Assembly (NCBI RefSeq): GCF_000765215.1
Contig: NZ_JPJE01000018.1
Coordinates: 62,001-126,000 of the forward strand
DNA from: Eubacterium sp. ER2
Lineage (GTDB): Bacteria > Bacillota > Clostridia > Lachnospirales > Lachnospiraceae
Reading direction: 5' to 3'
DNA: 64,000 nt
In this document: positions 1 through 64,000 of the stretch, piece after piece
Position numbering within the stretch: position 1 is the first letter of the stretch
Layout: the number at the start of each line of letters is the position of its first letter
Notes under the pieces: generated by a model
What the model was told of the DNA's origin: nothing
What the model saw: the letters and a program-made list of their open reading frames with translations, nothing else
The model's database searches: none
Position numbers and translations under genes: made by a program

Positions 1-1
1 T

Positions 2-628
2 GGAAGTAAGATACAGGTTACCTTTGCTGTGGATGAGCAGTATAACGGACAAAGTATTCTGATTCTTCATTATCCTAAGGCGGATGACGTTACATACATT
101 GAACGTTATGTAGCGACCGCTCAGGACGGAACGGTGACAGTGGAGGTGGACAGCCTCTCACCGTTTGTCATAGCGCTGGATGAGGAAAGCGCAGGGAACG
201 ATGCTTCCGGCGGACAGACGCCGGAGGGCGATGAGCCTGAAGTCACAGACGAGCCAGAAAATTCTGAAGAACCAGGTGTTACGGATGAGCCGGGGACTAC
301 GGAAGAGCCGAATGTGACGGACCCGGCGGTGACCGGTGATCCGGATCCATCAGACCCCTCAGCTACATCTGGCGGATCCGGTACGACAGGAGACGCGGGA
401 AGCACATCAGGTTCAACCGGTACAACTTTAACCAATACAGCTCCAGCGAAGATAAATGATCAGAATGGCCAGAATAGTGGCAGCGCTTCGGGAGGCGCTA
501 ACAGCAGCCAGACAGAAGCAGCTCCGAGAACAGGAGATACTTCTGCTCCCATACTCTGGATCGTGCTTGCGGTTGCCGCAGTAGCAGTCATTGCTGTAGC
601 TGTGGTTTTGAAAAAGACCAGAAAGTAG
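2..628 (+). CDS. Cell-wall anchored surface protein, C-terminal part
   Basis: The reading frame is open from the window edge, so the N-terminus is missing. What remains is a short beta-rich segment resembling the membrane-proximal domain of Lachnospiraceae surface proteins, then a Pro/Thr/Glu-rich spacer of about 100 residues with repeated DEP/TDEP units, then a Gly/Ser/Thr linker. The C-terminus has the layout of a sortase signal: a PRTGD pentapeptide (variant of LPXTG), a hydrophobic stretch of about 20 residues and a KKTRK tail. Family knowledge says such proteins are covalently attached to peptidoglycan. The ligand or enzymatic function would lie in the missing part, so no function is assigned. 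An internal GTG at 29 could be taken as a start, but the continuous upstream frame argues against it. Confidence 0.8.
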   Translation, partial: GSKIQVTFAVDEQYNGQSILILHYPKADDVTYIERYVATAQDGTVTVEVDSLSPFVIALDEESAGNDASGGQTPEGDEPEVTDEPENSEEPGVTDEPGTTEEPNVTDPAVTGDPDPSDPSATSGGSGTTGDAGSTSGSTGTTLTNTAPAKINDQNGQNSGSASGGANSSQTEAAPRTGDTSAPILWIVLAVAAVAVIAVAVVLKKTRK

Positions 629-645
629 AGATTTTACAAGATCAG

Positions 646-678
646 GATATCACCTGCTCAGGCGGTGGTATCCTTTTT
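646..678 (+). terminator. Rho-independent terminator after the surface protein gene
   Basis: A 9-bp stem (646-654 pairing with 664-672, one G-U pair) is followed directly by a run of five T. It separates the surface protein gene from the leuB operon. Confidence 0.8.
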
Positions 679-737
679 GATTGCCCTGTGAAAAACAGAG
701 GACACTCTATTTTTTTGCGCTTTTACAGGGTAAAGGG

Positions 738-766
738 TTGAAACACCGATAAAAATGCGATATTAT
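738..766 (+). promoter_or_regulatory. Promoter of the leuB-ilvD-ilvB-serC-serA block
   Basis: TTGAAA at 738-743 and TATTAT at 761-766 are separated by exactly 17 bp. Transcription would start near 773, leaving a leader of about 37 nt before leuB. That is too short for a T-box or leucine attenuator, so regulation, if any, should act at the promoter. Confidence 0.75.
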
Positions 767-809
767 TATGAAATAGCGAAATTTGTTGTACATAGAAAGG
801 ATGGAGCAT

Positions 810-1895
810 ATGAACCTCAAGATCGGAGTTATCAAAGGGGACGGCATTGGCCCGGAGATCGTCACAGAGGCCATGAAGGTGTTGGATAAAGTAGGAGAAG
901 TGTATGGACATACAATGGATTACGACCAGCTGCTGATGGGAGGCGCGTCCATTGATGTACACGGTGTACCGCTGACAGACGACACGATCCGGAGAGCGAA
1001 GGACTGCGACGCAGTGCTTATGGGATCCATCGGAGGGGATGCCAAGACCTCTCCCTGGTATCAGCTGGAGCCGGACAAGAGGCCGGAGGCAGGCCTTCTG
1101 AAGATCCGGAAGGCGTTAAACCTTTTTGCAAATTTAAGACCCGCTGTTCTCTACGAGGAGCTGAAGGGCGCCTGCCCGCTGAAGGAGGAGATCACAGAGG
1201 GCGGCTTTGACATGATGATCATGCGTGAGCTGACAGGCGGCCTCTATTTTGGAGAGAGGAAGACGGTGGAAGAAAATGGAGTAATGACAGCCTACGACTC
1301 CCTCACGTATAATGAGAACGAGATCCGCCGGATCGCGAAGAGGGCCTTTGACATAGCCATGAAGCGCCGCAGAAAGGTGACAAGCGTGGACAAGGCGAAT
1401 GTGCTGGACTCCTCCAGACTGTGGAGAAAGGTTGTGGAGAAGGTCGCCGGGGATTACCCGGAGGTGACACTGGAGCATATGCTCGTTGACAACTGTGCCA
1501 TGCAGCTTGTGAAGGATCCAAAGCAGTTTGATGTTATCCTGACAGAGAACATGTTCGGAGATATCCTTTCTGACGAGGCAAGCATGGTGACAGGTTCCAT
1601 CGGTATGCTGGCCAGCGCCAGTCTCAATGAGACAAAATTCGGCCTGTATGAGCCAAGCGGCGGATCCGCGCCTGACATTGCGGGCAAGGGAATTGCCAAT
1701 CCCATCGCCACGATCCTGTCGGCGGCCATGATGCTCCGGTTCAGCTTTGACCTGGACGCGGAGGCGGACGCCATAGAAAAGGCAGTGGCCGAGGTACTGA
1801 GAGAAGGCTGGCGGACCATTGACATCATGTCCGAGGGCAAGAATCAGGTGGGCACAGAGAAGATGGGCGACCTGATCGCAGGGCATATCGCGTAA
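810..1895 (+). CDS. leuB: 3-isopropylmalate dehydrogenase
   Basis: Oxidises and decarboxylates 3-isopropylmalate to 2-oxoisocaproate with NAD+ in leucine synthesis (cytosolic). The 361-residue length is normal. Visible motifs are the N-terminal GDGIGPE loop, [15 protein letters not shown], the [10 protein letters not shown] substrate/metal segment, and the C-terminal [14 protein letters not shown] nucleotide motif with metal-binding Asp residues in [12 protein letters not shown]. The start chosen is ATG 810 (MNLKIGV), preceded by AGAAAGGATGGAG; in-frame starts at 783 and 801 sit badly relative to this ribosome binding site. First gene of an operon with ilvD (33-bp gap). leuA and leuCD are not in the window. 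Confidence 0.95.
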
Positions 1896-1928
1896 TATAT
1901 ACAGAATTGCAGATGGAGGTAGAACAAT

Positions 1929-3608
1929 ATGAGAAGTGACAATGTAAAGAAAGGGGCACAGCAGGCGCCCCACCGTTCCTTATTTAACGCGCTGGGACTG
2001 ACAAAGGAGGAGCTGGATCGTCCGCTGATCGGTATCGTCAGCTCCCACAATGAAATCGTGCCGGGGCATATGAACCTGGACAAGATTGTGGAGGCTGTAA
2101 AAATGGGAGTTGCCATGGCAGGCGGAACGCCCATCGTATTTCCGGCCATTGCGGTCTGTGACGGCATTGCCATGGGCCATATCGGCATGAAATACTCCCT
2201 GGTGACAAGGGATCTGATCGCGGACTCCACCGAGGCCATGGCCATGGCCCATCAGTTCGACGGACTGGTCATGGTGCCAAACTGTGACAAGAACGTGCCG
2301 GGACTTCTGATGGCTGCCGCAAGAATCAACATCCCCACCATCTTTGTCAGCGGAGGCCCTATGATGGCAGGCCGGGTACAGGGCAAAAAGACCAGTCTCT
2401 CCAGCATGTTTGAGGCTGTTGGAGCCAACGCGGCGGGCCTTCTGGACGACGAGGGCCTTCTGGAGTATGAAAACAAGACCTGCCCCACCTGCGGTTCCTG
2501 CTCCGGTATGTACACGGCCAACAGCATGAACTGTCTGACCGAGGTGCTTGGCATGGGACTTCGCGGAAACGGCACCATTCCGGCGGTGTACTCTGAGCGT
2601 ATCCGTCTGGCAAAGCATGCCGGCATGCAGGTCATGGAGCTTGTGCGCAAGAACATCTGTCCGAGGGACATCATCACTAAGGATGCCATCTTAAATGCCC
2701 TGACTGTTGACATGGCTCTGGGATGCTCCACCAACAGCATGCTGCATCTTCCGGCCATTGCCCACGAGATCGGCATGGACTTTGAGATTGATTTCGCCAA
2801 CGGCATCAGCGAGCGCACTCCTAACCTGTGCCACCTGGCGCCGGCAGGCCCCACCTACATAGAGGATCTCAACGAGGCGGGCGGCGTGTACGCTGTCATG
2901 GCTGAGCTGAACAAGAAGAACCTTCTCCACACCGACTGTCTGACCGTCACAGGAAAGACGCTGGGAGAGAATATCGCAGGCGCAGTGAACAAAAATCCGG
3001 AGGTTATCCGCCCCATCGACAATCCCTACAGCCAGACAGGCGGCCTGGCTGTGCTCAAGGGCAACCTGGCGCCCGACGGCAGCGTAGTAAAGCGCTCCGC
3101 GGTAGTGGACGAGATGCTGGTGCACGAGGGACCTGCCAGAGTGTTCGACTGTGAGGAGGACGCTATCGCGGCCATCAAGGGCGGCGACATCAAGGAGGGA
3201 GACGTTGTTGTCATCCGCTACGTGGGACCAAAAGGCGGCCCCGGCATGCCGGAGATGCTTAACCCCACCTCCGCCATTGCGGGCATGGGACTTGGCTCCA
3301 GCGTGGCCCTCATAACAGACGGACGCTTCAGCGGAGCTTCCAGGGGCGCATCCATCGGTCATGTGTCACCGGAGGCGGCAGTGGGCGGTCCCATCGCTCT
3401 CGTGGAAGAGGGAGACATCATCAAGATCAACATCCCGGCGCTGACCATTGAGCTGGACGTGCCGGACGATGTGCTGGCCCAGAGAAAGGCCAACTGGCAG
3501 CCCAGAGAGCCCAGGATCACCACAGGCTATCTTGCGAGATACGCTGCCATGGTCACATCCGGCAACAGGGGAGCTGTCCTGGAGGTTCCGAAGAACAGCC
3601 AGCAGTAA
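1929..3608 (+). CDS. ilvD: Dihydroxy-acid dehydratase
   Basis: Dehydrates 2,3-dihydroxy-isovalerate and 2,3-dihydroxy-3-methylvalerate, the third common step of valine and isoleucine synthesis. It is an iron-sulfur enzyme of 559 residues, the expected size. Cluster cysteines appear in CDKNVPG and [10 protein letters not shown], and the conserved GCSTNS motif is present. A GGAGG ribosome binding site lies 9 bases before ATG 1929. It lies between leuB and ilvB in the same orientation with gaps of 33 and 60 bp, so the three are probably one transcript. Confidence 0.96.
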
Positions 3609-3668
3609 GCGGACAGCCAAAAGGATGGAACAATCAGAGGAAATCAGAAGAAAGAGGAAGATAGATTT

Positions 3669-5348
3669 ATGCAGTTAACAGGTGCAGAGATTGTAGTGGA
3701 ATGTTTGAAGGAGCAGGGCGTGGACACTGTGTTCGGATACCCGGGCGGCGCCATCCTCAACGTATATGATGAGCTGTATAAGCATAGTAATGAAATCAGG
3801 CATATCCTTACCTCCCACGAGCAGGGAGCCGCTCACGCGGCGGACGGATATGCCAGGGCCACAGGCAAGGTGGGCGTCTGCTTTGCCACAAGCGGCCCGG
3901 GGGCAACTAACCTGGTGACAGGGATCGCCACAGCCTACATGGATTCTATCCCGATCGTGGCCATCACCTGCAATGTGGGCGTGTCTCTCCTGGGGAAGGA
4001 CAGCTTCCAGGAGATCGATATAGCGGGCATCACCATGCCCATCACGAAACACAACTATATTGTAAAGGATATTACCCAGCTGGCGGACACCATCCGCAAG
4101 TCCTTTGTCATCGCGAAGAAGGGCCGTCCCGGTCCGGTGCTCATCGATATCCCCAAGGATATCACAGGGGCAGTGACAGAGTACACGCCCAAGCCGGCCG
4201 CAGAGGTAGTGCCCTCCCAGGATATAGACGAGAAGGATCTGGAGACGGCACTTGCCATGATCCGCAGATCAAAACGTCCCTTTATCTGTGTGGGCGGCGG
4301 AGCTATCCTGTCGGATGCGTCAGAGGAATTATATAAGTTTGCCAGGAAGGTGGACGCCCCGGTGGCGGACACCCTGATGGGACACGGCGCATTTCCGGAG
4401 ACGGATGAGCTCTACACGGGTATGGTGGGCATGCACGGCACAAAGGCGTCAGACTACGGCGTGGACGAGTGTGACTTGCTGATCGTGGCCGGCGCCCGCT
4501 TCAGCGACCGGGTTACCGGCAATGTAAACGAATTCGCGAAAAATGCGGAAATCCTTCAGTTTGACATTGACGCGGCGGAGATGAACAAAAATGTGCTTAT
4601 CACAGAGGGTGTGATCGGCGACCTGAAGGTGATCCTTGAGAAGATCAACAGTCAGCTTGAGCAGCAGGATCACAGCCAGTGGAAGGAGAAGATCCAGAGC
4701 TATAAAGAGAAATATCCTCTCGTCTATCCGGAGGAGGGTCTGTCCGGTCCCTGGGTGGTGGAGGAGATCTACCGCCAGACAAAGGGCGACGCTATCATAG
4801 TGACAGAGGTGGGACAGCACCAGATGTGGGCAGCTCAGTTCTATCAGTTCACAGAGCCCCGCACCTTCCTGACATCCGGAGGCCTGGGGACTATGGGCTA
4901 CGGCCTGGGAGCGTCCATCGGAGCAAAGATGGGGCGCCCGGACAAGACGGTGGTCAATATTGCCGGGGACGGCTGCCTGCGTATGAATATGAATGAGATT
5001 GCCACGGCAGCCAGAAACAGCGTGCCTGTTATCGAGGTGGTCATCAACAACCATGTGCTCGGCATGGTGCGCCAGTGGCAGGATCTGTTCTACGGGCAGA
5101 GATATTCCCAGACCGTCTTAAACGACGCGGTGGATTTTGTCAAGCTGGCGGAGGCCATGGGAGCTGTGGGCTACAGGGCGCAGACGAGAGAAGAGTTCCA
5201 GAAGGCGTTTGCCGAGGCTCTGACTCTTGGAAGACCGGTGCTCATTGACTGCCAGATCGACAAGGATGAGAAGGTATGGCCTATGGTGGCTCCCGGCGCG
5301 GCGCTCCGGGACGCCTTTGACGAGGCCGATATGAAAAAAGCTGACTAG
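3669..5348 (+). CDS. ilvB: Acetolactate synthase, large catalytic subunit
   Basis: Thiamine-diphosphate enzyme that condenses two pyruvates, or pyruvate with 2-oxobutyrate, to open valine and isoleucine synthesis. 559 residues. Seen: the catalytic Glu in the N-terminal SHEQGAAHAADGYARA segment, TSGPGATN, the diphosphate/Mg motif GDGCLRMNMNE followed by NNHVLGMVRQWQ near the C-terminus. It lacks a fused ACT domain. The regulatory small subunit (ilvN/ilvH) usually follows directly, but here the next gene is serC, so the partner must be encoded elsewhere or be absent. The anabolic form is preferred over the catabolic AlsS because of the leuB-ilvD context. Confidence 0.93.
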   Translation: MQLTGAEIVVECLKEQGVDTVFGYPGGAILNVYDELYKHSNEIRHILTSHEQGAAHAADGYARATGKVGVCFATSGPGATNLVTGIATAYMDSIPIVAITCNVGVSLLGKDSFQEIDIAGITMPITKHNYIVKDITQLADTIRKSFVIAKKGRPGPVLIDIPKDITGAVTEYTPKPAAEVVPSQDIDEKDLETALAMIRRSKRPFICVGGGAILSDASEELYKFARKVDAPVADTLMGHGAFPETDELYTGMVGMHGTKASDYGVDECDLLIVAGARFSDRVTGNVNEFAKNAEILQFDIDAAEMNKNVLITEGVIGDLKVILEKINSQLEQQDHSQWKEKIQSYKEKYPLVYPEEGLSGPWVVEEIYRQTKGDAIIVTEVGQHQMWAAQFYQFTEPRTFLTSGGLGTMGYGLGASIGAKMGRPDKTVVNIAGDGCLRMNMNEIATAARNSVPVIEVVINNHVLGMVRQWQDLFYGQRYSQTVLNDAVDFVKLAEAMGAVGYRAQTREEFQKAFAEALTLGRPVLIDCQIDKDEKVWPMVAPGAALRDAFDEADMKKAD

Positions 5349-5398
5349 AATCAGGAAACTGGAATTAGAAAATAAAAAAGAAATCGGAGGGATCAACA

Positions 5399-6481
5399 AT
5401 GAGCAGAGTGTACAATTTTTCAGCAGGACCGGCCGTGCTGCCGGAAGAAGTCCTCAGAGAAGCAGCAGACGAGATGTTAGATTACAGGGGAACGGGCATG
5501 TCCGTGATGGAAATGAGTCACCGCTCAAAGGCATTTGCCGGGATTATTGAGGAAGCGGAAGCCGACATCCGGGAGCTGATGCAGATACCGGACAATTACA
5601 AAGTTCTCTTCCTGCAGGGGGGAGCGTCCCAGCAGTTTGCCATGATCCCCATGAATTTGATGAAAAACAGGGTGGCGGACTACATTGTCACCGGCCAGTG
5701 GGCAAAAAAGGCGTACCAGGAGGCGCAGAAATACGGGAAGGTGAACAAGATCGCCTCGTCGGAAGACAAGACATTTTCCTATATCCCGGACTGCTCGGAT
5801 CTGCCCGTCTCCCCGGATGCGGACTATGTGTACATATGTGAGAACAACACCATTTACGGCACGAAGTTCAAGACGCTCCCAAACACAAAGGGGAAGACGC
5901 TGGTGGCTGATGTATCCTCCTGCTTCCTCTCCGAGCCTGTGGATGTGACAAAGTACGGCGTTATCTACGGCGGCGTGCAGAAGAACATCGGGCCTGCCGG
6001 CGTGGTCATCGTCATCATCCGGGAGGATCTCATCACAGACGATGTGCTCCCCGGCACACCCACCATGCTGAAGTACAAGACCCATGCGGATGCAGGGTCT
6101 CTCTACAATACGCCGCCCGCCTACGGCATCTACATTTGCGGCAAGGTGTTCAAGTGGCTGAAGGCCCAGGGCGGCCTTGCGGCGATGAAGGAGAGGAACG
6201 AAAAGAAGGCTGCTCTTCTCTATGATTTTCTGGATCAGAGCCGTCTGTTCAAGGGAACTGTCCGCAAAGAGGACCGCTCCCTCATGAATGTGCCCTTTGT
6301 GACAGGGGATGAAGAGCTTGACGCGAAATTCGTCGCTGAGGCGAAGAAGGCGGGGCTTGAGAACCTGAAGGGACACCGCACTGTGGGCGGCATGAGAGCA
6401 AGCATTTACAACGCAATGCCCTATGAAGGCGTGCAGGCACTGGTAGACTTTATGGCACAATTTGAAAAGGAGAACTTATAA
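5399..6481 (+). CDS. serC: Phosphoserine aminotransferase
   Basis: PLP enzyme that converts 3-phosphohydroxypyruvate and glutamate to phosphoserine and 2-oxoglutarate; it can also serve pyridoxal phosphate synthesis. 360 residues, full length. Visible: FSAGPAVLPEEV at the N-terminus, the phosphate-binding GGASQQFAM, and the PLP lysine (about residue 195) in GGVQKNIGPAG. ATG 5399 follows a GGAGGG site. serA begins 2 bp after its stop, so translation is probably coupled. Confidence 0.96.
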   Translation: MSRVYNFSAGPAVLPEEVLREAADEMLDYRGTGMSVMEMSHRSKAFAGIIEEAEADIRELMQIPDNYKVLFLQGGASQQFAMIPMNLMKNRVADYIVTGQWAKKAYQEAQKYGKVNKIASSEDKTFSYIPDCSDLPVSPDADYVYICENNTIYGTKFKTLPNTKGKTLVADVSSCFLSEPVDVTKYGVIYGGVQKNIGPAGVVIVIIREDLITDDVLPGTPTMLKYKTHADAGSLYNTPPAYGIYICGKVFKWLKAQGGLAAMKERNEKKAALLYDFLDQSRLFKGTVRKEDRSLMNVPFVTGDEELDAKFVAEAKKAGLENLKGHRTVGGMRASIYNAMPYEGVQALVDFMAQFEKENL

Positions 6482-6483
6482 TC

Positions 6484-7647
6484 ATGTATCATTATTACTG
6501 CCTCAATCCTATTTCCCAGGTGGGAATAGACGCTATGACTGAAAAATACGTACCTGTTAGTGATCCTAAAAAAGCAGACGCACTGCTTGTCCGCAGCGCC
6601 GGCATGCACGAAATGGAGTTTTCTCAGGAGCTGAAGGCTATCGCCCGGGCTGGTGCGGGTGTCAACAATATCCCTCTGGAGCGGTGCGCGGAGGAGGGCA
6701 TTGTTGTGTTCAACACACCGGGAGCCAATGCCAACGGCGTGAAGGAGCTGGTCATCGCCGGCATGCTCCTGGCATCCAGAGATATCATAGGGGGCATCAA
6801 CTGGGTCCAGGAAAACGAGGAGGACGGCAATATTGCCAAGGACACAGAGAAGGCAAAGAAGGCCTTCGCCGGCTGTGAGCTGGAGGGCAAGAAGCTGGGC
6901 GTCATCGGCCTGGGAGCCATCGGCGGTCTGGTGGCCAACGCGGGCATCCATCTGGGCATGGAGGTCTTTGGCTTTGATCCCTATGTCTCCGTGGACGCGG
7001 CCTGGAGGCTGTCCAGAAACATCCATCACGCCAAGACAGTGGATGAGCTCTACAAGAACTGCGACTACATTACAGTCCATGTGCCCGCCACAGCGAACAA
7101 CAAAGGAATGATCGACAAGAACGCCATCGGACTTATGAAAAAGGGCGTGGTTGTTCTGAATTTCGCCCGGGATGTGCTGGTCAACGAGGAGGACATGATC
7201 GACGCTCTGGAGAGCGGCCAGGTGAAACACTATGTGTCTGACTTCCCGACACCGGTGATCGCCGGGGTGAAGGGAGCCATCGTGATTCCTCATCTGGGGG
7301 CTTCCACAGAGGAGTCGGAGGACAACTGTGCGAAGATGGCTGTGCGCCAGCTGATGGATTATCTGGAGTACGGGAATATCAAAAACTCTGTCAATTATCC
7401 GGACTGCGACATGGGCATGCCGGGGGACAACAGGCGCATTGTGCTCCTGCACTACAATAAGCCCAACATGCTGGGACAGTTTACGAAGATTCTGGCGGCC
7501 GACAACATGAATATCGCCGATCTTTCCAATAAGAGCAAGGGTGCCTACGCCTATACGATGATTGATATTGACTCAGATATTCCCGCAAATGTGGAAAACG
7601 ATCTGCGGAATATAGAGGGCGTTTTAAGAGTAAGGGTTCTGAATTAA
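6484..7647 (+). CDS. serA: D-3-phosphoglycerate dehydrogenase with C-terminal ACT-type domain
   Basis: Oxidises 3-phosphoglycerate to 3-phosphohydroxypyruvate, the first committed step of serine synthesis. The 387-residue chain has the D-2-hydroxyacid dehydrogenase fold: nucleotide motif GLGAIGGLVAN in the middle, catalytic Arg/Glu region around NFARDVLVNEED and the His motif IPHLGASTEESED. Residues 320-387 form an ACT-type regulatory domain, the form usually subject to serine feedback. The stop codon lies inside the terminator hairpin that ends the block. Downstream of serC by 2 bp, so the two form a serine module attached to the branched-chain genes. Confidence 0.95.
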   Translation: MYHYYCLNPISQVGIDAMTEKYVPVSDPKKADALLVRSAGMHEMEFSQELKAIARAGAGVNNIPLERCAEEGIVVFNTPGANANGVKELVIAGMLLASRDIIGGINWVQENEEDGNIAKDTEKAKKAFAGCELEGKKLGVIGLGAIGGLVANAGIHLGMEVFGFDPYVSVDAAWRLSRNIHHAKTVDELYKNCDYITVHVPATANNKGMIDKNAIGLMKKGVVVLNFARDVLVNEEDMIDALESGQVKHYVSDFPTPVIAGVKGAIVIPHLGASTEESEDNCAKMAVRQLMDYLEYGNIKNSVNYPDCDMGMPGDNRRIVLLHYNKPNMLGQFTKILAADNMNIADLSNKSKGAYAYTMIDIDSDIPANVENDLRNIEGVLRVRVLN

Positions 7648-7666
7648 TTCAGAACCCCCTTTTTAT
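7634..7666 (+). terminator. Terminator of the amino-acid block
   Basis: A perfect 24-bp palindrome at 7634-7657 (12-bp stem) is followed by a T-rich tract. It overlaps the serA stop codon. Confidence 0.9.
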
Positions 7667-7717
7667 TAACAAACTGTTACATGAAAGATAATTAATATTA
7701 CATCTTTGTCACTTTTA

Positions 7718-7746
7718 TTGCAGTGTACCCTATATGGTGTTATCCT
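7718..7746 (+). promoter_or_regulatory. Possible promoter of the deacetylase gene
   Basis: TTGCAG at 7718-7723 and TATCCT at 7741-7746 with a 17-bp spacer. The region is very AT-rich and other -10-like hexamers (TACAAT about 7750) exist, so the exact promoter is uncertain. Confidence 0.4.
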
Positions 7747-7821
7747 CTACAATATATAGTAATTTTATATATTTTTCGGCAAATAACAACAAAAGAGAAA
7801 CATGCCGGAGAAGAGGTACAT

Positions 7822-9294
7822 ATGTCAAAGAGAAGCAGAAATATCCGTTCCATGAACGCCAGGAAGAGATGGCTCGTCCACAGGCTCAGGAGAAGGAGAA
7901 TGATCGGAGCCCTGACTATCCTCCTTATCCTGGCCGCAGGAGCAGTGACTGCCGCGGCGGCGGCCAGGGTGTCGAGGACGGACATTACAATAGAGGTGCA
8001 ATCCGCGTCCATCAAGCAGGGGGAGCAGATGCCGGATCTCCAGGCGAAGGTGGCCTGTGATAAGAAAGAGGAAAAGCTGAAGAAAAAAGTGCTGGACAAA
8101 GAGACCGGCTACACGGCCTGGAATCTGGTGGAGGAGCTGAGGTCGGGACAGCATTACCAGCTGCTCTGCGACAGCGATGGCGCGACAGAGGGAAAATACC
8201 CTGTCCATATAGAGCTGGACAAGGAGCTGGCAAAGAAGCTGGGGGATAAGGGAGAGTGGAAAAAGAAGATCTCTATCCTTACGGAGGACGGCAGCTTTAC
8301 TGTCCTCAACCAGGTGGGACAGTGGGACGGAGACAAATTCAAAAGGTGGGACGACACCTATGTCCAGAATGATTTCGTGAATGTGAAGGGAAAGACCTAC
8401 TATTTCGGAGAGGACGGCGTGAAGGTGACCGGATGGCAGGAGATCGGTGTCACCTACTACCATTTTGACAAGGATGGAGTCATGCAGACCGACAGGTGGC
8501 TGGACAAGGGGGAGAGCCGCGCCTATCTGCAGTCGGACGGGAAGGCGGCGGCCGGCTGGTTTGACCTGGACGGAGCCACCTACTATTTCACCCAGGAGGG
8601 GGAGATGGTCACAGGGAAAAAGAGGATCGGCACACTGGACTGCGTTTTCGGGGATGATGGGAAGCTGAAGTCCCGGAAGAGCAGTATCGATCCTGACAAG
8701 CCCATGATGGCCCTCACCTTTGACGACGGGCCGGGGGAGCGGACCGGAGAGCTTTTGGAGTTTCTGGAGAAATACGATGCCCACGCTACCTTTTTCCTGC
8801 AGGGAGTCAATATTCCGGGACGTGAGGACACGGTCAAGAGGATACTGGAGGCGGACTGTGAGCTGGGCAACCACTCCTACAACCATCCGGAGCTGACCAA
8901 GATCAGCGAAGCGGACATCCGAAAGCAGATCGGTGATACAAACGATCTGATCAAGGGAGCCTGCGGAGAGGGCGCGACCCTGGTGAGGCCGCCCTACGGA
9001 GCTGTCAACGACTCGGTGAAGAAGAACGTGGGCATGCCCATGATTCTCTGGAATGTGGATACCCTGGACTGGAAGGGGGATACACAGACCGTCATCAACT
9101 CTGTGCTCCAGAACGCGGACGACGGGGACATTGTGCTTATGCACGACATACACAGCACCACAGTGGATGCGGCCCTGCAGCTGATCCCCAGACTGGTGGA
9201 TGAGGGGTACCAGCTTGTGACGGTCTCCGAGATGGCCCAGGCCAGAGGCATCAACATGAAGGCCGGGGAGACCTACACGGATTTTAATAAATAG
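7822..9294 (+). CDS. Polysaccharide (peptidoglycan) deacetylase with wall-binding repeats
   Basis: Membrane-anchored NodB-family deacetylase of 490 residues. Order: Arg/Lys-rich cytoplasmic N-terminus, one membrane helix at about residues 30-52, a beta-rich segment (about 55-170), then three or four Tyr/Trp/Gly repeats of the choline/glucan-binding type (about 180-285; TYYFGEDG, TYYHFDKDG, TYYFTQEG), then the catalytic domain (about 290-475). The catalytic domain shows TFDDGP (base and metal Asp), HSYNH (metal His pair), RPPYG and a late MHD motif. Family knowledge points to removal of acetyl from GlcNAc or MurNAc in peptidoglycan, often giving lysozyme resistance; substrate choice cannot be read here. 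ATG 7822 follows GGAGAAGAGG; a longer reading from 7723 lacks a ribosome site. Confidence 0.88.
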   Translation: MSKRSRNIRSMNARKRWLVHRLRRRRMIGALTILLILAAGAVTAAAAARVSRTDITIEVQSASIKQGEQMPDLQAKVACDKKEEKLKKKVLDKETGYTAWNLVEELRSGQHYQLLCDSDGATEGKYPVHIELDKELAKKLGDKGEWKKKISILTEDGSFTVLNQVGQWDGDKFKRWDDTYVQNDFVNVKGKTYYFGEDGVKVTGWQEIGVTYYHFDKDGVMQTDRWLDKGESRAYLQSDGKAAAGWFDLDGATYYFTQEGEMVTGKKRIGTLDCVFGDDGKLKSRKSSIDPDKPMMALTFDDGPGERTGELLEFLEKYDAHATFFLQGVNIPGREDTVKRILEADCELGNHSYNHPELTKISEADIRKQIGDTNDLIKGACGEGATLVRPPYGAVNDSVKKNVGMPMILWNVDTLDWKGDTQTVINSVLQNADDGDIVLMHDIHSTTVDAALQLIPRLVDEGYQLVTVSEMAQARGINMKAGETYTDFNK

Positions 9295-9321
9295 GAAATT
9301 TTAGTAAATAGGAAAAGACAG

Positions 9322-9355
9322 AAAAAAAGAGAAGGCGGATGTGCCTTCTCTTTTT
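9322..9355. terminator. Bidirectional terminator between convergent genes
   Basis: A 9-bp stem (9328-9336 with 9343-9351) is flanked by an A-tract on the left and a T-tract on the right, so it can terminate both the deacetylase gene and the convergent ABC-F gene. Confidence 0.8.
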
Positions 9356-9420
9356 CGTCCGTACATTTTGCGGATACGTATGGTCTGTATAGTGTATATA
9401 CTTTATCCAGTCTGTATGCT

Positions 9421-11055
9421 CTAGTTGTCCTCGCCCTCCGCGACCGTGTAGGTCTGGCGCTTTCTGGCCATCTCGTCGCTCTCCAGATACTCGTCGTAGG
9501 TGGTGATCTTGTCGATCAGCTTTCCGCCGGGAACGATCTCCATGATGCGGTTTGCCGTTGTCTGCACGATCTGATGGTCCCTGGATGAGAAAAGGATCAC
9601 GCCCGGGAACTTGATCATTCCGTTGTTGAGGGCTGTGATGGATTCCATGTCCAGGTGGTTGGTGGGCTCGTTCATGAGAAGAACATTTGCACCGGAGATC
9701 ATCATCTTGGAGAGAAGGCAGCGCACCTTCTCGCCTCCGGAGAGCACCTTCACCCGCTTGACACCGTCGTCCCCGGAGAAGAGCATGCGGCCCAGGAAGC
9801 CCCGCACGTAGGTGGCATCCTTCTCCTCGGAGTACTGGGTGAGCCACTCCACGATGGTGTAGTCATTGTCAAATTCACTGCCGTAGTCCAGGGGGAAATA
9901 GGCCTGTGTAGTGGTGACGCCCCATTTGTAAGTGCCCTCGTCCGGCTCCATCTCGCCCATGAGAATCTGGAAGAGGGTGGTCTTTGCCAGCTCGTTGCCG
10001 CCCACAAATGCCACCTTGTCCTCCCTGTTCAGTGTGAAGGAGATGTTGTCCAGCACTTTTTCTCCGTCGATGGTCTTGGAGAGGCCATCCACAGTGAGCA
10101 CCTCATTTCCGATTTCCCGGTTGGGGCGGAAATCAATGTAGGGATACTTCCTGCTGGAGGGCTGGATGTCGTCCAGCTGGATCTTCTCCAGGGCTCTCTT
10201 TCTTGAGGTGGCCTGCTTGGACTTGGAGGCGTTGGCGCTGAAGCGGGAGATGAACTCCTGCAGCTCCTTGATCTTCTCCTCCTTCTTCTTGTTGGCCTCC
10301 TTCATCTGGCGGATGAGAAGCTGGCTGGACTCATACCAGAAGTCATAGTTTCCGGCGTAGAGCTTGATCTTTCCGTAGTCAATGTCCGCGATCTGAGTGC
10401 AGACCTTGTTGAGGAAGTAGCGGTCGTGGGACACCACGATGACTGTGTTGTCAAAGCCGATGAGGAACTCCTCCAGCCAGGCAATGGCGTCCAGATCCAG
10501 GTGGTTGGTGGGCTCGTCCAGGAGCAGGATGTCCGGGTTCCCGAAGAGGGCCTGAGCCAGAAGGACCTTCACCTTCTCGGGACCGTTTAAATCCTTCATC
10601 ATCCTGTAGTGCATGTCTGTGTCAATGCCGAGGCCGTTTAAGAGAGAGGCGGCGTCGGACTCAGCCTCCCAGCCGTTCATCGTGGCGAACTCAGCCTCCA
10701 GCTCACTGGCCTTGATGCCATCCTCGTCCGTGAAATCCTCCTTTGCGTAGAGAACCTCCTTTTCCTTCATGATCTCATAGAGTCTTGCGTTTCCCATGAT
10801 GACGGTATCAAGGACAGGAAACTCGTCATATTTGAAATGATCCTGCTGCAGGAAGGAGAGCCGCTCCCCGGGGGTGATGATGACCTCGCCGCTGGTGGGC
10901 TCAAGCTGTCCGGAGAGGATCTTAAGGAAGGTGGATTTTCCCGCCCCGTTGGCCCCGATTAGGCCGTAGCAGTTCCCCTCTGTGAATTTGATATTTACAT
11001 CTTCAAACAAAGCCTTTTTGCCGACACGCAGTGTCACATTACTTGTACTGATCAT
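9421..11055 (-). CDS. ABC-F family ATPase (YkpA/YbiT type)
   Basis: Soluble twin-ATPase of the ABC-F family, which acts on the ribosome (translation factors or antibiotic protection), not in transport; no membrane segments. 544 residues. NBD1: Walker A GANGAGKS (34-41), LLLDEPTNHLD (177-187), His loop SHD (209-211). A Lys/Glu-rich linker spans about 245-320. NBD2: Walker A-like GGNELAKTT (352-360), signature LSGGE (438-442), Walker B-like LLMNEPTNHLD. NBD1's own signature is LNGPE. Key residues of the site formed by NBD2 Walker and NBD1 signature are therefore altered while the other site is canonical. This pattern may be a trait of the YkpA/YbiT group. Ribosome site AGGAG lies 10 bases before the start. 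Monocistronic. Confidence 0.9.
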   Translation of the reverse strand: MISTSNVTLRVGKKALFEDVNIKFTEGNCYGLIGANGAGKSTFLKILSGQLEPTSGEVIITPGERLSFLQQDHFKYDEFPVLDTVIMGNARLYEIMKEKEVLYAKEDFTDEDGIKASELEAEFATMNGWEAESDAASLLNGLGIDTDMHYRMMKDLNGPEKVKVLLAQALFGNPDILLLDEPTNHLDLDAIAWLEEFLIGFDNTVIVVSHDRYFLNKVCTQIADIDYGKIKLYAGNYDFWYESSQLLIRQMKEANKKKEEKIKELQEFISRFSANASKSKQATSRKRALEKIQLDDIQPSSRKYPYIDFRPNREIGNEVLTVDGLSKTIDGEKVLDNISFTLNREDKVAFVGGNELAKTTLFQILMGEMEPDEGTYKWGVTTTQAYFPLDYGSEFDNDYTIVEWLTQYSEEKDATYVRGFLGRMLFSGDDGVKRVKVLSGGEKVRCLLSKMMISGANVLLMNEPTNHLDMESITALNNGMIKFPGVILFSSRDHQIVQTTANRIMEIVPGGKLIDKITTYDEYLESDEMARKRQTYTVAEGEDN

Positions 11056-11151
11056 AGTAATCTTTCTCCTATCAATCTCTTTTCAAGGTTTCATTGCATA
11101 CAAAGCCTATCTTAGCAAAAAAAGGAGGAAATGGCAAGGAGAAAAGGAGGG

Positions 11152-11180
11152 TTTTCATCTGTGGAAAATGCGTTTATAAT
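11152..11180 (+). promoter_or_regulatory. Likely promoter of the patatin-yjbQ-HD genes
   Basis: TATAAT at 11175-11180 with TTTTCA 17 bp upstream (11152-11157). It lies between the divergent ABC-F and patatin genes. Confidence 0.5.
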
Positions 11181-11205
11181 ATAGGTTGAAAAGGAGGCAG
11201 ACGAT

Positions 11206-12063
11206 ATGGTTAAAGCAACACTGGTACTGGAAGGCGGAGCGACCAGAGGCGTGTTTACCTCGGGGGCTCTGGACTATCTGATGGAAAAGGATTTCTATAC
11301 ATCCTATGTCATCGGCGTCTCTGCGGGATGCTGCAACGCGGTGGATTATGTGTCAAAGCAGCCCGGAAGGACGAGAGACTGCATGATTCACAAGGAGAAG
11401 GAATATAATTATTACTACGGCTTCCGAAAATTTATCAAAGAGAAAAGCCTGATGGATATGGACATGGTCTTTGACCGGTATCCCAATGAAATTTTCCCCT
11501 TTGACTACGACACGTATTTTTCTTCAGATATAGAGTGCGAGATCGTCACGACCAACTGTGTGACAGGCAGGGCGGAGTACATGACTGAGGACTCGGACAG
11601 GCAGCGGCTCATGAAGATCTGCCGGGCGTCCTGCAGCATGCCTCTGATCTGCCCCATGGTCAATGTGGATGGGATTCCCTATCTGGACGGCGGACTTGCG
11701 GATTCCATTCCCATAGAGAGGGCCATGGAGATTGGAAACGGCAAATCCATCGTCGTGCTGACGAGAAATCCAGGCTACCGCAAAAAGATGCCCTCAAGGG
11801 CTACAGTACAGCTCTACAGGAGAGCCTACAAAAAGTACCCGAACCTGATCCGCAGCATTGTGAACAGGAGCATTGTGTACAACAGGACCATGAAGCGCAT
11901 AGAACAGCTTGAGTCAGAGGGGAAGATCTTTGTCCTGCGGCCGCTCATCCCAACGGTATCCAGGCTGGAGAAGGACTATGACACACTGATGCATTTCTAT
12001 GAGCATGGCTACAGACTGATGAGAAAAGAGTACGACGAGCTCATGAGATTTCTGGAAAAATAG
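11206..12063 (+). CDS. Patatin-like phospholipase (YjjU type)
   Basis: Predicted Ser-Asp dyad lipid acyl hydrolase, 285 residues, cytoplasmic or membrane-associated (no signal peptide). Seen: the oxyanion segment GGATRG near residue 10, the nucleophile elbow GVSAG (Ser about 41), and the catalytic DGG in YLDGGLADSIP (about 162). The Tyr/Lys-rich C-terminal region fits the YjjU group of bacterial patatins, whose physiological substrates are not established. Start ATG 11206 has an AAGGAGG site. First of three genes with 16- and 19-bp gaps, so co-transcription with yjbQ and the HD gene is likely. Confidence 0.88.
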   Translation: MVKATLVLEGGATRGVFTSGALDYLMEKDFYTSYVIGVSAGCCNAVDYVSKQPGRTRDCMIHKEKEYNYYYGFRKFIKEKSLMDMDMVFDRYPNEIFPFDYDTYFSSDIECEIVTTNCVTGRAEYMTEDSDRQRLMKICRASCSMPLICPMVNVDGIPYLDGGLADSIPIERAMEIGNGKSIVVLTRNPGYRKKMPSRATVQLYRRAYKKYPNLIRSIVNRSIVYNRTMKRIEQLESEGKIFVLRPLIPTVSRLEKDYDTLMHFYEHGYRLMRKEYDELMRFLEK

Positions 12064-12079
12064 AAGGAGGACAAAAGGT

Positions 12080-12484
12080 ATGCATTTGTTTGAACATCAC
12101 ATTTCCACAAGGGGCGCCCAGCAGATGACCAAGGTGACGGACATGGTGAGGGAGGACATTGAAAGGAGCGGCGCAAAGGACGGCATCGTGGTAGTCTTCT
12201 CGCCCCATACGACAGCCGGGTTTACCATCAACGAAAACGCGGATCCGGATGTAGTCCGGGACATGCTCCAGGGCTTTGAGAAGGCCTTTCCCACGAAGGC
12301 GGATTACTACCGCCACGCGGAGGGCAACTCCCACGCCCACATGAAGACGACCCTCTTTGGCCCTTCCCAGACCATGATCCTAAGCGGCGGAGAGCTGATC
12401 CTGGGAATCTGGCAGGATCTCTATTTCTGCGACTTTGACGGACCAAGAAACAGGACCTTCTACGTAAAGATACTGGAGGGCTAG
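12080..12484 (+). CDS. YjbQ/UPF0047 family protein
   Basis: 134-residue single-domain protein of the widespread YjbQ family, described as having weak secondary thiamine-phosphate synthase activity in E. coli; the true role is unknown. Conserved family segments are visible: SPHTTAGFTINENADPDV, HAEGNSHAHMK and LGIWQDLYFCDFDGPR, with three His likely clustering at a metal site. Full length. It has its own AAGGAGG site and sits between the patatin and HD genes in one transcript. Confidence 0.9.
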   Translation: MHLFEHHISTRGAQQMTKVTDMVREDIERSGAKDGIVVVFSPHTTAGFTINENADPDVVRDMLQGFEKAFPTKADYYRHAEGNSHAHMKTTLFGPSQTMILSGGELILGIWQDLYFCDFDGPRNRTFYVKILEG

Positions 12485-12503
12485 AGTAAAAGGACAGGAT
12501 GAA

Positions 12504-13100
12504 ATGATGGATCACGATACATTACTTACCTTTCTGGGGGTGGCGGAGAAGCTGAAATGCAATACCCGACATTCCTGGACAAGCAGCGGGCGCCATGAGA
12601 GCGTGGCGGAGCATGTGTACCGCCTGCTGGTATTTGCCTGGCTTGTGAGGGATGAGTTCCCGGGGCTTGATATGAACCGGGTCATGGAGCTGGCTCTCTT
12701 CCACGATATGGGAGAGGCGGTCACAGGAGATATTCCCGCCTTTGAAAAGACAGGAGAGGATGAAAAGACAGAAGAAGAGGCGCAGGAGGAGATCGCCCGC
12801 CTTCTGCCCCGGCCCCGGCAGGAGGAGATGAGGGACATATTCCGGGAGGTTCGCGAGAAGAAGACGCCAGAGGCCCGGCTTGTGAACGCCATGGACAAGC
12901 TGGAGGCCCTGATCCAGCACAACGAGGCGGACCTCTCAACCTGGCTGCCCCTGGAGTATGAGCTGCAGCTCACCTACGGGGAGAAGGAGACAAGGGACAT
13001 CCCCTGGATGGCGGCGCTGAGGGAGCGGGTGAACCAGGACTCGGTGAAGAAGATGAGGACAGAGAAATTGAAAGAAGATCTCACAGGAGGGAGACTCTGA
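12504..13100 (+). CDS. HD-domain nucleotidase (YfbR/HDDC2 type)
   Basis: 198-residue HD-superfamily phosphohydrolase. The metal motif is laid out as in 5'-deoxynucleotidases: HESVAEHVYR near residue 30, HDMGEAVTGDIP about residue 68, and a later Asp in NAMDKLEALIQH. Family members remove phosphate from deoxynucleoside 5'-monophosphates; the sequence does not settle substrate. Two adjacent ATG codons (12504, 12507) are possible starts. Last gene of the patatin set; its stop lies 16 bp from the end of the convergent GntR gene with no clear terminator between them. Confidence 0.85.
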   Translation: MMDHDTLLTFLGVAEKLKCNTRHSWTSSGRHESVAEHVYRLLVFAWLVRDEFPGLDMNRVMELALFHDMGEAVTGDIPAFEKTGEDEKTEEEAQEEIARLLPRPRQEEMRDIFREVREKKTPEARLVNAMDKLEALIQHNEADLSTWLPLEYELQLTYGEKETRDIPWMAALRERVNQDSVKKMRTEKLKEDLTGGRL

Positions 13101-13116
13101 TGGAGAAGGAGGAGGA

Positions 13117-13761
13117 CTAGAGGTCCTCCAGATTGATGCCTCTTGGCACATCCATGTGGCGCAGCGTGATGTCGTAGATGTGGGCCGTGTCCCCGGCCTC
13201 CATGGTCTCAAGGATGGCGAGATGCTCCCGGTAGGTGTCCTCCATCCGGCCCGGGTGGGAGAGGGACATCAGGGCCAGCCGCTGCATCCGGTACATGAAG
13301 GTGTCAAAGATGTCGGAAAACTGTCTGTTTTCCAGATAGCGGACGATCTCTACATGAAACTGAAAATCATAGGTACAGAAATCCTGGATAGACTGCGTGG
13401 TCTCCAGGATTTCTTTCATTTCCTCCATATTGAAATGAAGCTCCCGGAAGAGCCGCTTTGCCCTTCTGGATGTGTAGGCCCGGGTGATCTCCATGGCACA
13501 GTAGGTCTCCAGGGCGGAGCGCACCTGGAAGGTCTCCACCACGTCCTTCTTTGTGAGCTGGTGGAGGCGGAATCCCTTGCTGGGGATGATGTCAATGTAG
13601 CCCTCCTGCACCAGCCTGTGGATGGCGTCCCGAAAGGGGGTGCGGGAGATGCCCAGCTCCCGGGAGAGCTTGGTCTCGGAGTAGATCTCCTGGTAGGAGA
13701 GCTGATCCTCTGTGATCATTTTCTTTAAATGCTCATAGGCCTGTTCGTTTAATGTCATCAT
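13117..13761 (-). CDS. GntR-family transcriptional regulator (FCD domain)
   Basis: 214-residue FadR-type regulator. Residues 1-70 form the winged helix (LSRELGISRTPFRDAIHRLVQEGYIDIIPSKGF); 75-205 form the FCD ligand domain, which in relatives binds a metal and a carboxylic acid. It is divergent from the sugar-acid dehydrogenase gene at 14138, and a perfect palindrome (14016-14029) sits on that gene's putative -35 box. Together these make it the probable local regulator, with a sugar acid or its oxidation product as effector (inference). Ribosome site AAAGGAG precedes the tandem ATGATG start. Confidence 0.88.
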   Translation of the reverse strand: MMTLNEQAYEHLKKMITEDQLSYQEIYSETKLSRELGISRTPFRDAIHRLVQEGYIDIIPSKGFRLHQLTKKDVVETFQVRSALETYCAMEITRAYTSRRAKRLFRELHFNMEEMKEILETTQSIQDFCTYDFQFHVEIVRYLENRQFSDIFDTFMYRMQRLALMSLSHPGRMEDTYREHLAILETMEAGDTAHIYDITLRHMDVPRGINLEDL

Positions 13762-14012
13762 GGCGCGGGGCTCCTTTTATATTTGTCTGTGTTTTGTCAA
13801 AGATAGATAAAAATTCTAAAAAAATCTAGTTCTATTGTACACTGTTTCCTGTATAAAATCCAATAGAAACCTGTGAAAAATCCACTTTTTGTATGAGTGA
13901 AGCGGGCGGAGCAGAGCGTTAATAAAATAACGTAAAAATCCAGTGTTTATGGGAATTCTGCCCAAATTTGAAAGGGGAAAATTGGCATAAACGGAGAAAG
14001 AAATTTTAGGGA
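13762..14012. other. Divergent intergenic region, AT-rich
   Basis: About 375 bp separate gntR from the dehydrogenase gene. Apart from the promoter/operator at 14013-14041 and one ACAAAC repeat at 14113, I see no gene and no clear RNA structure. The gntR promoter must lie in this stretch, but no single pair of hexamers stands out. Confidence 0.5.
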
Positions 14013-14041
14013 TTGACCGGTATACCGGTATGTAGTAAAGT
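14013..14041 (+). promoter_or_regulatory. Promoter with overlapping palindromic operator (candidate GntR site)
   Basis: TTGACC at 14013-14018 and TAAAGT at 14036-14041 are 17 bp apart. The perfect palindrome ACCGGTATACCGGT (14016-14029) overlaps the -35 box and spacer. Its GTATAC core resembles operators of FCD-type GntR regulators, and the divergent gene encodes such a protein, so repression is the likely mode. Confidence 0.6.
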
Positions 14042-14137
14042 GTAGTTAGAAAGAACAAAAAACAACAAGTAAGCACATATAAAACAGGATTATTTGTGCA
14101 AAACAGTCAAAAACAAACGCAAAGGAGAGAATGAAGT

Positions 14138-15025
14138 ATGAAAGCAGGATTTATCGGACTTGGAATTATGGGAAGACCTATGGCAAAGAATCTTCTGAAG
14201 GCGGGCGTGGAGCTGTTGGTGACAGACCTCAACCAGGAGGCTGTGGCAGATGTGGTCGCGGCCGGGGCAAAGGCGGCCAGCTATGCCCAGATCGGAGAAG
14301 AGTGCGGTACCGTATTCATCATCGTGCCAAATGGGGACATCACAAAGTCTATCCTCTTCGATGAGGGCGGCGTGGCCTCCACCATCAAAGAGGGGAGCAT
14401 CGTGTGTGACATGAGCTCTGTCACACCTGTAGAGTCAAAGGAGTGCTATGAGAGACTGAAGAGCAAGGGGGTAGGCTTTGTAGACGCCCCTGTGTCCGGA
14501 GGAGAGCCGGGGGCTGTGGCCGGGACACTGGCTATCATGGCAGGAGGTGAGGAGAAGGACTTTGAGGCCCTGAAGCCTTATTTTGATATTATGGGCTCAT
14601 CTGCTCTTCATATTGGCGAGGCGGGAAGCGGCAGCGTCACAAAGCTGGCCAATCAGATCATTGTAAATAATACTATCGCTGTCGTGTCCGAGGCCTTTGT
14701 CATGGCCGTCAAGGCCGGGGCGGATCCGGTGAAGGTCTACGAGGCCATCCGGGGCGGCCTGGCAGGCAGTGCGGTGCTTGACGCCAAGATTCCCATGATC
14801 GTGGAGCGCAATTTTAAACCAGGAGGACCTATTCGTATCAACCACAAGGACATCAAGAATGTGGTCAACACAGCCCACGCCATCGACGTTCCCATCCCCT
14901 ATACGGCCCAGCTCTACGAGATCCTGCAGACCCTGAAGATTCATGGCCACATGGAGGACGACCACTGCGGTATTGTACAGTATTTTGAGAAGCTGGCTGA
15001 CGTGGAAGTGAAAAAAGTAGATTAG
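14138..15025 (+). CDS. NAD(P)-dependent beta-hydroxyacid dehydrogenase (GarR/LtnD family)
   Basis: 295 residues, full length for the 3-hydroxyisobutyrate dehydrogenase superfamily. N-terminal GLGIMGRPMAKNLLKAG Rossmann motif (7-23), substrate segment DAPVSGGEPGA (116-126), catalytic Lys169 in KLANQI. Family members reduce tartronate semialdehyde or oxidise L-threonate/D-erythronate at C2. The adjacent DUF1537 kinase (12-bp gap) makes a tetronate (four-carbon sugar acid) 2-dehydrogenase the best guess (inference). Ribosome site AAAGGAGAG; a possible DeoR-type repeat (ACAAACGCAA) sits at 14113-14122, just before it. Confidence 0.85.
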   Translation: MKAGFIGLGIMGRPMAKNLLKAGVELLVTDLNQEAVADVVAAGAKAASYAQIGEECGTVFIIVPNGDITKSILFDEGGVASTIKEGSIVCDMSSVTPVESKECYERLKSKGVGFVDAPVSGGEPGAVAGTLAIMAGGEEKDFEALKPYFDIMGSSALHIGEAGSGSVTKLANQIIVNNTIAVVSEAFVMAVKAGADPVKVYEAIRGGLAGSAVLDAKIPMIVERNFKPGGPIRINHKDIKNVVNTAHAIDVPIPYTAQLYEILQTLKIHGHMEDDHCGIVQYFEKLADVEVKKVD

Positions 15026-15037
15026 GAGGGGAACAGT

Positions 15038-16465
15038 ATGTCCATCAGCGCTGATATTTTGACTTCTTACAAAAAAATAGATGAAGAGTATATAGACAGA
15101 CTTCTGGGGGAGGAGATCGCGGCCAGCAATAAAAAGCTCGTGGTTCTGGACGATGATCCCACCGGAGTACAGACTGTCCACGACATTTCTGTCTATACAG
15201 GATGGGACAGAGACAGTATCCGGGCGGGATTTGAGGAGAGGAACAATCTCTTTTACGTGCTTACCAACTCCCGGGGCTTTACGGAAGAGCAGACGACGAA
15301 GGCTCACCATGAGATTGCGGCAGTGGTAGACGAGGTGGCCAAGGAGACGGGGAAGGAATACATATTTATTAGCCGCAGCGACAGCACCCTGCGGGGACAC
15401 TATCCTCTGGAGACGGAGCTTTTAAAGGCGGATTATGAAAAGAATACCGGCAAGGTGATCGACGGGGAGGTGCTCTGTCCTTTCTTTAAGGAGGGGGGAA
15501 GGTTTACCATTGGCAATGTGCACTATGTGAAATACGGCGATGAGCTGGTGCCGGCCAACGAGACGGAGTTTGCGAAGGATAAAACCTTTGGGTACACGGC
15601 GGCTACAATGCCGGAGTATGTAGAGGAAAAGACAAAGGGCGCCTACAGGAAAGAGGATGTAACCTGTATTTCTCTGGAAGATATCCATAATATGGATATA
15701 GATAAGATAGAAGGGCAGCTGCTCGCTGTAAAGGATTTTAACAAGATCGTTGTCAATGCGGTGGACTATGCGGATGTAAAGGTATTTTGCGTGGCTCTCT
15801 ACCGGGCTATGAGAAAGGGGAAGGTCTTCATGCTGCGCACAGCGGCAGCCATTGTCAAGGTCATGGGAGGCGTCACAAGCCAGCCTCTTCTCACGAGAGA
15901 GCAGATGGTGGTGAAGGAGACGGAAAACGGCGGTATCATTGTGGTGGGCTCCCATACGGAAAAGACTACCCGTCAGCTGGAGGCGCTAAAAGAGCTGAAG
16001 GAGATTGAGTTCATTGAGCTTGACGCCACCTTGGTGAAGGATGCCGCGGCCTTTGAAGCGGAGGTGCAGCGCTGCCTTGAGAAAGAAGAGGCGTGCATAA
16101 AAAGCGGCAGGACCGTGTGCTGCTACACTACAAGAGCCCTCATCACAGCGGACACAGGGGACAGGGAGGATGAGCTGCGGCTCTCTGTGCGGATCTCTGA
16201 TGCGGTCCAGTCTCTGGTGGGAAGGCTGTCTGTGACTCCGGCCTTTGTCATTGCCAAGGGCGGCATCACCTCCAGTGATGTGGGTACAAAGGCGCTGGCG
16301 GTAAAGCGGGCTAATGTGCTGGGACAGATCTGTCCCGGTATCCCTGTGTGGCAGACAGGGGAGGAGAGCAGATTTCCCGGTATTCCCTATGTGATTTTTC
16401 CTGGCAATGTGGGGGAGGCGGATACCCTCAGAGAGGCGGCGGAGATCCTGATAAGGGGAAGATGA
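15038..16465 (+). CDS. Four-carbon acid sugar kinase family protein, long form (DUF1537)
   Basis: 475 residues, about 40 longer than the second kinase of the locus. The N-terminal sugar-acid domain begins with LDDDPTGVQTVHD and has RSDSTLRGHYPLE; the C-terminal nucleotide-binding domain contains AKGGITSSDVG and ends in an FPGNVG segment. Insertions relative to the classic kinase include the stretch EGGRFTIGNVHYVKYGD. Characterised DUF1537 proteins phosphorylate threonate, erythronate or 2-oxotetronate at O4. The partner dehydrogenase suggests a 2-oxo acid substrate, but the long subfamily is not characterised as far as I know. Followed by a terminator. Confidence 0.85.
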   Translation: MSISADILTSYKKIDEEYIDRLLGEEIAASNKKLVVLDDDPTGVQTVHDISVYTGWDRDSIRAGFEERNNLFYVLTNSRGFTEEQTTKAHHEIAAVVDEVAKETGKEYIFISRSDSTLRGHYPLETELLKADYEKNTGKVIDGEVLCPFFKEGGRFTIGNVHYVKYGDELVPANETEFAKDKTFGYTAATMPEYVEEKTKGAYRKEDVTCISLEDIHNMDIDKIEGQLLAVKDFNKIVVNAVDYADVKVFCVALYRAMRKGKVFMLRTAAAIVKVMGGVTSQPLLTREQMVVKETENGGIIVVGSHTEKTTRQLEALKELKEIEFIELDATLVKDAAAFEAEVQRCLEKEEACIKSGRTVCCYTTRALITADTGDREDELRLSVRISDAVQSLVGRLSVTPAFVIAKGGITSSDVGTKALAVKRANVLGQICPGIPVWQTGEESRFPGIPYVIFPGNVGEADTLREAAEILIRGR

Positions 16466-16502
16466 TCTGACAAATAAATAACACAGAAAACAGTGGAAAG
16501 GA

Positions 16503-16524
16503 CCGGCCTTTAGGCCGGCCTTTT
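16503..16524 (+). terminator. Terminator between the two sugar-acid cassettes
   Basis: GC-only 6-bp stem (16503-16508 with 16513-16518), 4-nt loop, then CCTTTT. It separates the dehydrogenase/kinase pair from the DtnK cassette, which has its own promoter. Confidence 0.75.
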
Positions 16525-16548
16525 CATTGTGCGAGAAATACAACGAAA

Positions 16549-16664
16549 ACAAACGTAAAAATAAACAAAAATAAACATGCATTTTATACATGATATACAA
16601 AAAGATTGATAAAAATTAGATTAAATTGACAAAAACAAACATAAGAAGTACAATACAAACATAA
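16549..16664 (+). repeat. Cluster of ACAAAC(A/G)TAA repeats, candidate DeoR operator
   Basis: ACAAACGTAA at 16549-16558 and ACAAACATAA at 16635-16644 and 16655-16664, with partial copies (AAAC at 16563, 16573, 16663). The two identical copies lie exactly 20 bp apart, on either side of the -10 box. A related copy, ACAAACGCAA, lies at 14113-14122 before the first cassette. A DeoR regulator is encoded at the end of this transcript and is the natural candidate. Confidence 0.5.
16626..16654 (+). promoter_or_regulatory. Promoter of the dtnK-pdxA2-gntP-deoR cassette
   Basis: TTGACA (16626-16631) and TACAAT (16649-16654) with a 17-bp spacer, close to consensus. Start of transcription would fall near 16661, inside the second ACAAACATAA repeat. 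Confidence 0.8.
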
Positions 16665-16698
16665 ACGAACACAATGGAGCGTGAAGGAGGAATGAGAT

Positions 16699-18003
16699 AT
16701 GCCTCAATGTGTAGTAATCGCAGACGACCTGACAGGGGCGAACGCCACGGGTGTACTTCTGAAGAAGATGAATTACACGGCCTACACGGTCATGAATACG
16801 GAGCGGATTGAGCTCAGTACCCTGAAGGATTGTGACTGTGTTCTCTATCCCACGGACAGCCGTGGGGTTGACCCGGAAATCGCCTACAACCGTGTGCACA
16901 ATGTCTGCACTCTGCTGAAAAACGATGATGTCAAGGTCTACTCCAAGAGGATTGACAGCACCCTGCGGGGAAATCTGGGAAGCGAGACAGATGCCATGCT
17001 GGACTGCCTGGGTGAGGATTACGTGGCGGTTGTGGCTCCCTGCTTTCCCTCATCGGGGCGTATTGTGATCGGAGGCTATATGCTTGTGAACGGACTGCCG
17101 CTGCATAAAACGGACATCGCCATCGACCCGAAGACGCCGGTCACTATATCGGAGGACGCGGTGCTCTTTGAACAGCAGAGCAAGTACAAGGTGGCTTCCA
17201 TCCTGATGAAGGATCTGATGCACGGTAAGCATTATCTGGCAGACCTGATGAAAAAGCATGTGGCGGAAGGATGCAGGATCCTTACCGTTGACTGCGTGAC
17301 CCAGGAAGATCTGGATCTCATCGCGGACGCGGTGATCACAAGCAAAATGAAGGTAGTGGCCGTTGACCCGGGCGTCTTCACAGCTACTCTTGCCAGAAAG
17401 CTGATCACCCCCTCTGAGAAGAAGGAAAAGAGCCGTATCCTTGCGGTGGTTGGAAGCGTGCATCCAAACACGAGAAACCAGATGGAGGAGCTGTGGCTCT
17501 CCCAGAGGACCCACAATGTGTTTGTGAACACAAAGGAGCTTCTCGAGGACGATGAGAGGCGGGAGAAGGAGATCAGCCGGGTGACGGAGGAAATCCTTAG
17601 GGAATGTAAGCTGAATGTGGTTTCTACAGTGACCGGCGACGGCATCTATCCGGAAAACCGCATTGATTTTAAGCCCTACATGGAGAAGTACAACTGCTCC
17701 ATGGACGAGGTGACCGGCCGCATCAATTCCGGCTTCGCGGAGATCACTTACCGGATCTTTAAGGCAGAGCCTGAGTTCAGAGGACTGTACACAAGCGGAG
17801 GGGACATCACAGTGGCTGTGTGCGCGCGGTTTGACACGGCGGGCTTAAGCCTGATGGACGAGGTGCTTCCTCTTGCCGCCTACGGACAGTTCTTAAAGGG
17901 CGAGTTCGAGGGAGTTCATATTATCACAAAGGGCGGCAGCCAGGGACAGAACGATGCTATCAACAGATGCATCACGTACCTGAAAGAGAAGCTGTATATC
18001 TAA
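16699..18003 (+). CDS. dtnK: D-threonate kinase-like four-carbon acid sugar kinase (DUF1537)
   Basis: 434 residues. N-terminal domain opens with VVIADDLTGANATG, followed by YSKRIDSTLRGNLGSE, both diagnostic of the family; the C-terminal domain has LYTSGGDITVAVC and ITKGGSQGQ nucleotide-binding turns. In characterised bacteria DtnK phosphorylates D-threonate at O4 and the product is oxidised by PdxA2. The pdxA2 gene follows 66 bp downstream, which supports this assignment over the other DUF1537 activities. Start ATG 16699 has a GAAGGAGG site. Confidence 0.85.
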   Translation: MPQCVVIADDLTGANATGVLLKKMNYTAYTVMNTERIELSTLKDCDCVLYPTDSRGVDPEIAYNRVHNVCTLLKNDDVKVYSKRIDSTLRGNLGSETDAMLDCLGEDYVAVVAPCFPSSGRIVIGGYMLVNGLPLHKTDIAIDPKTPVTISEDAVLFEQQSKYKVASILMKDLMHGKHYLADLMKKHVAEGCRILTVDCVTQEDLDLIADAVITSKMKVVAVDPGVFTATLARKLITPSEKKEKSRILAVVGSVHPNTRNQMEELWLSQRTHNVFVNTKELLEDDERREKEISRVTEEILRECKLNVVSTVTGDGIYPENRIDFKPYMEKYNCSMDEVTGRINSGFAEITYRIFKAEPEFRGLYTSGGDITVAVCARFDTAGLSLMDEVLPLAAYGQFLKGEFEGVHIITKGGSQGQNDAINRCITYLKEKLYI

Positions 18004-18069
18004 AAATACATAATACAAAACACACTATTATTCAGATACACAGTAGAAAGAAAAAGGGAGGATGAGATT

Positions 18070-19068
18070 ATGAGTAAACCACTTATTGCAGTGACCATGG
18101 GCGATCCGGCCGGCGTTGGGCCGGAGATCGTGGCGAAATCGCTGGCATCCGAGGCGGTCACAGAGGTGGCGGACTGCGTCATTGTGGGAGACAAAAAATG
18201 CATGGAGAACGCCATCCGCATCGTGGGCGCGGACCTGGAGATCCGCGTCATTCAGAAGCCCTCGGAGGGGCAGTATGAGAAGGGGATCATGAACCTGATC
18301 GACCTGGACAATGTGAATATGGATGTCTTCGAGTTCGGCAAGGTCAGCGGCATGTGTGGGAAGGCTGCCTATGACTACATTGCAAAGAGTATTGAGCTGG
18401 CGAACGCCGGGGAAGTGGACGCGGTATCCACCACACCTATCAACAAGGAGGCCCTGAAGGCGGGTGATATCCATTTTATCGGACACACGGAGATCTTTGG
18501 AGCCCTTACAGGTACAGAGGATCCTCTGACTATGTTCGAGACAAACGGCATGCGGGTATTCTTCCTGACAAGGCATGTGTCTCTTCGCCAGATGCTGGAC
18601 ATGATCAAGAAGGATCGAATCGTGGACTATGTAGTCAGATGCACGGAGGCCCTGAAACGTCTCGGGGTGAAGGAGGGAACCATGGCCATTGCGGGCCTGA
18701 ATCCTCACAGCGGGGAGCACGGTCTCTTCGGCTGGGAGGAGGTGGAGGAGATTATCCCCGCCATCGAGGAGCTGAAGAAGATGGGATACGATGTGGCAGG
18801 ACCCATCGGCGCTGACTCCGTATTCCACCAGGCGGCCATTGGAAAGTACAACAGTGTCCTCTCCCTGTATCACGACCAGGGACATATTGCCACAAAGACG
18901 CTGGATTTTGAGAAAACCATTGCGATTACAAATGGGATGCCTATCCTCAGGACATCTGTGGACCACGGCACTGCATTTGATATAGCGGGCACCGGAAAGG
19001 TGAGTGCTGTGAGCATGATCGAAGCCATTCGGCTGGCCGCGAAATACGCACCTCATTTTACAAAATAA
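18070..19068 (+). CDS. pdxA2: 4-phospho-D-threonate 3-dehydrogenase (PdxA2)
   Basis: 332 residues, PdxA family. Seen: [15 protein letters not shown] at the N-terminus, the substrate loop [20 protein letters not shown], metal-binding His residues in [12 protein letters not shown] and [14 protein letters not shown]. Classic PdxA oxidises 4-phosphohydroxythreonine for pyridoxal phosphate; PdxA2 paralogues oxidise 4-phospho-D-threonate (or erythronate), and the product decarboxylates to dihydroxyacetone phosphate. Placement between the DUF1537 kinase and GntP permease, and [11 protein letters not shown] in place of the usual YHDQGL form, favour PdxA2. Confidence 0.88.
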
Positions 19069-19098
19069 CAAGATGTATAATCTAAAGGAGGGATTTGT

Positions 19099-20502
19099 AT
19101 GATAGGAGGACTGGACGGCAACAGAATGTTGCTTGGTCTTGCTGTAGGTATTATTGTTCTTATTTTTCTTGTACTGAAGACAAAGGTTCAGGCGTTTCTG
19201 GCGCTGATCGTATGTACCGTTATCGTGGGCGTTGTAGGGGGGATGCCCCTGTCCAATATCACACTGGAGGACGGGACCACGCTGGGGATTGTCAATTCTA
19301 TCACGGGAGGCTTTGGAAGCACTCTTGGAAGTATCGGTATCATCATCGGTTTCGGCGTTATGATGGGACAGATCTTTGAGGTGACCGGTGCGGCCAAGCG
19401 GATGGCCTACACCTTCTTAAAGCTCTTTGGAAAGAAGAGAGAGGAGGAGGCCCTGTGCCTGACTGGTTTCCTTGTATCCATCCCTATTTTCTGCGACTCT
19501 GGATTTGTGGTTCTTTCACCGATCGCCAAGGCTATTTCCAGAGCAACAAAGAAATCTGTGATCGGTCTGGGAGCTGCTCTGGCCGCCGGACTTGTCATCA
19601 CCCACTCCCTTGTTCCGCCTACACCCGGACCTCTGGGTGTGTGCGGTATCTTCGGGATCGACGTAGGTACATTTATTCTGCTGACACTGGTTCTTGCCAT
19701 TCCAATGGCAATCGGCTGTGTGGTTTATGCAAAGAAGGTTCTGGCAAAGAAATTCTACCGCATCCCCAACGAGGACGGTGAAGTAGTCGAAATGCCCTAC
19801 CAGGAGCCGGATTATGAGAACGCTTTCCACATGGGAGACGAGAAGATGCCGGGAACATTTGAGTCCTTTGCTCCTCTGTTCCTGCCCATCATCCTCATTC
19901 TCATCAACACAGTAGCTACAGCTGTGGGACAGACAACAGGTATCATGGAAGTGCTGATCTTCCTTGGCCAGCCCATCATCGCGGTAGGCCTGGGACTGCT
20001 CCTGTCCATCTTCACCCTTGGAAGAGGGCTTGACAGACATACAGCTCTGACAGAGATGGAAAAGGGTATGGAGTCGGCCGGTATCATCATGCTTGTAACA
20101 GGTGGAGGCGGAGCTCTCGGCCAGATCATCAAGGACTCCGGACTTGGCACATACATGGCAGAGGGCCTTGCCCAGACAGCCATCCCGATCATCGTGCTTC
20201 CTCTGATCATCGCCACCCTGATGCGTTTCATCCAGGGCTCCGGAACAGTGGCCATGACAACAGCCGCGAGTATCTCCGCGCCCATCATCATCGCATCAGG
20301 CGTGAACCCCACTCTGGGCGCTATCGCATGCTGCGTGGGCTCTCTGTTCTTCAGCTACTTCAACGACAGCTATTTCTGGGTTGTAAACAGAACGCTGGGT
20401 GTGAAGGAGGCAAAGGACCAGCTGCAGGTGTGGTCAGTGACATCCACCATCGCGTGGGCCATTGGTATTGTTGAAGTTCTCATATTGAGTATTTTCATGT
20501 AA
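19099..20502 (+). CDS. GntP-family sugar acid:proton symporter
   Basis: 467-residue polytopic membrane protein with about 12 hydrophobic segments. GntP-family landmarks include GFGSTLGSIGIIIGFGVMMG, PIFCDSGFVVLSPI and HSLVPPTPGPLG in the N-terminal half and GSGTVAMTTAASI in the C-terminal half. Relatives import gluconate and other aldonates with protons. Within this cassette the most likely cargo is threonate or a similar four-carbon acid. A strong AAAGGAGGG site precedes ATG 19099, 30 bp after pdxA2. Confidence 0.92.
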   Translation: MIGGLDGNRMLLGLAVGIIVLIFLVLKTKVQAFLALIVCTVIVGVVGGMPLSNITLEDGTTLGIVNSITGGFGSTLGSIGIIIGFGVMMGQIFEVTGAAKRMAYTFLKLFGKKREEEALCLTGFLVSIPIFCDSGFVVLSPIAKAISRATKKSVIGLGAALAAGLVITHSLVPPTPGPLGVCGIFGIDVGTFILLTLVLAIPMAIGCVVYAKKVLAKKFYRIPNEDGEVVEMPYQEPDYENAFHMGDEKMPGTFESFAPLFLPIILILINTVATAVGQTTGIMEVLIFLGQPIIAVGLGLLLSIFTLGRGLDRHTALTEMEKGMESAGIIMLVTGGGGALGQIIKDSGLGTYMAEGLAQTAIPIIVLPLIIATLMRFIQGSGTVAMTTAASISAPIIIASGVNPTLGAIACCVGSLFFSYFNDSYFWVVNRTLGVKEAKDQLQVWSVTSTIAWAIGIVEVLILSIFM

Positions 20503-20534
20503 TCGTGTACAATAATCCGTAAGAGGTGATTTGT

Positions 20535-21281
20535 ATGCTGGCAGCAGAGAGGCAGGCAAGGATCGTGGAGCTGATCAGGGAGCAGGGAAGCGTCCAGGTG
20601 GATGATCTGGCGCATGATCTGCAGGTCAGCACTATGACAATAAGAAGAGATCTGGAAAAACTGCAGGAGGACAATATACTTGAGCGATGCCATGGAGGTG
20701 CGGTGGCAAAGCAGGAGGTGACCTATGCAGACAAAAGTACCAGCCACAAGCATGAGAAGGTAAAGCTGGCAGCCAGGTGCGTGCCCCTTGTCTCGGCGGG
20801 GGATAACATCTATCTGGACGCCGGGACTACTACCTACGAGATTGCCAAGGCGATCCAGAACGTGCCGGACATCATGGTCATGACAAATGACCTGGAGATT
20901 GCCGGGCTTCTGAAAAACAGCCAGGCTGAGCTGCTGCTGTGCGGCGGAATGGTACAGAAAAGTACCGGAAGCATGCTTGGATATTATGCGACTCAGATGC
21001 TGGAGGATTTCCGGTTTGACATAGGCTTTTTCGGAGCCGCGTCCATCAACGAGGAGCTGGAGGTCTTCACTCCTACAGTGGATAAGGCTTTCCTGAAGAG
21101 GAAAGCTCTCCAGAGATGCCGGAAGGCGTATCTGGTAGTGGATGAATCCAAATTCGGAAAACAGGCCGTGACAAAAGTCAACCATCTGGCGGATTATACG
21201 GCTGTGATCACTACAGGCAGGCTGAGCGCAGAAGACCGGAAAAAAGCAGAAAAGTCGGATGTACGGCTGATATATGTGTAA
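20535..21281 (+). CDS. DeoR-family transcriptional regulator
   Basis: 248 residues from ATG 20535, which has AAGAGGTG upstream; the in-frame GTG at 20526 lies inside that site. Residues 1-58 form the DeoR helix-turn-helix (LAHDLQVSTMTIRRDLEKLQ, then HGGAVA); the rest is the sugar-phosphate-sensing domain with LDAGTTTYEIA, GFFGAASI and VDESKFGK. It ends the dtnK cassette, 32 bp after gntP and without a separate promoter, so it should be autoregulated and probably repress its own cassette until a phosphorylated intermediate appears (inference). Confidence 0.9.
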   Translation: MLAAERQARIVELIREQGSVQVDDLAHDLQVSTMTIRRDLEKLQEDNILERCHGGAVAKQEVTYADKSTSHKHEKVKLAARCVPLVSAGDNIYLDAGTTTYEIAKAIQNVPDIMVMTNDLEIAGLLKNSQAELLLCGGMVQKSTGSMLGYYATQMLEDFRFDIGFFGAASINEELEVFTPTVDKAFLKRKALQRCRKAYLVVDESKFGKQAVTKVNHLADYTAVITTGRLSAEDRKKAEKSDVRLIYV

Positions 21282-21287
21282 AGAGTG

Positions 21288-21332
21288 AACCGCTGTGCGG
21301 CAGAGACAGATCTGCCCTCACAGCGGTTTTTT
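21288..21332. terminator. Terminator of the sugar-acid locus, overlapping the end of merR
   Basis: Perfect 10-bp outer stem (21288-21297 with 21319-21328) with an inner GGCAGA/TCTGCC stem, then six T. The right arm overlaps the last codons of the convergent merR gene. Confidence 0.9.
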
Positions 21333-22199
21333 ACTGCCTTTCTTGCCGCAGAATAGAGAAATTCTTGTGAGATAGTGTTCCTCATCTGCCGAGAGCTCAT
21401 CCAGCACGGCTTCCTTGTAGACAAAACTGCCAGGAGACAGGCCATTTTCCCCTGCAAAGGCAAGAAGCCGGCGGCAGGCTTCCTCGGAACGGTAGTAGTC
21501 GCCCCGCAGGTAGATGGCGGCATAGCTGCCGGCCGGCTTGATGTGTACCTGTGTGTCCGGCGGGAGTGCGTCCACGGAGAAAGAAGTCTTGGTGAAAAAA
21601 TATGCATAAGTCTCATAGTCTCCCTCCTGCAGAGCCGGGGTGGGGAGCATGGCGCCGTAGGGGTGGCCGCAGTTGAGATGTTCACGGCTGCACAGGCCGA
21701 TGTGGCTGCAGAGCACGGAGAAGATTTTGTCATGGTCAGATGTATACAGAGGACTGCTGAGTACCAGCAGTTCTTTTTTTGTCTGCTCTTCCAGGAGAAC
21801 AGGGGAGAGACATTGTACATCCTGAAAGTCTCTGGCCTGTCTGACAAGGGAGAGCTTTGTCTCAATGACGGTGCGGATGCGCCGGAGCTGAGCCAACTCT
21901 GCCTCCACCTTTTCCTGCTGTGTGAGCAGAAGTCTTTCTAAGCTGTCCGGGCTGCGGTTGTCTATGTAGTCCTTGATCTTCTTAAGAGGCATGCCCAGCT
22001 CTTTCAGGCAGGTGATGGTGAAAAAGACATCGCACTGGTTTTCGCTGTAATAGCGGTATCCTTTTTCATCTGTGAGAGCGGGAGAGAAAAGGCCGATCTC
22101 GTCGTAGTGAAAGAGGGTCCGCTTGTTGGTGCCGCACAGGGCGGCGAATTCACCGGTTTTTATGCATGGAATATCTAATTTTTGCATAATTATACACAT
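21318..22199 (-). CDS. MerR-family regulator with GyrI-like effector domain
   Basis: 293 residues (or 289 from the ATG at 22187). The winged helix occupies about residues 13-85 (TGEFAALCGTNKRTLFHYDEIGL, then GYRYY), a coiled-coil dimer helix follows (85-125), and residues 150-285 resemble BmrR/GyrI-type ligand domains. Such proteins twist a promoter with an over-long spacer into an active form when a small molecule binds. Exactly such a promoter drives the divergent aminotransferase operon, so that is its probable target. The AAGGAG site lies 1 base before the first ATG and 13 before the second, so the start is undecided. Confidence 0.88.
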   Translation of the reverse strand: MCIIMQKLDIPCIKTGEFAALCGTNKRTLFHYDEIGLFSPALTDEKGYRYYSENQCDVFFTITCLKELGMPLKKIKDYIDNRSPDSLERLLLTQQEKVEAELAQLRRIRTVIETKLSLVRQARDFQDVQCLSPVLLEEQTKKELLVLSSPLYTSDHDKIFSVLCSHIGLCSREHLNCGHPYGAMLPTPALQEGDYETYAYFFTKTSFSVDALPPDTQVHIKPAGSYAAIYLRGDYYRSEEACRRLLAFAGENGLSPGSFVYKEAVLDELSADEEHYLTRISLFCGKKGSKKPL

Positions 22200-22204
22200 T
22201 CTCC

Positions 22205-22235
22205 TTGACTATACCGTAACGTTATACTTTATTAT
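22205..22235 (+). promoter_or_regulatory. MerR-type promoter with 19-bp spacer and central dyad
   Basis: TTGACT at 22205-22210 and TATTAT at 22230-22235 are 19 bp apart. The dyad TAACGTTA (22217-22224) is centred in the spacer to within half a base. This is the known architecture of MerR-activated promoters; it faces the aminotransferase operon. Confidence 0.75.
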
Positions 22236-22259
22236 AAGCGGGATAGACAAGTCAGTCAA
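22231..22259 (-). promoter_or_regulatory. Promoter of the merR gene
   Basis: On the minus strand TTGACT (22259-22254) and a perfect TATAAT (22236-22231) are 17 bp apart. Its -10 overlaps the -10 of the opposing promoter, and the TAACGTTA dyad falls at the transcription start, so MerR should repress itself. Confidence 0.8.
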
Positions 22260-22287
22260 TTTAAAATAGATGAGGAGAAGATGCATT

Positions 22288-23463
22288 ATGCCAAAATTAA
22301 GCGAGAGAGTGGGCACATTTACCGATTCGGTGATCCGCAGGATGACCCGGATCAGCGATGAGTACGGAGCTATTAATTTATCCCAGGGATTTCCAGATTT
22401 CGATCCGCCAAAGGAGATCATGGACGCCCTGGCCAGGGCGGCCTATGCAGGCCCCCATCAGTATTCCATCACCTTCGGGGCGGAGAATTTCCGTCAGGCC
22501 CTGGCCAGAAAGCAGGGGAAGGCCATCGGCCGGACCATTGACCCGGAGACGGAGATCGTGGTGACCTGCGGGGGGACGGAGGCTATGATGTGCGCCATGA
22601 TGACCATCTGCAATCCGGGGGACAAGGTCATGGTGTTCTCGCCTTTCTATGAAAATTATGGGGCGGACGCTATTTTATCAGGGGCAGATCCCATCTACAT
22701 CCCTCTGGTGCCGCCGGAGTACACCTTCGACATTGCCCTCGTGGAGAAGGGCTTTCAGGAGGGGGCAAAGGCCATCATTGTCTGCAATCCCTCCAATCCC
22801 TGCGGGAAAGTGTTCTCCAGGGAAGAGCTGACGGCCATCGGCGAGCTGGCCGTAAAGTACGACGCCTTTGTGGTGACGGACGAGGTGTACGAGCACATGG
22901 TATATGAGCCATACCGCCACACCTGCATGGCCTCCCTGCCGGGCATGTACGATCACACCATCACCTGCAACTCCCTGTCCAAGACCTACTCCATCACCGG
23001 ATGGCGCCTGGGCTATCTCATCGGGCCTGCGGAGGTGGTGGAGGCGGCCAAGAAGGTTCACGACTTCCTTACCGTGGGAGCGGCGGCTCCCCTCCAGGAG
23101 GCAGCTGTGGTGGGGCTGAACTTCCCGGATTCCTACTATGAGGAGCTGAAAGAGCTCTACACCCAGAAGAGGGATTATTTCCTGGCCGGGCTGGACAGGA
23201 TCGGCCTGTCCCACAATGTCCCCCAGGGAACCTATTTTGTCCTGATCGACATACAGAAATTCCTGGACCTGCCCAAATTTGCGGGCTATACGGATCTGGA
23301 GTTCTGCGAGTGGATGATAAAACATATCGGTGTGGCGGCTGTGCCTGGCTCCAGCTTCTTCAAGGAGGAAGTGAACCATCTGATCCGGCTGCATTTTGCC
23401 AGGGAAAAAGAAACCATAGACGAAGCCATTAACCGTCTCAGTAAATTACAGGAGTTGTTATGA
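22288..23463 (+). CDS. PLP-dependent aminotransferase, class I/II
   Basis: 391 residues from ATG 22288 (site GAGGAG); the 6 extra codons upstream lack a ribosome site. Fold-type I aminotransferase: INLSQGFPDFDPP near residue 35, VCNPSNPCGKVFS, and the PLP lysine about 232 in NSLSKTYSITGWRLGY. The QGFPDF motif is seen in the aspartate/methionine/kynurenine aminotransferase branch. First gene of a MerR-controlled operon with an alcohol dehydrogenase (4-bp overlap) and a membrane protein. Substrate unknown. Confidence 0.88.
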   Translation: MPKLSERVGTFTDSVIRRMTRISDEYGAINLSQGFPDFDPPKEIMDALARAAYAGPHQYSITFGAENFRQALARKQGKAIGRTIDPETEIVVTCGGTEAMMCAMMTICNPGDKVMVFSPFYENYGADAILSGADPIYIPLVPPEYTFDIALVEKGFQEGAKAIIVCNPSNPCGKVFSREELTAIGELAVKYDAFVVTDEVYEHMVYEPYRHTCMASLPGMYDHTITCNSLSKTYSITGWRLGYLIGPAEVVEAAKKVHDFLTVGAAAPLQEAAVVGLNFPDSYYEELKELYTQKRDYFLAGLDRIGLSHNVPQGTYFVLIDIQKFLDLPKFAGYTDLEFCEWMIKHIGVAAVPGSSFFKEEVNHLIRLHFAREKETIDEAINRLSKLQELL

Positions 23464-24542
23464 TGAAAGCTTATTCAGTATTTTTTGCAAATTATACGAT
23501 CGGTGAGGACGCCTACGGACAGGTGCCCCAGGTGTGTCTCCCTTTTGGAAAGAGGATTTTCCTGATCGGCGGCAGGAGGGCCATGGACGCCGCGGAAGGG
23601 CTTCTCGGCAAGGCCCTGGAGGGGAGCGGACTTGTCGTTCTGGAGTCTGTGGAGTTCGGGGCGGACTGTACCTACCGGACCATTGACCGCTGGGCACAGC
23701 GGGCGAAGGAGCTGGGGGCTGATATGATCTTTGGCATGGGCGGAGGAAAGGCGCTGGACACGGCCAAGGGCGCCGCAGAGAGGGCGGGCCTTCCTGTCTT
23801 CACCTTCCCGACGATTGCAGCCACCTGTGCGGCCACCACAGCCCTGTCCGTTGTGTACCGGGAGGACGGAAATTTTGACAGCTTTTACTTTTACGACAAG
23901 CCTGCAAGACATTGCTTTATCAATACCCGGGTGATCGCGGATGCCCCTTGCGAGTATCTGCGGGCTGGCATGGGCGACACCATGGGAAAATTCTTTGAAT
24001 GTCACTTTGCGGCAAGGGGCGACCATCTGGATCACAGCTCCGCTCTGGGCCGGGAGATCAGCAACCTGTGCTACGGCCCCCTTCTGGAGCATGGCGTGCA
24101 GGCTTTGGTGGACTGCAGGCGGCATGAGCCCTCCTTTGCCCTGCAGCAGGCGGTTCTGGCCAATATTGTCAGCACAGGGATGGTGTCCCTGATGGTGCTG
24201 GACGACTACAACTGCGCCATCGCCCACTCCGTATACTACGGACTCGTGCTCCTTCCAGGCTTTGAGGAGAAGTACCTCCACGGCGATGTAGTGGCCTACG
24301 GTGTCCTTGTGCAGCTTGCGGTGGACAAGGACTGGGATAGAATGAGAGAGGTGAAAGGCTTTATGAAAGAGCTGGGGATCCCCTCCACCCTGCGGGAGAT
24401 GGAGGTGCCCCTGGACAGAGAGTATCTGCGGGATGTCCTCAGGGAGACAGTGACCGGCCCGGACATGGAGCACATTCCCTACCCGGTGACGGAGGATATG
24501 ATTTTTGAGGCTATGAGAGAAGTGGAGGAGCTGGAAGGATAA
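23460..24542 (+). CDS. Iron-containing alcohol dehydrogenase (GldA-like)
   Basis: 360 residues, glycerol dehydrogenase-like branch. Seen: the nucleotide-binding GMGGGKALDTAK (about 90-102), TIAATCAATTALSVVY, a metal-site segment AGMGDTMGKFFE, and His residues in AHSVYYGL and HGDVVAYG. Relatives oxidise glycerol, hydroxyacids or reduce aldehydes with NAD(P)H. The start ATGATG overlaps the aminotransferase stop, indicating coupled translation. A pathway in which the aminotransferase makes a 2-oxo acid that this enzyme reduces is possible but unproven. Confidence 0.88.
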   Translation: MMKAYSVFFANYTIGEDAYGQVPQVCLPFGKRIFLIGGRRAMDAAEGLLGKALEGSGLVVLESVEFGADCTYRTIDRWAQRAKELGADMIFGMGGGKALDTAKGAAERAGLPVFTFPTIAATCAATTALSVVYREDGNFDSFYFYDKPARHCFINTRVIADAPCEYLRAGMGDTMGKFFECHFAARGDHLDHSSALGREISNLCYGPLLEHGVQALVDCRRHEPSFALQQAVLANIVSTGMVSLMVLDDYNCAIAHSVYYGLVLLPGFEEKYLHGDVVAYGVLVQLAVDKDWDRMREVKGFMKELGIPSTLREMEVPLDREYLRDVLRETVTGPDMEHIPYPVTEDMIFEAMREVEELEG

Positions 24543-25912
24543 TGGAGAACGCGGTAGAAAAAACAGTGGAAAGTACCTATATTAATAAGAAAAACCTGTT
24601 AAAATTTATTTTTGGGTCAGCCTTCGGCGTGCTCATGTTCCTGGTGCCCATCCCCTACGAGACCTCCTTTACCACCCTCCTGGACTTTGTGAAAATGTGG
24701 CTTCAGGCCCTCTTTGGGGGAAGTCTCATCTATATCGTGGTGACTCTCCTCGTGGTGTCGGCGGTGCTCAGTACCTATGACTTTTTCGCAAAGCCGGATT
24801 TTATCCGGAAGAACCGGTATCTGAGCAAAGCCTTCTGTACCACGCCCCTCTATCTGGTGTCCAAGATCATCGGGGCTGTGGCTGGAGTTATGGTGCTGAC
24901 GGGAATGGGGCCGGAAATCGTGGTCTCAGCAGACACGGGCGGAACCATCATAGACCTCTGCGGGACCTTGTTCTGCATCCTGATCGCCTTCAGCTTTGTG
25001 CTCCCCTTCCTCACAGACTGCGGGATCATGGAGTTCCTCGGGGTGATCGCCCGGCCTGTGGTGCGCCCCCTGTTCCATGTGCCGGGGCGGGCGTCCGTGG
25101 ACCTGATCGCCTCCTGGTTCGGGGCAGCCAATGCGGCTGTCATCCTGACGAGGGAGCAGTACATGAAGGGATTTTACACAAAAAGAGAAGCCGGCTATAT
25201 CATGACCAACTTCTCCCTTGTGTCCGTTCCCTTCTGCCTTATGGTGGCAAATACCATCGGGCTGGATTCCATTTTTCCCGTCTTTTATCTGTGTATCTGC
25301 CTCATCGGCATCATCCTGGCAGTGATCATCGTGCGCATCCCGCCTATCCGCACCATACCGGACACCTATCGGGAGGTGACGGGACGGCAGGTGGCCGAGG
25401 ATCGGCCGGAGGAGAAGGGAATATGGAGATTTGCCCTGGAGTCAAGCTGCAAGAGAGCGGGAGAATTCCATCTGGACACTGTGCTGACAAGCGGGCTGGA
25501 GGTTATGATGGGAACGCTGTTCGATCTGATCCCTATTGTGGCCTCCTGGGGTGTCATCGCCCTGGCTATCGCCACCTACACGCCCTTCTTTGACTGGATT
25601 TCCTATCCTATGGGCCTGTATCTGCAGCTCTTTGGAGTGGAGGATGCCTTTGCTGTGGCGCCGGCAACGCTGGTGGGCTTCACGGATATGTTTATTCCGG
25701 CTCTGCTCATTGCGGGAACCGAGGTGGCGGTAAAGACAAAATTTATCATCGGCGTCCTGTCCCTTGTGCAGATCATTTACCTGACCGAGGTGGGAACCGT
25801 GGTCATCAAGAGCGAGGTGCCCCTGGGCTTCTGGAAGCTTTTTGCCATCTTCCTCGAGAGGACGCTGATCGCCATACCGTTTATCGTGCTGTTTGCGAAT
25901 CTTATATACTGA
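24542..25912 (+). CDS. YjiH-family membrane protein (nucleoside-recognition Gate domains)
   Basis: 456 residues with about 10-11 hydrophobic segments after a short charged N-terminus. The sequence matches the YjiH type, with two Gate segments (ITDCGIMEFLGVIARPVVRP; VGFTDMFIPALLIAG). Gate proteins include nucleoside transporters and spore maturation proteins; YjiH itself is uncharacterised. It overlaps the dehydrogenase stop by 1 bp (TAATG), so it belongs to the MerR-controlled operon and is the likely importer or exporter of that pathway's substrate. Confidence 0.82.
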   Translation: MENAVEKTVESTYINKKNLLKFIFGSAFGVLMFLVPIPYETSFTTLLDFVKMWLQALFGGSLIYIVVTLLVVSAVLSTYDFFAKPDFIRKNRYLSKAFCTTPLYLVSKIIGAVAGVMVLTGMGPEIVVSADTGGTIIDLCGTLFCILIAFSFVLPFLTDCGIMEFLGVIARPVVRPLFHVPGRASVDLIASWFGAANAAVILTREQYMKGFYTKREAGYIMTNFSLVSVPFCLMVANTIGLDSIFPVFYLCICLIGIILAVIIVRIPPIRTIPDTYREVTGRQVAEDRPEEKGIWRFALESSCKRAGEFHLDTVLTSGLEVMMGTLFDLIPIVASWGVIALAIATYTPFFDWISYPMGLYLQLFGVEDAFAVAPATLVGFTDMFIPALLIAGTEVAVKTKFIIGVLSLVQIIYLTEVGTVVIKSEVPLGFWKLFAIFLERTLIAIPFIVLFANLIY

Positions 25913-25937
25913 AAAACCAGACGTGAGGAAAAGAAAG

Positions 25938-25963
25938 AGGGAAGCCGTGGGGCTTCCCTTTCC
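25938..25963. terminator. Bidirectional terminator between yjiH and the truA-like gene
   Basis: 8-bp stem (25939-25946 with 25951-25958) with GTGG loop, followed by TTTCC; A-rich bases precede it. It separates convergent genes. Confidence 0.7.
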
Positions 25964-25978
25964 TGATGTCTTCTTCTT

Positions 25979-26716
25979 TTACTCGTAGAGAACCTCCTGC
26001 AGGTACATTCCCTTGGGATCGCAGGGGGCGCTGGCGGCCTGCTCTCCGGCAAAGATGGCGGTGATGACCTCCGGCTTTCTCGTGCCAAGTCCGATGTCCA
26101 GGAGAGTGCCCACGATGGCCCGCTGCATGTTGTGCAGGAAATCGTCGGCGTGCATGGAAATCTGCATCTCCTCCCCGTCGTCGTAGATGTCGATCCGGTA
26201 CATCTCCCTCTCCGTGGACTTGTTGTGCTTTACGGTGGAGAAATTTTTAAAGTCGTGCCTCCCGAGGAGAAGCTGCGCGGCCTCCTTCATGGCGTCCATA
26301 TCCGGCCGGCGGAAGCAGTGGAAGGTGTACTTGAAATCAAACACGCTGGGCACATCGCTGATGGTAGCCCGGTAGATGAAGATCTTTGACTTTGCGTTCA
26401 GCTGGGCGTGGAAGCGCTCGGGCATGTCCTCCACGGATATGATGGCGATATCCATGGGCAGATACCGGTTCAGATAGTGCTGGATCTCATAGTCCTTCAT
26501 GTCCGTGTTCGTCTTGAAGCTGGCTGTCTGGCCGTAGGCGTGGACGCCTACCTCCGTGCGGGCTCCGCAGAAGAGCTCCACATCCTCACCTGTCATCTTC
26601 CGGATGACCTCCAGGATCTTGTTGGAGATGGTGTTTGTGGACTCGTTTTTTCCGAGACGGACCCAGCCCTGGTAGCGGCTGCCGTCATATTCTATAGTAA
26701 GCTTGATATTGCGCAT
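25979..26716 (-). CDS. TruA-like tRNA pseudouridine synthase with Glu at the catalytic Asp position
   Basis: 245 residues from the ATG at 26716, which has AGGAGG 6 bases upstream (the site lies inside a longer in-frame reading from 26755). TruA fold: IKLTIEYDGSRYQGW at the N-terminus, FHAQLNAKSKIFIYR, HDFKNFS, and DDFLHNMQRAIVGTLLDIG near the C-terminus. TruA modifies U38-40 in tRNA anticodon stems through an invariant Asp in an RTDAGVHA motif. Here the motif is RTEVGVHA with Glu55, codon GAG. This suggests a paralogue with altered or lost activity. The gene stands alone, away from the ribosomal-protein cluster where truA is usually found. Confidence 0.88.
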   Translation of the reverse strand: MRNIKLTIEYDGSRYQGWVRLGKNESTNTISNKILEVIRKMTGEDVELFCGARTEVGVHAYGQTASFKTNTDMKDYEIQHYLNRYLPMDIAIISVEDMPERFHAQLNAKSKIFIYRATISDVPSVFDFKYTFHCFRRPDMDAMKEAAQLLLGRHDFKNFSTVKHNKSTEREMYRIDIYDDGEEMQISMHADDFLHNMQRAIVGTLLDIGLGTRKPEVITAIFAGEQAASAPCDPKGMYLQEVLYE

Positions 26717-26835
26717 GGTCTTCCTCCTCATATAACCTGAAATCACAAAAAACATTTAAAACCAGTTTTAGTATAGCAGATTATCTGATATACTGTCCAG
26801 TGAACAAACAAATGACAGACAGGAGAGATTGCAAA

Positions 26836-27300
26836 ATGACAGAGAGCAGAAAAGTATCAGAGTCTATCTCAGAGACAGTGCACATGGTGCGGCCCAACCA
26901 TCTGAATGCGGCGGGGCGTCTCTTCGGAGGCGTGCTCATGCAGTGGATGGACGAGCTGGCAGGCCTTGTGGCCAAGCGCCACACAAGGAAAAATGTGATC
27001 ACTGCCTCCGTGGACAATTTAAGCTTTCTGCGGGGCGCCTACCAGAAGGATGTGATCGTGATCACCGGCAAGGTGACCTACGTGGGAAATACATCCATGG
27101 AGGTGAAGGTGGATTCCTGCGTGGAGGATCTGGACCGGAACAGGACGCTGATCAACAGAGCCTATTTCACCATGGTGGCTCTGGACGAAAATGACCATCC
27201 GACCAGAGTGCCCCGCCTGGAGCTGGAGACAGAGGAAGAGAAGGAAGAGTGGAAGAACGCGGAAAAAAGGCGGGAGATGCGGAAGCACTATAGGCTGTAA
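26836..27300 (+). CDS. Acyl-CoA thioesterase, hotdog fold
   Basis: 154 residues from ATG 26836, 10 bases after AGGAG; longer readings from 26800 or 26812 lack a site. BACH/YciA type: RPNHLNAAGRLFGGVLMQWMDELAG carries the active-site Asn/Asp environment and the central hotdog helix, followed by TASVDNLSFLRGA. Family members hydrolyse fatty acyl-CoA. A charged Glu/Lys tail (residues 130-150) extends past the domain. Monocistronic, with a terminator downstream. Confidence 0.88.
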   Translation: MTESRKVSESISETVHMVRPNHLNAAGRLFGGVLMQWMDELAGLVAKRHTRKNVITASVDNLSFLRGAYQKDVIVITGKVTYVGNTSMEVKVDSCVEDLDRNRTLINRAYFTMVALDENDHPTRVPRLELETEEEKEEWKNAEKRREMRKHYRL

Positions 27301-27345
27301 CCCACATTCCCGTCCCATATTGATCATTTATATTTATATGTCTGT

Positions 27346-27390
27346 GCCGGCAGAGGGGCAAAACCTCTCAGACGCCGGCCTTATTTTTTT
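27346..27390. terminator. Terminator after the thioesterase gene
   Basis: Outer stem GCCGGC/GCCGGC (27346-27351 with 27374-27379), inner AGAGG/CCTCT, then TTATTTTTTT. The T-run overlaps the last codons of the convergent 95-residue gene. Confidence 0.8.
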
Positions 27391-27668
27391 CGGCGGTTTA
27401 TCTGAGACATGACAAGAGTGACCATGCTGTCGATCTGTTTCTTCTCCTCGTCGGAGCGGCCCTCCTTTAAAATTTCAAGAATGAGGGAGGTCTCCTCGGG
27501 GGAGAAGCGGATCCCCTTCCTGTTTGCGGAGGAGATGAGTGCCATCATGGCGGCCGCCAGCGTGTTTCCGCTCTTTCCGGAGGTCTGCGCCGCCGCTGTT
27601 TTGATGAGCTCCAGCTTGACAGGGTCAATATGTTCCATCGCCGGGTGATTCATCCAATCCTGTGCCAT
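27381..27668 (-). CDS. Conserved-looking small protein of unknown function (95 aa)
   Basis: I do not recognise a family. The product is predicted helical, charged at the C-terminus (EEKKQID...NRRKK), with an Ala/Met-rich middle (AAAMMALISSANRKGIRFSPEE). The SPEETSLILEILKEG segment resembles a short helical hairpin. A strong AAAAGGAG site lies 10 bases before ATG 27668 even though this falls inside the upstream gene, which supports it being real. The start overlaps the 3' end of the 186-residue gene by 44 bp in another frame, so the two are probably translated together. Confidence 0.7.
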   Translation of the reverse strand: MAQDWMNHPAMEHIDPVKLELIKTAAAQTSGKSGNTLAAAMMALISSANRKGIRFSPEETSLILEILKEGRSDEEKKQIDSMVTLVMSQINRRKK

Positions 27669-28185
27669 TGTCGTTCACTCCTTTTCTGTTATCATCGCTG
27701 CCCTCTTCTGTGCCCTCGCGGCATCTGTCTTCCCGTCCGCCATCCTCCCGGACATCGTCCTCCCGGGGCGTGCCCTGGAAAAGGTTCATCATATTCAGGA
27801 TATCTCCCGTGCCCCCCGGATCCGCCCCTGACATGTCCGGGAAACCCATGCCGGACAGATCCATGTCCTTCATCATCTCCATCATACTCATGGCGGAGAG
27901 GATACTGTCCACGGCTCCTTCATTTTCCCCCATATAGGGCTTCAGCTCCTCCAGCATCTCCGTGAAGGAGGGAGGCGTGCTCTGGAACTCCTTCCGCTCC
28001 GGACCCCGGGAGAAAATGCCGAAGTAGCGGATCGTATTCTGAAGCTCTGTGAACCGGATGAAAAAGGCGAGCATCCTCTGCGCGGCAGGAGGGGTATAGG
28101 GCAGCAGGAGCTTCAGCATCTGCAGTTCCCCGGAGGATGTGAGAGTGTCAAAGGGAGTCATGGGAAGAGGCGTCCGTTTATCCAT
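27625..28185 (-). CDS. Unknown protein with acidic low-complexity tail (186 aa)
   Basis: No family recognised. Residues 1-60 are mostly helical and hydrophobic (LKLLLPYTPPAAQRMLAFFI), 60-130 are Met-rich (SAMSMMEMMKDMDLSGMGF), and 130-186 are an acidic, Gly/Asp/Arg-rich tail without likely fold. ATG 28185 has AGGTGG upstream; an in-frame GTG three codons earlier is less likely. The overlap with the downstream 95-residue gene suggests a functional pair. Confidence 0.65.
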   Translation of the reverse strand: MDKRTPLPMTPFDTLTSSGELQMLKLLLPYTPPAAQRMLAFFIRFTELQNTIRYFGIFSRGPERKEFQSTPPSFTEMLEELKPYMGENEGAVDSILSAMSMMEMMKDMDLSGMGFPDMSGADPGGTGDILNMMNLFQGTPREDDVREDGGREDRCREGTEEGSDDNRKGVNDNGTGLDESPGDGTY

Positions 28186-28250
28186 ACAGCCCACCTGTCT
28201 GAAGCGTTGTAACTATATATATGGATGAAAAGGGATAAATATGACAGCGC

Positions 28251-28297
28251 AAAAGGAGGCTGCGCCCGACAGACGCACATATCCATCGGACGCAGCC
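28251..28297 (-). terminator. Terminator after the Cys/Gly-rich gene (minus strand)
   Basis: Read on the minus strand: GGCTGCG at 28297-28291 pairs with CGCAGCC at 28264-28258, with an inner CCGA/TCGG stem, then CCTTTT. Confidence 0.65.
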
Positions 28298-28310
28298 GTA
28301 TCATTTGCTG

Positions 28311-28550
28311 TTAGCAGCAGCCGTTTCCTCCGAAACCGCCGCAGCAGCACAGGAGAAGGATGATCCACAGGCAGCTGTCGTTTCCGCAGCCACATCCGTA
28401 GTCGCCGCCGCCCCGTCCGAAGCCGCCGCAGCAGCACAGAAGAAGGATGATCCACAGACAGCTGTTTCCTCCAAATCCACTTCCGCATCCACAGCCGGAA
28501 CGTACACCGGAGTCACATCCGCATCCGCAGTTCGATGATAAATCGCTCAT
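28311..28550 (-). CDS. Cys/Gly-rich repeat microprotein (chorion class high-cysteine HCB-like)
   Basis: 79 residues with 17 Cys and many Gly. Two near-identical repeats each contain SCLWIILLLCCCGGFG (about residues 29-45 and 58-74), each preceded by a GCGCG run. Each repeat therefore has a short hydrophobic core ending in CCC, too short for a classical membrane helix but suited to membrane insertion or disulfide/metal-linked assembly. Such proteins in Clostridia are labelled chorion class high-cysteine HCB; I know of no function. A clear GGAGG site precedes ATG 28550. The coding-strand repeat makes it easy to misassemble or miss. Confidence 0.8.
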   Translation of the reverse strand: MSDLSSNCGCGCDSGVRSGCGCGSGFGGNSCLWIILLLCCCGGFGRGGGDYGCGCGNDSCLWIILLLCCCGGFGGNGCC

Positions 28551-28583
28551 TTGATTGCCTCCAACATATTTTGTTTACAGTAC

Positions 28584-28613
28584 ATCATATGCTTTGCTCC
28601 GGGATGTGTGAAA
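28584..28613 (-). promoter_or_regulatory. Possible promoter of the Cys/Gly-rich gene
   Basis: Minus strand TTTCAC (28613-28608) and TATGAT (28589-28584) with an 18-bp spacer. The -35 runs into the left direct repeat of the IS30 insertion. Confidence 0.4.
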
Positions 28614-28624
28614 AAGAAATTTTA
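28611..28624. repeat. Left direct repeat flanking the insertion sequence
   Basis: AAAAAGAAATTTTA abuts the left inverted repeat and recurs at 30340-30353 on the other side. Probable target-site duplication. Confidence 0.6.
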
Positions 28625-28654
28625 CTGAAGTGAAAAGTTTATTTCCACTTTGAA
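28625..28654 (+). repeat. Left terminal inverted repeat of the IS
   Basis: 30 bp beginning CTGAAGTGAAAAG and ending CACTTTGAA; exact reverse complement of 30309-30338. Confidence 0.95.
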
Positions 28655-28673
28655 AAACGGGAAAAGAAAAGTG

Positions 28674-28715
28674 GCAATTACTCTTACAAAAATGAGTGAT
28701 TGCTGCTTTTTCTGT
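28674..28715 (+). terminator. Hairpin with T-run inside the left end of the IS
   Basis: 10-bp stem (28674-28683 with 28694-28703, one G-U pair) followed by GCTTTTTCTGTTTT. On the plus strand it would stop transcripts entering the element from its left flank. Confidence 0.6.
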
Positions 28716-28911
28716 TTTATTAAGTAGGAATAAGTGTTACACTAAATAAAGCAAACAACAGGTTGCTTGGAAAAGAAAGGGATTTTTGGACATGACAAAA
28801 AAGCGGACTTTAGTCGGTGTTTTTAAGGCTGTAGGACTAAATTCCACTTGCTGTGGATGGTATTTACTTTCTTTGACAGCCGCCTGTTGTTTTTTGATTA
28901 GATAGTTTTCC

Positions 28912-30201
28912 TTACTTGTTTCTCTGCTTGAGCAAGTATGGCTTTAAAATGATCTGATCCTTTTCAATCGGATGGATGCCGAAAGCCAGCAGTTTTTCAT
29001 ACAGATCCTGATACATAAATTCTGTCAGTTCCAACGGACTTTTATTGCCAAGCAGCTCGCAAGGGGAGGAGTTTATGTGGCTGAGTACCAAATTCAGATT
29101 GGACTGGCCGGTCAGCCCGAGTTCCCTCAGATCCGTTCCTTTTGGAAGGATGTAACGGAGTTCTATATGTTTATTCTCCAGTGTTCCTTTTTGCCCAGAC
29201 TGCATAGGATCGCAGTAAAATACCCTTGTCCGTCTTGTGCTGTCGGAGGATGTCTCCATAGCTTCGGCGGCAGAAAACTCCGTTCCGCGATCGGTCAGCA
29301 GGACATGGACATATTTGCGGAACAGCTCCGCGCCAAGAATGGATTCCAGTATGTCAATGCCTTCTTTCATGGAAGTAGCGGTTTTCTCGTCACGGTATAA
29401 AGCGAGAAGGATACCGGCCCTCACAAATTTAAATGTCTGAAGGAAAGGCCCGCTTGTCTCGTCATTGTAGACCGTGTCCATTTGGGTGACAAAGACCTCG
29501 GGATGCTCGGAGAGATAGGATTGATACTCTTTGTAGGTCCTGCCTTCAAGATACTTTCTGTCGACGCGTTTTTTATAAGTTTTTGCCTTTTTCTTCAGCA
29601 GCCTGCGAGACACCTGCCGCCGCAGATCCAGGGCGGTGATGCCGGCAATTTCGTGGAAAACATCGTTTTCGATATAGTTGTAAAGCGTTTTTTCGGAAAT
29701 ACCGAGTTCCGGATGGTTGGTAACGATCTGATAGGGGGAGTGCCCCTGTTTCAGGAGCGGAGCAATAACAGCGGCCATCTGTTTTGCCTCCTGTACTGTA
29801 AGGTCAACACCTTCCCGGGAGTCGACCAGGGTGGTGCGGTAATCCATATGTGCCTCCTCCGGACGGTACTGGTATTTATCAAAACGGCAGCGGGACCAGT
29901 TGGAGCAGCCGTTGCAGGCGCCAGGGGAGCGGTCGCGTCTTGAGCAATGGAAAGGAAAGTAGTCTGGGCAGTCAGGGGTACACTGGCGGCCATAAACACA
30001 CTTTTTATAATGATTGCATTCCAAAGGCATCTTACACTTGTGGGTAAGAGTTCTGTGAAGTTTGATCTCTTTGCCAACAGTAGACTTATCCTTGCCGATG
30101 GTCTGGGCGATGGCGGTTTTTGTGGAGCCGTTCGTAATGCCGGCGAGAATGATCCGCCGTTCCTCTAAAGTTAAATGAGAAAAAGAGTTTTGAGTCTTCA
30201 T
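28912..30201 (-). CDS. IS30-family transposase
   Basis: About 429 residues (432 from the GTG at 30210). N-terminal helix-turn-helix region (LTLEERRIILAGITNGSTKTAIAQTIGKDKSTVGKEI, residues 10-50), then a Cys-rich zinc-finger-like stretch (KCKMPLECNHYKKCVYGRQC to CNGCSNWSRC, about 58-105), then the DDE catalytic domain with Asp in QMDTVYND, Asp in LLTDRGTEF and Glu in QKGTLENKH. Full length without frameshift, so potentially active. The ATG 30201 start lacks a strong ribosome site; the GTG 30210 has GGAAAGG close by. Confidence 0.93.
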   Translation of the reverse strand: MKTQNSFSHLTLEERRIILAGITNGSTKTAIAQTIGKDKSTVGKEIKLHRTLTHKCKMPLECNHYKKCVYGRQCTPDCPDYFPFHCSRRDRSPGACNGCSNWSRCRFDKYQYRPEEAHMDYRTTLVDSREGVDLTVQEAKQMAAVIAPLLKQGHSPYQIVTNHPELGISEKTLYNYIENDVFHEIAGITALDLRRQVSRRLLKKKAKTYKKRVDRKYLEGRTYKEYQSYLSEHPEVFVTQMDTVYNDETSGPFLQTFKFVRAGILLALYRDEKTATSMKEGIDILESILGAELFRKYVHVLLTDRGTEFSAAEAMETSSDSTRRTRVFYCDPMQSGQKGTLENKHIELRYILPKGTDLRELGLTGQSNLNLVLSHINSSPCELLGNKSPLELTEFMYQDLYEKLLAFGIHPIEKDQIILKPYLLKQRNK

Positions 30202-30308
30202 AATAGACACCAGCCTTTCCGGCGACTGCCTAACATGAAAAGTGTAAGACTAAATGCCATGTTTGGGGAAGTGGAAATGAGTGAAAGACTAAAATCCACT
30301 TTACCTCC

Positions 30309-30338
30309 TTCAAAGTGGAAATAAACTTTTCACTTCAG
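30309..30338 (-). repeat. Right terminal inverted repeat of the IS
   Basis: 30-bp exact reverse complement of the left terminus. Confidence 0.95.
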
Positions 30339-30339
30339 A

Positions 30340-30353
30340 AAAAAGAAATTTTA
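30340..30353. repeat. Right direct repeat flanking the insertion sequence
   Basis: AAAAAGAAATTTTA as on the left, but separated from the inverted repeat by one extra A (30339), giving A6 instead of A5. Confidence 0.6.
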
Positions 30354-30374
30354 GAGAGTGTCAAGAAAAAATGC

Positions 30375-30403
30375 TTGACAGCGGAAAAGCTTTGGTATAT
30401 GAT
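30375..30403 (+). promoter_or_regulatory. Promoter of the ylxM-ffh-rpsP operon
   Basis: TTGACA (30375-30380) and TATGAT (30398-30403), 17-bp spacer. Only 37 bp from the right end of the IS, so the insertion left the promoter intact. Confidence 0.85.
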
Positions 30404-30420
30404 AACACAGGTGATTTGAG

Positions 30421-30765
30421 ATGGATGATTTTTTTAAGCAGACATTGCTATATGATTTTTACGGAGAGCTTCTGACCAGTCACCAGAAAGAGATCTACGA
30501 GCAGTCCGTGCTGGAGGATCTGTCCCTTGGCGAGATCGCCCAGGCGGCGGGGATCAGCAGACAGGGAGTCCACGATCTGGTAAAGCGCTGCGACAGGACG
30601 CTCCAGGGGTATGAAGACAAGCTTCATCTGGTGGAGAAATTCCTTGCCGTCAGGGAGAAGGTACACCGGATAGGCCAGGTGCTTGACCGGTATGATCCGG
30701 AGGACAACAGCCAGCTGGCCCGGGAGATCAGAGAGATAGCAAGAGAGATCATAGACGAATTGTAG
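30421..30765 (+). CDS. ylxM: YlxM/p13-family SRP-associated DNA-binding-like protein
   Basis: 114 residues. The helix-turn-helix segment LSLGEIAQAAGISRQGVHDLVKRCD (about 36-60) and the flanking MDDFFKQTLLYDFYGELLTSHQ are typical. YlxM is encoded upstream of ffh in Firmicutes and has been reported to modulate signal recognition particle GTPase activity in streptococci. 32 bp before ffh, on the same promoter. The ribosome site (AGGTG) is modest. Confidence 0.93.
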   Translation: MDDFFKQTLLYDFYGELLTSHQKEIYEQSVLEDLSLGEIAQAAGISRQGVHDLVKRCDRTLQGYEDKLHLVEKFLAVREKVHRIGQVLDRYDPEDNSQLAREIREIAREIIDEL

Positions 30766-30797
30766 TTTGTAATAGAGCAGCAAAGAGGAGTTGGAGA

Positions 30798-32159
30798 ATG
30801 GCTTTTGACAGTCTGACAGAAAAACTTCAGAATGTGTTCAGGAACCTGCGGAGCAAGGGACGGCTGACAGAGGACGATGTCAAAGAGGCGATGAAGGAGA
30901 TCAAGCGGGCTCTCCTGGCCGCTGATGTCAACTTCAAGGTCGTGAAAGGCTTCATTAAGAACGTGCAGGAGAGAGCTATCGGGCAGGATGTGATGAACGG
31001 ACTGAACCCGGGGCAGATGGTCATCAAGATTGTCAACGAGGAGCTCATCGCTCTCATGGGATCTGAGACCACAGAGATCAAGCTCCAGCCCGGAAGTGCC
31101 ATCACAGTCATTATGATGGCAGGCCTTCAGGGTGCAGGTAAGACAACCACCACCGCAAAGCTGGCGGGAAAATATAAATTAAAAGGGAAAAAGCCCCTTC
31201 TTGTGGCCTGTGACGTATACCGCCCGGCAGCGATCAAACAGCTCCAGGTGAACGGGGAGAAGCAGGGAGTGGAAGTTTTTTCCATGGGTGACAGCCACAG
31301 ACCGGCGGATATCGCCCGGGCGGCTTTGGAGCACGCCCGCAAGAATGGCAACAATCTTGTGATCCTGGATACGGCGGGCCGTCTTCACATTGATGAGGAC
31401 ATGATGGCAGAGCTCCAGGAGATTAAGGAAACTGTGGAGGTACACCAGACGATCCTGGTGATTGACGCCATGACCGGACAGGACGCGGTGAATGTGGCGG
31501 AGGAATTCAACCAGAAGATCGGCATCGACGGTGTCATCGTCACAAAGCTGGACGGCGACACGAGAGGCGGTGCGGCCCTGTCCGTCAAGGCAGTGACCGG
31601 CAAGCCGATCCTCTACGTAGGTATGGGAGAGAAGCTGTCAGATCTGGAGCAGTTCTATCCGGACCGCATGGCCTCCCGTATCCTTGGCATGGGTGACGTG
31701 CTGACCCTCATCGAGAAGGCGGGCGCTGAGATCGACGAGGAGAAGGCCAAAGAGATGACCCGCAAGATGAAAAAGAACCAGTTCGATTTCGACGACTTCC
31801 TGGAGAGCACGAAGCAGATGAAAAAGATGGGCGGGCTCTCCGGTATCATGAGCATGCTTCCCGGCATGGGCGCCATGGGCGGCCTTGGAGGGAAAAAGGG
31901 CATGCAGTTAGATGACAGCCAGGCCGAGGAGGCCGAGAAAAAGATGGCGCGGATGGAGGCCATGATCTATTCCATGACTCCCCAGGAGCGCCGGGATCCG
32001 GATCTTCTGAATCCTTCAAGGAAGCACCGCATCGCAAAAGGCGCGGGTGTGGACATCAGCGAGGTGAACCGCATGGTCAAGCAGTTTAACGAGATGAAGA
32101 AGATGATGAAGATGATTGGAAAAGGTGGTAAAAAGGGAAAATTCAGATTACCTTTTTAA
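30798..32159 (+). CDS. ffh: Signal recognition particle GTPase Ffh (SRP54)
   Basis: 453 residues. N domain (1-90), G domain with P-loop GLQGAGKTT (109-117), DTAGR, TKLDGDTRGG, and a Met-rich M domain (about 300-453; MKKMGGLSGIMSMLPGMG) that binds SRP RNA and signal peptides. Delivers nascent membrane and secreted proteins to FtsY at the membrane. Start ATG 30798 follows AGAGGAG. Downstream rpsP, khpA, rimM and trmD form the standard Firmicutes operon. Confidence 0.97.
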   Translation: MAFDSLTEKLQNVFRNLRSKGRLTEDDVKEAMKEIKRALLAADVNFKVVKGFIKNVQERAIGQDVMNGLNPGQMVIKIVNEELIALMGSETTEIKLQPGSAITVIMMAGLQGAGKTTTTAKLAGKYKLKGKKPLLVACDVYRPAAIKQLQVNGEKQGVEVFSMGDSHRPADIARAALEHARKNGNNLVILDTAGRLHIDEDMMAELQEIKETVEVHQTILVIDAMTGQDAVNVAEEFNQKIGIDGVIVTKLDGDTRGGAALSVKAVTGKPILYVGMGEKLSDLEQFYPDRMASRILGMGDVLTLIEKAGAEIDEEKAKEMTRKMKKNQFDFDDFLESTKQMKKMGGLSGIMSMLPGMGAMGGLGGKKGMQLDDSQAEEAEKKMARMEAMIYSMTPQERRDPDLLNPSRKHRIAKGAGVDISEVNRMVKQFNEMKKMMKMIGKGGKKGKFRLPF

Positions 32160-32163
32160 CCAG

Positions 32164-32186
32164 CATGTGCGCGGACAGCGCATGTG
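32164..32186 (+). other. Hairpin between ffh and rpsP
   Basis: 9-bp stem (32164-32172 with 32178-32186, two G-U pairs) with GGACA loop, no T-run. More likely a processing or stability element than a terminator. Confidence 0.45.
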
Positions 32187-32222
32187 CCATATAGATTAAT
32201 AAATATGTGGAGGTGAAACAAA

Positions 32223-32468
32223 ATGGCAGTAAAGATCAGATTAAAGAGAATGGGACAGAAGAAGGCTCCTTTCTATAGAATTGTTGTAGCTGACTCCAGA
32301 TCCCCAAGAGATGGCAGGTTCATCGAGGAAATCGGCACTTACGATCCGAATCAGGATCCCAGCGTCTTCAAGGTAGACGAGGAGGCCGCAAAGAGATGGC
32401 TGAACAATGGCGCACAGCCTACAGAGGTAGTAGGAAAGATTTTCAAGGCAGCAGGCATTGAAAAATAA
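32223..32468 (+). CDS. rpsP: Ribosomal protein bS16
   Basis: 81 residues, complete: [40 protein letters not shown] is the diagnostic N-terminal half. Component of the 30S subunit needed for assembly. Strong GGAGGTG ribosome site. Between ffh and khpA in the usual order. Confidence 0.98.
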
Positions 32469-32486
32469 TTCCGGGAGGTGCGCAGT

Positions 32487-32717
32487 ATGAAGGAACTAGT
32501 GGAAGTCATCGTCAAGGCACTTGTAGATGATCCCGAGAGCGTTGTTGTGACAGAGAAGGAAGAAGGCCGTACAACCGTTGTGGAAGTGAAGGTGGCTGAC
32601 TCAGATATGGGAAAGGTCATCGGCAAGCAGGGGCGTATCGCCAAGGCAATCCGCGCTGTCGTGAAAGCAGCAGCCTCAAAAGAAGATAAGAAAGTGGTAG
32701 TAGATATCGCTGGCTAA
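32487..32717 (+). CDS. khpA: KhpA, KH-domain RNA-binding protein
   Basis: 76 residues from ATG 32487 (site GGGAGGTG; an in-frame GTG at 32478 lies within it). One KH domain with the GKVIGKQGRIAKAIRAVVKAAA loop. KhpA pairs with KhpB (Jag) and influences cell division and RNA turnover in Gram-positives. Sits between rpsP and rimM as expected. Confidence 0.95.
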   Translation: MKELVEVIVKALVDDPESVVVTEKEEGRTTVVEVKVADSDMGKVIGKQGRIAKAIRAVVKAAASKEDKKVVVDIAG

Positions 32718-32723
32718 GAAAAC

Positions 32724-32784
32724 AAGCGGGTCCGGGAAGGGACGAAAAAGACAGTTTGTCGGGACCTTCCTGAACCCGCTTTGA
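32724..32784 (+). other. Long imperfect hairpin between khpA and rimM
   Basis: Outer 8-bp stem (32724-32731 with 32774-32781) and an inner GGGAAGG/CCTTCC stem, then TTTGATTT. The weak T-run suggests partial termination or an RNA processing site inside the operon. Confidence 0.5.
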
Positions 32785-32835
32785 TTTAACTTATAATTTT
32801 AGCTATCGACGAGAGGAAAAAACAGGAGAAGGAAA

Positions 32836-33348
32836 ATGGAAAAACAACTGCAGGCAGGTGTCATCACCTCCACCCACGGTATCCGGGGCGAGGTGAAGGT
32901 GTTCCCCACCACAGACGACGCACAGTATTTCAGAGAGCTGAAAAAAGTATATCTTGACACAGGAAAGGAACAGATCCCTCTGGAGATCGAACATGTGAAA
33001 TTTTTCAAACAGTTCGCCATCCTGAAATTCAAGGGGATCGATAACATAAACGACATAGAAAAATACAAGGGAAAAAGTCTCATGATCGACAGGGAGGACG
33101 CCTCTCCCCTGGGGGAGGACGAGTACTATATCGGCGATATGATCGGCATGGACGTCTACACCGACGAGCCGGCGGAGCACTTCGGCGTTCTTAAGGACGT
33201 GCTGGAGACCGGGGCCAACGACGTGTACATCATCGACTCTGACCGCCACGGGGAGGTTCTCATCCCGGCTATCCGCCAGTGCATCCTCAGCGTTGACACA
33301 GAAAAAAATGAAATGTACATTCATCTGATGGAGGGACTTCTGCCATGA
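32836..33348 (+). CDS. rimM: 16S rRNA processing/maturation factor RimM
   Basis: 170 residues. N-terminal RimM beta-barrel (QAGVITSTHGIRGEVKVFPTTD) and C-terminal PRC-barrel (GDMIGMDVYTDE...VLIPAIRQCI). Assists late 30S assembly, binding S19. Start ATG has AGGAGAAGG. Overlaps trmD by 4 bp (ATGA). Confidence 0.96.
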   Translation: MEKQLQAGVITSTHGIRGEVKVFPTTDDAQYFRELKKVYLDTGKEQIPLEIEHVKFFKQFAILKFKGIDNINDIEKYKGKSLMIDREDASPLGEDEYYIGDMIGMDVYTDEPAEHFGVLKDVLETGANDVYIIDSDRHGEVLIPAIRQCILSVDTEKNEMYIHLMEGLLP

Positions 33349-34166
33349 TGCACTTTCATATTATGACGCTTTTCCCGGACATGGTGATGTCCGGCCTTGG
33401 CACCAGCATTACAGGCCGGGCCATCGCAAACGGCCTTCTCTCCATAGAGGCTGTCAACATCCGGGACTATGCCTTCAACAAACACAACAGCGTGGACGAC
33501 TATCCCTACGGCGGAGGCGCCGGCATGCTGATGCAGGCGGAGCCGGTGTACCTGGCCTACAGGGCCATTGAGGAACAGATCGAGAGGCGCAGGGCGGAAA
33601 GCGAAGGAGGCCAGGACGGCCGGCCCTGCGCTGCGCAGGGCGGCGCAAAGACAAGGGTCATTTATCTCTCCCCCCAGGGGCAGACCTTCAATCAGGAGAT
33701 GGCCCAGGAGCTGGCCCGGGAGGAGGACCTGGTGCTCCTCTGCGGCCACTATGAGGGCATCGATGAGAGGGTGCTGGAGGAGATCGTGACAGACTACGTC
33801 TCCATCGGGGATTACGTGCTCACCGGCGGGGAGCTGCCCGCCATGGTCATGGTGGACACTATCTCCCGCCTTGTGCCGGGAGTCCTCCACAATGACGTGT
33901 CCGCGGAATTCGAGAGCTTCCAGGACAATCTTCTGGAGTATCCCCAGTATTCCCGCCCGGAGGTGTGGCATGACAAGCAGGTGCCTCCCATCCTTCTGTC
34001 CGGACACCACGCCAATATCGAGAAGTGGCGGCGGGAGCAGTCTGTCATCCGCACGGCTATGAGGCGTCCGGATCTCCTTGCGAAGGCGGAGCTGACGGAA
34101 GCGGAGAGACGGCTGGCGGAGGGGATCCTGGAGAAGAAAGAGATTTCTGGAGATGAGAGAGCTTAA
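33345..34166 (+). CDS. trmD: tRNA (guanine37-N1)-methyltransferase
   Basis: 273 residues, SPOUT fold. Methylates G37 next to the anticodon with SAM. Landmarks: FHIMTLFPDM, DYPYGGGAGMLMQ, the trefoil-knot segment LLCGHYEGIDERV and YVLTGGELPAMVMVD. Between DDYPYGGG and the knot is a short extra charged loop (ERRRAESEGGQDGRPCAAQGG, about residues 79-99), longer than in most homologues. Coupled to rimM by ATGA overlap. Confidence 0.96.
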   Translation: MMHFHIMTLFPDMVMSGLGTSITGRAIANGLLSIEAVNIRDYAFNKHNSVDDYPYGGGAGMLMQAEPVYLAYRAIEEQIERRRAESEGGQDGRPCAAQGGAKTRVIYLSPQGQTFNQEMAQELAREEDLVLLCGHYEGIDERVLEEIVTDYVSIGDYVLTGGELPAMVMVDTISRLVPGVLHNDVSAEFESFQDNLLEYPQYSRPEVWHDKQVPPILLSGHHANIEKWRREQSVIRTAMRRPDLLAKAELTEAERRLAEGILEKKEISGDERA

Positions 34167-34217
34167 GGGAACACTTGAGGAAAATCTAAGCAATTGCGGG
34201 AAAATTCCGAAAAATAG

Positions 34218-34246
34218 TTGCGAAAGGCAGTGGAAAATGCTATTAT
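34218..34246 (+). promoter_or_regulatory. Promoter upstream of the M20 amidohydrolase leader
   Basis: TTGCGA (34218-34223), 17-bp spacer ending in TGC (extended -10), TATTAT (34241-34246). Transcription would start near 34253, giving a leader of about 170 nt. Confidence 0.7.
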
Positions 34247-34330
34247 AATTGCAATTATATAATATAAACAACTATTACATCATATTGAGACAATGCGCAA
34301 TGGAGTGTTATGGGCAGTTGTCGGTTCGAA

Positions 34331-34362
34331 GAGTTCCGTCAGAGGGACTCTTTTCTTTTTTT
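34331..34362 (+). terminator. Terminator in the leader before the M20 amidohydrolase gene
   Basis: 7-bp stem (34331-34337 with 34344-34350, one G-U) followed by TTTTCTTTTTTT. It lies about 110 nt after the promoter above and 63 bp before ATG 34426, so it may act as an attenuator, or end a small RNA, or end trmD transcripts. Confidence 0.8.
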
Positions 34363-34425
34363 GTGGACATCCGGCGCTGTTACGCTTACGTCATTGATCT
34401 CAGGAAAGACGGGTGAGAGAGGATC

Positions 34426-35658
34426 ATGGGCACAACAGCGGCCGAGATTAAAAAGAGAGCAGAGGAGCTTCGCGGGCAGATCACAGCAGACAGGAGGCAT
34501 CTCCATCAGATACCGGAGATCGGGATGGATCTGCCAGGGACAGCGGACTACATCAGGAGACGCCTGGATGAGATGGGAATACCGTGGAAGAACTGCGGCG
34601 GGGATCTCCCGGAGAAGGTGACAAAGGATTTTGTGGAGGCGGGATTTCCCCGGATGGAGAGAGCAGTGGGGATCACAGCTGTCATCGGACACGGAAGCCC
34701 CTGTATTCTGCTGCGGGCGGACATGGATGCCCTCCCCATACGGGAGGACAATGATCTGGATTTTAAGTCTGAGAACGGCTGGGGGCACATGTGCGGCCAC
34801 GACAGCCACGTTGCCATGCTCCTGGGGGCGGCCCAGATCCTGAAGGAGAGGGAGGACTCTTTAAAAGGCACGGTCAAGCTGGTATTCCAGCCCGGCGAGG
34901 AGACAGGAGCCGGGGCAAGAGTCCTGGTGGAGAACGGCCTTCTGGAAAATCCGAAGGTCGACGCCGCCTTTGGCATTCACGTCCAGTCTGTCACTAAGAC
35001 CGGAGAGCTGGGGTATGCGGTGGGCGTCAACTCCGCTTCCCTGGACACCTTTATCGTGAAGATCAAGGGCAGCGGCGGACACAGCTCCCAGCCACAGCTG
35101 TGTATTGACCCGCTGATGATCATGAACCAGATCTACCAGGCTGTCAATCTACTGGCCACAAGGGAGGCAGATCCGGCGGCTACAGTGGCCCTGACCTGCG
35201 GCGTGGCGAAGGGAGGAACAGCCGTCAACATCATCCCCGACGAGGCAGAGCTTCACATCGGCGTGCGGACCCTGGATGTACAGGCGGCAGAGCATCTGAC
35301 AAAGCGCATCCCGGAGCTCATTGATCACTATGTGAAGGCCTGGAGAGGGGACTATGACATGACTGTGTTCCATACGCCCTGCACCTACAGCGACGAGAAG
35401 CTGTGCAGGGAGCTTGTCCCCTTCGCGGAGGAGATCCTTGGAAGAGAGAATGTCAGTCAGATCCCGCCCATGACCGGGACGGAGGACTTTGGATACATTA
35501 CAAAGGAGGTGCCGGGCATGTTCGCCTTTATCGGGGCCGGACAGCCGGGAAACGCGCCCCTACACAATCCCCACATGGTGCTGGACGAGGATGTGCTCCC
35601 TCTGGGAGCTGCCCTTCACGCCTACACAGCCATCTCATGGCTGGACCTGCAGGGGTAG
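34426..35658 (+). CDS. M20-family amidohydrolase / aminoacylase
   Basis: 410 residues, full length. Metal ligands are visible in the family order: Cys-Gly-His-Asp in MCGHDSHVAM (about 124-132), EETGAGA (about 163), the His in AFGIHVQ, and a late HNPHMVLDE. Residues 190-310 form the lid/dimer domain (GSGGHSSQPQ). M20D enzymes cleave N-acyl amino acids, aminobenzoyl-glutamate or similar amides. The adjacent YfcC transporter (77 bp downstream) suggests uptake and hydrolysis of an amidated amino acid or dipeptide. Ribosome site GAGAGG. Confidence 0.9.
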   Translation: MGTTAAEIKKRAEELRGQITADRRHLHQIPEIGMDLPGTADYIRRRLDEMGIPWKNCGGDLPEKVTKDFVEAGFPRMERAVGITAVIGHGSPCILLRADMDALPIREDNDLDFKSENGWGHMCGHDSHVAMLLGAAQILKEREDSLKGTVKLVFQPGEETGAGARVLVENGLLENPKVDAAFGIHVQSVTKTGELGYAVGVNSASLDTFIVKIKGSGGHSSQPQLCIDPLMIMNQIYQAVNLLATREADPAATVALTCGVAKGGTAVNIIPDEAELHIGVRTLDVQAAEHLTKRIPELIDHYVKAWRGDYDMTVFHTPCTYSDEKLCRELVPFAEEILGRENVSQIPPMTGTEDFGYITKEVPGMFAFIGAGQPGNAPLHNPHMVLDEDVLPLGAALHAYTAISWLDLQG

Positions 35659-35735
35659 AAAGCCGGCCTCCAGGGCGTAAAAAGCGAATATCATCATAGA
35701 GAAGTATCATCATAAAGAGAAAGAGAGTGAAGAAA

Positions 35736-37139
35736 ATGGACAAGAAAACATCCAGGAGCAAAGGGTTCCATATGCCCCATGTATTTATCATCCTGCTGCT
35801 CATCATGTTGTTCGTGGTGGCGCTGTCCTACATCATCCCAAGCGGAAGCTACGAGCGGATCACAGACGAGGCAACGGGCATATCAGTGGTGGATCCGGAC
35901 ACATTCCAGTACGTGGAAAATGAAAATCCCATCACATTTATGAACTATTTTGAGGCGGTGTACAACGGCTTTGTCAACGGAGCCACTATCATGGGTACTC
36001 TGTTCATCAGCTCCGGCGTGATCTATCTTCTGGAGGTCAGCGGAGCCTTCGGAGCCGGGATCGGCGCTATCCTGAAACGGACAAAGGGCAGGGAATTCTC
36101 TGTTGTATGGATTTTCTACACGATCTTTGTCATTTTCGGCGTCCTGGGCTACGGGGAGGCCGCCTACCCCTTTTACCCGCTGGCAGTGAGCATCGGGTTT
36201 GCCCTGGGATATGACAGGATCGTAGGCACCGGGCTGGCCATCGTGGGGAGCACAGTGGGATTTACCTCCGGGCTCATGAACATGTTTACCACCGGTGTCT
36301 CCCAGCAGATCGTAGGACTTCCCATGTTTTCCGGAATCGGCTACCGGGCGGTGGGCCTGGCGGTATTTTATCTGATCGGCCTTGTGGGACTCTACAATTA
36401 CTGCCGGAAAATACGGAAGGATCCGGCAAAAAGCATTGTGAGTGAAGAGTACATGAATCAGAAGGCGGAAGAGCAGGTGGCCCACACAGAGGAGATGACG
36501 GGCAGGAGAGTGCTTGGACTTCTGGCATTTCTTATTGTCATTGTCATTCAGGGCTACGGCTGCATCAGGCTGGGATGGTCCTTTGCCCAGATTGCGGCCC
36601 TGTATGTGATGTTCGGCATTGTGCTGACTGCCATCTTCCGGTTCAGCCCAAGCGAGGCCTGCCAGCTCTTCTGCAAAGGAGCTACCAGAGTCTTCGCGGC
36701 GGCCTTCGCCGTGGGCCTGGCCCAGTCTGTAGTCGTGCTCATGAACCAGGCCTGCATTATGGACACCATCGTGCACGCCATGGCGGAATTCCTGCAGAAC
36801 AAGAGCGCGATCCTGGCGCTGCTGATCGTATTTGTGTTTGTGACCCTGTTTAACTTCCTGGTCGTATCGGGAAGCGGAAAGGCGGTCATCATCATGCCGA
36901 TCCTTCAGCCCCTTGGAAAGATCCTGCACATCAACCAGCAGGTGCTTGTGCTCACCTACCAGTACGGCGATGGCATCACCAACAGCTTCTGGCCGGGGAG
37001 CTCCCTTGTCCAGCTGTCCATGTGCGGCGTGGACTACGGCTCCTGGATCAGGTTCTGCTGGAAGATTTATCTGTCGTTTATTGTGAGCGCCTTTATCCTG
37101 ATCATGATCGCTTACGGTATCGGCTACGGCCCGTTCTGA
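35736..37139 (+). CDS. YfcC-family membrane transporter
   Basis: 467 residues from ATG 35736; the in-frame GTG at 35727 is less likely. About 12 hydrophobic segments with two re-entrant-like motifs (VGSTVGFTSGLMNMFTTGVS and VSGSGKAVIIMPI...TNSFWPGSS), typical of YfcC/DcuC-like carriers in the ion transporter superfamily. YfcC proteins are annotated as basic amino acid or C4-dicarboxylate carriers, with little experimental support. Likely co-transcribed with the M20 amidohydrolase and supplying its substrate. The ribosome site is weak (GAGAG). Confidence 0.85.
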   Translation: MDKKTSRSKGFHMPHVFIILLLIMLFVVALSYIIPSGSYERITDEATGISVVDPDTFQYVENENPITFMNYFEAVYNGFVNGATIMGTLFISSGVIYLLEVSGAFGAGIGAILKRTKGREFSVVWIFYTIFVIFGVLGYGEAAYPFYPLAVSIGFALGYDRIVGTGLAIVGSTVGFTSGLMNMFTTGVSQQIVGLPMFSGIGYRAVGLAVFYLIGLVGLYNYCRKIRKDPAKSIVSEEYMNQKAEEQVAHTEEMTGRRVLGLLAFLIVIVIQGYGCIRLGWSFAQIAALYVMFGIVLTAIFRFSPSEACQLFCKGATRVFAAAFAVGLAQSVVVLMNQACIMDTIVHAMAEFLQNKSAILALLIVFVFVTLFNFLVVSGSGKAVIIMPILQPLGKILHINQQVLVLTYQYGDGITNSFWPGSSLVQLSMCGVDYGSWIRFCWKIYLSFIVSAFILIMIAYGIGYGPF

Positions 37140-37170
37140 GTAAAAGAGTGTGAAACAGCGGAAATTTTCC

Positions 37171-37199
37171 TTGCAATTCTTCTGTGCATATGCTATGAT
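37171..37199 (+). promoter_or_regulatory. Promoter of rplS
   Basis: TTGCAA (37171-37176) and TATGAT (37194-37199) with 17-bp spacer. Confidence 0.8.
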
Positions 37200-37205
37200 A
37201 AAATG

Positions 37206-37304
37206 CGTTGTGAGAAGATAGAGATGGTCCTCTGATACGCTTCCGCGCTGAGGCGGGAATAGAGAAATGTATTAAGAACGTCCGAATAACAAGGAGGTCA
37301 CACA
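37206..37304 (+). promoter_or_regulatory. rplS leader, possible L19 autoregulatory RNA
   Basis: About 99 nt of leader with a GC-rich imperfect hairpin around 37242-37259. L19 leaders exist in Firmicutes, but I cannot match this one to the known consensus by eye. Confidence 0.3.
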
Positions 37305-37652
37305 ATGAACGATATCATTAAGAACATTGAAGCTGAGCAGCTCAAAGAGAACGCGCCTGAGTTCAGAGTAGGCGACACCGTAAAGGTTTACGGAAAGATC
37401 AAAGAGGGAAACCGTGAAAGAATCCAGGTTTTTGAGGGAACAGTCCTGAAAAAACAGGGTGGAAGCACAAGAGCAACATTTACTGTGAGAAAGAATTCCA
37501 ACGGAGTAGGTGTTGAGAAGACATGGCCGCTCCATTCTCCTAACGTAGAGAAGGTTGAGGTTGTCCGCAGAGGTAAAGTGAGACGCGCAAAACTGAACTA
37601 CTTAAGAGACCGCGTAGGAAAAGCAGCCAAGGTAAAAGAATTAGTAAAATAA
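37305..37652 (+). CDS. rplS: Ribosomal protein bL19
   Basis: 115 residues, complete: [28 protein letters not shown] and [22 protein letters not shown] are diagnostic. Sits at the 30S-50S interface. AAGGAGGT site before ATG 37305. Has its own promoter and a terminator before lepB. Confidence 0.98.
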
Positions 37653-37665
37653 GAAAACAAAGAGG

Positions 37666-37700
37666 AAGGGACAAATACATACAGTATCTTGTCCCTTTTA
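37666..37700 (+). terminator. Terminator after rplS
   Basis: 9-bp stem (37666-37674 with 37689-37697) followed by TTTAT. Part of the transcript may read through into lepB, 34 bp downstream. Confidence 0.75.
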
Positions 37701-37733
37701 TGCTATACAGGGAATTCTGACAGGAAAAGAATT

Positions 37734-38318
37734 ATGAGAGGATTAAAATTCAGAAGAAGACGGCGCAGAAGAAATAAATTTCGCATAGAGATGCTCAGGC
37801 CGGTGGCTGTGTGGGCGGGCAAGATTGCCATTGTGTGCCTGTTTGCCTTTGTCTTCGTGTGGTATTTCGGGCAGAGAGTGGCCGTGGTGGGAGATTCCAT
37901 GAACCCGATCCTGAACAACGGGGACATAGCGCTTGTAAACCGGATCGTATATGATGCCACAGCGCCCAAAAGGGGAGACATTATTGTCTTTAAGCCAAAG
38001 GGAAATGAGAATTCCCACTACTATATCAAGCGGATCATTGGGCTCCCCGGCGAGAAGGTGCAGATCCTGGAGGGCGAGATCTACATTGACGGAGAGAAGC
38101 TTGAGGAGGACTACGGAGTCAGCGAGATCACGGATCCCGGCATTGCGGCGGAGGAGATCGAGCTGGAGGGAAATGAGTTCTTTGTACTGGGAGACGACCG
38201 GGAGAACAGCGAGGACAGCCGCATGGCGGATGTGGGCAATGTGAAGCGTTCCTATATATATGGGAAGGCCTGGTTTGTCATCTCGCCCTGGGAGAACTTT
38301 GGGTTTGTGCGCTCCTGA
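37734..38318 (+). CDS. lepB: Type I signal peptidase, first copy
   Basis: 194 residues from ATG 37734. Basic N-terminus (RRRRRRRNKFR), one membrane helix (about 25-44), then the catalytic domain: Ser55 in GDSMNP and Lys99 in YYIKRIIGLPGE form the dyad; GDDRENSEDSR closes the active-site region. Cleaves signal peptides on the outer face of the membrane. A second lepB lies at 39274, after rbgA. Confidence 0.94.
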   Translation: MRGLKFRRRRRRRNKFRIEMLRPVAVWAGKIAIVCLFAFVFVWYFGQRVAVVGDSMNPILNNGDIALVNRIVYDATAPKRGDIIVFKPKGNENSHYYIKRIIGLPGEKVQILEGEIYIDGEKLEEDYGVSEITDPGIAAEEIELEGNEFFVLGDDRENSEDSRMADVGNVKRSYIYGKAWFVISPWENFGFVRS

Positions 38319-38380
38319 GGACACAATTTTTCAGAGCACACGTTTTCAATCATTGTTTTTAATTAATAAGGAGGAAACAC

Positions 38381-39229
38381 ATGCATTTTCAGTGGTATCC
38401 CGGCCATATGACAAAGGCCAAGCGGATGATGCAGGAAAATATAAAGCTGATCGATCTGGTGATCGAGCTGACAGACGCCCGGATCCCGGTGAGCAGCCGG
38501 AACCCGGATATCGACGATCTGGGGAAGAACAAAGCCAGACTGATCCTTCTGAACAAGGCGGACCTGGCGGAGGAAAAGTGGAATGACGCCTGGATGGAGT
38601 ATTTCCAGGCAAAGGGCTTTTCCTGTGTCAAGGTCAACTCCAAAAAGGGAGGCGGGGTAAAGAGCATCCATGCTGTCATCCAGGAGGCCTGCAAGGAGAA
38701 GATCGAGAGAGACCGGAAGAGAGGAATCCTGAACAGGCCGGTGCGCGCCATGGTGGTGGGCATTCCCAATGTGGGCAAATCCACCTTTATCAACGCCCTG
38801 GCCGGGAAGGCCTGCGCCAAGACGGGAAACAAGCCCGGCGTGACAAAGGGAAAGCAGTGGATACGGCTCAACAGGAATGTGGAGCTTCTGGATACCCCGG
38901 GTATCCTCTGGCCGAAGTTCGAGGATCAGTCTGTGGGAATGAAGCTGGCCTTTATCGGTTCTATCAAGGATGAGCTCCTGCAGAGAACAGAGCTTGCCGC
39001 GGAGTTTGTGAAGTTCATGCAGCGGCATTACCCCGGCGTCCTGGCGGAGAAGTACGAGACCAGCGAGGAGGGGGAGGCCTATGCTGTCCTGGAGGGGATA
39101 GCAAGGAGCCGCCACTGCCTTGTGCGGGGGAACGAGCTGGATCTGGAGAAGGCGTCCGCCCTGCTCCTGGATGATTTTCGGGACGGCAGGCTGGGCAGGC
39201 TGACACTGGAATATCCGGATCAGATATGA
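38381..39229 (+). CDS. rbgA: Ribosome biogenesis GTPase RbgA (YlqF)
   Basis: 282 residues, circularly permuted GTPase: G4 NKADL (58-62) precedes G1 GIPNVGKST (127-135) and G3 DTPG (171-174). The N-terminal MHFQWYPGHMTKAKR and the C-terminal helical domain are characteristic. Needed for late 50S assembly. AAGGAGG site before ATG 38381. Lies between the two signal peptidase genes. Confidence 0.96.
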   Translation: MHFQWYPGHMTKAKRMMQENIKLIDLVIELTDARIPVSSRNPDIDDLGKNKARLILLNKADLAEEKWNDAWMEYFQAKGFSCVKVNSKKGGGVKSIHAVIQEACKEKIERDRKRGILNRPVRAMVVGIPNVGKSTFINALAGKACAKTGNKPGVTKGKQWIRLNRNVELLDTPGILWPKFEDQSVGMKLAFIGSIKDELLQRTELAAEFVKFMQRHYPGVLAEKYETSEEGEAYAVLEGIARSRHCLVRGNELDLEKASALLLDDFRDGRLGRLTLEYPDQI

Positions 39230-39273
39230 TAGAATTTTATTTGATAGTAAAAAGAAGGCAGGATGAATAGAAA

Positions 39274-39837
39274 ATGGCAAGACGCAGACGAGAGAAAGAA
39301 CACGGCATATTCCGGGAGCTCCTGGGATGGCTTGTATATATACTGATCATTATAGGGCTGAGCTATCTGATCATCACCTATGTGGGACAGAGGACCATGG
39401 TCAGCGGACAGTCCATGGAGCCCACCCTGAGCAACGGCGACAATCTGATCGTGGATAAGATCTCCTACCGGTTCCGGGATCCTCAGAGATACGATATCAT
39501 TGTATTCCCGTATAAATACGAGGAGGATACCTACTATATCAAGAGGATCATCGGCATGCCCGGCGAGACGATCCAGGTCATCGGCGGCTATGTCTATATC
39601 AACGGGGAGCTGCTGGAGAGCGATATCTACGGGGCGGAGCCTATGGAGAGCGGACAGCTTGCGGATCAGCCCATCACCCTGGGAGATGACGAGTACTTTG
39701 TGCTGGGAGATAACCGGAACCACAGCTCTGACAGCCGTGATCCCAGCGTTGGGGTGCTCAAAAGGAGCGACCTTCTGGGCCGGGCCTGGGTGCGCATCTA
39801 TCCATTTGACAAGATAGGATTTATCAGGCATGAATAA
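39274..39837 (+). CDS. lepB: Type I signal peptidase, second copy
   Basis: 187 residues. Charged N-terminus (ARRRREKEH), membrane helix about 17-37, catalytic Ser47 in GQSMEP, Lys90 in YYIKRIIGMPGE, then GDNRNHSSDSRDPSVG. The last motif is the classical form, while the first copy has a variant (GDDRENSEDSR), so the two may differ in substrate range. Overlaps rnhB by 8 bp. Confidence 0.94.
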   Translation: MARRRREKEHGIFRELLGWLVYILIIIGLSYLIITYVGQRTMVSGQSMEPTLSNGDNLIVDKISYRFRDPQRYDIIVFPYKYEEDTYYIKRIIGMPGETIQVIGGYVYINGELLESDIYGAEPMESGQLADQPITLGDDEYFVLGDNRNHSSDSRDPSVGVLKRSDLLGRAWVRIYPFDKIGFIRHE

Positions 39838-40492
39838 ACGGGAAGAAGAAAAGAAGAGAAGACAGGAAGAGAGGCTGAAAAAGGAGCTGGCCCGGCTGGA
39901 GGCCATGAGCGTGTACGAGAGGGAGTATGCTGCCTGCGGCGCCATCTGCGGCATCGACGAGGCCGGCCGTGGCCCTCTGGCAGGTCCGGTGGTGGCGGGA
40001 GCTGTCATCCTTCCGAAGGATGAGCAGATTTTGTATGTAAATGACTCCAAGAAGCTGTCGGAGAAAAAGCGTGAGCTACTCTACGATGAGATCACGGAGC
40101 GGGCCCTGGCCGTGGGCGTGGGGATTGTGGGACCGGAGCAGATCGATGAGATCAATATCCTCCAGGCAACCTACGAGGCCATGCGCCTGGCAGTGGGACA
40201 GCTGGAGATGCGGCCGGATATTCTGTTGAACGACGCAGTCACCATACCGGGAATAGACATTCAGCAGGTGCCTATCGTCAAGGGAGATGCCAAGAGCGTC
40301 TCCATCGCGGCGGCCAGCATCATCGCCAAGGTCACCAGGGACAGGCTGATGCGGGAGTACGACCAGGTTTTTCCGGAGTACGACTTTGCCTCCAACAAGG
40401 GGTATGGCACGAAGAGCCACATTGAGGCGCTGAAGGCTCTCGGCCCCACACCCATACACAGGAGGACATTTATCCAGCACTTTGTGCAGTGA
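39830..40492 (+). CDS. rnhB: Ribonuclease HII
   Basis: 220 residues. Removes ribonucleotides from DNA and RNA-DNA hybrids. A charged N-terminal extension (about 40 residues, KREEEKKRRQEERLKKELARL) precedes the catalytic core beginning ICGIDEAGRGPLAGPVVAGAV (acidic Asp-Glu pair), then LNDAVTIPG and KGDAKSVSIAAASIIAKVTRD. Overlaps lepB by 8 bp. Confidence 0.95.
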   Translation: MNKREEEKKRRQEERLKKELARLEAMSVYEREYAACGAICGIDEAGRGPLAGPVVAGAVILPKDEQILYVNDSKKLSEKKRELLYDEITERALAVGVGIVGPEQIDEINILQATYEAMRLAVGQLEMRPDILLNDAVTIPGIDIQQVPIVKGDAKSVSIAAASIIAKVTRDRLMREYDQVFPEYDFASNKGYGTKSHIEALKALGPTPIHRRTFIQHFVQ

Positions 40493-40550
40493 CGGAGACG
40501 ACAGGCTGACGTGAGGACAATATGGGAGCAGGCATGCCGGCAGAAGGCGG

Positions 40551-40937
40551 ATGACAGGACAGATATCAGGACAGAAGCAGGACAACAGAAGGCAGACCGG
40601 AGCGGTCTATGAGAGGAAGGCGGGAGCCTATCTGGAAAGGCAGGGCTATGAGATCCTGCAGTACAATTACAGATGCCGGGCGGGAGAGATCGACATCGTG
40701 GCCCGGGACGGCTCTTTTCTTGTCTTCTGCGAGGTGAAATACAGGAAGACAGCAGGCAAGGGCTGGGCTGTCGAGGCCGTGACGCCCGGAAAGCAGAGGA
40801 CCATCTCAAGGTGCGCCCTCTTTTATCTGATGGAGCATCATCTGACAGGCGCCTCCTGCCGCTTTGATGTGGTGGGCATTGACGGCGCGTCGGAGAGGAT
40901 TACGCTGATCAAGGGCGCCTTTGACTATGAGGAGTGA
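40551..40937 (+). CDS. yraN: YraN/UPF0102 family predicted nuclease-fold protein
   Basis: 128 residues. Restriction-endonuclease-like core: GAVYERKAGAYLERQGYEIL, AGEIDIVARDG and LVFCEVKYRK (the E-x-K of a PD-(D/E)xK site). Family function is unproven, but it is conserved next to rnhB. The start is ATG 40551, though the ribosome site is weak. 4 bp separate it from pgeF. Confidence 0.9.
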   Translation: MTGQISGQKQDNRRQTGAVYERKAGAYLERQGYEILQYNYRCRAGEIDIVARDGSFLVFCEVKYRKTAGKGWAVEAVTPGKQRTISRCALFYLMEHHLTGASCRFDVVGIDGASERITLIKGAFDYEE

Positions 40938-40941
40938 AGAC

Positions 40942-41790
40942 ATGGGAATTGGGTTAAAATACAAAGATGAGAGGCACATATTTGACGAGAGGGAAAAGGA
41001 CGGTGTCCCCTATCTCTCCTTTCCTCTTCTGGAGCAGACGGGGATCGTGAACCAGGGATTTTCCACCAGGCTGGGGGGAGTCAGCCAGGGCGGCTGCGCT
41101 TCCATGAATATCAGCACCCACAGAGGAGACGCCCCGGCGGCTGTGGAGGAGAACCGAAGGAGGATCGCCTCCGCCGTCGGTGTGGACCCGGAGAAGATGG
41201 TCTACACCTGCCAGACCCACACAACCAATGCGGCTCTTGTTACCGGGGAGGATGCGGGGAAAAGCCTGCCGGAGACGGACGGCATGATCACCCGGACACC
41301 GGGGCTGTGCCTGGTCACCTTCTATGCGGACTGTGTCCCCCTCTATTTTGTGGATCCGGTCAGAAAAGCCGTGGGGCTTTCCCACTCCGGCTGGAGAGGG
41401 ACTGTCGGCGACATGGCCGGCGTGACCGTGGGAATGATGGGGGAGGTGTTCGGGAGCCGGCCGGAGGATATCATTGCCGCCGTAGGCCCCTCCATCTGTC
41501 AGGACTGCTACGAGGTCAGCGAGGATGTGGTCAGCCAGTTCAGGGAGAGTTATCCAGCAGAGGAGTGGGAAGAGCTGTTTTACCAGAAGGAGGAGCAGAG
41601 GAAGAAGGGCAAATACCAGCTTGACCTCTGGAGGGCCAATGAGCTCAATCTTCTGAGGGCAGGCCTTCTGCCGGAGCACATTGCCGTGACCAACCTCTGC
41701 ACCTGCTGTAATCCCGGTCTTCTGTTTTCCCACAGAGTGACCGGCTGGAACAGAGGAAACCTGAGCGCGTTTCTGGCTCTGAAGGAATAG
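40942..41790 (+). CDS. pgeF: Peptidoglycan editing factor PgeF (YfiH/laccase-domain family)
   Basis: 282 residues from ATG 40942 (GAGGAGTG upstream). Metal/active-site residues: CQTHTTNAALV, FYADCVPLYFVDP and GLSHSGWRGTVG, plus C-terminal LCTCCNPGLLFSHR. In E. coli the family removes mis-incorporated L-Ser from UDP-MurNAc; older annotations call it polyphenol oxidase, and some homologues act on purine nucleosides. Tandem with yraN. Confidence 0.88.
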   Translation: MGIGLKYKDERHIFDEREKDGVPYLSFPLLEQTGIVNQGFSTRLGGVSQGGCASMNISTHRGDAPAAVEENRRRIASAVGVDPEKMVYTCQTHTTNAALVTGEDAGKSLPETDGMITRTPGLCLVTFYADCVPLYFVDPVRKAVGLSHSGWRGTVGDMAGVTVGMMGEVFGSRPEDIIAAVGPSICQDCYEVSEDVVSQFRESYPAEEWEELFYQKEEQRKKGKYQLDLWRANELNLLRAGLLPEHIAVTNLCTCCNPGLLFSHRVTGWNRGNLSAFLALKE

Positions 41791-41835
41791 ATCTGAAGAA
41801 GTAGACCTGTTTACATCATAAGGAGGAAAATATCT

Positions 41836-42708
41836 GTGAATACAGACGAGATAGCTGAGACAACCCAGGAGACAGTGGAGAATGTCAATTTGCTGCTTCA
41901 GTTTATAGAGGACCATATCCCGGATATGATCGGATTTGGGTTCAAGATCCTCTTTGCGGTCATTTTGCTCATTGTCGGGAAATATATCATAGGGGCTGTC
42001 CGCAGGCTGACGGCAAAGGCCTTTGCCCGCTCCAACGCGGACACGGGAGTGAGTCAGTTTACGGACTCCATCATCAAGTACGGCCTGTATACAGTGCTGG
42101 TCATCCTTGTGGTGACCAGCTTTGGAGTCAACCTTTCCTCCATCACGGCGATCCTGGCAGCCGCCGGTGTAGCCGTCAGCCTGGCGCTGCAGGATGTGAT
42201 CTCCAACTTTGCGGGCGGGGTTCTGATCCTGACACTGAAGCCCTTTGCTGTGGGTGACTATATTATAGAGGACAACAATAAAAATGAGGGGACTGTCAAG
42301 GAGATCCAGCTGTTCCACACAAAACTGACCACGGTGGACAACAAGACCATTGTGATCCCCAACGGGATGCTGACCAACAACAGTCTCACCAACGTGACCG
42401 CCAAGGATGAGCGGCAGCTTGACCTGCGGATCGACATTTCCTATGAGTCAGATCTGCGGAAAGCAAAGGGGATACTGGAGGACATGCTGAAAAGTACGCC
42501 CGGTATACTGAGGGACATGGAGACATCCGTCTTTGTGGACTCCCTTGGCACGAGCAGCGTGGTCCTTGGGATCCGGGCCTGGACCAGAATGGAAGATTAC
42601 TGGCCTGTAAGGTGGAAGCTGCTGGAGGACATTAAGCTGACCTTTGACGAGGAGGGAATCAATATCCCCTACACCCAGATCACTGTGCACAGCGCCGGAA
42701 AAGAGTAA
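41836..42708 (+). CDS. mscS: Small-conductance mechanosensitive channel MscS
   Basis: 290 residues from GTG 41836, which follows AGGAGGAAAATATCT. Three hydrophobic segments, with the Ala/Gly-rich pore helix (ITAILAAAGVAVSLALQDVISNFAGGVL, about 96-125), then the soluble vestibule (VGDYIIE...TKLTTVDNKTIVIPNG). Opens under membrane tension to release solutes. Single gene by spacing. Confidence 0.93.
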   Translation: MNTDEIAETTQETVENVNLLLQFIEDHIPDMIGFGFKILFAVILLIVGKYIIGAVRRLTAKAFARSNADTGVSQFTDSIIKYGLYTVLVILVVTSFGVNLSSITAILAAAGVAVSLALQDVISNFAGGVLILTLKPFAVGDYIIEDNNKNEGTVKEIQLFHTKLTTVDNKTIVIPNGMLTNNSLTNVTAKDERQLDLRIDISYESDLRKAKGILEDMLKSTPGILRDMETSVFVDSLGTSSVVLGIRAWTRMEDYWPVRWKLLEDIKLTFDEEGINIPYTQITVHSAGKE

Positions 42709-42766
42709 AGGAGATGGCCGCTGAAAATCGCTGACGAAGAGGCCGCAAAAGAAGAGGGGGAAGAAG

Positions 42767-44608
42767 ATGCCAACGAGAAAAGAGATGAAGCGAAGGGCCA
42801 GAAGAGCCCTGAAAAGACATTATATCATGTATGTGGCGATTTGCCTGATCGCAGCCTATACAGGATCGGAGTTTGCCTCCTCCCTGGATGCGCTGGACGT
42901 AACGCCGTCTGCGGGCTATTACGAGACAGAGACCCGTCTGGAGAGCCCGTCAGGGATTAACGAGGGCTTTGCGGACGTGATGTTCGATCTTCTGGAGGGG
43001 GACGAGGAGGATGGCAGGACCTTGTCCGAGGAGATCAAGGCGGAGGAGATTGAAGAGTCTAAAAGCGGAAACCCGGCCTTGGGGAGAACAAGAGGTGTAC
43101 TCGCCGGCCTTGTGAACAATGTGACGTCGGGCTCTATCGTGGTCAGTATGCTGGCAGCTCTCCACTCCCTGACAGGCTCAGAAAATCTTGCCATATTGAT
43201 CCTTATCCTTCTGGGGACGGCCGTCCTTTTCTCCATGTGGTTTTTCTTTGTAAATATATTCAAGGTGATCTCAAGGAGAGTATTTCTGGAGGGGCGTATT
43301 TACGAGAAGGTTCCTTTTCAGCGGATGCTGTTTCTTCTGCGGGTGAAGAAATGGACCAAGGTGAGCTGTACCATGTTCCTTGTCTCTCTGTACCAGATGC
43401 TCTGGAGCCTGACCATCGTGGGAGGAGTCATCAAATATTTTTCCTATTATCTCGTCCCCTACATCGCTGCGGAAAATCCGGATATCTCTCCCAGAGAGGC
43501 CATCAATCTGTCCCGCAGGCTGATGAAGGGGCGCAAGTGGGAGTGCTTTGTGTTTGAAGTGTCCTTTTTCCCCTGGCTTCTTTTGGGCGTTGTTACACTG
43601 GGACTTACAGAGGTGCTGTATTCCAATCCCTACAGGGCTGCTGCCTTCAGTGAGTACTACGCCGACATTCGGGCAGAGGCAAAGAAGGCTCATATGAAGG
43701 GCAGTGAGCTTCTGAATGACACCTATCTGTATGAGATGCCGGAAGATGAGCTGATCTATCTTGCCTACGAGGATGTCATCTCCGCACTGATCCGGGGGCC
43801 AAAGGATGTCCTGAAGCTGTCCGGCGTGAGGAAATTTTTCGCGGATTACCTGGGCGTGCTGCTCACCAACTCAAAGAAGGAAAAAGAGTACGAGCAGATG
43901 CAGGCCCGTCTGGTAAAGATGGAGCTTTTGAAGGATGCCGTGGACAGGAAGGCGTATCCCAGCAGGCTTTCCGCAGTCCCGGAGGTGGAGAAGAGAAAGA
44001 GGATCGAGACGATCCATTATCTCAGGCATTATTCCATCTGGTCCATTATCCTTCTATTCTTTATCTTCTCCGTGATCGGGTGGACCTGGGAGGTCAGCCT
44101 CCATCTGGTGACGGACGGCGAATTTGTCAACAGAGGTGTGCTACACGGGCCCTGGCTTCCCATCTACGGAGCCGGCGGCGTGCTGATTTTGATGCTGCTC
44201 AACAGGCTGAGAAAACGCCCGGTGCTGGAGTTCGTCGGCATTGTCGTCCTCTGTGGCTGTGTGGAGTATACGACCTCCCTCGTCCTCGAGATTCTTCACG
44301 ACGGGGAGAGATGGTGGGATTACAGTGGATATTTTCTGAACCTGAACGGGAGGATCTGCGCGGAGGGACTGCTCGTGTTCGGCATAGGAGGCATAGCTAT
44401 CGTATACATGCTGGCGCCTCTGCTTGACAACCAGATCCAGCGCATACGCTCCTGGATCCTGATCCCCCTGTGCCTGATGCTTCTGACAGGGTTTGCGGTA
44501 GACAATATCTACTCGGCTCAGTATCCAAACAGCGGAAAAGGAATTACAGATTATGAGGAGAAAGCAGCGTGCTCGCAGTATATTTATCCCCCCTATACAT
44601 ACTTGTAA
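42767..44608 (+). CDS. DUF975-CmpB (DUF1113) membrane fusion protein
   Basis: 613 residues. N-terminal half (1-310) resembles DUF975: KEMKRRARRALKRHYIMYVAICLIAAY, then four hydrophobic segments with a SRRVFLEGR and SPREAINLSRRLMKGRKW motif. Residues 330-420 are a charged linker. The C-terminal part (420-585) has the ABC_trans_CmpB pattern (FIFSVIGWTWEVSLHLVTDGEFVNRGVLHGPWLPIYGAGG), normally a separate protein. Functions of both families are unknown. GGGGGAAGAAG lies before ATG 42767. Overlaps the metallophosphoesterase gene by 40 bp. Confidence 0.8.
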   Translation: MPTRKEMKRRARRALKRHYIMYVAICLIAAYTGSEFASSLDALDVTPSAGYYETETRLESPSGINEGFADVMFDLLEGDEEDGRTLSEEIKAEEIEESKSGNPALGRTRGVLAGLVNNVTSGSIVVSMLAALHSLTGSENLAILILILLGTAVLFSMWFFFVNIFKVISRRVFLEGRIYEKVPFQRMLFLLRVKKWTKVSCTMFLVSLYQMLWSLTIVGGVIKYFSYYLVPYIAAENPDISPREAINLSRRLMKGRKWECFVFEVSFFPWLLLGVVTLGLTEVLYSNPYRAAAFSEYYADIRAEAKKAHMKGSELLNDTYLYEMPEDELIYLAYEDVISALIRGPKDVLKLSGVRKFFADYLGVLLTNSKKEKEYEQMQARLVKMELLKDAVDRKAYPSRLSAVPEVEKRKRIETIHYLRHYSIWSIILLFFIFSVIGWTWEVSLHLVTDGEFVNRGVLHGPWLPIYGAGGVLILMLLNRLRKRPVLEFVGIVVLCGCVEYTTSLVLEILHDGERWWDYSGYFLNLNGRICAEGLLVFGIGGIAIVYMLAPLLDNQIQRIRSWILIPLCLMLLTGFAVDNIYSAQYPNSGKGITDYEEKAACSQYIYPPYTYL

Positions 44609-45819
44609 ATGCTTATATTTTCTGGAGGCTGATACAGTGGCTCACAGCGTGCTGCGGCGGCTTTAAAAGGCTGCCGGCGCGCATTGGCGCAGGTATTGTG
44701 TATCTGTTCTTTGCCACCTCCCTGCTGGTGGGATTTCTCCTGCCGGCAGGAGGTGCCCAGCGGTTCTTTAAGTCCGTGGGCAACTACTGGCTGGGCGTGC
44801 TTTTGTACACAGTCCTTGTGCTGGCCGCAGTGGAGCTGATCCGTCTCTTTGCCTGGCTTGCGGGGCGCCGCCGGAGGAGAGGAAAGCAGCCGGCGGAAGA
44901 GAATATGGAAGGAAAAGCGCATGTCTCGGCCCCGGCCCCGGACCGGGGAAGGCGGTCGGCCGCGGGAGGCGCGGCCCTTCTCCTCATTGCGGCCCTGTCT
45001 GTGTGGGGCGCAGTGAACGCCAGGATCATCCACACCACGGACTACCAGGTGTCTGTGGACAAGAGGGCAGGAGAGCTGGAGGAGCTGAAGGTGGTGCTGA
45101 CAGCGGACCTGCATCTGGGCTACAATATCGGCTGCAGGCAGATGGAGGACATGGTGGAGAAGATCAACCGGGAAAATCCCGACCTGGTGGTCATTGCAGG
45201 GGATATCTTTGACAATGAGTACGAGGCCCTGGATGACCCGGACAGGCTGGAGGAGATCCTCGGCGGCATCTCCTCCAGGTACGGCGTCTACGCCTGCTAC
45301 GGGAACCACGATATACAGGAGAAGATACTGGCCGGCTTTACCTTTGGCGGCAAGGGCGGGAAAAAAGAGAGCGATCCCAGGATGGATGATTTTCTTGAGA
45401 AGGCGGGTATCACTCTTCTCCAGGATGAGGGCGTGCTCATCGACGACAGCTTCTATCTCTTTGGCAGGGCGGACGCTGGGAAGCCGGGGAGAGGGATCAC
45501 AGTCCGGAAGACGCCGGAGGAGATCACGGCTGACATGGATCTGACTAAGCCCGTCCTTGTGCTGGATCACGAGCCAAAGGAGCTCCAGGAGCTGGCGGAC
45601 GCAGGTGTTGATGTGGATCTGGGCGGGCACACCCACGATGGACAGATGTTTCCCGGCAACATTGTCATGAAGTTTCTGTGGGAAAATCCCTGCGGCTATC
45701 TGAAGAAGGATCAGATGCACAGCATCGTCACCTCCGGCGCGGGGCTCTTTGGCCCCAATATGCGGGTGGGGACAAAGGCGGAGATCTGCGTGGTGGATAT
45801 CCGTTTTGAGGGGGAGTAG
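44569..45819 (+). CDS. Membrane-anchored metallophosphoesterase (YkuE-like)
   Basis: 416 residues from GTG 44569, 8 bases after GAGGAG. Residues 1-160 carry four hydrophobic segments and an Arg-rich loop; the calcineurin-like phosphoesterase domain occupies about 170-415. Metal motifs are complete: TADLHLG, AGDIFDNE, CYGNHD, LVLDHEP and GGHTHDGQ. Relatives act on UDP-diacylglucosamine-like lipids or phosphodiesters; substrate unknown here. The gene starts inside the end of the DUF975-CmpB gene, so translation is probably coupled. Confidence 0.85.
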   Translation: MLAVYLSPLYILVNAYIFWRLIQWLTACCGGFKRLPARIGAGIVYLFFATSLLVGFLLPAGGAQRFFKSVGNYWLGVLLYTVLVLAAVELIRLFAWLAGRRRRRGKQPAEENMEGKAHVSAPAPDRGRRSAAGGAALLLIAALSVWGAVNARIIHTTDYQVSVDKRAGELEELKVVLTADLHLGYNIGCRQMEDMVEKINRENPDLVVIAGDIFDNEYEALDDPDRLEEILGGISSRYGVYACYGNHDIQEKILAGFTFGGKGGKKESDPRMDDFLEKAGITLLQDEGVLIDDSFYLFGRADAGKPGRGITVRKTPEEITADMDLTKPVLVLDHEPKELQELADAGVDVDLGGHTHDGQMFPGNIVMKFLWENPCGYLKKDQMHSIVTSGAGLFGPNMRVGTKAEICVVDIRFEGE

Positions 45820-45872
45820 AGGAACCGCGGAAAAGAGCGGGGAATTTGTGCGGAAAATAGTGAAAAAACTTC

Positions 45873-45900
45873 TTGCATTTCGGCGGAAATACGATATAAT
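45873..45900 (+). promoter_or_regulatory. Promoter of the tRNA-Thr gene
   Basis: TTGCAT (45873-45878) and perfect TATAAT (45895-45900) with a 16-bp spacer, 31 bp before the tRNA. Confidence 0.75.
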
Positions 45901-45931
45901 ATTAGTTGTGGCTTTCGCAAAAAGCTGCTAA

Positions 45932-46004
45932 GCCGGAATAGCTCAGTCGGTAGAGCACTTCACTCGTAATGAAGGGGTCGTCAGTTCGAGTCTGATTTCC
46001 GGCT
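45932..46004 (+). tRNA. tRNA-Thr (anticodon CGU)
   Basis: 73 nt with full cloverleaf: acceptor GCCGGAA/TTCCGGC, D stem GCTC/GAGC, anticodon stem CTTCA/TGAAG with loop CTCGTAA (anticodon CGT, reads ACG), T stem GTCAG/CTGAT with TTCGAGT loop. CCA is not encoded. Isolated gene. Confidence 0.97.
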
Positions 46005-46013
46005 TTTATAGAG

Positions 46014-46046
46014 AAGGAGGAACCTTTTGGGCTCCTCCTTTTCGTT
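46014..46046 (+). terminator. Terminator after tRNA-Thr
   Basis: 7-bp or longer stem AAGGAGG/CCTCCTT with loop AACCTTTTGGGCT, then TTTTCGTTTT. Also lies just past the end of the convergent HD gene. Confidence 0.8.
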
Positions 46047-46060
46047 TTATATTTTGCTTT

Positions 46061-46555
46061 TTATGCCGGACCCACTACAATGCGGCCCTCCCTGGCAAAC
46101 CCTACAGGAAGACAGCACAGCTCGGCAGTGGCGCAGAATTTGTCTGCGCAGCTAATGATCCACGCCTCCCTGCTCGTGGGAAGGGGGCCCAGCGGGAACA
46201 TGTGTGACAGGATCGCCAGACGTTCCTTCTCAGAGATCTCAAACCGTTCCTGGCTGTTTCTTGCGGCCACCTTCGGGTGGTAAAATGCCTGGAATTCCTT
46301 GACCGGTTTGGGATCGCTGAATTTATAGAGAAAGAAATCATGGAGGAGACCGGCCCTTGCGGCCACCCGCTCGTCACATCCAAGCCTCCTGGCCATTTTC
46401 CAGGAAATGTAAGATACGTTCAGGCTGTGGATCAGCCGTGTCGTCTTCAGGTGCTGGATATATCCCGACAGCTTTCGAAACTCCTCGTCCTCCAGAATAT
46501 CTCTGACGATCTCCACATACTCTGAGGAAATATCCTCCGTAACCTTAATGTCCAT
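46061..46555 (-). CDS. HD-domain phosphohydrolase family protein
   Basis: 164 residues from the ATG at 46555 (166 from a GTG at 46561; no strong ribosome site decides). HD motif: LIHSLNVSYISWKMARRLG (first His) and RAGLLHDFFLYKF (His-Asp), followed by AILSHMFPLGPLP (a further His) and SCADKFCA (Asp). The layout fits small HDIG-type hydrolases acting on nucleotides. No substrate can be named. Monocistronic, convergent with the tRNA. Confidence 0.8.
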   Translation of the reverse strand: MDIKVTEDISSEYVEIVRDILEDEEFRKLSGYIQHLKTTRLIHSLNVSYISWKMARRLGCDERVAARAGLLHDFFLYKFSDPKPVKEFQAFYHPKVAARNSQERFEISEKERLAILSHMFPLGPLPTSREAWIISCADKFCATAELCCLPVGFAREGRIVVGPA

Positions 46556-46707
46556 CGGCACTCACTCACTTTCTTTTTATATGGGCATTTTTCTGCTCTT
46601 ACTTTCTATATAGCTTTCAAAATGAAAAAAGTCAATGAAATTAATGAAAAAATAAGGAAGAATATGTTAGAATAGTAGGGCAGGATTTCAGGAAGGAGAA
46701 AAGGAAT

Positions 46708-47508
46708 ATGAAACTTACGATACTTGGAACCGGAAATGCGGCAGTTACGGAAGTCTACAACACATGCTTTGCATTTTCAGACGGAGACAGACATTTCCTG
46801 GTGGACGCAGGCGGCGGAAACCAGATTTTAAAGAGACTGAAGGATGCGGGGATCCCACTGAAGGACATTCACGACATCTTTATCACACACGAGCATATTG
46901 ACCATCTTCTTGGGCTGATCTGGCTTGTGCGTATGATCGGACAGAATATGAACAAGGGAAAATACGAGGGAGATCTGCGGATTTACTGTCATGCTGATCT
47001 GATCCCGGTGATCAAGACCATCACAGACCTCACCATCCAGAAAAAGGTGACAAAGCACATCGGGGAGCGCATCCAGCTCATCCCCGTGGAGCATGGTGAG
47101 ACGAGGGAGATCATAGGCTGTCCGGTGACATTTTTCGACATCTACTCCACAAAGGCGAAGCAGTATGGGTTTACGATCATGCTGCCGGGCGGCGTGAAGT
47201 TTACCTGTGCGGGAGACGAGCCCTACAATGAGAAGGACTACGAGTTTGTGAAGGGCAGCGACTGGCTCATGCACGAGGCCTTCTGCCTGTACAGCGAGGC
47301 GGACGAGTTCGGCCCCTATGAAAAGCACCACAGCACAGTGAAGGAGGCCTGTCAGACAGCTGAGGAGCTTCAGATTCCGAACCTGATCCTCTACCACACA
47401 GAGGACAAGAATATTGCCAGGAGAAAAGAGCTCTACACAAACGAGGGAAAAGAATTTTACCACGGCAGCCTGTACGTGCCGGACGATATGGAGACCTTTG
47501 AGATCTAG
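46708..47508 (+). CDS. Metallo-beta-lactamase fold hydrolase (RNase Z-like)
   Basis: 266 residues. Metal ligands: FITHEHIDHLLGL (HxHxDH), a later His in EHGETREI, Asp in CAGDEPYNE and a C-terminal His in LYHTEDKN. The organisation (VDAGGGNQILKRLKDAGIPL, MHEAFC) is that of the RNase Z/ElaC branch, but the long exosite arm of true RNase Z is missing, so tRNA 3' processing is not certain. ATG 46708 has AAGGAG upstream. 28 bp before the 85-residue gene. Confidence 0.85.
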   Translation: MKLTILGTGNAAVTEVYNTCFAFSDGDRHFLVDAGGGNQILKRLKDAGIPLKDIHDIFITHEHIDHLLGLIWLVRMIGQNMNKGKYEGDLRIYCHADLIPVIKTITDLTIQKKVTKHIGERIQLIPVEHGETREIIGCPVTFFDIYSTKAKQYGFTIMLPGGVKFTCAGDEPYNEKDYEFVKGSDWLMHEAFCLYSEADEFGPYEKHHSTVKEACQTAEELQIPNLILYHTEDKNIARRKELYTNEGKEFYHGSLYVPDDMETFEI

Positions 47509-47536
47509 GAAGATATAAGGAAAGGGAGGGACGGCT

Positions 47537-47794
47537 ATGCCGGTTACAAGACAGATGATCTTTCCTCTTGCCTTTTATAAAAAGTCCAAATTCAACGGCA
47601 GCAAGGGAAAGCTGAACTACCGGATCGAGAAGGTGTTCGGAGATGAAAAGGATGAATTCCTCCTGACAGTCTGGAAGGGGCCCTTCTGCTATGACGCCAC
47701 GAAGGAGGAGAAGACCACCTACAGGTATCCCTTCAGCGATGAGGGGCTGGACGCCATCGTAGAGCAGCTGAACAAGCTGCCCACAGCAGAATAG
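47537..47794 (+). CDS. Small conserved-looking protein of unknown function (85 aa)
   Basis: No family recognised. Predicted mixed alpha/beta, with FPLAFYKKSKFNGSKGKLNYRIEKV and TVWKGPFCYDATKEEKTTYRYPFSDEGLDAIVEQLN. It contains one Cys and no signal or membrane segment. The strong GGGAGGG site and short gap after the RNase Z-like gene suggest co-transcription. Confidence 0.75.
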   Translation: MPVTRQMIFPLAFYKKSKFNGSKGKLNYRIEKVFGDEKDEFLLTVWKGPFCYDATKEEKTTYRYPFSDEGLDAIVEQLNKLPTAE

Positions 47795-47822
47795 AGATCA
47801 GAGGAAATAATGGATATGTAAG

Positions 47823-47855
47823 GCAGCCTGCGTTTTCGGACGCGGCTGCTTTTTT
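47823..47855 (+). terminator. Terminator before the ABC permease gene
   Basis: GCAGCC/GGCTGC outer stem (47823-47828 with 47844-47849) with inner GCG/CGC pairs, then TTTTTT. Confidence 0.85.
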
Positions 47856-47860
47856 GCTGT

Positions 47861-48682
47861 CTACTCCCGCCGGGAACTGCCGTCAAACATCCGCCTGCGG
47901 TAGAGCCGCTCGAGAAGATTGATGACAGCGTAGAGGAGCATGGCCATGAGGCACAGGAGCACGATGGACATCAGGAGCCAGTCGAGCTTGAACGTCTGGC
48001 TGGCGTAGATGATGAGATACCCAAGTCCCTGCCTTGCAGCCAGGAATTCCCCGATGATGACCCCTACCAGGCAGAGCCCGATGTTCACCTTCATTGTGCT
48101 GATGAGAGCGGGGATGGAACTGGGGATGACCGCCTTTGTGAGGGCCTGGAGCCGGGTGCCGCGGAGGGTATAGATCAGTTTGATCTTCTCCGGCTCCACG
48201 GTGCGGAAGGCTGTGTACAGGTTCAGGATGCTGCCGAAGATGGCCACGGACATGCCGGCCACAATGATGGTAGTAGTGGTGGCTCCCAGCCAGACAATGA
48301 GGAGAGGGGCCAGGGCGGATTTTGGCAGGCTGTTCAGCACCACCATGTAGGGGTCCAGTATCTCCGAGAGCTTCGGGCATAGCCACAGGGCAACTGCCAT
48401 CAGAACACTGATGGCAATGACCAGAAGAAAGCTGACGATAGTCTCGTACAGAGTCACCCCGATGTGGAGGAAGATACTGCCGTCCCGTGCCATTTCCAGA
48501 AAGCAGACGGCGATCTTTGAAGGGCTGCTGAAGATGAAGGAGTCAATGACCCCTTTGTCTGCGCAGAGCTCCCACAGGCAGAAGAAGCCGATGAGGATCG
48601 CGAGCCTGGACAGGATTACGGTCAGGCGGTGCTTTTTTTGACGGTTCAGATAGTGCAGCTGAGCTGCAGATAGTTCATTCAT
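47861..48682 (-). CDS. ABC transporter permease (SsuC/TauC/ThiX type)
   Basis: 273 residues, about six membrane helices. The EAA loop that contacts the ATPase is visible around residues 165-195 (VEPEKIKLIYTLRGTRLQALTKAVIPSSIP). The group imports alkanesulfonates, taurine, nitrate, or thiamine-pyrimidine precursors. The ATPase gene overlaps upstream by 8 bp. No periplasmic/lipoprotein binding protein is encoded next to it, so cargo is unknown. Confidence 0.88.
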   Translation of the reverse strand: MNELSAAQLHYLNRQKKHRLTVILSRLAILIGFFCLWELCADKGVIDSFIFSSPSKIAVCFLEMARDGSIFLHIGVTLYETIVSFLLVIAISVLMAVALWLCPKLSEILDPYMVVLNSLPKSALAPLLIVWLGATTTTIIVAGMSVAIFGSILNLYTAFRTVEPEKIKLIYTLRGTRLQALTKAVIPSSIPALISTMKVNIGLCLVGVIIGEFLAARQGLGYLIIYASQTFKLDWLLMSIVLLCLMAMLLYAVINLLERLYRRRMFDGSSRRE

Positions 48683-49442
48683 TGCTGTTCAGTTCCTTCC
48701 AGATTAGATTGAAATAGGTCTTGAACTCCGGGGCGGCCCGGCGGTTCAGGGGTGTATCGTTTTCAAGGTCAAAGATAAGAGGCAGCGTCTGCCGGATGGT
48801 GGCGGGTCTCGGGCTCAGGATGATGACCCGGTCAGCCAGCGACACGGCCTCAGACAGGTCGTGAGTCACCAGGATGGCTGTCTTTTTTTCTTTGCGGATG
48901 ATCTGTCCTATGTCATCGCTGACCCGGAGCCTTGTCTGGTAGTCGAGAGCAGAGAAGGGCTCGTCGAGGAGCAGAATATCCGGCTCCAGCACCAAGGTCC
49001 GGACAAGAGCCGCCCGTTGGCGCATGCCGCCGGAGAGCTGGGAGGGCCTGGCGTTCTCGAACTGGGACAGGCCGTAGGTGTCCAGGAGCTCGTGGGCCTT
49101 CTGCCGGGACTTGGTGGTCAGCATGTGCTGTACCTCCAGGCCCAGGATGACATTATTGTAGATTGTCCGCCACTCAAAGAGCTGGTCGTGCTGCAGCATG
49201 TAGCCGATATTGGTGGTGCTCTCCCTGAGTTCCTTTCCGCGCACCCGAATCCGTCCCTTCTCCGGTGTGAGCAGCCCGCAGATGAGTGACAGCAGGGTGG
49301 ATTTGCCGCAGCCGGAGGGACCTACGATGGCAACAAATTCTCCCTCCTTCATTCCAAATGAGATATCTGAGAGTGCAGAGGTCTCTCCATCCATAGTATG
49401 ATAGGAATAGTAAATATGTTTCAGCTCTAAAATTTCTTCCAT
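48675..49442 (-). CDS. ABC transporter ATP-binding protein (SsuB/TauB type)
   Basis: 255 residues, complete: Walker A GPSGCGKST (about 39-47), signature LSGGMRQR, Walker B ILLLDEPFSALD, H-loop LVTHDLSEA. Energises the permease encoded directly downstream (8-bp overlap). No regulatory extension. The -35/-10 on the minus strand are not clear; a ribosome site (GGGAGG) precedes the start. Confidence 0.92.
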   Translation of the reverse strand: MEEILELKHIYYSYHTMDGETSALSDISFGMKEGEFVAIVGPSGCGKSTLLSLICGLLTPEKGRIRVRGKELRESTTNIGYMLQHDQLFEWRTIYNNVILGLEVQHMLTTKSRQKAHELLDTYGLSQFENARPSQLSGGMRQRAALVRTLVLEPDILLLDEPFSALDYQTRLRVSDDIGQIIRKEKKTAILVTHDLSEAVSLADRVIILSPRPATIRQTLPLIFDLENDTPLNRRAAPEFKTYFNLIWKELNSNE

Positions 49443-49515
49443 GAGAACCTCCCGATATAAATTCCTGAAGCACAGTGAGTATATATTAGTTTATGCCCCG
49501 TATCTTAAAGGGTGC

Positions 49516-49544
49516 TTGCATATGGTGTGAAAATGCCATATACT
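49516..49544 (+). promoter_or_regulatory. Promoter of the LDH/MDH-like gene with a dyad in its spacer
   Basis: TTGCAT (49516-49521) and TATACT (49539-49544), 17 bp apart. ATATGG and CCATAT (49520-49525 and 49536-49541) form an inverted repeat covering the spacer, a plausible operator. Confidence 0.6.
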
Positions 49545-49589
49545 AGTTACCGGCAATAGATGAATTCGTAAGATGAGGAGGCAGACAGC

Positions 49590-50558
49590 ATGCATACAGA
49601 TAATGTGCAAAAAGGGAAAAAGATCGTAATCATCGGAGCGGGACATGTGGGCTCCCACTGCGCGCTCAGCCTGGTATATACAGGGGAGGCGGATGAGATT
49701 GTTCTTATTGATATAGACAGGGCCAAGGCAGAGGGCCAGGCCAAGGATATCAGCGACGCGGCCGCTGGGCTTGGAAATGCGGTAAAGGTCTATGCGGGAG
49801 ACTATGCGGACGCGGCAGACGCGGATGTCATGATTATGGCCGCCGGGCGCAGCCGCCGTCCGGGAGAGACAAGACTGGACATGCTGGACGACTCTGTCCG
49901 CATGATACAGGATATCATCCCAGGTATTAAGAAGAGCGGCTTTCACGGATTTTTTATCAGCATCTCCAACCCGGCGGATGTGATCTGCGAATATATAAGA
50001 AGGGCTGTTGGATTTGACAGGACCAGGGCCTTCTCCACAGGGACCAGTCTGGATACATTCCGACTCTATAAATATATTTCCCAGGCCACAGGCTACAGCA
50101 CCCAGTCCATCCAGGGCTTCTGCATGGGCGAGCACGGGGACTCCCATGTGCCTGTGTACTCAAGGGTGACGCTGAACGGGAAATCCTTTTTCGAGCTGAG
50201 AGAGGAGAGGCCGGACACCATCGGGAAGATCGATCTGGAGCAGATGGAAAAGGATATCAAATGGGAGGGCTTTGCTGAGGTGGAAGGTAAGGGCTGCACA
50301 GAGTTTGGCATAGCGGCCGTGGCCTCCAAGCTGGTGAAAGCCATTTTCCATGACCAGAAGCTGATCTGGCCGGTTTCCGTGGCCCTGGAAGGGGAGTACG
50401 GCGAGGAAAATGTGGCGGCAGGCGTCCCCTGCGTGATCGGAAAGAACGGCGTGGAGGAGATAGTGAAAGTGGAGCTTACAGCGGATGAGGCGGAAAGATT
50501 TCACCAGTCCTGTGGTGTGATCCGCTCCTTCCTGGACAGAGCTGCGGAAGTGAGGTAG
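49590..50558 (+). CDS. Lactate/malate dehydrogenase family protein
   Basis: 322 residues. NAD-binding GAGHVGSHCAL (16-26), specificity loop AGRSRRPGETRLDML (85-99), SNPADV, and the catalytic His in GEHGDSHVPV. The loop is LDH-like (PGETRLD), but the residue matching Gln102 of lactate dehydrogenases is Arg89, the residue used by malate dehydrogenases to bind the second carboxylate. Oxaloacetate or another 2-oxo dicarboxylate is therefore a better substrate guess than pyruvate (inference). ATG 49590 has GAGGAGG. queH follows after 4 bp. Confidence 0.87.
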   Translation: MHTDNVQKGKKIVIIGAGHVGSHCALSLVYTGEADEIVLIDIDRAKAEGQAKDISDAAAGLGNAVKVYAGDYADAADADVMIMAAGRSRRPGETRLDMLDDSVRMIQDIIPGIKKSGFHGFFISISNPADVICEYIRRAVGFDRTRAFSTGTSLDTFRLYKYISQATGYSTQSIQGFCMGEHGDSHVPVYSRVTLNGKSFFELREERPDTIGKIDLEQMEKDIKWEGFAEVEGKGCTEFGIAAVASKLVKAIFHDQKLIWPVSVALEGEYGEENVAAGVPCVIGKNGVEEIVKVELTADEAERFHQSCGVIRSFLDRAAEVR

Positions 50559-50562
50559 CGGG

Positions 50563-51198
50563 ATGGCTGTCAATTATCAGAGAGAGCTGGACCAGCTCCT
50601 TGGAAGGCTCCAGGAGGAGAAGCGGGTGCCTGCCCTTCTTCTCCACAGCTGCTGCGCTCCCTGCAGCAGCTATGTGCTGGAGTATCTGAGCAGATATTTT
50701 GAGATCACTGTGTTCTACTACAATCCCAATATTTTCCCTGAGAGTGAGTATACGAAGCGGATACTGGAACAGCAGACGCTGATCAGCGAGATGGAGACAG
50801 AGCATCCGGTGGCCTTCCTGGCGGGATGCTACGATAAAGAAAAGTTTTACGAGATGGCCAGAGGACTGGAGCATGTAAAAGAGGGTGGCGAACGGTGCAT
50901 GCGGTGCTATGAGCTGCGGCTTCGGGAGTCGGCCCGGATGGCCAGGGAGGGAGGCTTTGACTATTTCACCACCACCCTCAGCATCAGCCCCATGAAAAAC
51001 GCGGCAAAGCTGAATGAGATCGGAGAGCGTCTGGGGGAGGAGTATGGAGTGAAATATCTCCTCTCGGACTTCAAGAAAAAGAACGGGTACAAGCGCTCTA
51101 CAGAGCTCTCGAAGGAATACGGACTGTACAGACAGGATTACTGCGGGTGCGAATTTTCCCTAAGAGAGGCCCAAAAACGCAGAAACCAACAGATTTAG
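50563..51198 (+). CDS. queH: Epoxyqueuosine reductase QueH
   Basis: 211 residues, DUF208. The Cys ligands are in HSCCAPCSSY (Cys30, Cys31, Cys34), ERCMRCYELRL and DYCGCEFS, which bind a 4Fe-4S cluster and an adjacent metal in characterised QueH. Catalyses the last step of queuosine synthesis in tRNA in organisms lacking QueG. FTTTLSISPMKNAAKLNEIG is also conserved. Placed 4 bp after the dehydrogenase gene, so co-transcribed. Confidence 0.93.
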   Translation: MAVNYQRELDQLLGRLQEEKRVPALLLHSCCAPCSSYVLEYLSRYFEITVFYYNPNIFPESEYTKRILEQQTLISEMETEHPVAFLAGCYDKEKFYEMARGLEHVKEGGERCMRCYELRLRESARMAREGGFDYFTTTLSISPMKNAAKLNEIGERLGEEYGVKYLLSDFKKKNGYKRSTELSKEYGLYRQDYCGCEFSLREAQKRRNQQI

Positions 51199-51248
51199 TT
51201 GTGTTTTTCGGTAGAAGTATGCTAAACTATAGCGTATATATAACATTT

Positions 51249-51262
51249 TATAAATATTTATA
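51249..51262 (+). promoter_or_regulatory. AT-rich palindrome upstream of argH, weak ARG-box candidate
   Basis: TATAAATATTTATA is a perfect 14-bp palindrome 30 bp before argH. ArgR sites are AT-rich imperfect palindromes, but the match is only general and the whole region is AT-rich. Confidence 0.3.
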
Positions 51263-51292
51263 CAAATTTATACGAAAGAAAGGGGATCGAAA

Positions 51293-52675
51293 ATGGCACA
51301 GTTATGGGGCGGACGCTTCACCAAGGAGACGGATCAGCTCGTATATAATTTCAATGCCTCTATTTCCTTTGACAAAAGGCTGTACGCCCAGGATATAAGA
51401 GGAAGCATTGCTCATGTAATGATGCTTGCAAAGCAGGGAATACTGACAGACGCGGACAAGGAGAAGATCGTGGAAGGTCTGGAGGGTATCCTGGATGACA
51501 TAGAGAAGGGAAGACTGGAAATCTCGGATAAATATGAGGACATTCACAGCTTTGTGGAGGCGGTGCTCACAGAGAGGATCGGAGAGCCGGGAAAGAAGCT
51601 GCACACTGGCAGGAGCAGGAATGACCAGGTGGCGCTGGACATGAAGCTCTACACGAGAGATGAGGTGCACCTCATCGACAATCTTTTAAAGGAGCTACTG
51701 TTTGCCATCCTGAATATCATGGAGGAGCACACGGAGACTATCATGCCCGGATTTACCCATCTGCAGAAGGCACAGCCCATCACTCTGGCCCATCACATGG
51801 GGGCCTACTTTGAGATGTTCAAAAGGGACCATGAGAGAATGCATGACATTTACCACAGGATGAACACCTGCCCTCTGGGATCAGGCGCCCTGGCCGGGAC
51901 AACCTATCCCCTGGACCGGGATTACACGGCAAAGCTCCTTGGATTTGACGGCCCCACGCTGAACAGCATGGACGGCGTGTCAGACCGGGATTACCTTATT
52001 GAGCTGCTGGCAGCCCTGGCTACGGTGATGATGCACCTGAGCCGTTTCTCCGAGGAGATCATCATCTGGAACTCCAATGAATATCAGTTTGTGGAGCTGG
52101 ACGACGCCTACAGTACGGGCAGCAGTATTATGCCTCAGAAGAAAAATCCGGACATTGCGGAGCTTGTCCGGGGCAAGACAGGGCGGGTATACGGCGCTCT
52201 CATGTCCCTTCTTACGTCCATGAAGGGAATTCCGCTGGCGTACAACAAAGATATGCAGGAGGACAAGGAGCCGGCCTTCGACGCCATCGACACAGCAAAG
52301 GGGTGTATCTCTCTTTTCACAGGCATGCTTCGGACCATCCGGTTCAACAAGGACCGTATGGAGGCCAGCGCACGGCACGGATTTACTAATGCCACAGACG
52401 CGGCAGACTATCTGGTGGGCAAGGGAGTGCCCTTCCGGGATGCCCACGGTATTGTGGGACAGCTGGTGCTCTACTGTATCGACAAGGGCATTGCCCTGGA
52501 CGACATGACGCTGGAGGAGTACAGGGAGATCTCCCCTGTGTTCCAGGAGGACATCTACGACGCCATCAGCATTGACACCTGTGTCAACAAGCGGGTGACT
52601 ACTGGAGCCCCAGGTAAGAAGGCTATGGAAGAAGTGATCGGCATATATAAGAAATATATGCGGGAGTACTCATAA
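51293..52675 (+). CDS. argH: Argininosuccinate lyase
   Basis: 460 residues. Splits argininosuccinate to arginine and fumarate. Fumarase-superfamily motifs: MWGGRF-type N-terminus ([13 protein letters not shown]), [13 protein letters not shown], and the signature [12 protein letters not shown] with the catalytic Ser loop. GAAAGGGGAT precedes ATG 51293. argG is not nearby. Confidence 0.97.
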
Positions 52676-52703
52676 TCATAAAAGGAAAAAGGAGAACAGA
52701 AAA

Positions 52704-53789
52704 ATGGAGAAAAAACTGAGAGTTGGTATTTTAGGTGCGACAGGCATGGTGGGACAGCGTTTTATCGCTCTTCTGGAGAACCATCCCTGGTTTGAGGTAG
52801 TGACAGTGGCGGCAAGCCCCAGGTCAGCGGGCAAGACCTACGAGGAGGCGGTGGGAGGCCGCTGGAAGATGGATACTCCCATGCCGGAGGCAGTGAAAAA
52901 GCTGGTAGTCCTCAACGTAAACGAGGTGGAGAAGGTGGCCTCCACAGTGGATTTCGTGTTCAGCGCAGTGGACATGACAAAGGAGGAGATCAAGGCCATC
53001 GAGGAGGCCTACGCAAAGACAGAGACCCCGGTTGTCTCCAACAACAGCGCCCACCGCTGGACGCCGGACGTGCCCATGGTCGTGCCGGAGATCAATGCGG
53101 AGCATTTTGGGGTCATCAAAGATCAGAAAAAGCGTCTTGGAACGCAGAGAGGCTTCATCGCTGTGAAGCCGAACTGCTCCATCCAGAGCTATGCCCCCTG
53201 CCTGGCTGCCTGGAAGGAATTCGGACCCAAGGAGCTGGTGGTGACTACATACCAGGCTATCTCCGGAGCTGGAAAGACCTTTAAGGACTGGCCGGAGATG
53301 GAGGGCAATATCATCCCCTACATCGGCGGCGAGGAGGAGAAGAGCGAGAAGGAGCCCCTGCGTGTTCTCGGCAAGGTGGAGAACGGCCAGATCGTTATGG
53401 CAGATTCCCCGAAGATCACCTGCCAGTGTGTGCGCGTGCCGGTTCTCAACGGCCACACAGCGGCTGTGTTCATCAATTTTGAGAAAAAGCCCTCCAAGGA
53501 GGAGCTGATCGAGAAGCTGGTGACATTTAAGGGATTCCCACAGGAGGCGGAGCTTCCCAGCGCGCCGAAGCAGTTTATCCAGTATCTGGAGGAGGAGAAC
53601 CGTCCCCAGGTAACTCTGGATGTAAACTACGAGAATGGTATGGGTGTCTCCATTGGCCGTCTGAGAGAGGACAGCATCTACGACTACAAATTCATCGGCC
53701 TGTCTCACAACACAGTCCGGGGAGCGGCGGGAGGAGCTGTGCTCTGCGCCGAGGCCCTGACGGCTAAGGGATATATCCAGGCAAAATAA
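52704..53789 (+). CDS. asd: Aspartate-semialdehyde dehydrogenase (archaeal/fungal-type)
   Basis: 361 residues. Reduces aspartyl phosphate to aspartate semialdehyde, the branch point to lysine/diaminopimelate, threonine and methionine. GILGATGMVGQRF (NADPH), catalytic Cys in VKPNCSIQSY, TTYQAISGAGK, and a His in NGHTAAV. The length and KPNCSIQ motif place it in the long archaeal-like branch common in Clostridia. 28 bp after argH; ended by a strong terminator. Confidence 0.95.
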   Translation: MEKKLRVGILGATGMVGQRFIALLENHPWFEVVTVAASPRSAGKTYEEAVGGRWKMDTPMPEAVKKLVVLNVNEVEKVASTVDFVFSAVDMTKEEIKAIEEAYAKTETPVVSNNSAHRWTPDVPMVVPEINAEHFGVIKDQKKRLGTQRGFIAVKPNCSIQSYAPCLAAWKEFGPKELVVTTYQAISGAGKTFKDWPEMEGNIIPYIGGEEEKSEKEPLRVLGKVENGQIVMADSPKITCQCVRVPVLNGHTAAVFINFEKKPSKEELIEKLVTFKGFPQEAELPSAPKQFIQYLEEENRPQVTLDVNYENGMGVSIGRLREDSIYDYKFIGLSHNTVRGAAGGAVLCAEALTAKGYIQAK

Positions 53790-53824
53790 AAGAGGATAAA
53801 AGTAGAAGAGAATAGAAAAAACAA

Positions 53825-53874
53825 AAAATGCCCTCCTGCGGCAGGTATGAGCCATACCGCAGGGAGGGCATTTT
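53825..53874. terminator. Bidirectional terminator between asd and the 4Fe-4S gene
   Basis: 12-bp outer stem (53825-53836 with 53863-53874) with inner CGG-GTATG/CATACCG pairing; A-tract on the left, T-tract on the right, between convergent genes. Confidence 0.9.
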
Positions 53875-53920
53875 GTCTGGGGGATGTGGTCAATGAATTT
53901 GTCTGCTTCCTGGATGTTCT

Positions 53921-54673
53921 CTATTCCAGTATCCTTCCGTCCGTGGAGATGGTGACCACCTGCCAGGGAATGAATTTCCCGCTGGCCTTCAGCGCTTCTG
54001 TCGCCGCGTGCTCAATGCCTCCGCAGCAGGGCACCTCCATGCGGACAATGGTCAGATCCCGGATATCGTTTTTGGAGATGATCTCGGTCAGCTTCTCCGT
54101 GTAGTCCACTCCGTCCAGCTTGGGACAGCCGATCAGGGTGATCCTGCCACGGATAAAATCCTGATGGAAGCCGGCGTAGGCGTAGGCAGTGCAGTCGGCG
54201 GCGATGAGAAGCCGGGCGCCGTTGAAATAGGGGGCGCTGACAGGAGCCAGCTTGATCTGCACCGGCCACTGGCGAAGCTGGGAGGGCTGAGACGCGGCAC
54301 CTGGCTGAGCATTCGCTGTGCCAGAGGGGGTGGGAGCGCTCTCTTTGGGGTGCAGCCTGCGGGACATGCTGCCCGGACAGCCAGCCCCGGGACTGCCGTG
54401 AGGCCCGCTGTGCGCTGGATCCGGATTTTCACCCCGCTTTGCGAGATGCTTTTTCACAGCAGCCTCATCATAGGCCGCCGCCTCACGCTCAGTGAAGGAG
54501 ATGGCACCTGTGGGACAGGCCGGCAGGCAGTCTCCGAGGCCATCGCAGTAGTCGTCCCTCATGAGCCGCGCTTTTCCGTCTACCATCTCAATGGCCCCCT
54601 CGTGGCAGGCCCTGGCGCAGAGTCCGCAGCCGTTGCATTTTTCTTCATCAATGTGTATGATTCTTCGTATCAT
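53921..54673 (-). CDS. 4Fe-4S dicluster protein of unknown role
   Basis: 250 residues from the ATG at 54673, which has AAGGAGG 7 bases upstream; the longer reading from 54835 runs through the promoter region. N-terminal ferredoxin domain with Cys13, 16, 19, 23 (CNGCGLCARAC) and a second CDGLGDCLPACP site. A Pro/Ser-rich linker (about 80-130) contains a conserved CPGS. The C-terminal domain has ADCTAYAYAGFH, GCPKLDGVD and a VPCCGGIE motif. Clostridia often place this gene next to a Crp-type regulator, as here (divergent). Confidence 0.85.
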   Translation of the reverse strand: MIRRIIHIDEEKCNGCGLCARACHEGAIEMVDGKARLMRDDYCDGLGDCLPACPTGAISFTEREAAAYDEAAVKKHLAKRGENPDPAHSGPHGSPGAGCPGSMSRRLHPKESAPTPSGTANAQPGAASQPSQLRQWPVQIKLAPVSAPYFNGARLLIAADCTAYAYAGFHQDFIRGRITLIGCPKLDGVDYTEKLTEIISKNDIRDLTIVRMEVPCCGGIEHAATEALKASGKFIPWQVVTISTDGRILE

Positions 54674-54726
54674 GTATAATCCTCCTTGCATGTGTGGTCT
54701 GTACTCTTGCTTTACACAAGCAGTAT

Positions 54727-54756
54727 AGTATAATGGAATAAAATAGTCAGTTGCAA
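54727..54756 (-). promoter_or_regulatory. Promoter of the 4Fe-4S gene
   Basis: Minus strand TTGCAA (54756-54751), 18-bp spacer, TATACT (54732-54727). The -35 hexamer lies inside the Crp-type dyad. Confidence 0.6.
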
Positions 54757-54763
54757 ATGCAAC
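54750..54763. promoter_or_regulatory. Dyad operator candidate for the Crp-family regulator
   Basis: GTTGCAAATGCAAC: 6-bp inverted arms with a 2-bp centre, between the divergent 4Fe-4S and crp genes and overlapping the -35 of the former. Confidence 0.6.
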
Positions 54764-54777
54764 AGAAATGAGGAGAA

Positions 54778-55509
54778 ATGGAAAAATATATAAGTATGCT
54801 GGTAAATCTGCCTTTTTTTGCCGGCATCTGTCCAAAGGAGATGGGAGTGCTACTCCAGTCTCTGGCCGCGGTGGAGGAGCGCTTTGAAAAAGGGCAGGTT
54901 CTTTACCGCCAGGGGGATCGGCTGAACCGCATGGGGATTGTGCTGGAGGGCAGTCTTTCCCTGGAGAGAGAGGATTTTTGGGGCAACAGGAGCATCCTGG
55001 CCGTGGTGGAAGCCGGGGAGGTATTCGGGGAGGTCTACGCCTGCCGGAAGGACCGGACCCTCAATATCAATGTGACGGCTCAGACAAATACAAAGGTGCT
55101 TCTCCTGGATCTGGAGCCGGTGCTGGAAAGAAGACCGGAAGGAAGAAGACTGAACGGGAAAGCCAGGGGGGATGAGGCGATGAGAGGGATCTACGCAAGG
55201 CTGGCAGTCAATCTGGTCCATATTCTGGCGGAGAAGACCTGGTTTATGTCCCACAAGACAGAGTATCTGTCCGGGAGAGGGATCCGGGAGAAGGTGGAGG
55301 CCTATCTCTCAGCCCAGGCCCGTCGGGCAGGGGGCAGCCAGTTCGACATTCCATTTAACAGGCAGGAGCTGGCCGATTTTCTCTCTGTTGACAGAAGCGC
55401 GCTGTCCAGGGAGCTGGGGAAAATGAAGCGGGAGGGGATACTGGATTACAGAAAAAATCATTTCCGGCTCCTGGCTGCGGGGTGTGAGGCGGACAGGACC
55501 GGGGACTGA
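54778..55509 (+). CDS. Crp/Fnr-family transcriptional regulator
   Basis: 243 residues. Cyclic-nucleotide-fold sensor domain (1-130) and Crp-type winged helix (about 160-235; FNRQELADFLSVDRSALSRELGKMKREGILDY). The Cys pattern of Fnr oxygen sensors is absent, so the effector is unlikely to be an iron-sulfur cluster. An insertion rich in Arg/Gly (RRPEGRRLNGKARGDE) precedes the dimer helix. The GGAG site is only 2-3 bases before ATG 54778, unusually tight. Likely regulates the divergent 4Fe-4S gene. Confidence 0.88.
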   Translation: MEKYISMLVNLPFFAGICPKEMGVLLQSLAAVEERFEKGQVLYRQGDRLNRMGIVLEGSLSLEREDFWGNRSILAVVEAGEVFGEVYACRKDRTLNINVTAQTNTKVLLLDLEPVLERRPEGRRLNGKARGDEAMRGIYARLAVNLVHILAEKTWFMSHKTEYLSGRGIREKVEAYLSAQARRAGGSQFDIPFNRQELADFLSVDRSALSRELGKMKREGILDYRKNHFRLLAAGCEADRTGD

Positions 55510-55624
55510 CAGGAGGAACCGGGTGGGCCGGGCAGCGAAAAAGAATACTGGATATATTTCCGTTTTACATGTATAATCTTTATAAAAAGAGATCCGGTGA
55601 CCGGAAAGGAGAAGCGGGGAAAAG

Positions 55625-57745
55625 ATGAAGAAGGATATTTTAAAATATACCCAGAACAGGGAGCTGTCCTGGCTGAAGTTCAATCAGCGGGTGCTGGAGG
55701 AGGCACAGGATCCGTCTGTCCCGCTGCTGGAGAGAATGAAGTTCGTGGCCATCTTTACCAGCAATCTGGACGAGTTTTTCATGATCCGGGTGGGAAGCCT
55801 GTTCGATATGGCTGCCACGGATCCGAGGACAGTGGATGCCAGATCCGGCATGACGCCGGCACAGCAGCTGGATAAGATCTACGAGGCGGTGGCCCCTCTC
55901 TACAAGGAGCGGGATAAGACCTATGCGGAGATCAAAAAGCAGCTCCATCCTTACGGTGTGTGCGGGCTGGACTACAAGGAGCTGGAGCAGAGTGAGAAGA
56001 AATATGTAAAAAAATATTTTAAGGAGCAGGTGCTCCCCATCCTCTCGCCCCAGATCGTGGATGCGGGCCATCCTTTCCCCCATCTTCTCAACAAGGAGCT
56101 CTACGTGACGGCCATGCTGAAGAAGGACGGCCGCGGCATGATGGGGATTGTGCCGGTGCCAAACTTTGTGTCTGACATCCTCTATCTGCCGGGACATGAC
56201 ATCCGCTATATCCGGATGGAGAAGGTCATCATGGAGCACCTGGAGCTGGTGTTTGGCCGCTATGAAGTGTCCGAGAGAAACTATATCTGCGTCACAAGAA
56301 ACGCGGATATCGCGCCGGATGACGAGTCCCTGGAGGTCACGGACGACCTTCGCTATCTGATGAGGCAGACTCTCCACAAGCGCCGCCGTATGGCTGTAGT
56401 CCGTCTGGAGATTGCGGAAAAGCTGCAGCCTGATATGGAAAAATATTTCTGCGAGAAATTCAATATCACTAAAAAACAGATTTTTCGCACAAAGATGCCC
56501 ATGAAGCTGGACTACATGTTTGCCATCAGCGGCAATCTGCCGGACTCCATGAAGCGATCCCTGATCTATCCTCCCTTCTCCCCGCAGCCGGGGCGGCAGG
56601 TGGAGGAGGGGAGCATGATGCGGCAGATCCGAAAGCATGATATCCTGCTTTTTTACCCCTATGAGAGTATGGAGCCCTTCCTGCAGCTCATCAAGGAGGC
56701 GGCCTACGACCCCTCTGTCATGACTGTCAAGATCACCATTTACCGGCTCGCGAAGAAGGCGAGACTGGTGGAGTACCTGTGTGCCGCCGCTGAGAACGGC
56801 AAGGAGGTAACTGTGCTCATTGAGCTGCGGGCCCGGTTTGACGAGCAGAACAACATCGACTGGTCCGAGCGTCTGGAGGAGGCGGGGTGCCGTGTTCTCT
56901 ACGGCTTTGAAGGCTACAAGGTACACTCCAAGATCTGCCTGATCACCTACCGGCACAGAAATGAGATCCAGTATATCACCCAGATCGGAACGGGAAATTA
57001 CAATGAAAAGACGGCCGCCATGTACACGGACCTGTCACTGATGACAGCCAACCGTGAGATCGGAGAGGACGCGGCCCTCTTCTTCCAGAATATGTCCATT
57101 GGCAATCTGGATGGCATGTACCGGCATCTGATCGTGTCCCCCACCTCTCTCAAGCCAAAGGTTCTGCAGCTCATGGACGGGGAGATCAGGAAAGGCGCCA
57201 GGGGGCGCATCATCATGAAGATGAACTCCCTGACAGATGTAGATTTTATCGCCAAGGTAGCCGAGGCGTCCCAGGCCGGAGTGAGGATCGATCTTATCGT
57301 CCGGGGAATCTGCTGCATCCTTGCGGGAGTTCCAGGCTACACAGACAATCTGACGGTGACAAGCATTGTGGGAAGATATCTGGAGCATCCCAGGATCTTC
57401 TGCTTTGGAACAGGGGCGGATCAGAAGATATACATAGGCTCCGCCGACATGATGACCCGCAACACGGAGAAGAGGGTGGAGGTGGCCTGCCCCGTGCTGG
57501 ACGATACGGTGCGGCGCCAGATCAGCTACTATGTGGATGTGATGCTGGAGGACAATGTGAAGGCCCGGGTGCTGCAGAGCGACGGAACCTACAAGAAAAA
57601 AGCCATCACAGAGCATGCGGTGAACTCTCAGGAGCGCTTTATGAAGGAGGCTGTGCACGCTGCCAGGAGCGCCGGCACTCCCCGGAAAAGGAGAGGGCTG
57701 CGGGAGAGGTTTGCCGGACTTTTTAAGAAACAGGACAGGAGATAA
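55625..57745 (+). CDS. ppk1: Polyphosphate kinase 1
   Basis: 706 residues, full length. Reversibly transfers the gamma-phosphate of ATP to polyphosphate. N-terminal helical domain (NRELSWLKFNQRVLEEAQD), head domain, then two phospholipase D-like domains; the autophosphorylated His is His434 in EGYKVHSKICLI. GTGNYNEKTA and the second-domain DLIVRGICC are also present. Basic C-terminal tail. First gene of a run on the plus strand to rnhA; a TATAAT at 55572-55577 is a possible -10. Confidence 0.96.
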   Translation: MKKDILKYTQNRELSWLKFNQRVLEEAQDPSVPLLERMKFVAIFTSNLDEFFMIRVGSLFDMAATDPRTVDARSGMTPAQQLDKIYEAVAPLYKERDKTYAEIKKQLHPYGVCGLDYKELEQSEKKYVKKYFKEQVLPILSPQIVDAGHPFPHLLNKELYVTAMLKKDGRGMMGIVPVPNFVSDILYLPGHDIRYIRMEKVIMEHLELVFGRYEVSERNYICVTRNADIAPDDESLEVTDDLRYLMRQTLHKRRRMAVVRLEIAEKLQPDMEKYFCEKFNITKKQIFRTKMPMKLDYMFAISGNLPDSMKRSLIYPPFSPQPGRQVEEGSMMRQIRKHDILLFYPYESMEPFLQLIKEAAYDPSVMTVKITIYRLAKKARLVEYLCAAAENGKEVTVLIELRARFDEQNNIDWSERLEEAGCRVLYGFEGYKVHSKICLITYRHRNEIQYITQIGTGNYNEKTAAMYTDLSLMTANREIGEDAALFFQNMSIGNLDGMYRHLIVSPTSLKPKVLQLMDGEIRKGARGRIIMKMNSLTDVDFIAKVAEASQAGVRIDLIVRGICCILAGVPGYTDNLTVTSIVGRYLEHPRIFCFGTGADQKIYIGSADMMTRNTEKRVEVACPVLDDTVRRQISYYVDVMLEDNVKARVLQSDGTYKKKAITEHAVNSQERFMKEAVHAARSAGTPRKRRGLRERFAGLFKKQDRR

Positions 57746-57755
57746 GACAGCATTT

Positions 57756-59876
57756 ATGGGAAAATCATTATATATTGCGGAAAAACCGAGTGTTGCCCAG
57801 GAGTTTGCCAGGGCGCTTCACCTCCGCACCGGAAGGCATGACGGTTATCTGGAGTCAGATGACGCGGTAGTGACCTGGTGTGTGGGGCATCTGGTGACTA
57901 TGAGCTATCCGGAGGCCTATGATGAAAAATATAAGCGGTGGAGTCTGGCGACTCTGCCGTTTTTACCGGAGGAGTTCAAGTACGAGGTCATTCCCGGGGT
58001 GGCAAAGCAGTACCGCATCGTTTCCTCCCTTCTGAACCGGGAGGACGTGGATACCATTTACGTGTGCACCGACTCCGGACGTGAGGGAGAGTACATCTAC
58101 CGACTTGTGGAGCAGATGGCCGGCGTGAAGGGGAAAAAGCGCCGCAGAGTGTGGATCGACTCCCAGACCGAGGAGGAGATCCTGCGGGGGATCCGGGAGG
58201 CGAAGGATCTGTCCGCTTACGACAACCTTTCCTCCTCCGCCTACCTGCGGGCCAAGGAGGACTACCTGATGGGGATCAATTTTTCCCGGCTCCTTACACT
58301 AAAGTATGGAAACAGTATTTCCAATTATCTAAAGACAAAATATACTGTCATATCCGTCGGGCGGGTCATGACCTGCGTCCAGGGCATGGTGGTGCGCCGG
58401 GAGCGGGAGATCCGGGAGTTTGTGGAGACCCCCTTCTACCGGGTGGTCAGCACGATCCAGGCAGACAGCTTTGGGGAGAAGGACGCTCCGACGGACAAGG
58501 AGAAGAGCGGGGCGGCCTCTTTTGAGGGAGAGTGGCGCGCAGCGGAGGGATCCCGGTATTTCGCCTCCCCCTGTCTCTACAAGGAGAACGGCTTTAAAGA
58601 GAAGGAGAAGGCACAGGAGCTGATCGACTATCTTGGCAGCGAGGGCGGCGGACAGAGCTGCAAAATCCTGTCCATTGAGAAGAAAAAGGAGAAAAAGAAC
58701 CCGCCCCTCCTCTACAATCTGGCGGAGCTGCAGAACGAGTGCTCCAAAAGGTTCAAGATCAGCCCGGACGAGACGCTTCGTATCGTCCAGGAGCTGTACG
58801 AGAAGAAGCTGGTCACCTACCCCAGGACAGACGCCAGGGTGCTCTCTACAGCCGTGGCAAAGGAGATCAGCAAAAATCTCAACGGGCTGATGAAATACGG
58901 TCCGGCGGTGCCCTTTTTAAATGAGATTGCGGCCATGGGATCCCACAAGGGGCTGGCAAAGACAAGGTATGTCAATGACAAGCAGATCACGGATCACTAC
59001 GCCATCATTCCCACCGGGCAGGGGCTCTCGGCGCTGAATGGTGTGGCGCATACAGCGAAATCGGTGTATGATATAATTGTGCGCAGATTTTTAAGCATTT
59101 TCTATCCCGCGGCTGTGTACCAGAAGGTGTCCATTGTCACAGGCATGAAGGAGGAGCAGTTTTTTTCCAGCTTCCGTGTGCTGGCCGAGGAGGGCTACCT
59201 GAAGGTGACGGGAATTCCAGGGCAGAAAGCGGGACAGACAAAGGGAAAGCAGGAGGAGACAGACGGTGAGGCGCCAGCCGGCGCTGACTCCGGGAAGGAG
59301 GATCCGGCCGCTCTCTTTGAGGTGGTGAAGGGCCTGAAAAAGGGCATGACACTCCAGGTCTCATCACTGGATATCAAGGAGGGGAAGACCTCCCCGCCCA
59401 AGAGGTACAATTCCGGATCCCTTATCCTGGCCATGGAAAACGCCGGACAGCTCATCGAGGACGAGGAGCTGCGGGAGCAGATCAAGAGCTGCGGCATCGG
59501 CACCAGCGCCACCAGGGGCGAGATACTGAAAAAGCTGTTTAACAATAAGTACCTGGCCCTGAACAAGAAGACCCAGATCGTGACGCCTACCCTCCAGGGG
59601 GAGATGATCTACGATGTGGTGGACCACTCCATCCGCTCCCTTCTCAACCCTGAGCTGACAGCCAGCTGGGAGAAGGGGCTGAACTATGTGGCGGAGGGCG
59701 AGATCACGTCAGATGAGTACATGGAGAAGCTGGAGCATTTTATCCGCACAAGGACAGACGGAGTCCTTGGGCTGGGCAACCAATATCAGCTGAGGAGCTG
59801 CTACGACAAGGCAGCCGCATATTATAAAACAAAAAATAAAAAGCCGGAAGGCGGAAATGGAGCGAAGAAGAAATGA
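57756..59876 (+). CDS. topB: DNA topoisomerase III
   Basis: 706 residues from ATG 57756; the longer frame from 57711 overlaps ppk1 and is less likely. Type IA topoisomerase: toprim motif YIAEKPSVAQ and CTDSGREGEYIYR, active-site Tyr355 in VTYPRTDARVL, and GIGTSATRGEILKKL. A low-complexity insertion lies between the body and the C-terminal part (GKQEETDGEAPAGADS, about 500-525). Decatenates DNA and resolves recombination intermediates. No zinc-finger tail. Overlaps the next gene by 4 bp. Confidence 0.95.
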   Translation: MGKSLYIAEKPSVAQEFARALHLRTGRHDGYLESDDAVVTWCVGHLVTMSYPEAYDEKYKRWSLATLPFLPEEFKYEVIPGVAKQYRIVSSLLNREDVDTIYVCTDSGREGEYIYRLVEQMAGVKGKKRRRVWIDSQTEEEILRGIREAKDLSAYDNLSSSAYLRAKEDYLMGINFSRLLTLKYGNSISNYLKTKYTVISVGRVMTCVQGMVVRREREIREFVETPFYRVVSTIQADSFGEKDAPTDKEKSGAASFEGEWRAAEGSRYFASPCLYKENGFKEKEKAQELIDYLGSEGGGQSCKILSIEKKKEKKNPPLLYNLAELQNECSKRFKISPDETLRIVQELYEKKLVTYPRTDARVLSTAVAKEISKNLNGLMKYGPAVPFLNEIAAMGSHKGLAKTRYVNDKQITDHYAIIPTGQGLSALNGVAHTAKSVYDIIVRRFLSIFYPAAVYQKVSIVTGMKEEQFFSSFRVLAEEGYLKVTGIPGQKAGQTKGKQEETDGEAPAGADSGKEDPAALFEVVKGLKKGMTLQVSSLDIKEGKTSPPKRYNSGSLILAMENAGQLIEDEELREQIKSCGIGTSATRGEILKKLFNNKYLALNKKTQIVTPTLQGEMIYDVVDHSIRSLLNPELTASWEKGLNYVAEGEITSDEYMEKLEHFIRTRTDGVLGLGNQYQLRSCYDKAAAYYKTKNKKPEGGNGAKKK

Positions 59877-60538
59877 AAGAACTGACCATCAAAGAGCTTT
59901 ACACACTGGATGAGACAATCGCAAAGGATATTTTCGAGGGAGCTACCTACCCCTGGGAGGTGCTGCCAAGGATCAAGGACTTTATCCTGGAGCTTGGAAG
60001 GAGTCTGCCTGAGGACGAGTATGACAAGGTGGGCGAGGACGTGTGGATCGCAAAGTCTGCGGTGGTGTTTGAGTCTGCCTACATCCACGGGCCGGCCATC
60101 ATCGGCAAGAACGCCGAGGTGCGCCACTGCGCCTTTATCCGCGGCAATGCCATCGTGGGCGAGGGGGCTGTTGTGGGGAATTCCACAGAGCTCAAGAATG
60201 TGATCCTTTTCAATAAGGTGCAGGTGCCCCACTACAATTATGTGGGAGACTCCATCCTCGGATACAAGGCCCACATGGGAGCTGGCTCCATCACCTCCAA
60301 TGTAAAATCCGACAAGAAGCTGGTGGTGGTGAAGACCCCGGAGGGGAACATCGAGACTGGCCTCAAGAAATTTGGCGCCATGCTGGGCGATGAGGTGGAG
60401 GTCGGCTGCGGCACTGTCCTCAACCCGGGCAGCGTGGTGGGAAGCCACAGCAACATCTATCCCCTGTCCTCTGTGAGAGGCTTTGTCCCGGCGGGGAGCA
60501 TTTACAAAAAGCAGGGAGAGGTTGTTAAGAAGCGGTAA
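59873..60538 (+). CDS. Left-handed beta-helix acyltransferase-like protein (GlmU C-domain-like)
   Basis: 221 residues. After a helical N-terminus (1-50) come hexapeptide repeats (VWIAKSAVVFESAYIHGPAIIG, VGEGAVVGNSTELKNVILFN, GDEVEVGCGTVLNPGSVVG) forming a left-handed helix. It resembles the C-terminal acetyltransferase of GlmU but lacks the N-terminal uridylyltransferase domain. Often annotated as UDP-N-acetylglucosamine pyrophosphorylase in Clostridia, which the missing domain does not support. ATG overlaps the topB stop. Confidence 0.82.
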   Translation: MKELTIKELYTLDETIAKDIFEGATYPWEVLPRIKDFILELGRSLPEDEYDKVGEDVWIAKSAVVFESAYIHGPAIIGKNAEVRHCAFIRGNAIVGEGAVVGNSTELKNVILFNKVQVPHYNYVGDSILGYKAHMGAGSITSNVKSDKKLVVVKTPEGNIETGLKKFGAMLGDEVEVGCGTVLNPGSVVGSHSNIYPLSSVRGFVPAGSIYKKQGEVVKKR

Positions 60539-60567
60539 ATCAGAGTGAATAAAAGAGGTGGAGTAGT

Positions 60568-60972
60568 ATGTTTTTGCTGATCACAGGCGGAAGCGCAAGC
60601 GGAAAGTCCTGGATCGCGCAGGAATTTGCGGGGAAAATGGATAAGGGGCAGTCCACCATCGTGCTGGACTGCGTGGCGGAGACTCTGACGGAAAAGATCA
60701 GGACATACCAGGGGGAGGTTCTTCCCCAGCAGCAGATCGTGGAGGAGATCCTCTCTGAGATACACGCGCTGGGAGAGCAGACGGACAATCTGATCGTTGT
60801 GACAAATCAGGTGTTTTCCGACGTGCCGGGGACAGATGAGCAGAGGAAATTTATGGAATGTCTCGGCCAGATCAACCTGACGCTGGCAAAGGAGGCGGAT
60901 CTCTTTGTGGAGGTTGTCTACGGCATCCCTATCTGGAGAAAGCAGAATGATGAAAAGAAGGGGTGGTGGTAA
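60568..60972 (+). CDS. Short CobU-like P-loop protein 1
   Basis: 134 residues, against about 180 for true CobU. The P-loop GGSASGKSWIAQEFA (7-21) is intact, and VVTNQVFSDVPGTDEQRKFMECLGQINLTLAKEADLFVEVVYGIPI matches the C-terminal part of CobU (adenosylcobinamide kinase/guanylyltransferase). The RRxxxW region with the guanylylated His is absent. So the fold is CobU-like, but the classical guanylyltransferase activity is doubtful. No other cobalamin genes are nearby. 3 bp before the second copy. Confidence 0.75.
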   Translation: MFLLITGGSASGKSWIAQEFAGKMDKGQSTIVLDCVAETLTEKIRTYQGEVLPQQQIVEEILSEIHALGEQTDNLIVVTNQVFSDVPGTDEQRKFMECLGQINLTLAKEADLFVEVVYGIPIWRKQNDEKKGWW

Positions 60973-60975
60973 GAC

Positions 60976-61302
60976 GTGATCTTTATTACAGGAGGAAGCT
61001 GTCAGGGGAAGGTGGCCTTTGCGAAGGAACAGTTTCCGGAGCGGATCCTTATGCCTGCCTATCAGTTTTCTGTGGAGAAATACGTGAAGGAGGGAAAGGA
61101 TCCTGTGGAACAGACGGAGGCCATGTTGCAAATGAACCCGGAAGTTGTTATTATTATGAGTGAAATGGGCTGCGGCATGGTGCCGGAGAAGGCGGAGGAT
61201 CGGATCCTGCGAGAGCAGGTTGGCCGGGTCGGCTGCTATCTGGCGGACATGGCTGACAGAGTATACCGGGTGACAGCCGGCATCGGCGAGCGCATCAAAT
61301 AG
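60976..61302 (+). CDS. Short CobU-like protein 2, altered P-loop
   Basis: 108 residues from GTG 60976. IFITGGSCQGKVAFAKE starts like CobU, but the P-loop Ser/Thr is Val. The C-terminal stretch SEMGCGMVPEKAEDRILREQVGRVGCYLADMADRVYRVTAGIGERIK closely follows the CobU pattern (SNEVGxGIVP...GxxNQxLAxxADxVYxVxAG). It is more degenerate than its neighbour at the nucleotide site but better conserved at the C-terminus. The pair could work as a heteromer. Confidence 0.75.
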   Translation: MIFITGGSCQGKVAFAKEQFPERILMPAYQFSVEKYVKEGKDPVEQTEAMLQMNPEVVIIMSEMGCGMVPEKAEDRILREQVGRVGCYLADMADRVYRVTAGIGERIK

Positions 61303-61375
61303 GAAGATACAGGCAGGGCTTTCGCCGTATCAAGGGAAGCCTGTGTACGAAAGAATGGTTTTATGGAGGTACAAG

Positions 61376-61852
61376 ATGAGAGTTGCGATTATAACAGCAA
61401 ATACGGCAGTTTACAGAGAAAAAGAGGAAGACACTGCAGGAAAAGTGATCAGAAAGCTGATTGAGCAGGCTGGACACACCATCGTGTTCCAGAAGGCTCT
61501 GCCCTGTGACAGGACGGTCCTCTCCACTGTCATGCAGAGAATGGCTGACGGACATCTGACAGACCTGATCCTTACGACAGGCGGGGCAGGCTGCAATGCC
61601 GGAGACTGCACGCCGGAGGCCACCATGGACGTGGTGGAGAGACCGGTCCTTGGCATACCCGAGGCCATGCGGGCGTACACCATGAAGCTGACAAAAAGAT
61701 CCATGCTCAACAGGAGCGCCGCCGGCATCAGAGGGGACGTTCTTATTGTCAATCTTCCTGGAAAGGCGGGAGCAGTCAAGCAGTGCCTGGAATATCTTCT
61801 GCCGGAGATCACCCATGCGGTGGAAGTGATCCAGAAGGCGCCCAGGGAGTAG
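61376..61852 (+). CDS. MoaB/Mog-family molybdopterin biosynthesis protein
   Basis: 158 residues from ATG 61376 (GGAGGT 6 bases upstream). MogA/MoaB fold: RVAIITANTAVYREKEEDTAGKVI, LILTTGGAGCNAGDCTPEATMDVV (the GGTGxxxRDxTPEA motif, with Ala and Ala-Gly substitutions), and NLPGKAGAVKQCLEYL. The family adenylylates molybdopterin. Changes in the central motif leave activity uncertain. No other moa genes in the window. 8 bp before the MBL gene. Confidence 0.85.
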   Translation: MRVAIITANTAVYREKEEDTAGKVIRKLIEQAGHTIVFQKALPCDRTVLSTVMQRMADGHLTDLILTTGGAGCNAGDCTPEATMDVVERPVLGIPEAMRAYTMKLTKRSMLNRSAAGIRGDVLIVNLPGKAGAVKQCLEYLLPEITHAVEVIQKAPRE

Positions 61853-61859
61853 AGCGTAT

Positions 61860-62579
61860 ATGATGAAGATCACATACATCCAGCACAGCGGGTTCGCGGT
61901 GGAGCTGGCGGACAAGGTTCTGATTTTTGATTACTACAAGGGAGAGCTTCCCTCTTTTGAAAGTGACAGGGATGTGTACGTCTTCGTAAGCCACAGGCAT
62001 TACGATCACTTTCAGAGATCCATTTTCCAGTGGGCGAAAGAGTTTCCCCGCATCACCTACATCCTGTCCGGTGATGTGAAGGAGGCAGTGCCGTCCTCCG
62101 CTCCAAAGGAGAAGATACATTTCGTGGGATCAGGAGAGAGGCTGCGGATTGGAGACGGAGAGGGCACATTTCTTGTGGAGACCCTGCGGTCTACAGATGA
62201 GGGCGTGGCCTTTGTGGTGGAGACTGAGGGACGGACTATCTATCACGCGGGGGATCTGAACTGGTGGCACTGGGAGGAGGAGACCGACAGGTACAACCAG
62301 CTTATGAAGAAGGCCTATCAGAAGGAGATCGGAAAGCTGGAGGGGCTGCACATTGACGCCGCCTTTGTCCCCCTGGACCCAAGGCTTGGGAAGGAGTATT
62401 ACTGGGGACTGGACTGGTTTATGCGCCATACGGATACAGATATCGTGTTCCCTATGCACATGCAGGGACAGTACGGTCTGTACGAACGGCTGATGGAGGA
62501 GAAAACGTCAGTCGGCTACAGAGACAGAGTGGCCCACATCACAGGGGAGGGCCAGGTCTTTACATTTGACAAAATCTGA
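61860..62579 (+). CDS. Metallo-beta-lactamase fold hydrolase (UlaG-like)
   Basis: 239 residues. Metal site: VSHRHYDHFQ (HxHxDH), HAGDLNWWHWEEE (Asp and bridging His), and a C-terminal His in VFPMHMQGQYG. The compact form without extra domains is that of UlaG/L-ascorbate-6-phosphate lactonase-like proteins, but the ula operon is absent. Start ATGATG at 61860; the ribosome site is weak. In the topB-to-rnhA run. Confidence 0.85.
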   Translation: MMKITYIQHSGFAVELADKVLIFDYYKGELPSFESDRDVYVFVSHRHYDHFQRSIFQWAKEFPRITYILSGDVKEAVPSSAPKEKIHFVGSGERLRIGDGEGTFLVETLRSTDEGVAFVVETEGRTIYHAGDLNWWHWEEETDRYNQLMKKAYQKEIGKLEGLHIDAAFVPLDPRLGKEYYWGLDWFMRHTDTDIVFPMHMQGQYGLYERLMEEKTSVGYRDRVAHITGEGQVFTFDKI

Positions 62580-62598
62580 CACGGGAGCTTAAAAATTT

Positions 62599-63084
62599 AT
62601 GCAGGTAAGGATATACACAGACGGGGCGGCAAGGGGCAATCCGGACGGACCGGGAGGCTATGGGGCCGTCCTTGAATATGTGGACACAAAGGGGCAGCTC
62701 CACACGAGGGAGCTGTCCCAGGGATACAAGAAGACCACCAACAACCGGATGGAGCTGATGGCGGTGATCGCCGCGCTGGAGGCGCTGAACAGGCCCTGCA
62801 GTGTGGAGCTCTACTCAGACTCCAAGTATGTGGTGGATGCCTTTAATCAGAACTGGATCGGCGGCTGGCTGAAAAAGGGCTGGAAGAGGGGCAAGAATGA
62901 GCCGGTGAAGAATGTGGACCTCTGGCAGCGGCTTTTGAAGGCAAAAGAGCCTCACCAGGTCCGGTTCATCTGGGTGAAGGGCCACGACGGCCATCCCCAG
63001 AACGAGAGGTGCGATACCCTGGCCACTACAGCGGCGGACGGGAAGGACCTGATCGAGGATACGGGGCTTGCCAGAAATTCATAA
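62599..63084 (+). CDS. rnhA: Ribonuclease HI
   Basis: 161 residues. Cleaves RNA in RNA-DNA hybrids. Acidic residues: Asp in [17 protein letters not shown], Glu in [13 protein letters not shown], Asp in [12 protein letters not shown], and Asp in [11 protein letters not shown], with the His of VKGHDGHPQ. Bacterial type with the basic handle ([20 protein letters not shown]). The promoter of rnpB overlaps its last codons. Together with rnhB at 39830, the cell has both RNase H types. Confidence 0.96.
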
Positions 63085-63096
63085 TTGTGATAAAAT
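63068..63096 (+). promoter_or_regulatory. Promoter of rnpB, overlapping the end of rnhA
   Basis: TTGCCA (63068-63073) and TAAAAT (63091-63096) with a 17-bp spacer; the -35 lies inside rnhA. Transcription would begin around 63103. Confidence 0.75.
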
Positions 63097-63109
63097 CGAA
63101 ATTCGTGAG

Positions 63110-63459
63110 ACCAGGTATAACAGGTGATCGCGGCTGCATATGCCGAAAGGCAGCAGGTGAGGAAAGTCCGGGCTTCACAGGGCAGGATGCCGGATAACGT
63201 CCGGTGGAGGCAACTCCAAGGCCAGTGCAACAGAAATGTACCGCCGGGATCTTCCCGGTAAGGGTGGAAGGGCAGTGTAAGAGACTACCGCCCTCCTGGT
63301 AACAGGAGGGGCACATGTAAACCCCATCCGAAGCAAGACCGGAACGAGACAATGCGGCGGCCCGCCGCGTCTCAGGTTGGTCGCTTGAGCCTGCCGGTGA
63401 CGGCAGGCCTAGATAGATGATCACCCAACGACATAACCCGGCTTATCGTTATGCCTGGT
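63110..63459 (+). ncRNA. rnpB: RNase P RNA, class A
   Basis: Catalytic RNA that matures tRNA 5' ends. Universal segments are present: GAGGAAAGTCCGGGCT (63161-63176), the ACAGAAA core (about 63230), and the 3' AGATAGATGATCACC followed by ACATAACCCGGCTTATCG (end near 63448). P1 forms between 63110-63121 and 63448-63459 (one G-U pair). Overall length (about 350 nt) fits class A. Confidence 0.97.
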
Positions 63460-63482
63460 TTTACACAATTACGACAATTGTT

Positions 63483-63525
63483 AATTCCAGACGTAACACT
63501 TTTAAAAAGTATTACGTCTGGAATT
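63483..63525 (+). other. Long perfect hairpin downstream of rnpB
   Basis: 14-bp perfect arms (63483-63496 with 63512-63525) around an inner 6-bp ACTTTT/AAAAGT stem. No T-run follows, so it is not a standard terminator. It may protect or position 3' processing of the rnpB transcript. Confidence 0.6.
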
Positions 63526-63560
63526 CATATAACTGGTGTATAAATGTGTACGACTATGAG

Positions 63561-63589
63561 AAAAAAGACTGCGTTTGCAGTCTTTTTTT
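63561..63589 (+). terminator. Terminator of rnpB
   Basis: 12-bp stem (63561-63572 with 63577-63588), GTTT loop, and at least seven T. About 100 bp beyond the mature RNA. Confidence 0.9.
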
Positions 63590-63660
63590 GTTGATAACAC
63601 ACAATATATTATGATACAAATTTCACAAAAATCGGGGGCGGATTATAGTAAAGATGACGA

Positions 63661-63689
63661 TTGACAAAATTATAACGATGAGATATAGT
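63661..63689 (+). promoter_or_regulatory. Promoter of the glycyl radical activase gene with overlapping dyad
   Basis: TTGACA (63661-63666) and TATAGT (63684-63689) with 17-bp spacer. TTATAAC (63670-63676) and GTTATAA (63688-63694) form an inverted repeat across the spacer and -10, a possible operator. Confidence 0.75.
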
Positions 63690-63756
63690 TATAACAACGA
63701 TTAGACTAAAGTTCAAACGATGGTTTATACAGCAGAAACATGTACAGGAGAGTGCG

Positions 63757-64000
63757 ATGAAAAATATAACAAACATACAGAAGTTTTCCATCCACGACGG
63801 CGACGGGATACGGACGACAGTTTTTTTCAAGGGGTGTCCGCTGAAATGCGAGTGGTGCCATAACCCGGAGACCCAGAGATTTGAAAAGGAAATGCAGGTA
63901 GACAGGGAAAAATGCACAGGGTGCGGCACCTGTCAGGCCGTCTGTCCGGCAGGTGCGGTACATATGGAGGAAGGGCAGCCTGTCCTGGAAGCGGAAGCCT
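63757..64000 (+). CDS. Glycyl radical enzyme activating protein, N-terminal part
   Basis: Runs off the right edge; 81 codons are visible. ATG 63757 has AGGAG 6 bases upstream. The radical SAM cluster Cys are in GCPLKCEWCHNPE (C-x3-C-x2-C), preceded by QKFSIHDGDGIRTTVFFKG, typical of pyruvate formate-lyase activase relatives. A second ferredoxin-like motif, CTGCGTCQAVCPAGAV, begins at about residue 53, which marks the activases of glycerol/diol dehydratases, choline lyase, hydroxyphenylacetate decarboxylase and similar enzymes. The cognate glycyl radical enzyme should lie just outside the window. Confidence 0.93.
   Translation, partial: MKNITNIQKFSIHDGDGIRTTVFFKGCPLKCEWCHNPETQRFEKEMQVDREKCTGCGTCQAVCPAGAVHMEEGQPVLEAEA

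Follow-up and report, generated by a model that had tools for sequence, protein, structure and literature searches.

Overlapping divergent promoters of the MerR type, at positions 22205-22259 of the window (the whole 64,000-nucleotide stretch of DNA that was analysed), are confirmed by sequence comparison as real and conserved features, and the three-gene operon served by the forward promoter likely answers to a second regulator, ArgR. The operon encodes an aminotransferase (AT), an iron-type alcohol dehydrogenase (FeADH) and a YjiH/Gate membrane protein. It is tentatively proposed, with a likelihood somewhat short of even, to interconvert an amino acid of the arginine family with its 2-oxo and 2-hydroxy acids under the two regulators, in the direction of salvage.

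Organization of the Locus and Its Relatives

The genome from which the window was taken comprises 74 contigs and 3.27 Mb. The first gene of the operon (22288..23463, plus strand) is preceded by a Shine-Dalgarno sequence, GAGGAGAA, at 22272-22279 and encodes a class I PLP aminotransferase of the YbdL/MtnE-KAT type (Pfam PF00155, 4e-67). Its stop codon overlaps the start of the gene for FeADH, a GldA/HcxA-like iron-type alcohol dehydrogenase (23460..24542, plus strand; Pfam PF00465), the conserved start of which is probably the second ATG, at 23463; the FeADH stop and the start of the gene for YjiH (24542..25912, plus strand; Pfam Gate) overlap in turn at 24542. Divergent to these, on the minus strand, merR (21318..22187) encodes a BmrR-like regulator with an N-terminal MerR winged helix and a C-terminal effector domain of the GyrI/BmrR type. 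The overlapping or nearly overlapping genes of the original prediction are borne out by these coordinates, and the gene order is kept in relatives; the overlaps and the shared three-gene order point to what is probably a single transcription unit.

Directly beside merR, at 16699-21281, lie genes for a four-carbon acid sugar kinase of the D-threonate kinase type, a PdxA2-like dehydrogenase, a GntP permease and a DeoR regulator, which probably form a separate unit for the use of D-threonate/tetronate. An open reading frame at 28912-30210 (minus strand) resembles, by eye, a transposase of the IS30 type.

Relatives were collected by querying named genomes with the dehydrogenase and keeping the best 80 of 555 relatives, among which the best-matching named loci, with 90% identity of the dehydrogenase, were those of Claveliimonas monacensis and Lachnoclostridium sp. 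An118, which marks the source as a gut bacterium of the Lachnospiraceae type. An AT (at least 77% identity) stands directly before a FeADH (at least 59%) in 25 of these best 80 loci. YjiH, whole or partial, comes next in 23 of the 25 (the contig ends earlier in L063 and L126) and a divergent merR is present in 14, giving, with the window, 15 merR loci and 11 merR-less ones; in the drafts L064 and L073, merR has a short or broken reading frame. Several loci are close relatives of one another (L057/L058, L069/L070, L072/L073, L079/L083 and L066-L068), and because of this kinship the counts and the combined p value given below overstate independence. Six more genome stretches, fetched as a later check, comprised two identical to loci already in the set (L195 to L076 and L196 to L065), three new loci with merR (L191-L193), and one merR-less locus (L194), the promoter of which is nearly identical to that of L070.

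The Divergent Promoters and the MerR-Type Dyad

As read from the sequence, the forward promoter (22205..22235) consists of TTGACT (22205-22210), a 19-bp spacer and TATTAT (22230-22235). The merR promoter faces it on the minus strand (22231..22259), with TTGACT at 22259-22254, a 17-bp spacer and TATAAT at 22236-22231, and the -10 elements of the two overlap. It matches the consensus at 11 of 12 positions and was the top of four promoter-like matches in 21200-26100, where 2.9 would be expected, in a scan restricted to spacers of 16-18 and so blind to the forward promoter. The predicted MerR operator is a 17-bp dyad, TATACCGTAACGTTATA (22210..22226; consensus TATACCGTWACGGTATA), centred at spacer position 8, and the predicted merR transcription start, at about 22224, falls inside it, as had been claimed. 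The dyad originally described was correctly placed in the spacer, but the sequence then given, TAACGTTA (22217-22224), is only an off-centre part of the 17-bp dyad. The start codon of merR also has to be moved from 22199 to 22187; among 13 aligned orthologues, the ATG at 22187 (MQK...) is the one conserved, and the in-frame ATG at 22199 is not.

The 17-bp pattern TATAMCGTAACGTTATA, with up to three mismatches, is unique to this site in 64 kb, where it occurs once per strand against an expected 0.01; the pattern was written from the site itself, and conservation is therefore a better test than this chance figure. TTGACT-19-TATTAT with the dyad, or a close variant of it (6 to 8 of 8 pairs), was found in all 15 merR loci, the window having seven of the eight pairs and six other loci all eight, and promoter and dyad were repeated in each of the three merR loci examined later (L191-L193). 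TATAAT on the opposite strand, read from bases common to the forward -10, is likewise present in 15 of 15, and a merR -35 with at least four of six matches at 15-19 bp in 13. With four mismatches allowed, the dyad was missing from all 11 merR-less loci having the same enzymes; ten of these have a TTGAC promoter with an ordinary 17-bp spacer, and no such promoter was detected in L065. Both the long-spacer forward promoter with its dyad and the opposing merR promoter of the original prediction thus stand, and the conservation of the dyad in orthologous loci, on which that prediction had been made to depend, extends to every merR locus. Dyad positions 2/16 and 5/13 carry compensating changes in L072 and L073, loci of the Faecalibacterium type, where both arms are altered together; L063 has the same two changes in a single arm only. 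The locus has two marks of a MerR-activated promoter: its dyad lies in a spacer within the expected 19-20 bp, and long spacer and dyad occur together with merR.

The Regulator and Its Predicted Effector

The N-terminal part of MerR matches Pfam MerR_1, and its C-terminal part has no Pfam match. A profile search of the PDB aligned it with BmrR (1e-21) over almost its full length, and BmrR was also the top structural match (Z 17.7, rmsd 4.6, 266 residues aligned) of a model with a pLDDT of 87.6, so that both the MerR DNA-binding domain and the GyrI-like effector domain of a BmrR-like protein are present. The buried, cation-binding Glu253 of the multidrug regulator, recognised through the E253A and E253Q mutants among the profile matches, is absent; in an alignment at about 20% identity its position is taken by Lys258, invariant in 13 of 13 sequences. 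A positive residue at this place suits a carboxylate ligand, and the inducer is likely to be an anion; a cationic amine or drug is disfavoured as inducer by the same substitution.

A Predicted ArgR Operator

The regulatory picture drawn earlier was incomplete, a second predicted operator having been missed: an ARG box, TTGCATAATTATACAC, at 22182..22197, which shares bases with the merR start codon and stops 7 nt short of the forward -35. The exact pattern TGNATWWWWATNCA has eight sites in the same genome (two for a reversed-pattern control), and because no other site lay recognisably at an arg gene, the motif was trained on sequences upstream of argC. This gene was found in 15 of 24 genomes (the source genome and those of 23 of the 25 AT loci, L065 and L068 not among them), several of which are draft MAGs. 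A site like ATGTATAATTATGCAA occurs within 600 nt upstream of argC in 14 of the 15, at more than 400 nt in L178 and L187, and no such site was found in the 600 nt of L188; that of the source genome, read by eye, has two mismatches to the search pattern. With a symmetrised matrix built from 11 distinct argC-upstream 16-mers (each genome contributing a single site, picked by eye), 22182-22197 ranks first in the window. Its score of 21.3 bits compares with 11.8 for the runner-up and 15.7-22.8 for the training set, and it so matches the argC operators of its clade. Its 14-letter core, TGTATAATTATGCA on the minus strand, is identical, letter for letter, to those of L178 and L185.

The box is also conserved in position. 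When the 400 nt ahead of AT are scored in each of the 15 merR loci, the top site always stops 6-9 nt short of the -35 (12.3-22.8 bits); the boxes of L072, L073 and L119 are weak (12.3-12.6 bits), their scores being reached in 1-2 of 100 shuffles. Across the 875,873 bases of the best 80 loci, 19 sites score 16 bits or more, and 12 of them fall in the 10,000 bases that precede the 25 AT genes; these 12 come from 11 loci, L079 having a second site at the AT start codon, and the one in L065 has no -35 behind it. A box that shares bases with the merR start codon is properly controlled for in loci that have no merR. With the offset fixed at 6-8 nt, ten of these loci gave AT-matched p values below 0.005 in five cases (L061, L069, L070, L071 and L078; 0.0004-0.002) and of 0.02 in L075; the box was missing at this offset from L066-L068 and L077. 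The Fisher combined p over the ten is 2e-9, with rows that are not independent and an offset that was picked after the loci had been viewed, the merR loci actually spanning 6-9. In all four of the later loci, including the merR-less L194 that nearly duplicates L070, the box stands 7-8 nt before the -35. Conservation of the box at the promoter is thus independent of merR (15 of 15 merR loci, three of them weak, and five to six of ten merR-less loci).

A single match to ArgR above the Pfam cut-off is found in the source genome (G000:C15:231050-231250), and from the box and its conservation ArgR is likely to be the second regulator of the operon, a pointer to the arginine family. Loci with the same operon present a natural experiment in promoter evolution: those with merR have a 19-bp spacer and dyad, those lacking it a 17-bp spacer and no dyad, and several of the latter retain the ARG box. 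Two loci are arranged differently, L080 as FeADH-YjiH-other AT and L105 with FeADH next to an ABC transporter, and in both the box overlaps the -10, read by eye, as at argC. L105 has two strong ARG boxes, at 1375 and 2720 (21.9 and 18.7 bits), before FeADH and before the amino-acid ABC transporter, and each of them lies over a -10.

The Aminotransferase and the Dehydrogenase

The AT is 33% identical to E. coli YbdL, and among characterised enzymes it is nearest to methionine, kynurenine and glutamine transaminases. It scores 326 bits against PRK09082, the NCBIfam model for the YbdL/MtnE methionine aminotransferase, the cut-off of which is 420, and both methionine-aminotransferase models among its best 25 remain below their cut-offs. 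Three arginines of the N-terminal helix, R17, R18 and R21, are invariant in 31 of 31 homologues (31 of 34 AT sequences, from both groups of loci described here, were compared) and are lacking in YbdL. A guanidinium-specific pocket was sought in the AT and could not be demonstrated, the three invariant arginines lying near the expected pocket; they speak against a pocket simply built for arginine, unless their role is with the amino donor.

FeADH is 33% identical to HcxA and has D173, H256 and H274, which we take to be the usual metal ligands of the family, invariant in all four aligned proteins. Its scores fall below the cut-offs of both nearby models (185 bits against 429 for PRK10586, HcxA, and 225.9 against 336 for PRK09423, GldA), and it is by sequence a probable 2-hydroxy-acid/2-oxo-acid dehydrogenase. 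Dehydrogenases of the HcxA type are broad.

YjiH and Its Relatives

A model of YjiH of moderate confidence (pLDDT 75.6) has the fold of the concentrative nucleoside transporters (CNT) over most of its length (Z 18.4, 306 residues, rmsd 3.6, 12% identity), with DASS and TRAP transporters as lower-ranked matches; YjiH is therefore modelled as a probable secondary transporter of the CNT fold. It occurs at 94-100% identity in 3 of the 11 genomes of the genus, and homologues with E values up to 1e-40 occur in 23 of 397 genomes of the family, eight of which (the source genome included) are at least 57% identical; the distribution is patchy.

YjiH relatives form a diverse set. A search of the class matched them in 41 of 391 genomes, and loci were taken from 30 of those matches. 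Six relatives (L150-L153, L197 and L198), in 48 loci examined, stand directly after a ureohydrolase gene. The four of these six ureohydrolases that were scanned all pass agmatinase models, and the one that was searched, from L151, is closest to guanidinobutyrase and 3-guanidinopropionase, suggesting that ureohydrolase and YjiH relative are likely a pair for the import and hydrolysis of a guanidino acid. The YjiH of the window is 30-33% identical to these ureohydrolase-linked relatives; the regions upstream of the L150-L153 genes hold no strong ARG box (5.4-8.1 bits). In L200 (17-2769) a YjiH relative follows a protein resembling, by eye, urocanate hydratase, an arrangement that would suit a transporter for some other deaminated cationic acid. 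The YjiH gene at L043/L080 1755-3109, in a draft MAG, is split by a frameshift that may be a sequencing error.

A Sister Group with an ABC Importer

In eight loci (L084, L085, L088, L089, L091, L094, L095 and L097), an AT (71-74% identity) and a FeADH (42-48%) are followed by the permease and ATPase of an amino-acid ABC transporter (Pfam assignments from L095 and L097), and no YjiH was found within the stretches examined. An ABC importer thus stands in YjiH's stead, and YjiH is accordingly argued to import the pathway's substrate. A family 3 binding protein is encoded divergently upstream in seven of the eight, the contig of L094 ending early. Its closest solved relatives are 4h5f, AbpA (4i62), 4ymx, TmArgBP (6svf/4prs) and AncQR; AbpA and TmArgBP are named as arginine-binding proteins in PMC4022495, where the ligand contacts of TmArgBP are also listed. 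From this list, the L095 protein keeps Asp37, Glu42, Phe76, Arg101 and Gln142, which are guanidinium, aromatic and carboxylate residues; Phe38 is replaced by Trp, and Ser131 could not be placed by numbering. Asp183, the holder of the alpha-amine, is Pro in all seven binding proteins of the group, and is Asp or Glu in the aligned arginine-type receptors 4h5f, 4i62, 4ymx and TmArgBP. The simple reading would be a ligand bearing a guanidinium and a carboxylate and having no free alpha-amine, for a protein that is the sister group's and not the window's. NCBIfam models do not separate its specificity, those for lysine/arginine/ornithine (106 bits) and cystine (101 bits) both being far under their cut-offs. 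In the binding protein of L105, Glu instead of Pro occupies the Asp183 position.

A 13-bp variant of the ARG model scored 18.2 bits in L088, 15.5 in L094 and 8-14 in others of the group, and gave nothing useful in L085. In the ABC loci, the interval between the divergent binding-protein gene and AT holds similar stretches that follow TGCATATGTCAAGTGAATATACTGCATAA with some variation, the greatest being in L085, L088 and L097; these stretches include a TTGAC -35 directed toward the binding-protein gene and an ARG-box-like half.

A Proposed Salvage Route and Its Alternatives

In the route proposed, a 2-hydroxy or 2-oxo acid with a guanidino group would enter through YjiH, the likeliest candidates being argininic acid (2-hydroxy-5-guanidinovalerate) and 2-ketoarginine. 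FeADH would convert the hydroxy acid to the keto acid, and the AT would convert the latter to arginine. The BmrR-like MerR, on the dyad in the over-long spacer, would keep the promoter shut until, with the anionic substrate bound, it twists the DNA and allows sigma-70 polymerase to open the promoter; it would also limit its own transcription. ArgR with arginine, on the box at the merR start codon just upstream of the -35, would switch the system off once its product is abundant. The transamination/reduction route with its own transporter that was suggested originally is plausible.

The main alternative is that the operon serves arginine breakdown or an electron sink: arginine (or ornithine) would be transaminated and the keto acid reduced with NADH to the 2-hydroxy acid, YjiH would import the amino acid or export the acid, and ArgR with arginine would activate from about -52, in the manner of AhrC at catabolic operons. 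Reduction of keto acids is common among anaerobes. Operators over the -10 are usually placed for repression, and regulators bound upstream of the -35 often activate. The box of the window, 6-9 nt upstream of the -35 in the merR loci and not overlapping the promoter as at argC in the cases read, would suit breakdown and counts against salvage, and the binding protein of the ABC group has arginine receptors as its nearest relatives; in B. subtilis and S. aureus, according to PMC12341379, the catabolism of arginine is activated by regulators of the ArgR type. The same binding proteins, however, lack the alpha-amine Asp in seven of seven cases, and with arginine as substrate a second, acid-sensing regulator would be superfluous. 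The boxes over the -10 in L080 and L105 also speak against breakdown, and suggest that ArgR represses. In the closest precedent, E. coli ybdH-mtnE, the two genes have common MetJ sites and are MetJ-repressed (PMC3228920); this is repression by the product amino acid, which is what salvage of a hydroxy or keto analogue would lead one to expect. By analogy, this precedent and the receptor without the alpha-amine Asp favour salvage of an arginine 2-hydroxy/2-oxo analogue over arginine breakdown, which we regard as unlikely, if still a serious contender. Also weighing against the salvage proposal are the merR-less loci that lack the box (L066-L068 and L077), the weak boxes of L072, L073 and L119, the lack of a recognisable arg gene at the other exact-pattern sites of the genome, the failure of the NCBIfam scores to discriminate the ligand of the binding protein, and the low identity of YjiH to its ureohydrolase-linked relatives. 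Arginine auxotrophy was considered as a guide to direction and did not discriminate, argC being found in 15 of the 24 genomes, several of them draft MAGs.

Somewhat less probable again is another amino acid pair (methionine, glutamine/glutamate or aromatic), with ArgR merely adding the operon to a wider nitrogen regulon. The identities of the AT's nearest characterised relatives and the breadth of HcxA-type dehydrogenases would accommodate this, as would R17, R18 and R21, which would be unexpected in a pocket for a guanidino side chain and count against salvage; the ARG box, the arginine-type binding protein and the guanidino-acid ureohydrolases beside YjiH relatives nevertheless suggest guanidino compounds, and the AT falls short of both methionine-aminotransferase models. 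Very improbable is an ordinary BmrR-like locus responsive to stress or drugs, at which the ARG-box-like palindrome would be an AT-rich UP element combined with coding sequence at the merR start codon. The likeness of the regulator to BmrR and the overlap of the box with the start codon, where AT-rich DNA is common, are consistent with such a locus, but five merR-less loci retain the box at the AT-matched p values given above, the operon holds no efflux gene, and Glu253 is replaced by Lys.

The proposed salvage route, in its fullest form, would be an undescribed bacterial conversion of argininic acid or 2-ketoarginine to arginine under a switch that reads 'substrate present AND product absent,' in which the pocket of the BmrR fold has been flipped from cation to anion and ArgR gates at the activator's own start codon, with a YjiH family that includes transporters of guanidino and other deaminated cationic acids; taken together, these particulars are doubtful. 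A table of uraemic solutes associated with gut bacteria (PMC8745165) includes argininic acid; that table was computed from KEGG enzymes and counted even the arginyl-tRNA ligase, and it therefore shows only that argininic acid is of interest. Should the proposal be right, it would provide a likely substrate class for a clade of ATs, a clade of FeADHs and a set of YjiH transporters left without one by family libraries, and would assign to certain Lachnospiraceae and Oscillospiraceae of the gut a definite part in turning over keto and hydroxy acids derived from arginine.

Relation to Known Systems

MerR promoters, ARG boxes and the AT-dehydrogenase pair are of known kinds. Their combination, the charge-flipped BmrR pocket suggested by sequence, and the putative guanidino-acid assignment were not met in the open-licence PMC literature found, mostly titles and the starts of abstracts. 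The claim that no pathway with this gene set has been described holds in so far as no description of the set, and no paper on argininic acid enzymes, was found in the open-licence PMC literature searched, but the enzyme pair does have a precedent in E. coli hcxA-ybdL/mtnE.

The regulator resembles BmrR, the multidrug MerR activator of B. subtilis, in fold and domain order throughout its length, and the BmrR gene's own promoter also has an over-long spacer with a central dyad; unlike BmrR, merR is here divergent to a metabolic operon, has Lys at the Glu253 position and probably responds to an anion. The box of the window resembles members of the ArgR/AhrC regulon in matching the argC operators of related genomes, and differs in being combined with a MerR promoter; full-text searches of open-licence PMC literature did not find AT, FeADH or YjiH described as ArgR targets. 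With the CNT family YjiH has in common the fold of its model and a Gate domain, whereas the identity is 12% and the neighbours of some YjiH relatives suggest guanidino acids rather than nucleosides. In the AruH/AruI arginine transaminase pathway of Pseudomonas, too, an aminotransferase interconverts arginine and 2-ketoarginine; it is accompanied there by a 2-ketoarginine decarboxylase, and here by a probable 2-hydroxy-acid dehydrogenase. The nearest parallel, E. coli hcxA-ybdL (ybdH-mtnE), places the same two enzyme families, at 33% identity each, side by side under the repressor of the product amino acid (PMC3228920); the E. coli genes, however, are adjacent and divergent, not co-transcribed, the 6 kb viewed around them contain no such transporter or merR, cstA and ybdD lying next to hcxA, and the amino acid is methionine rather than arginine.
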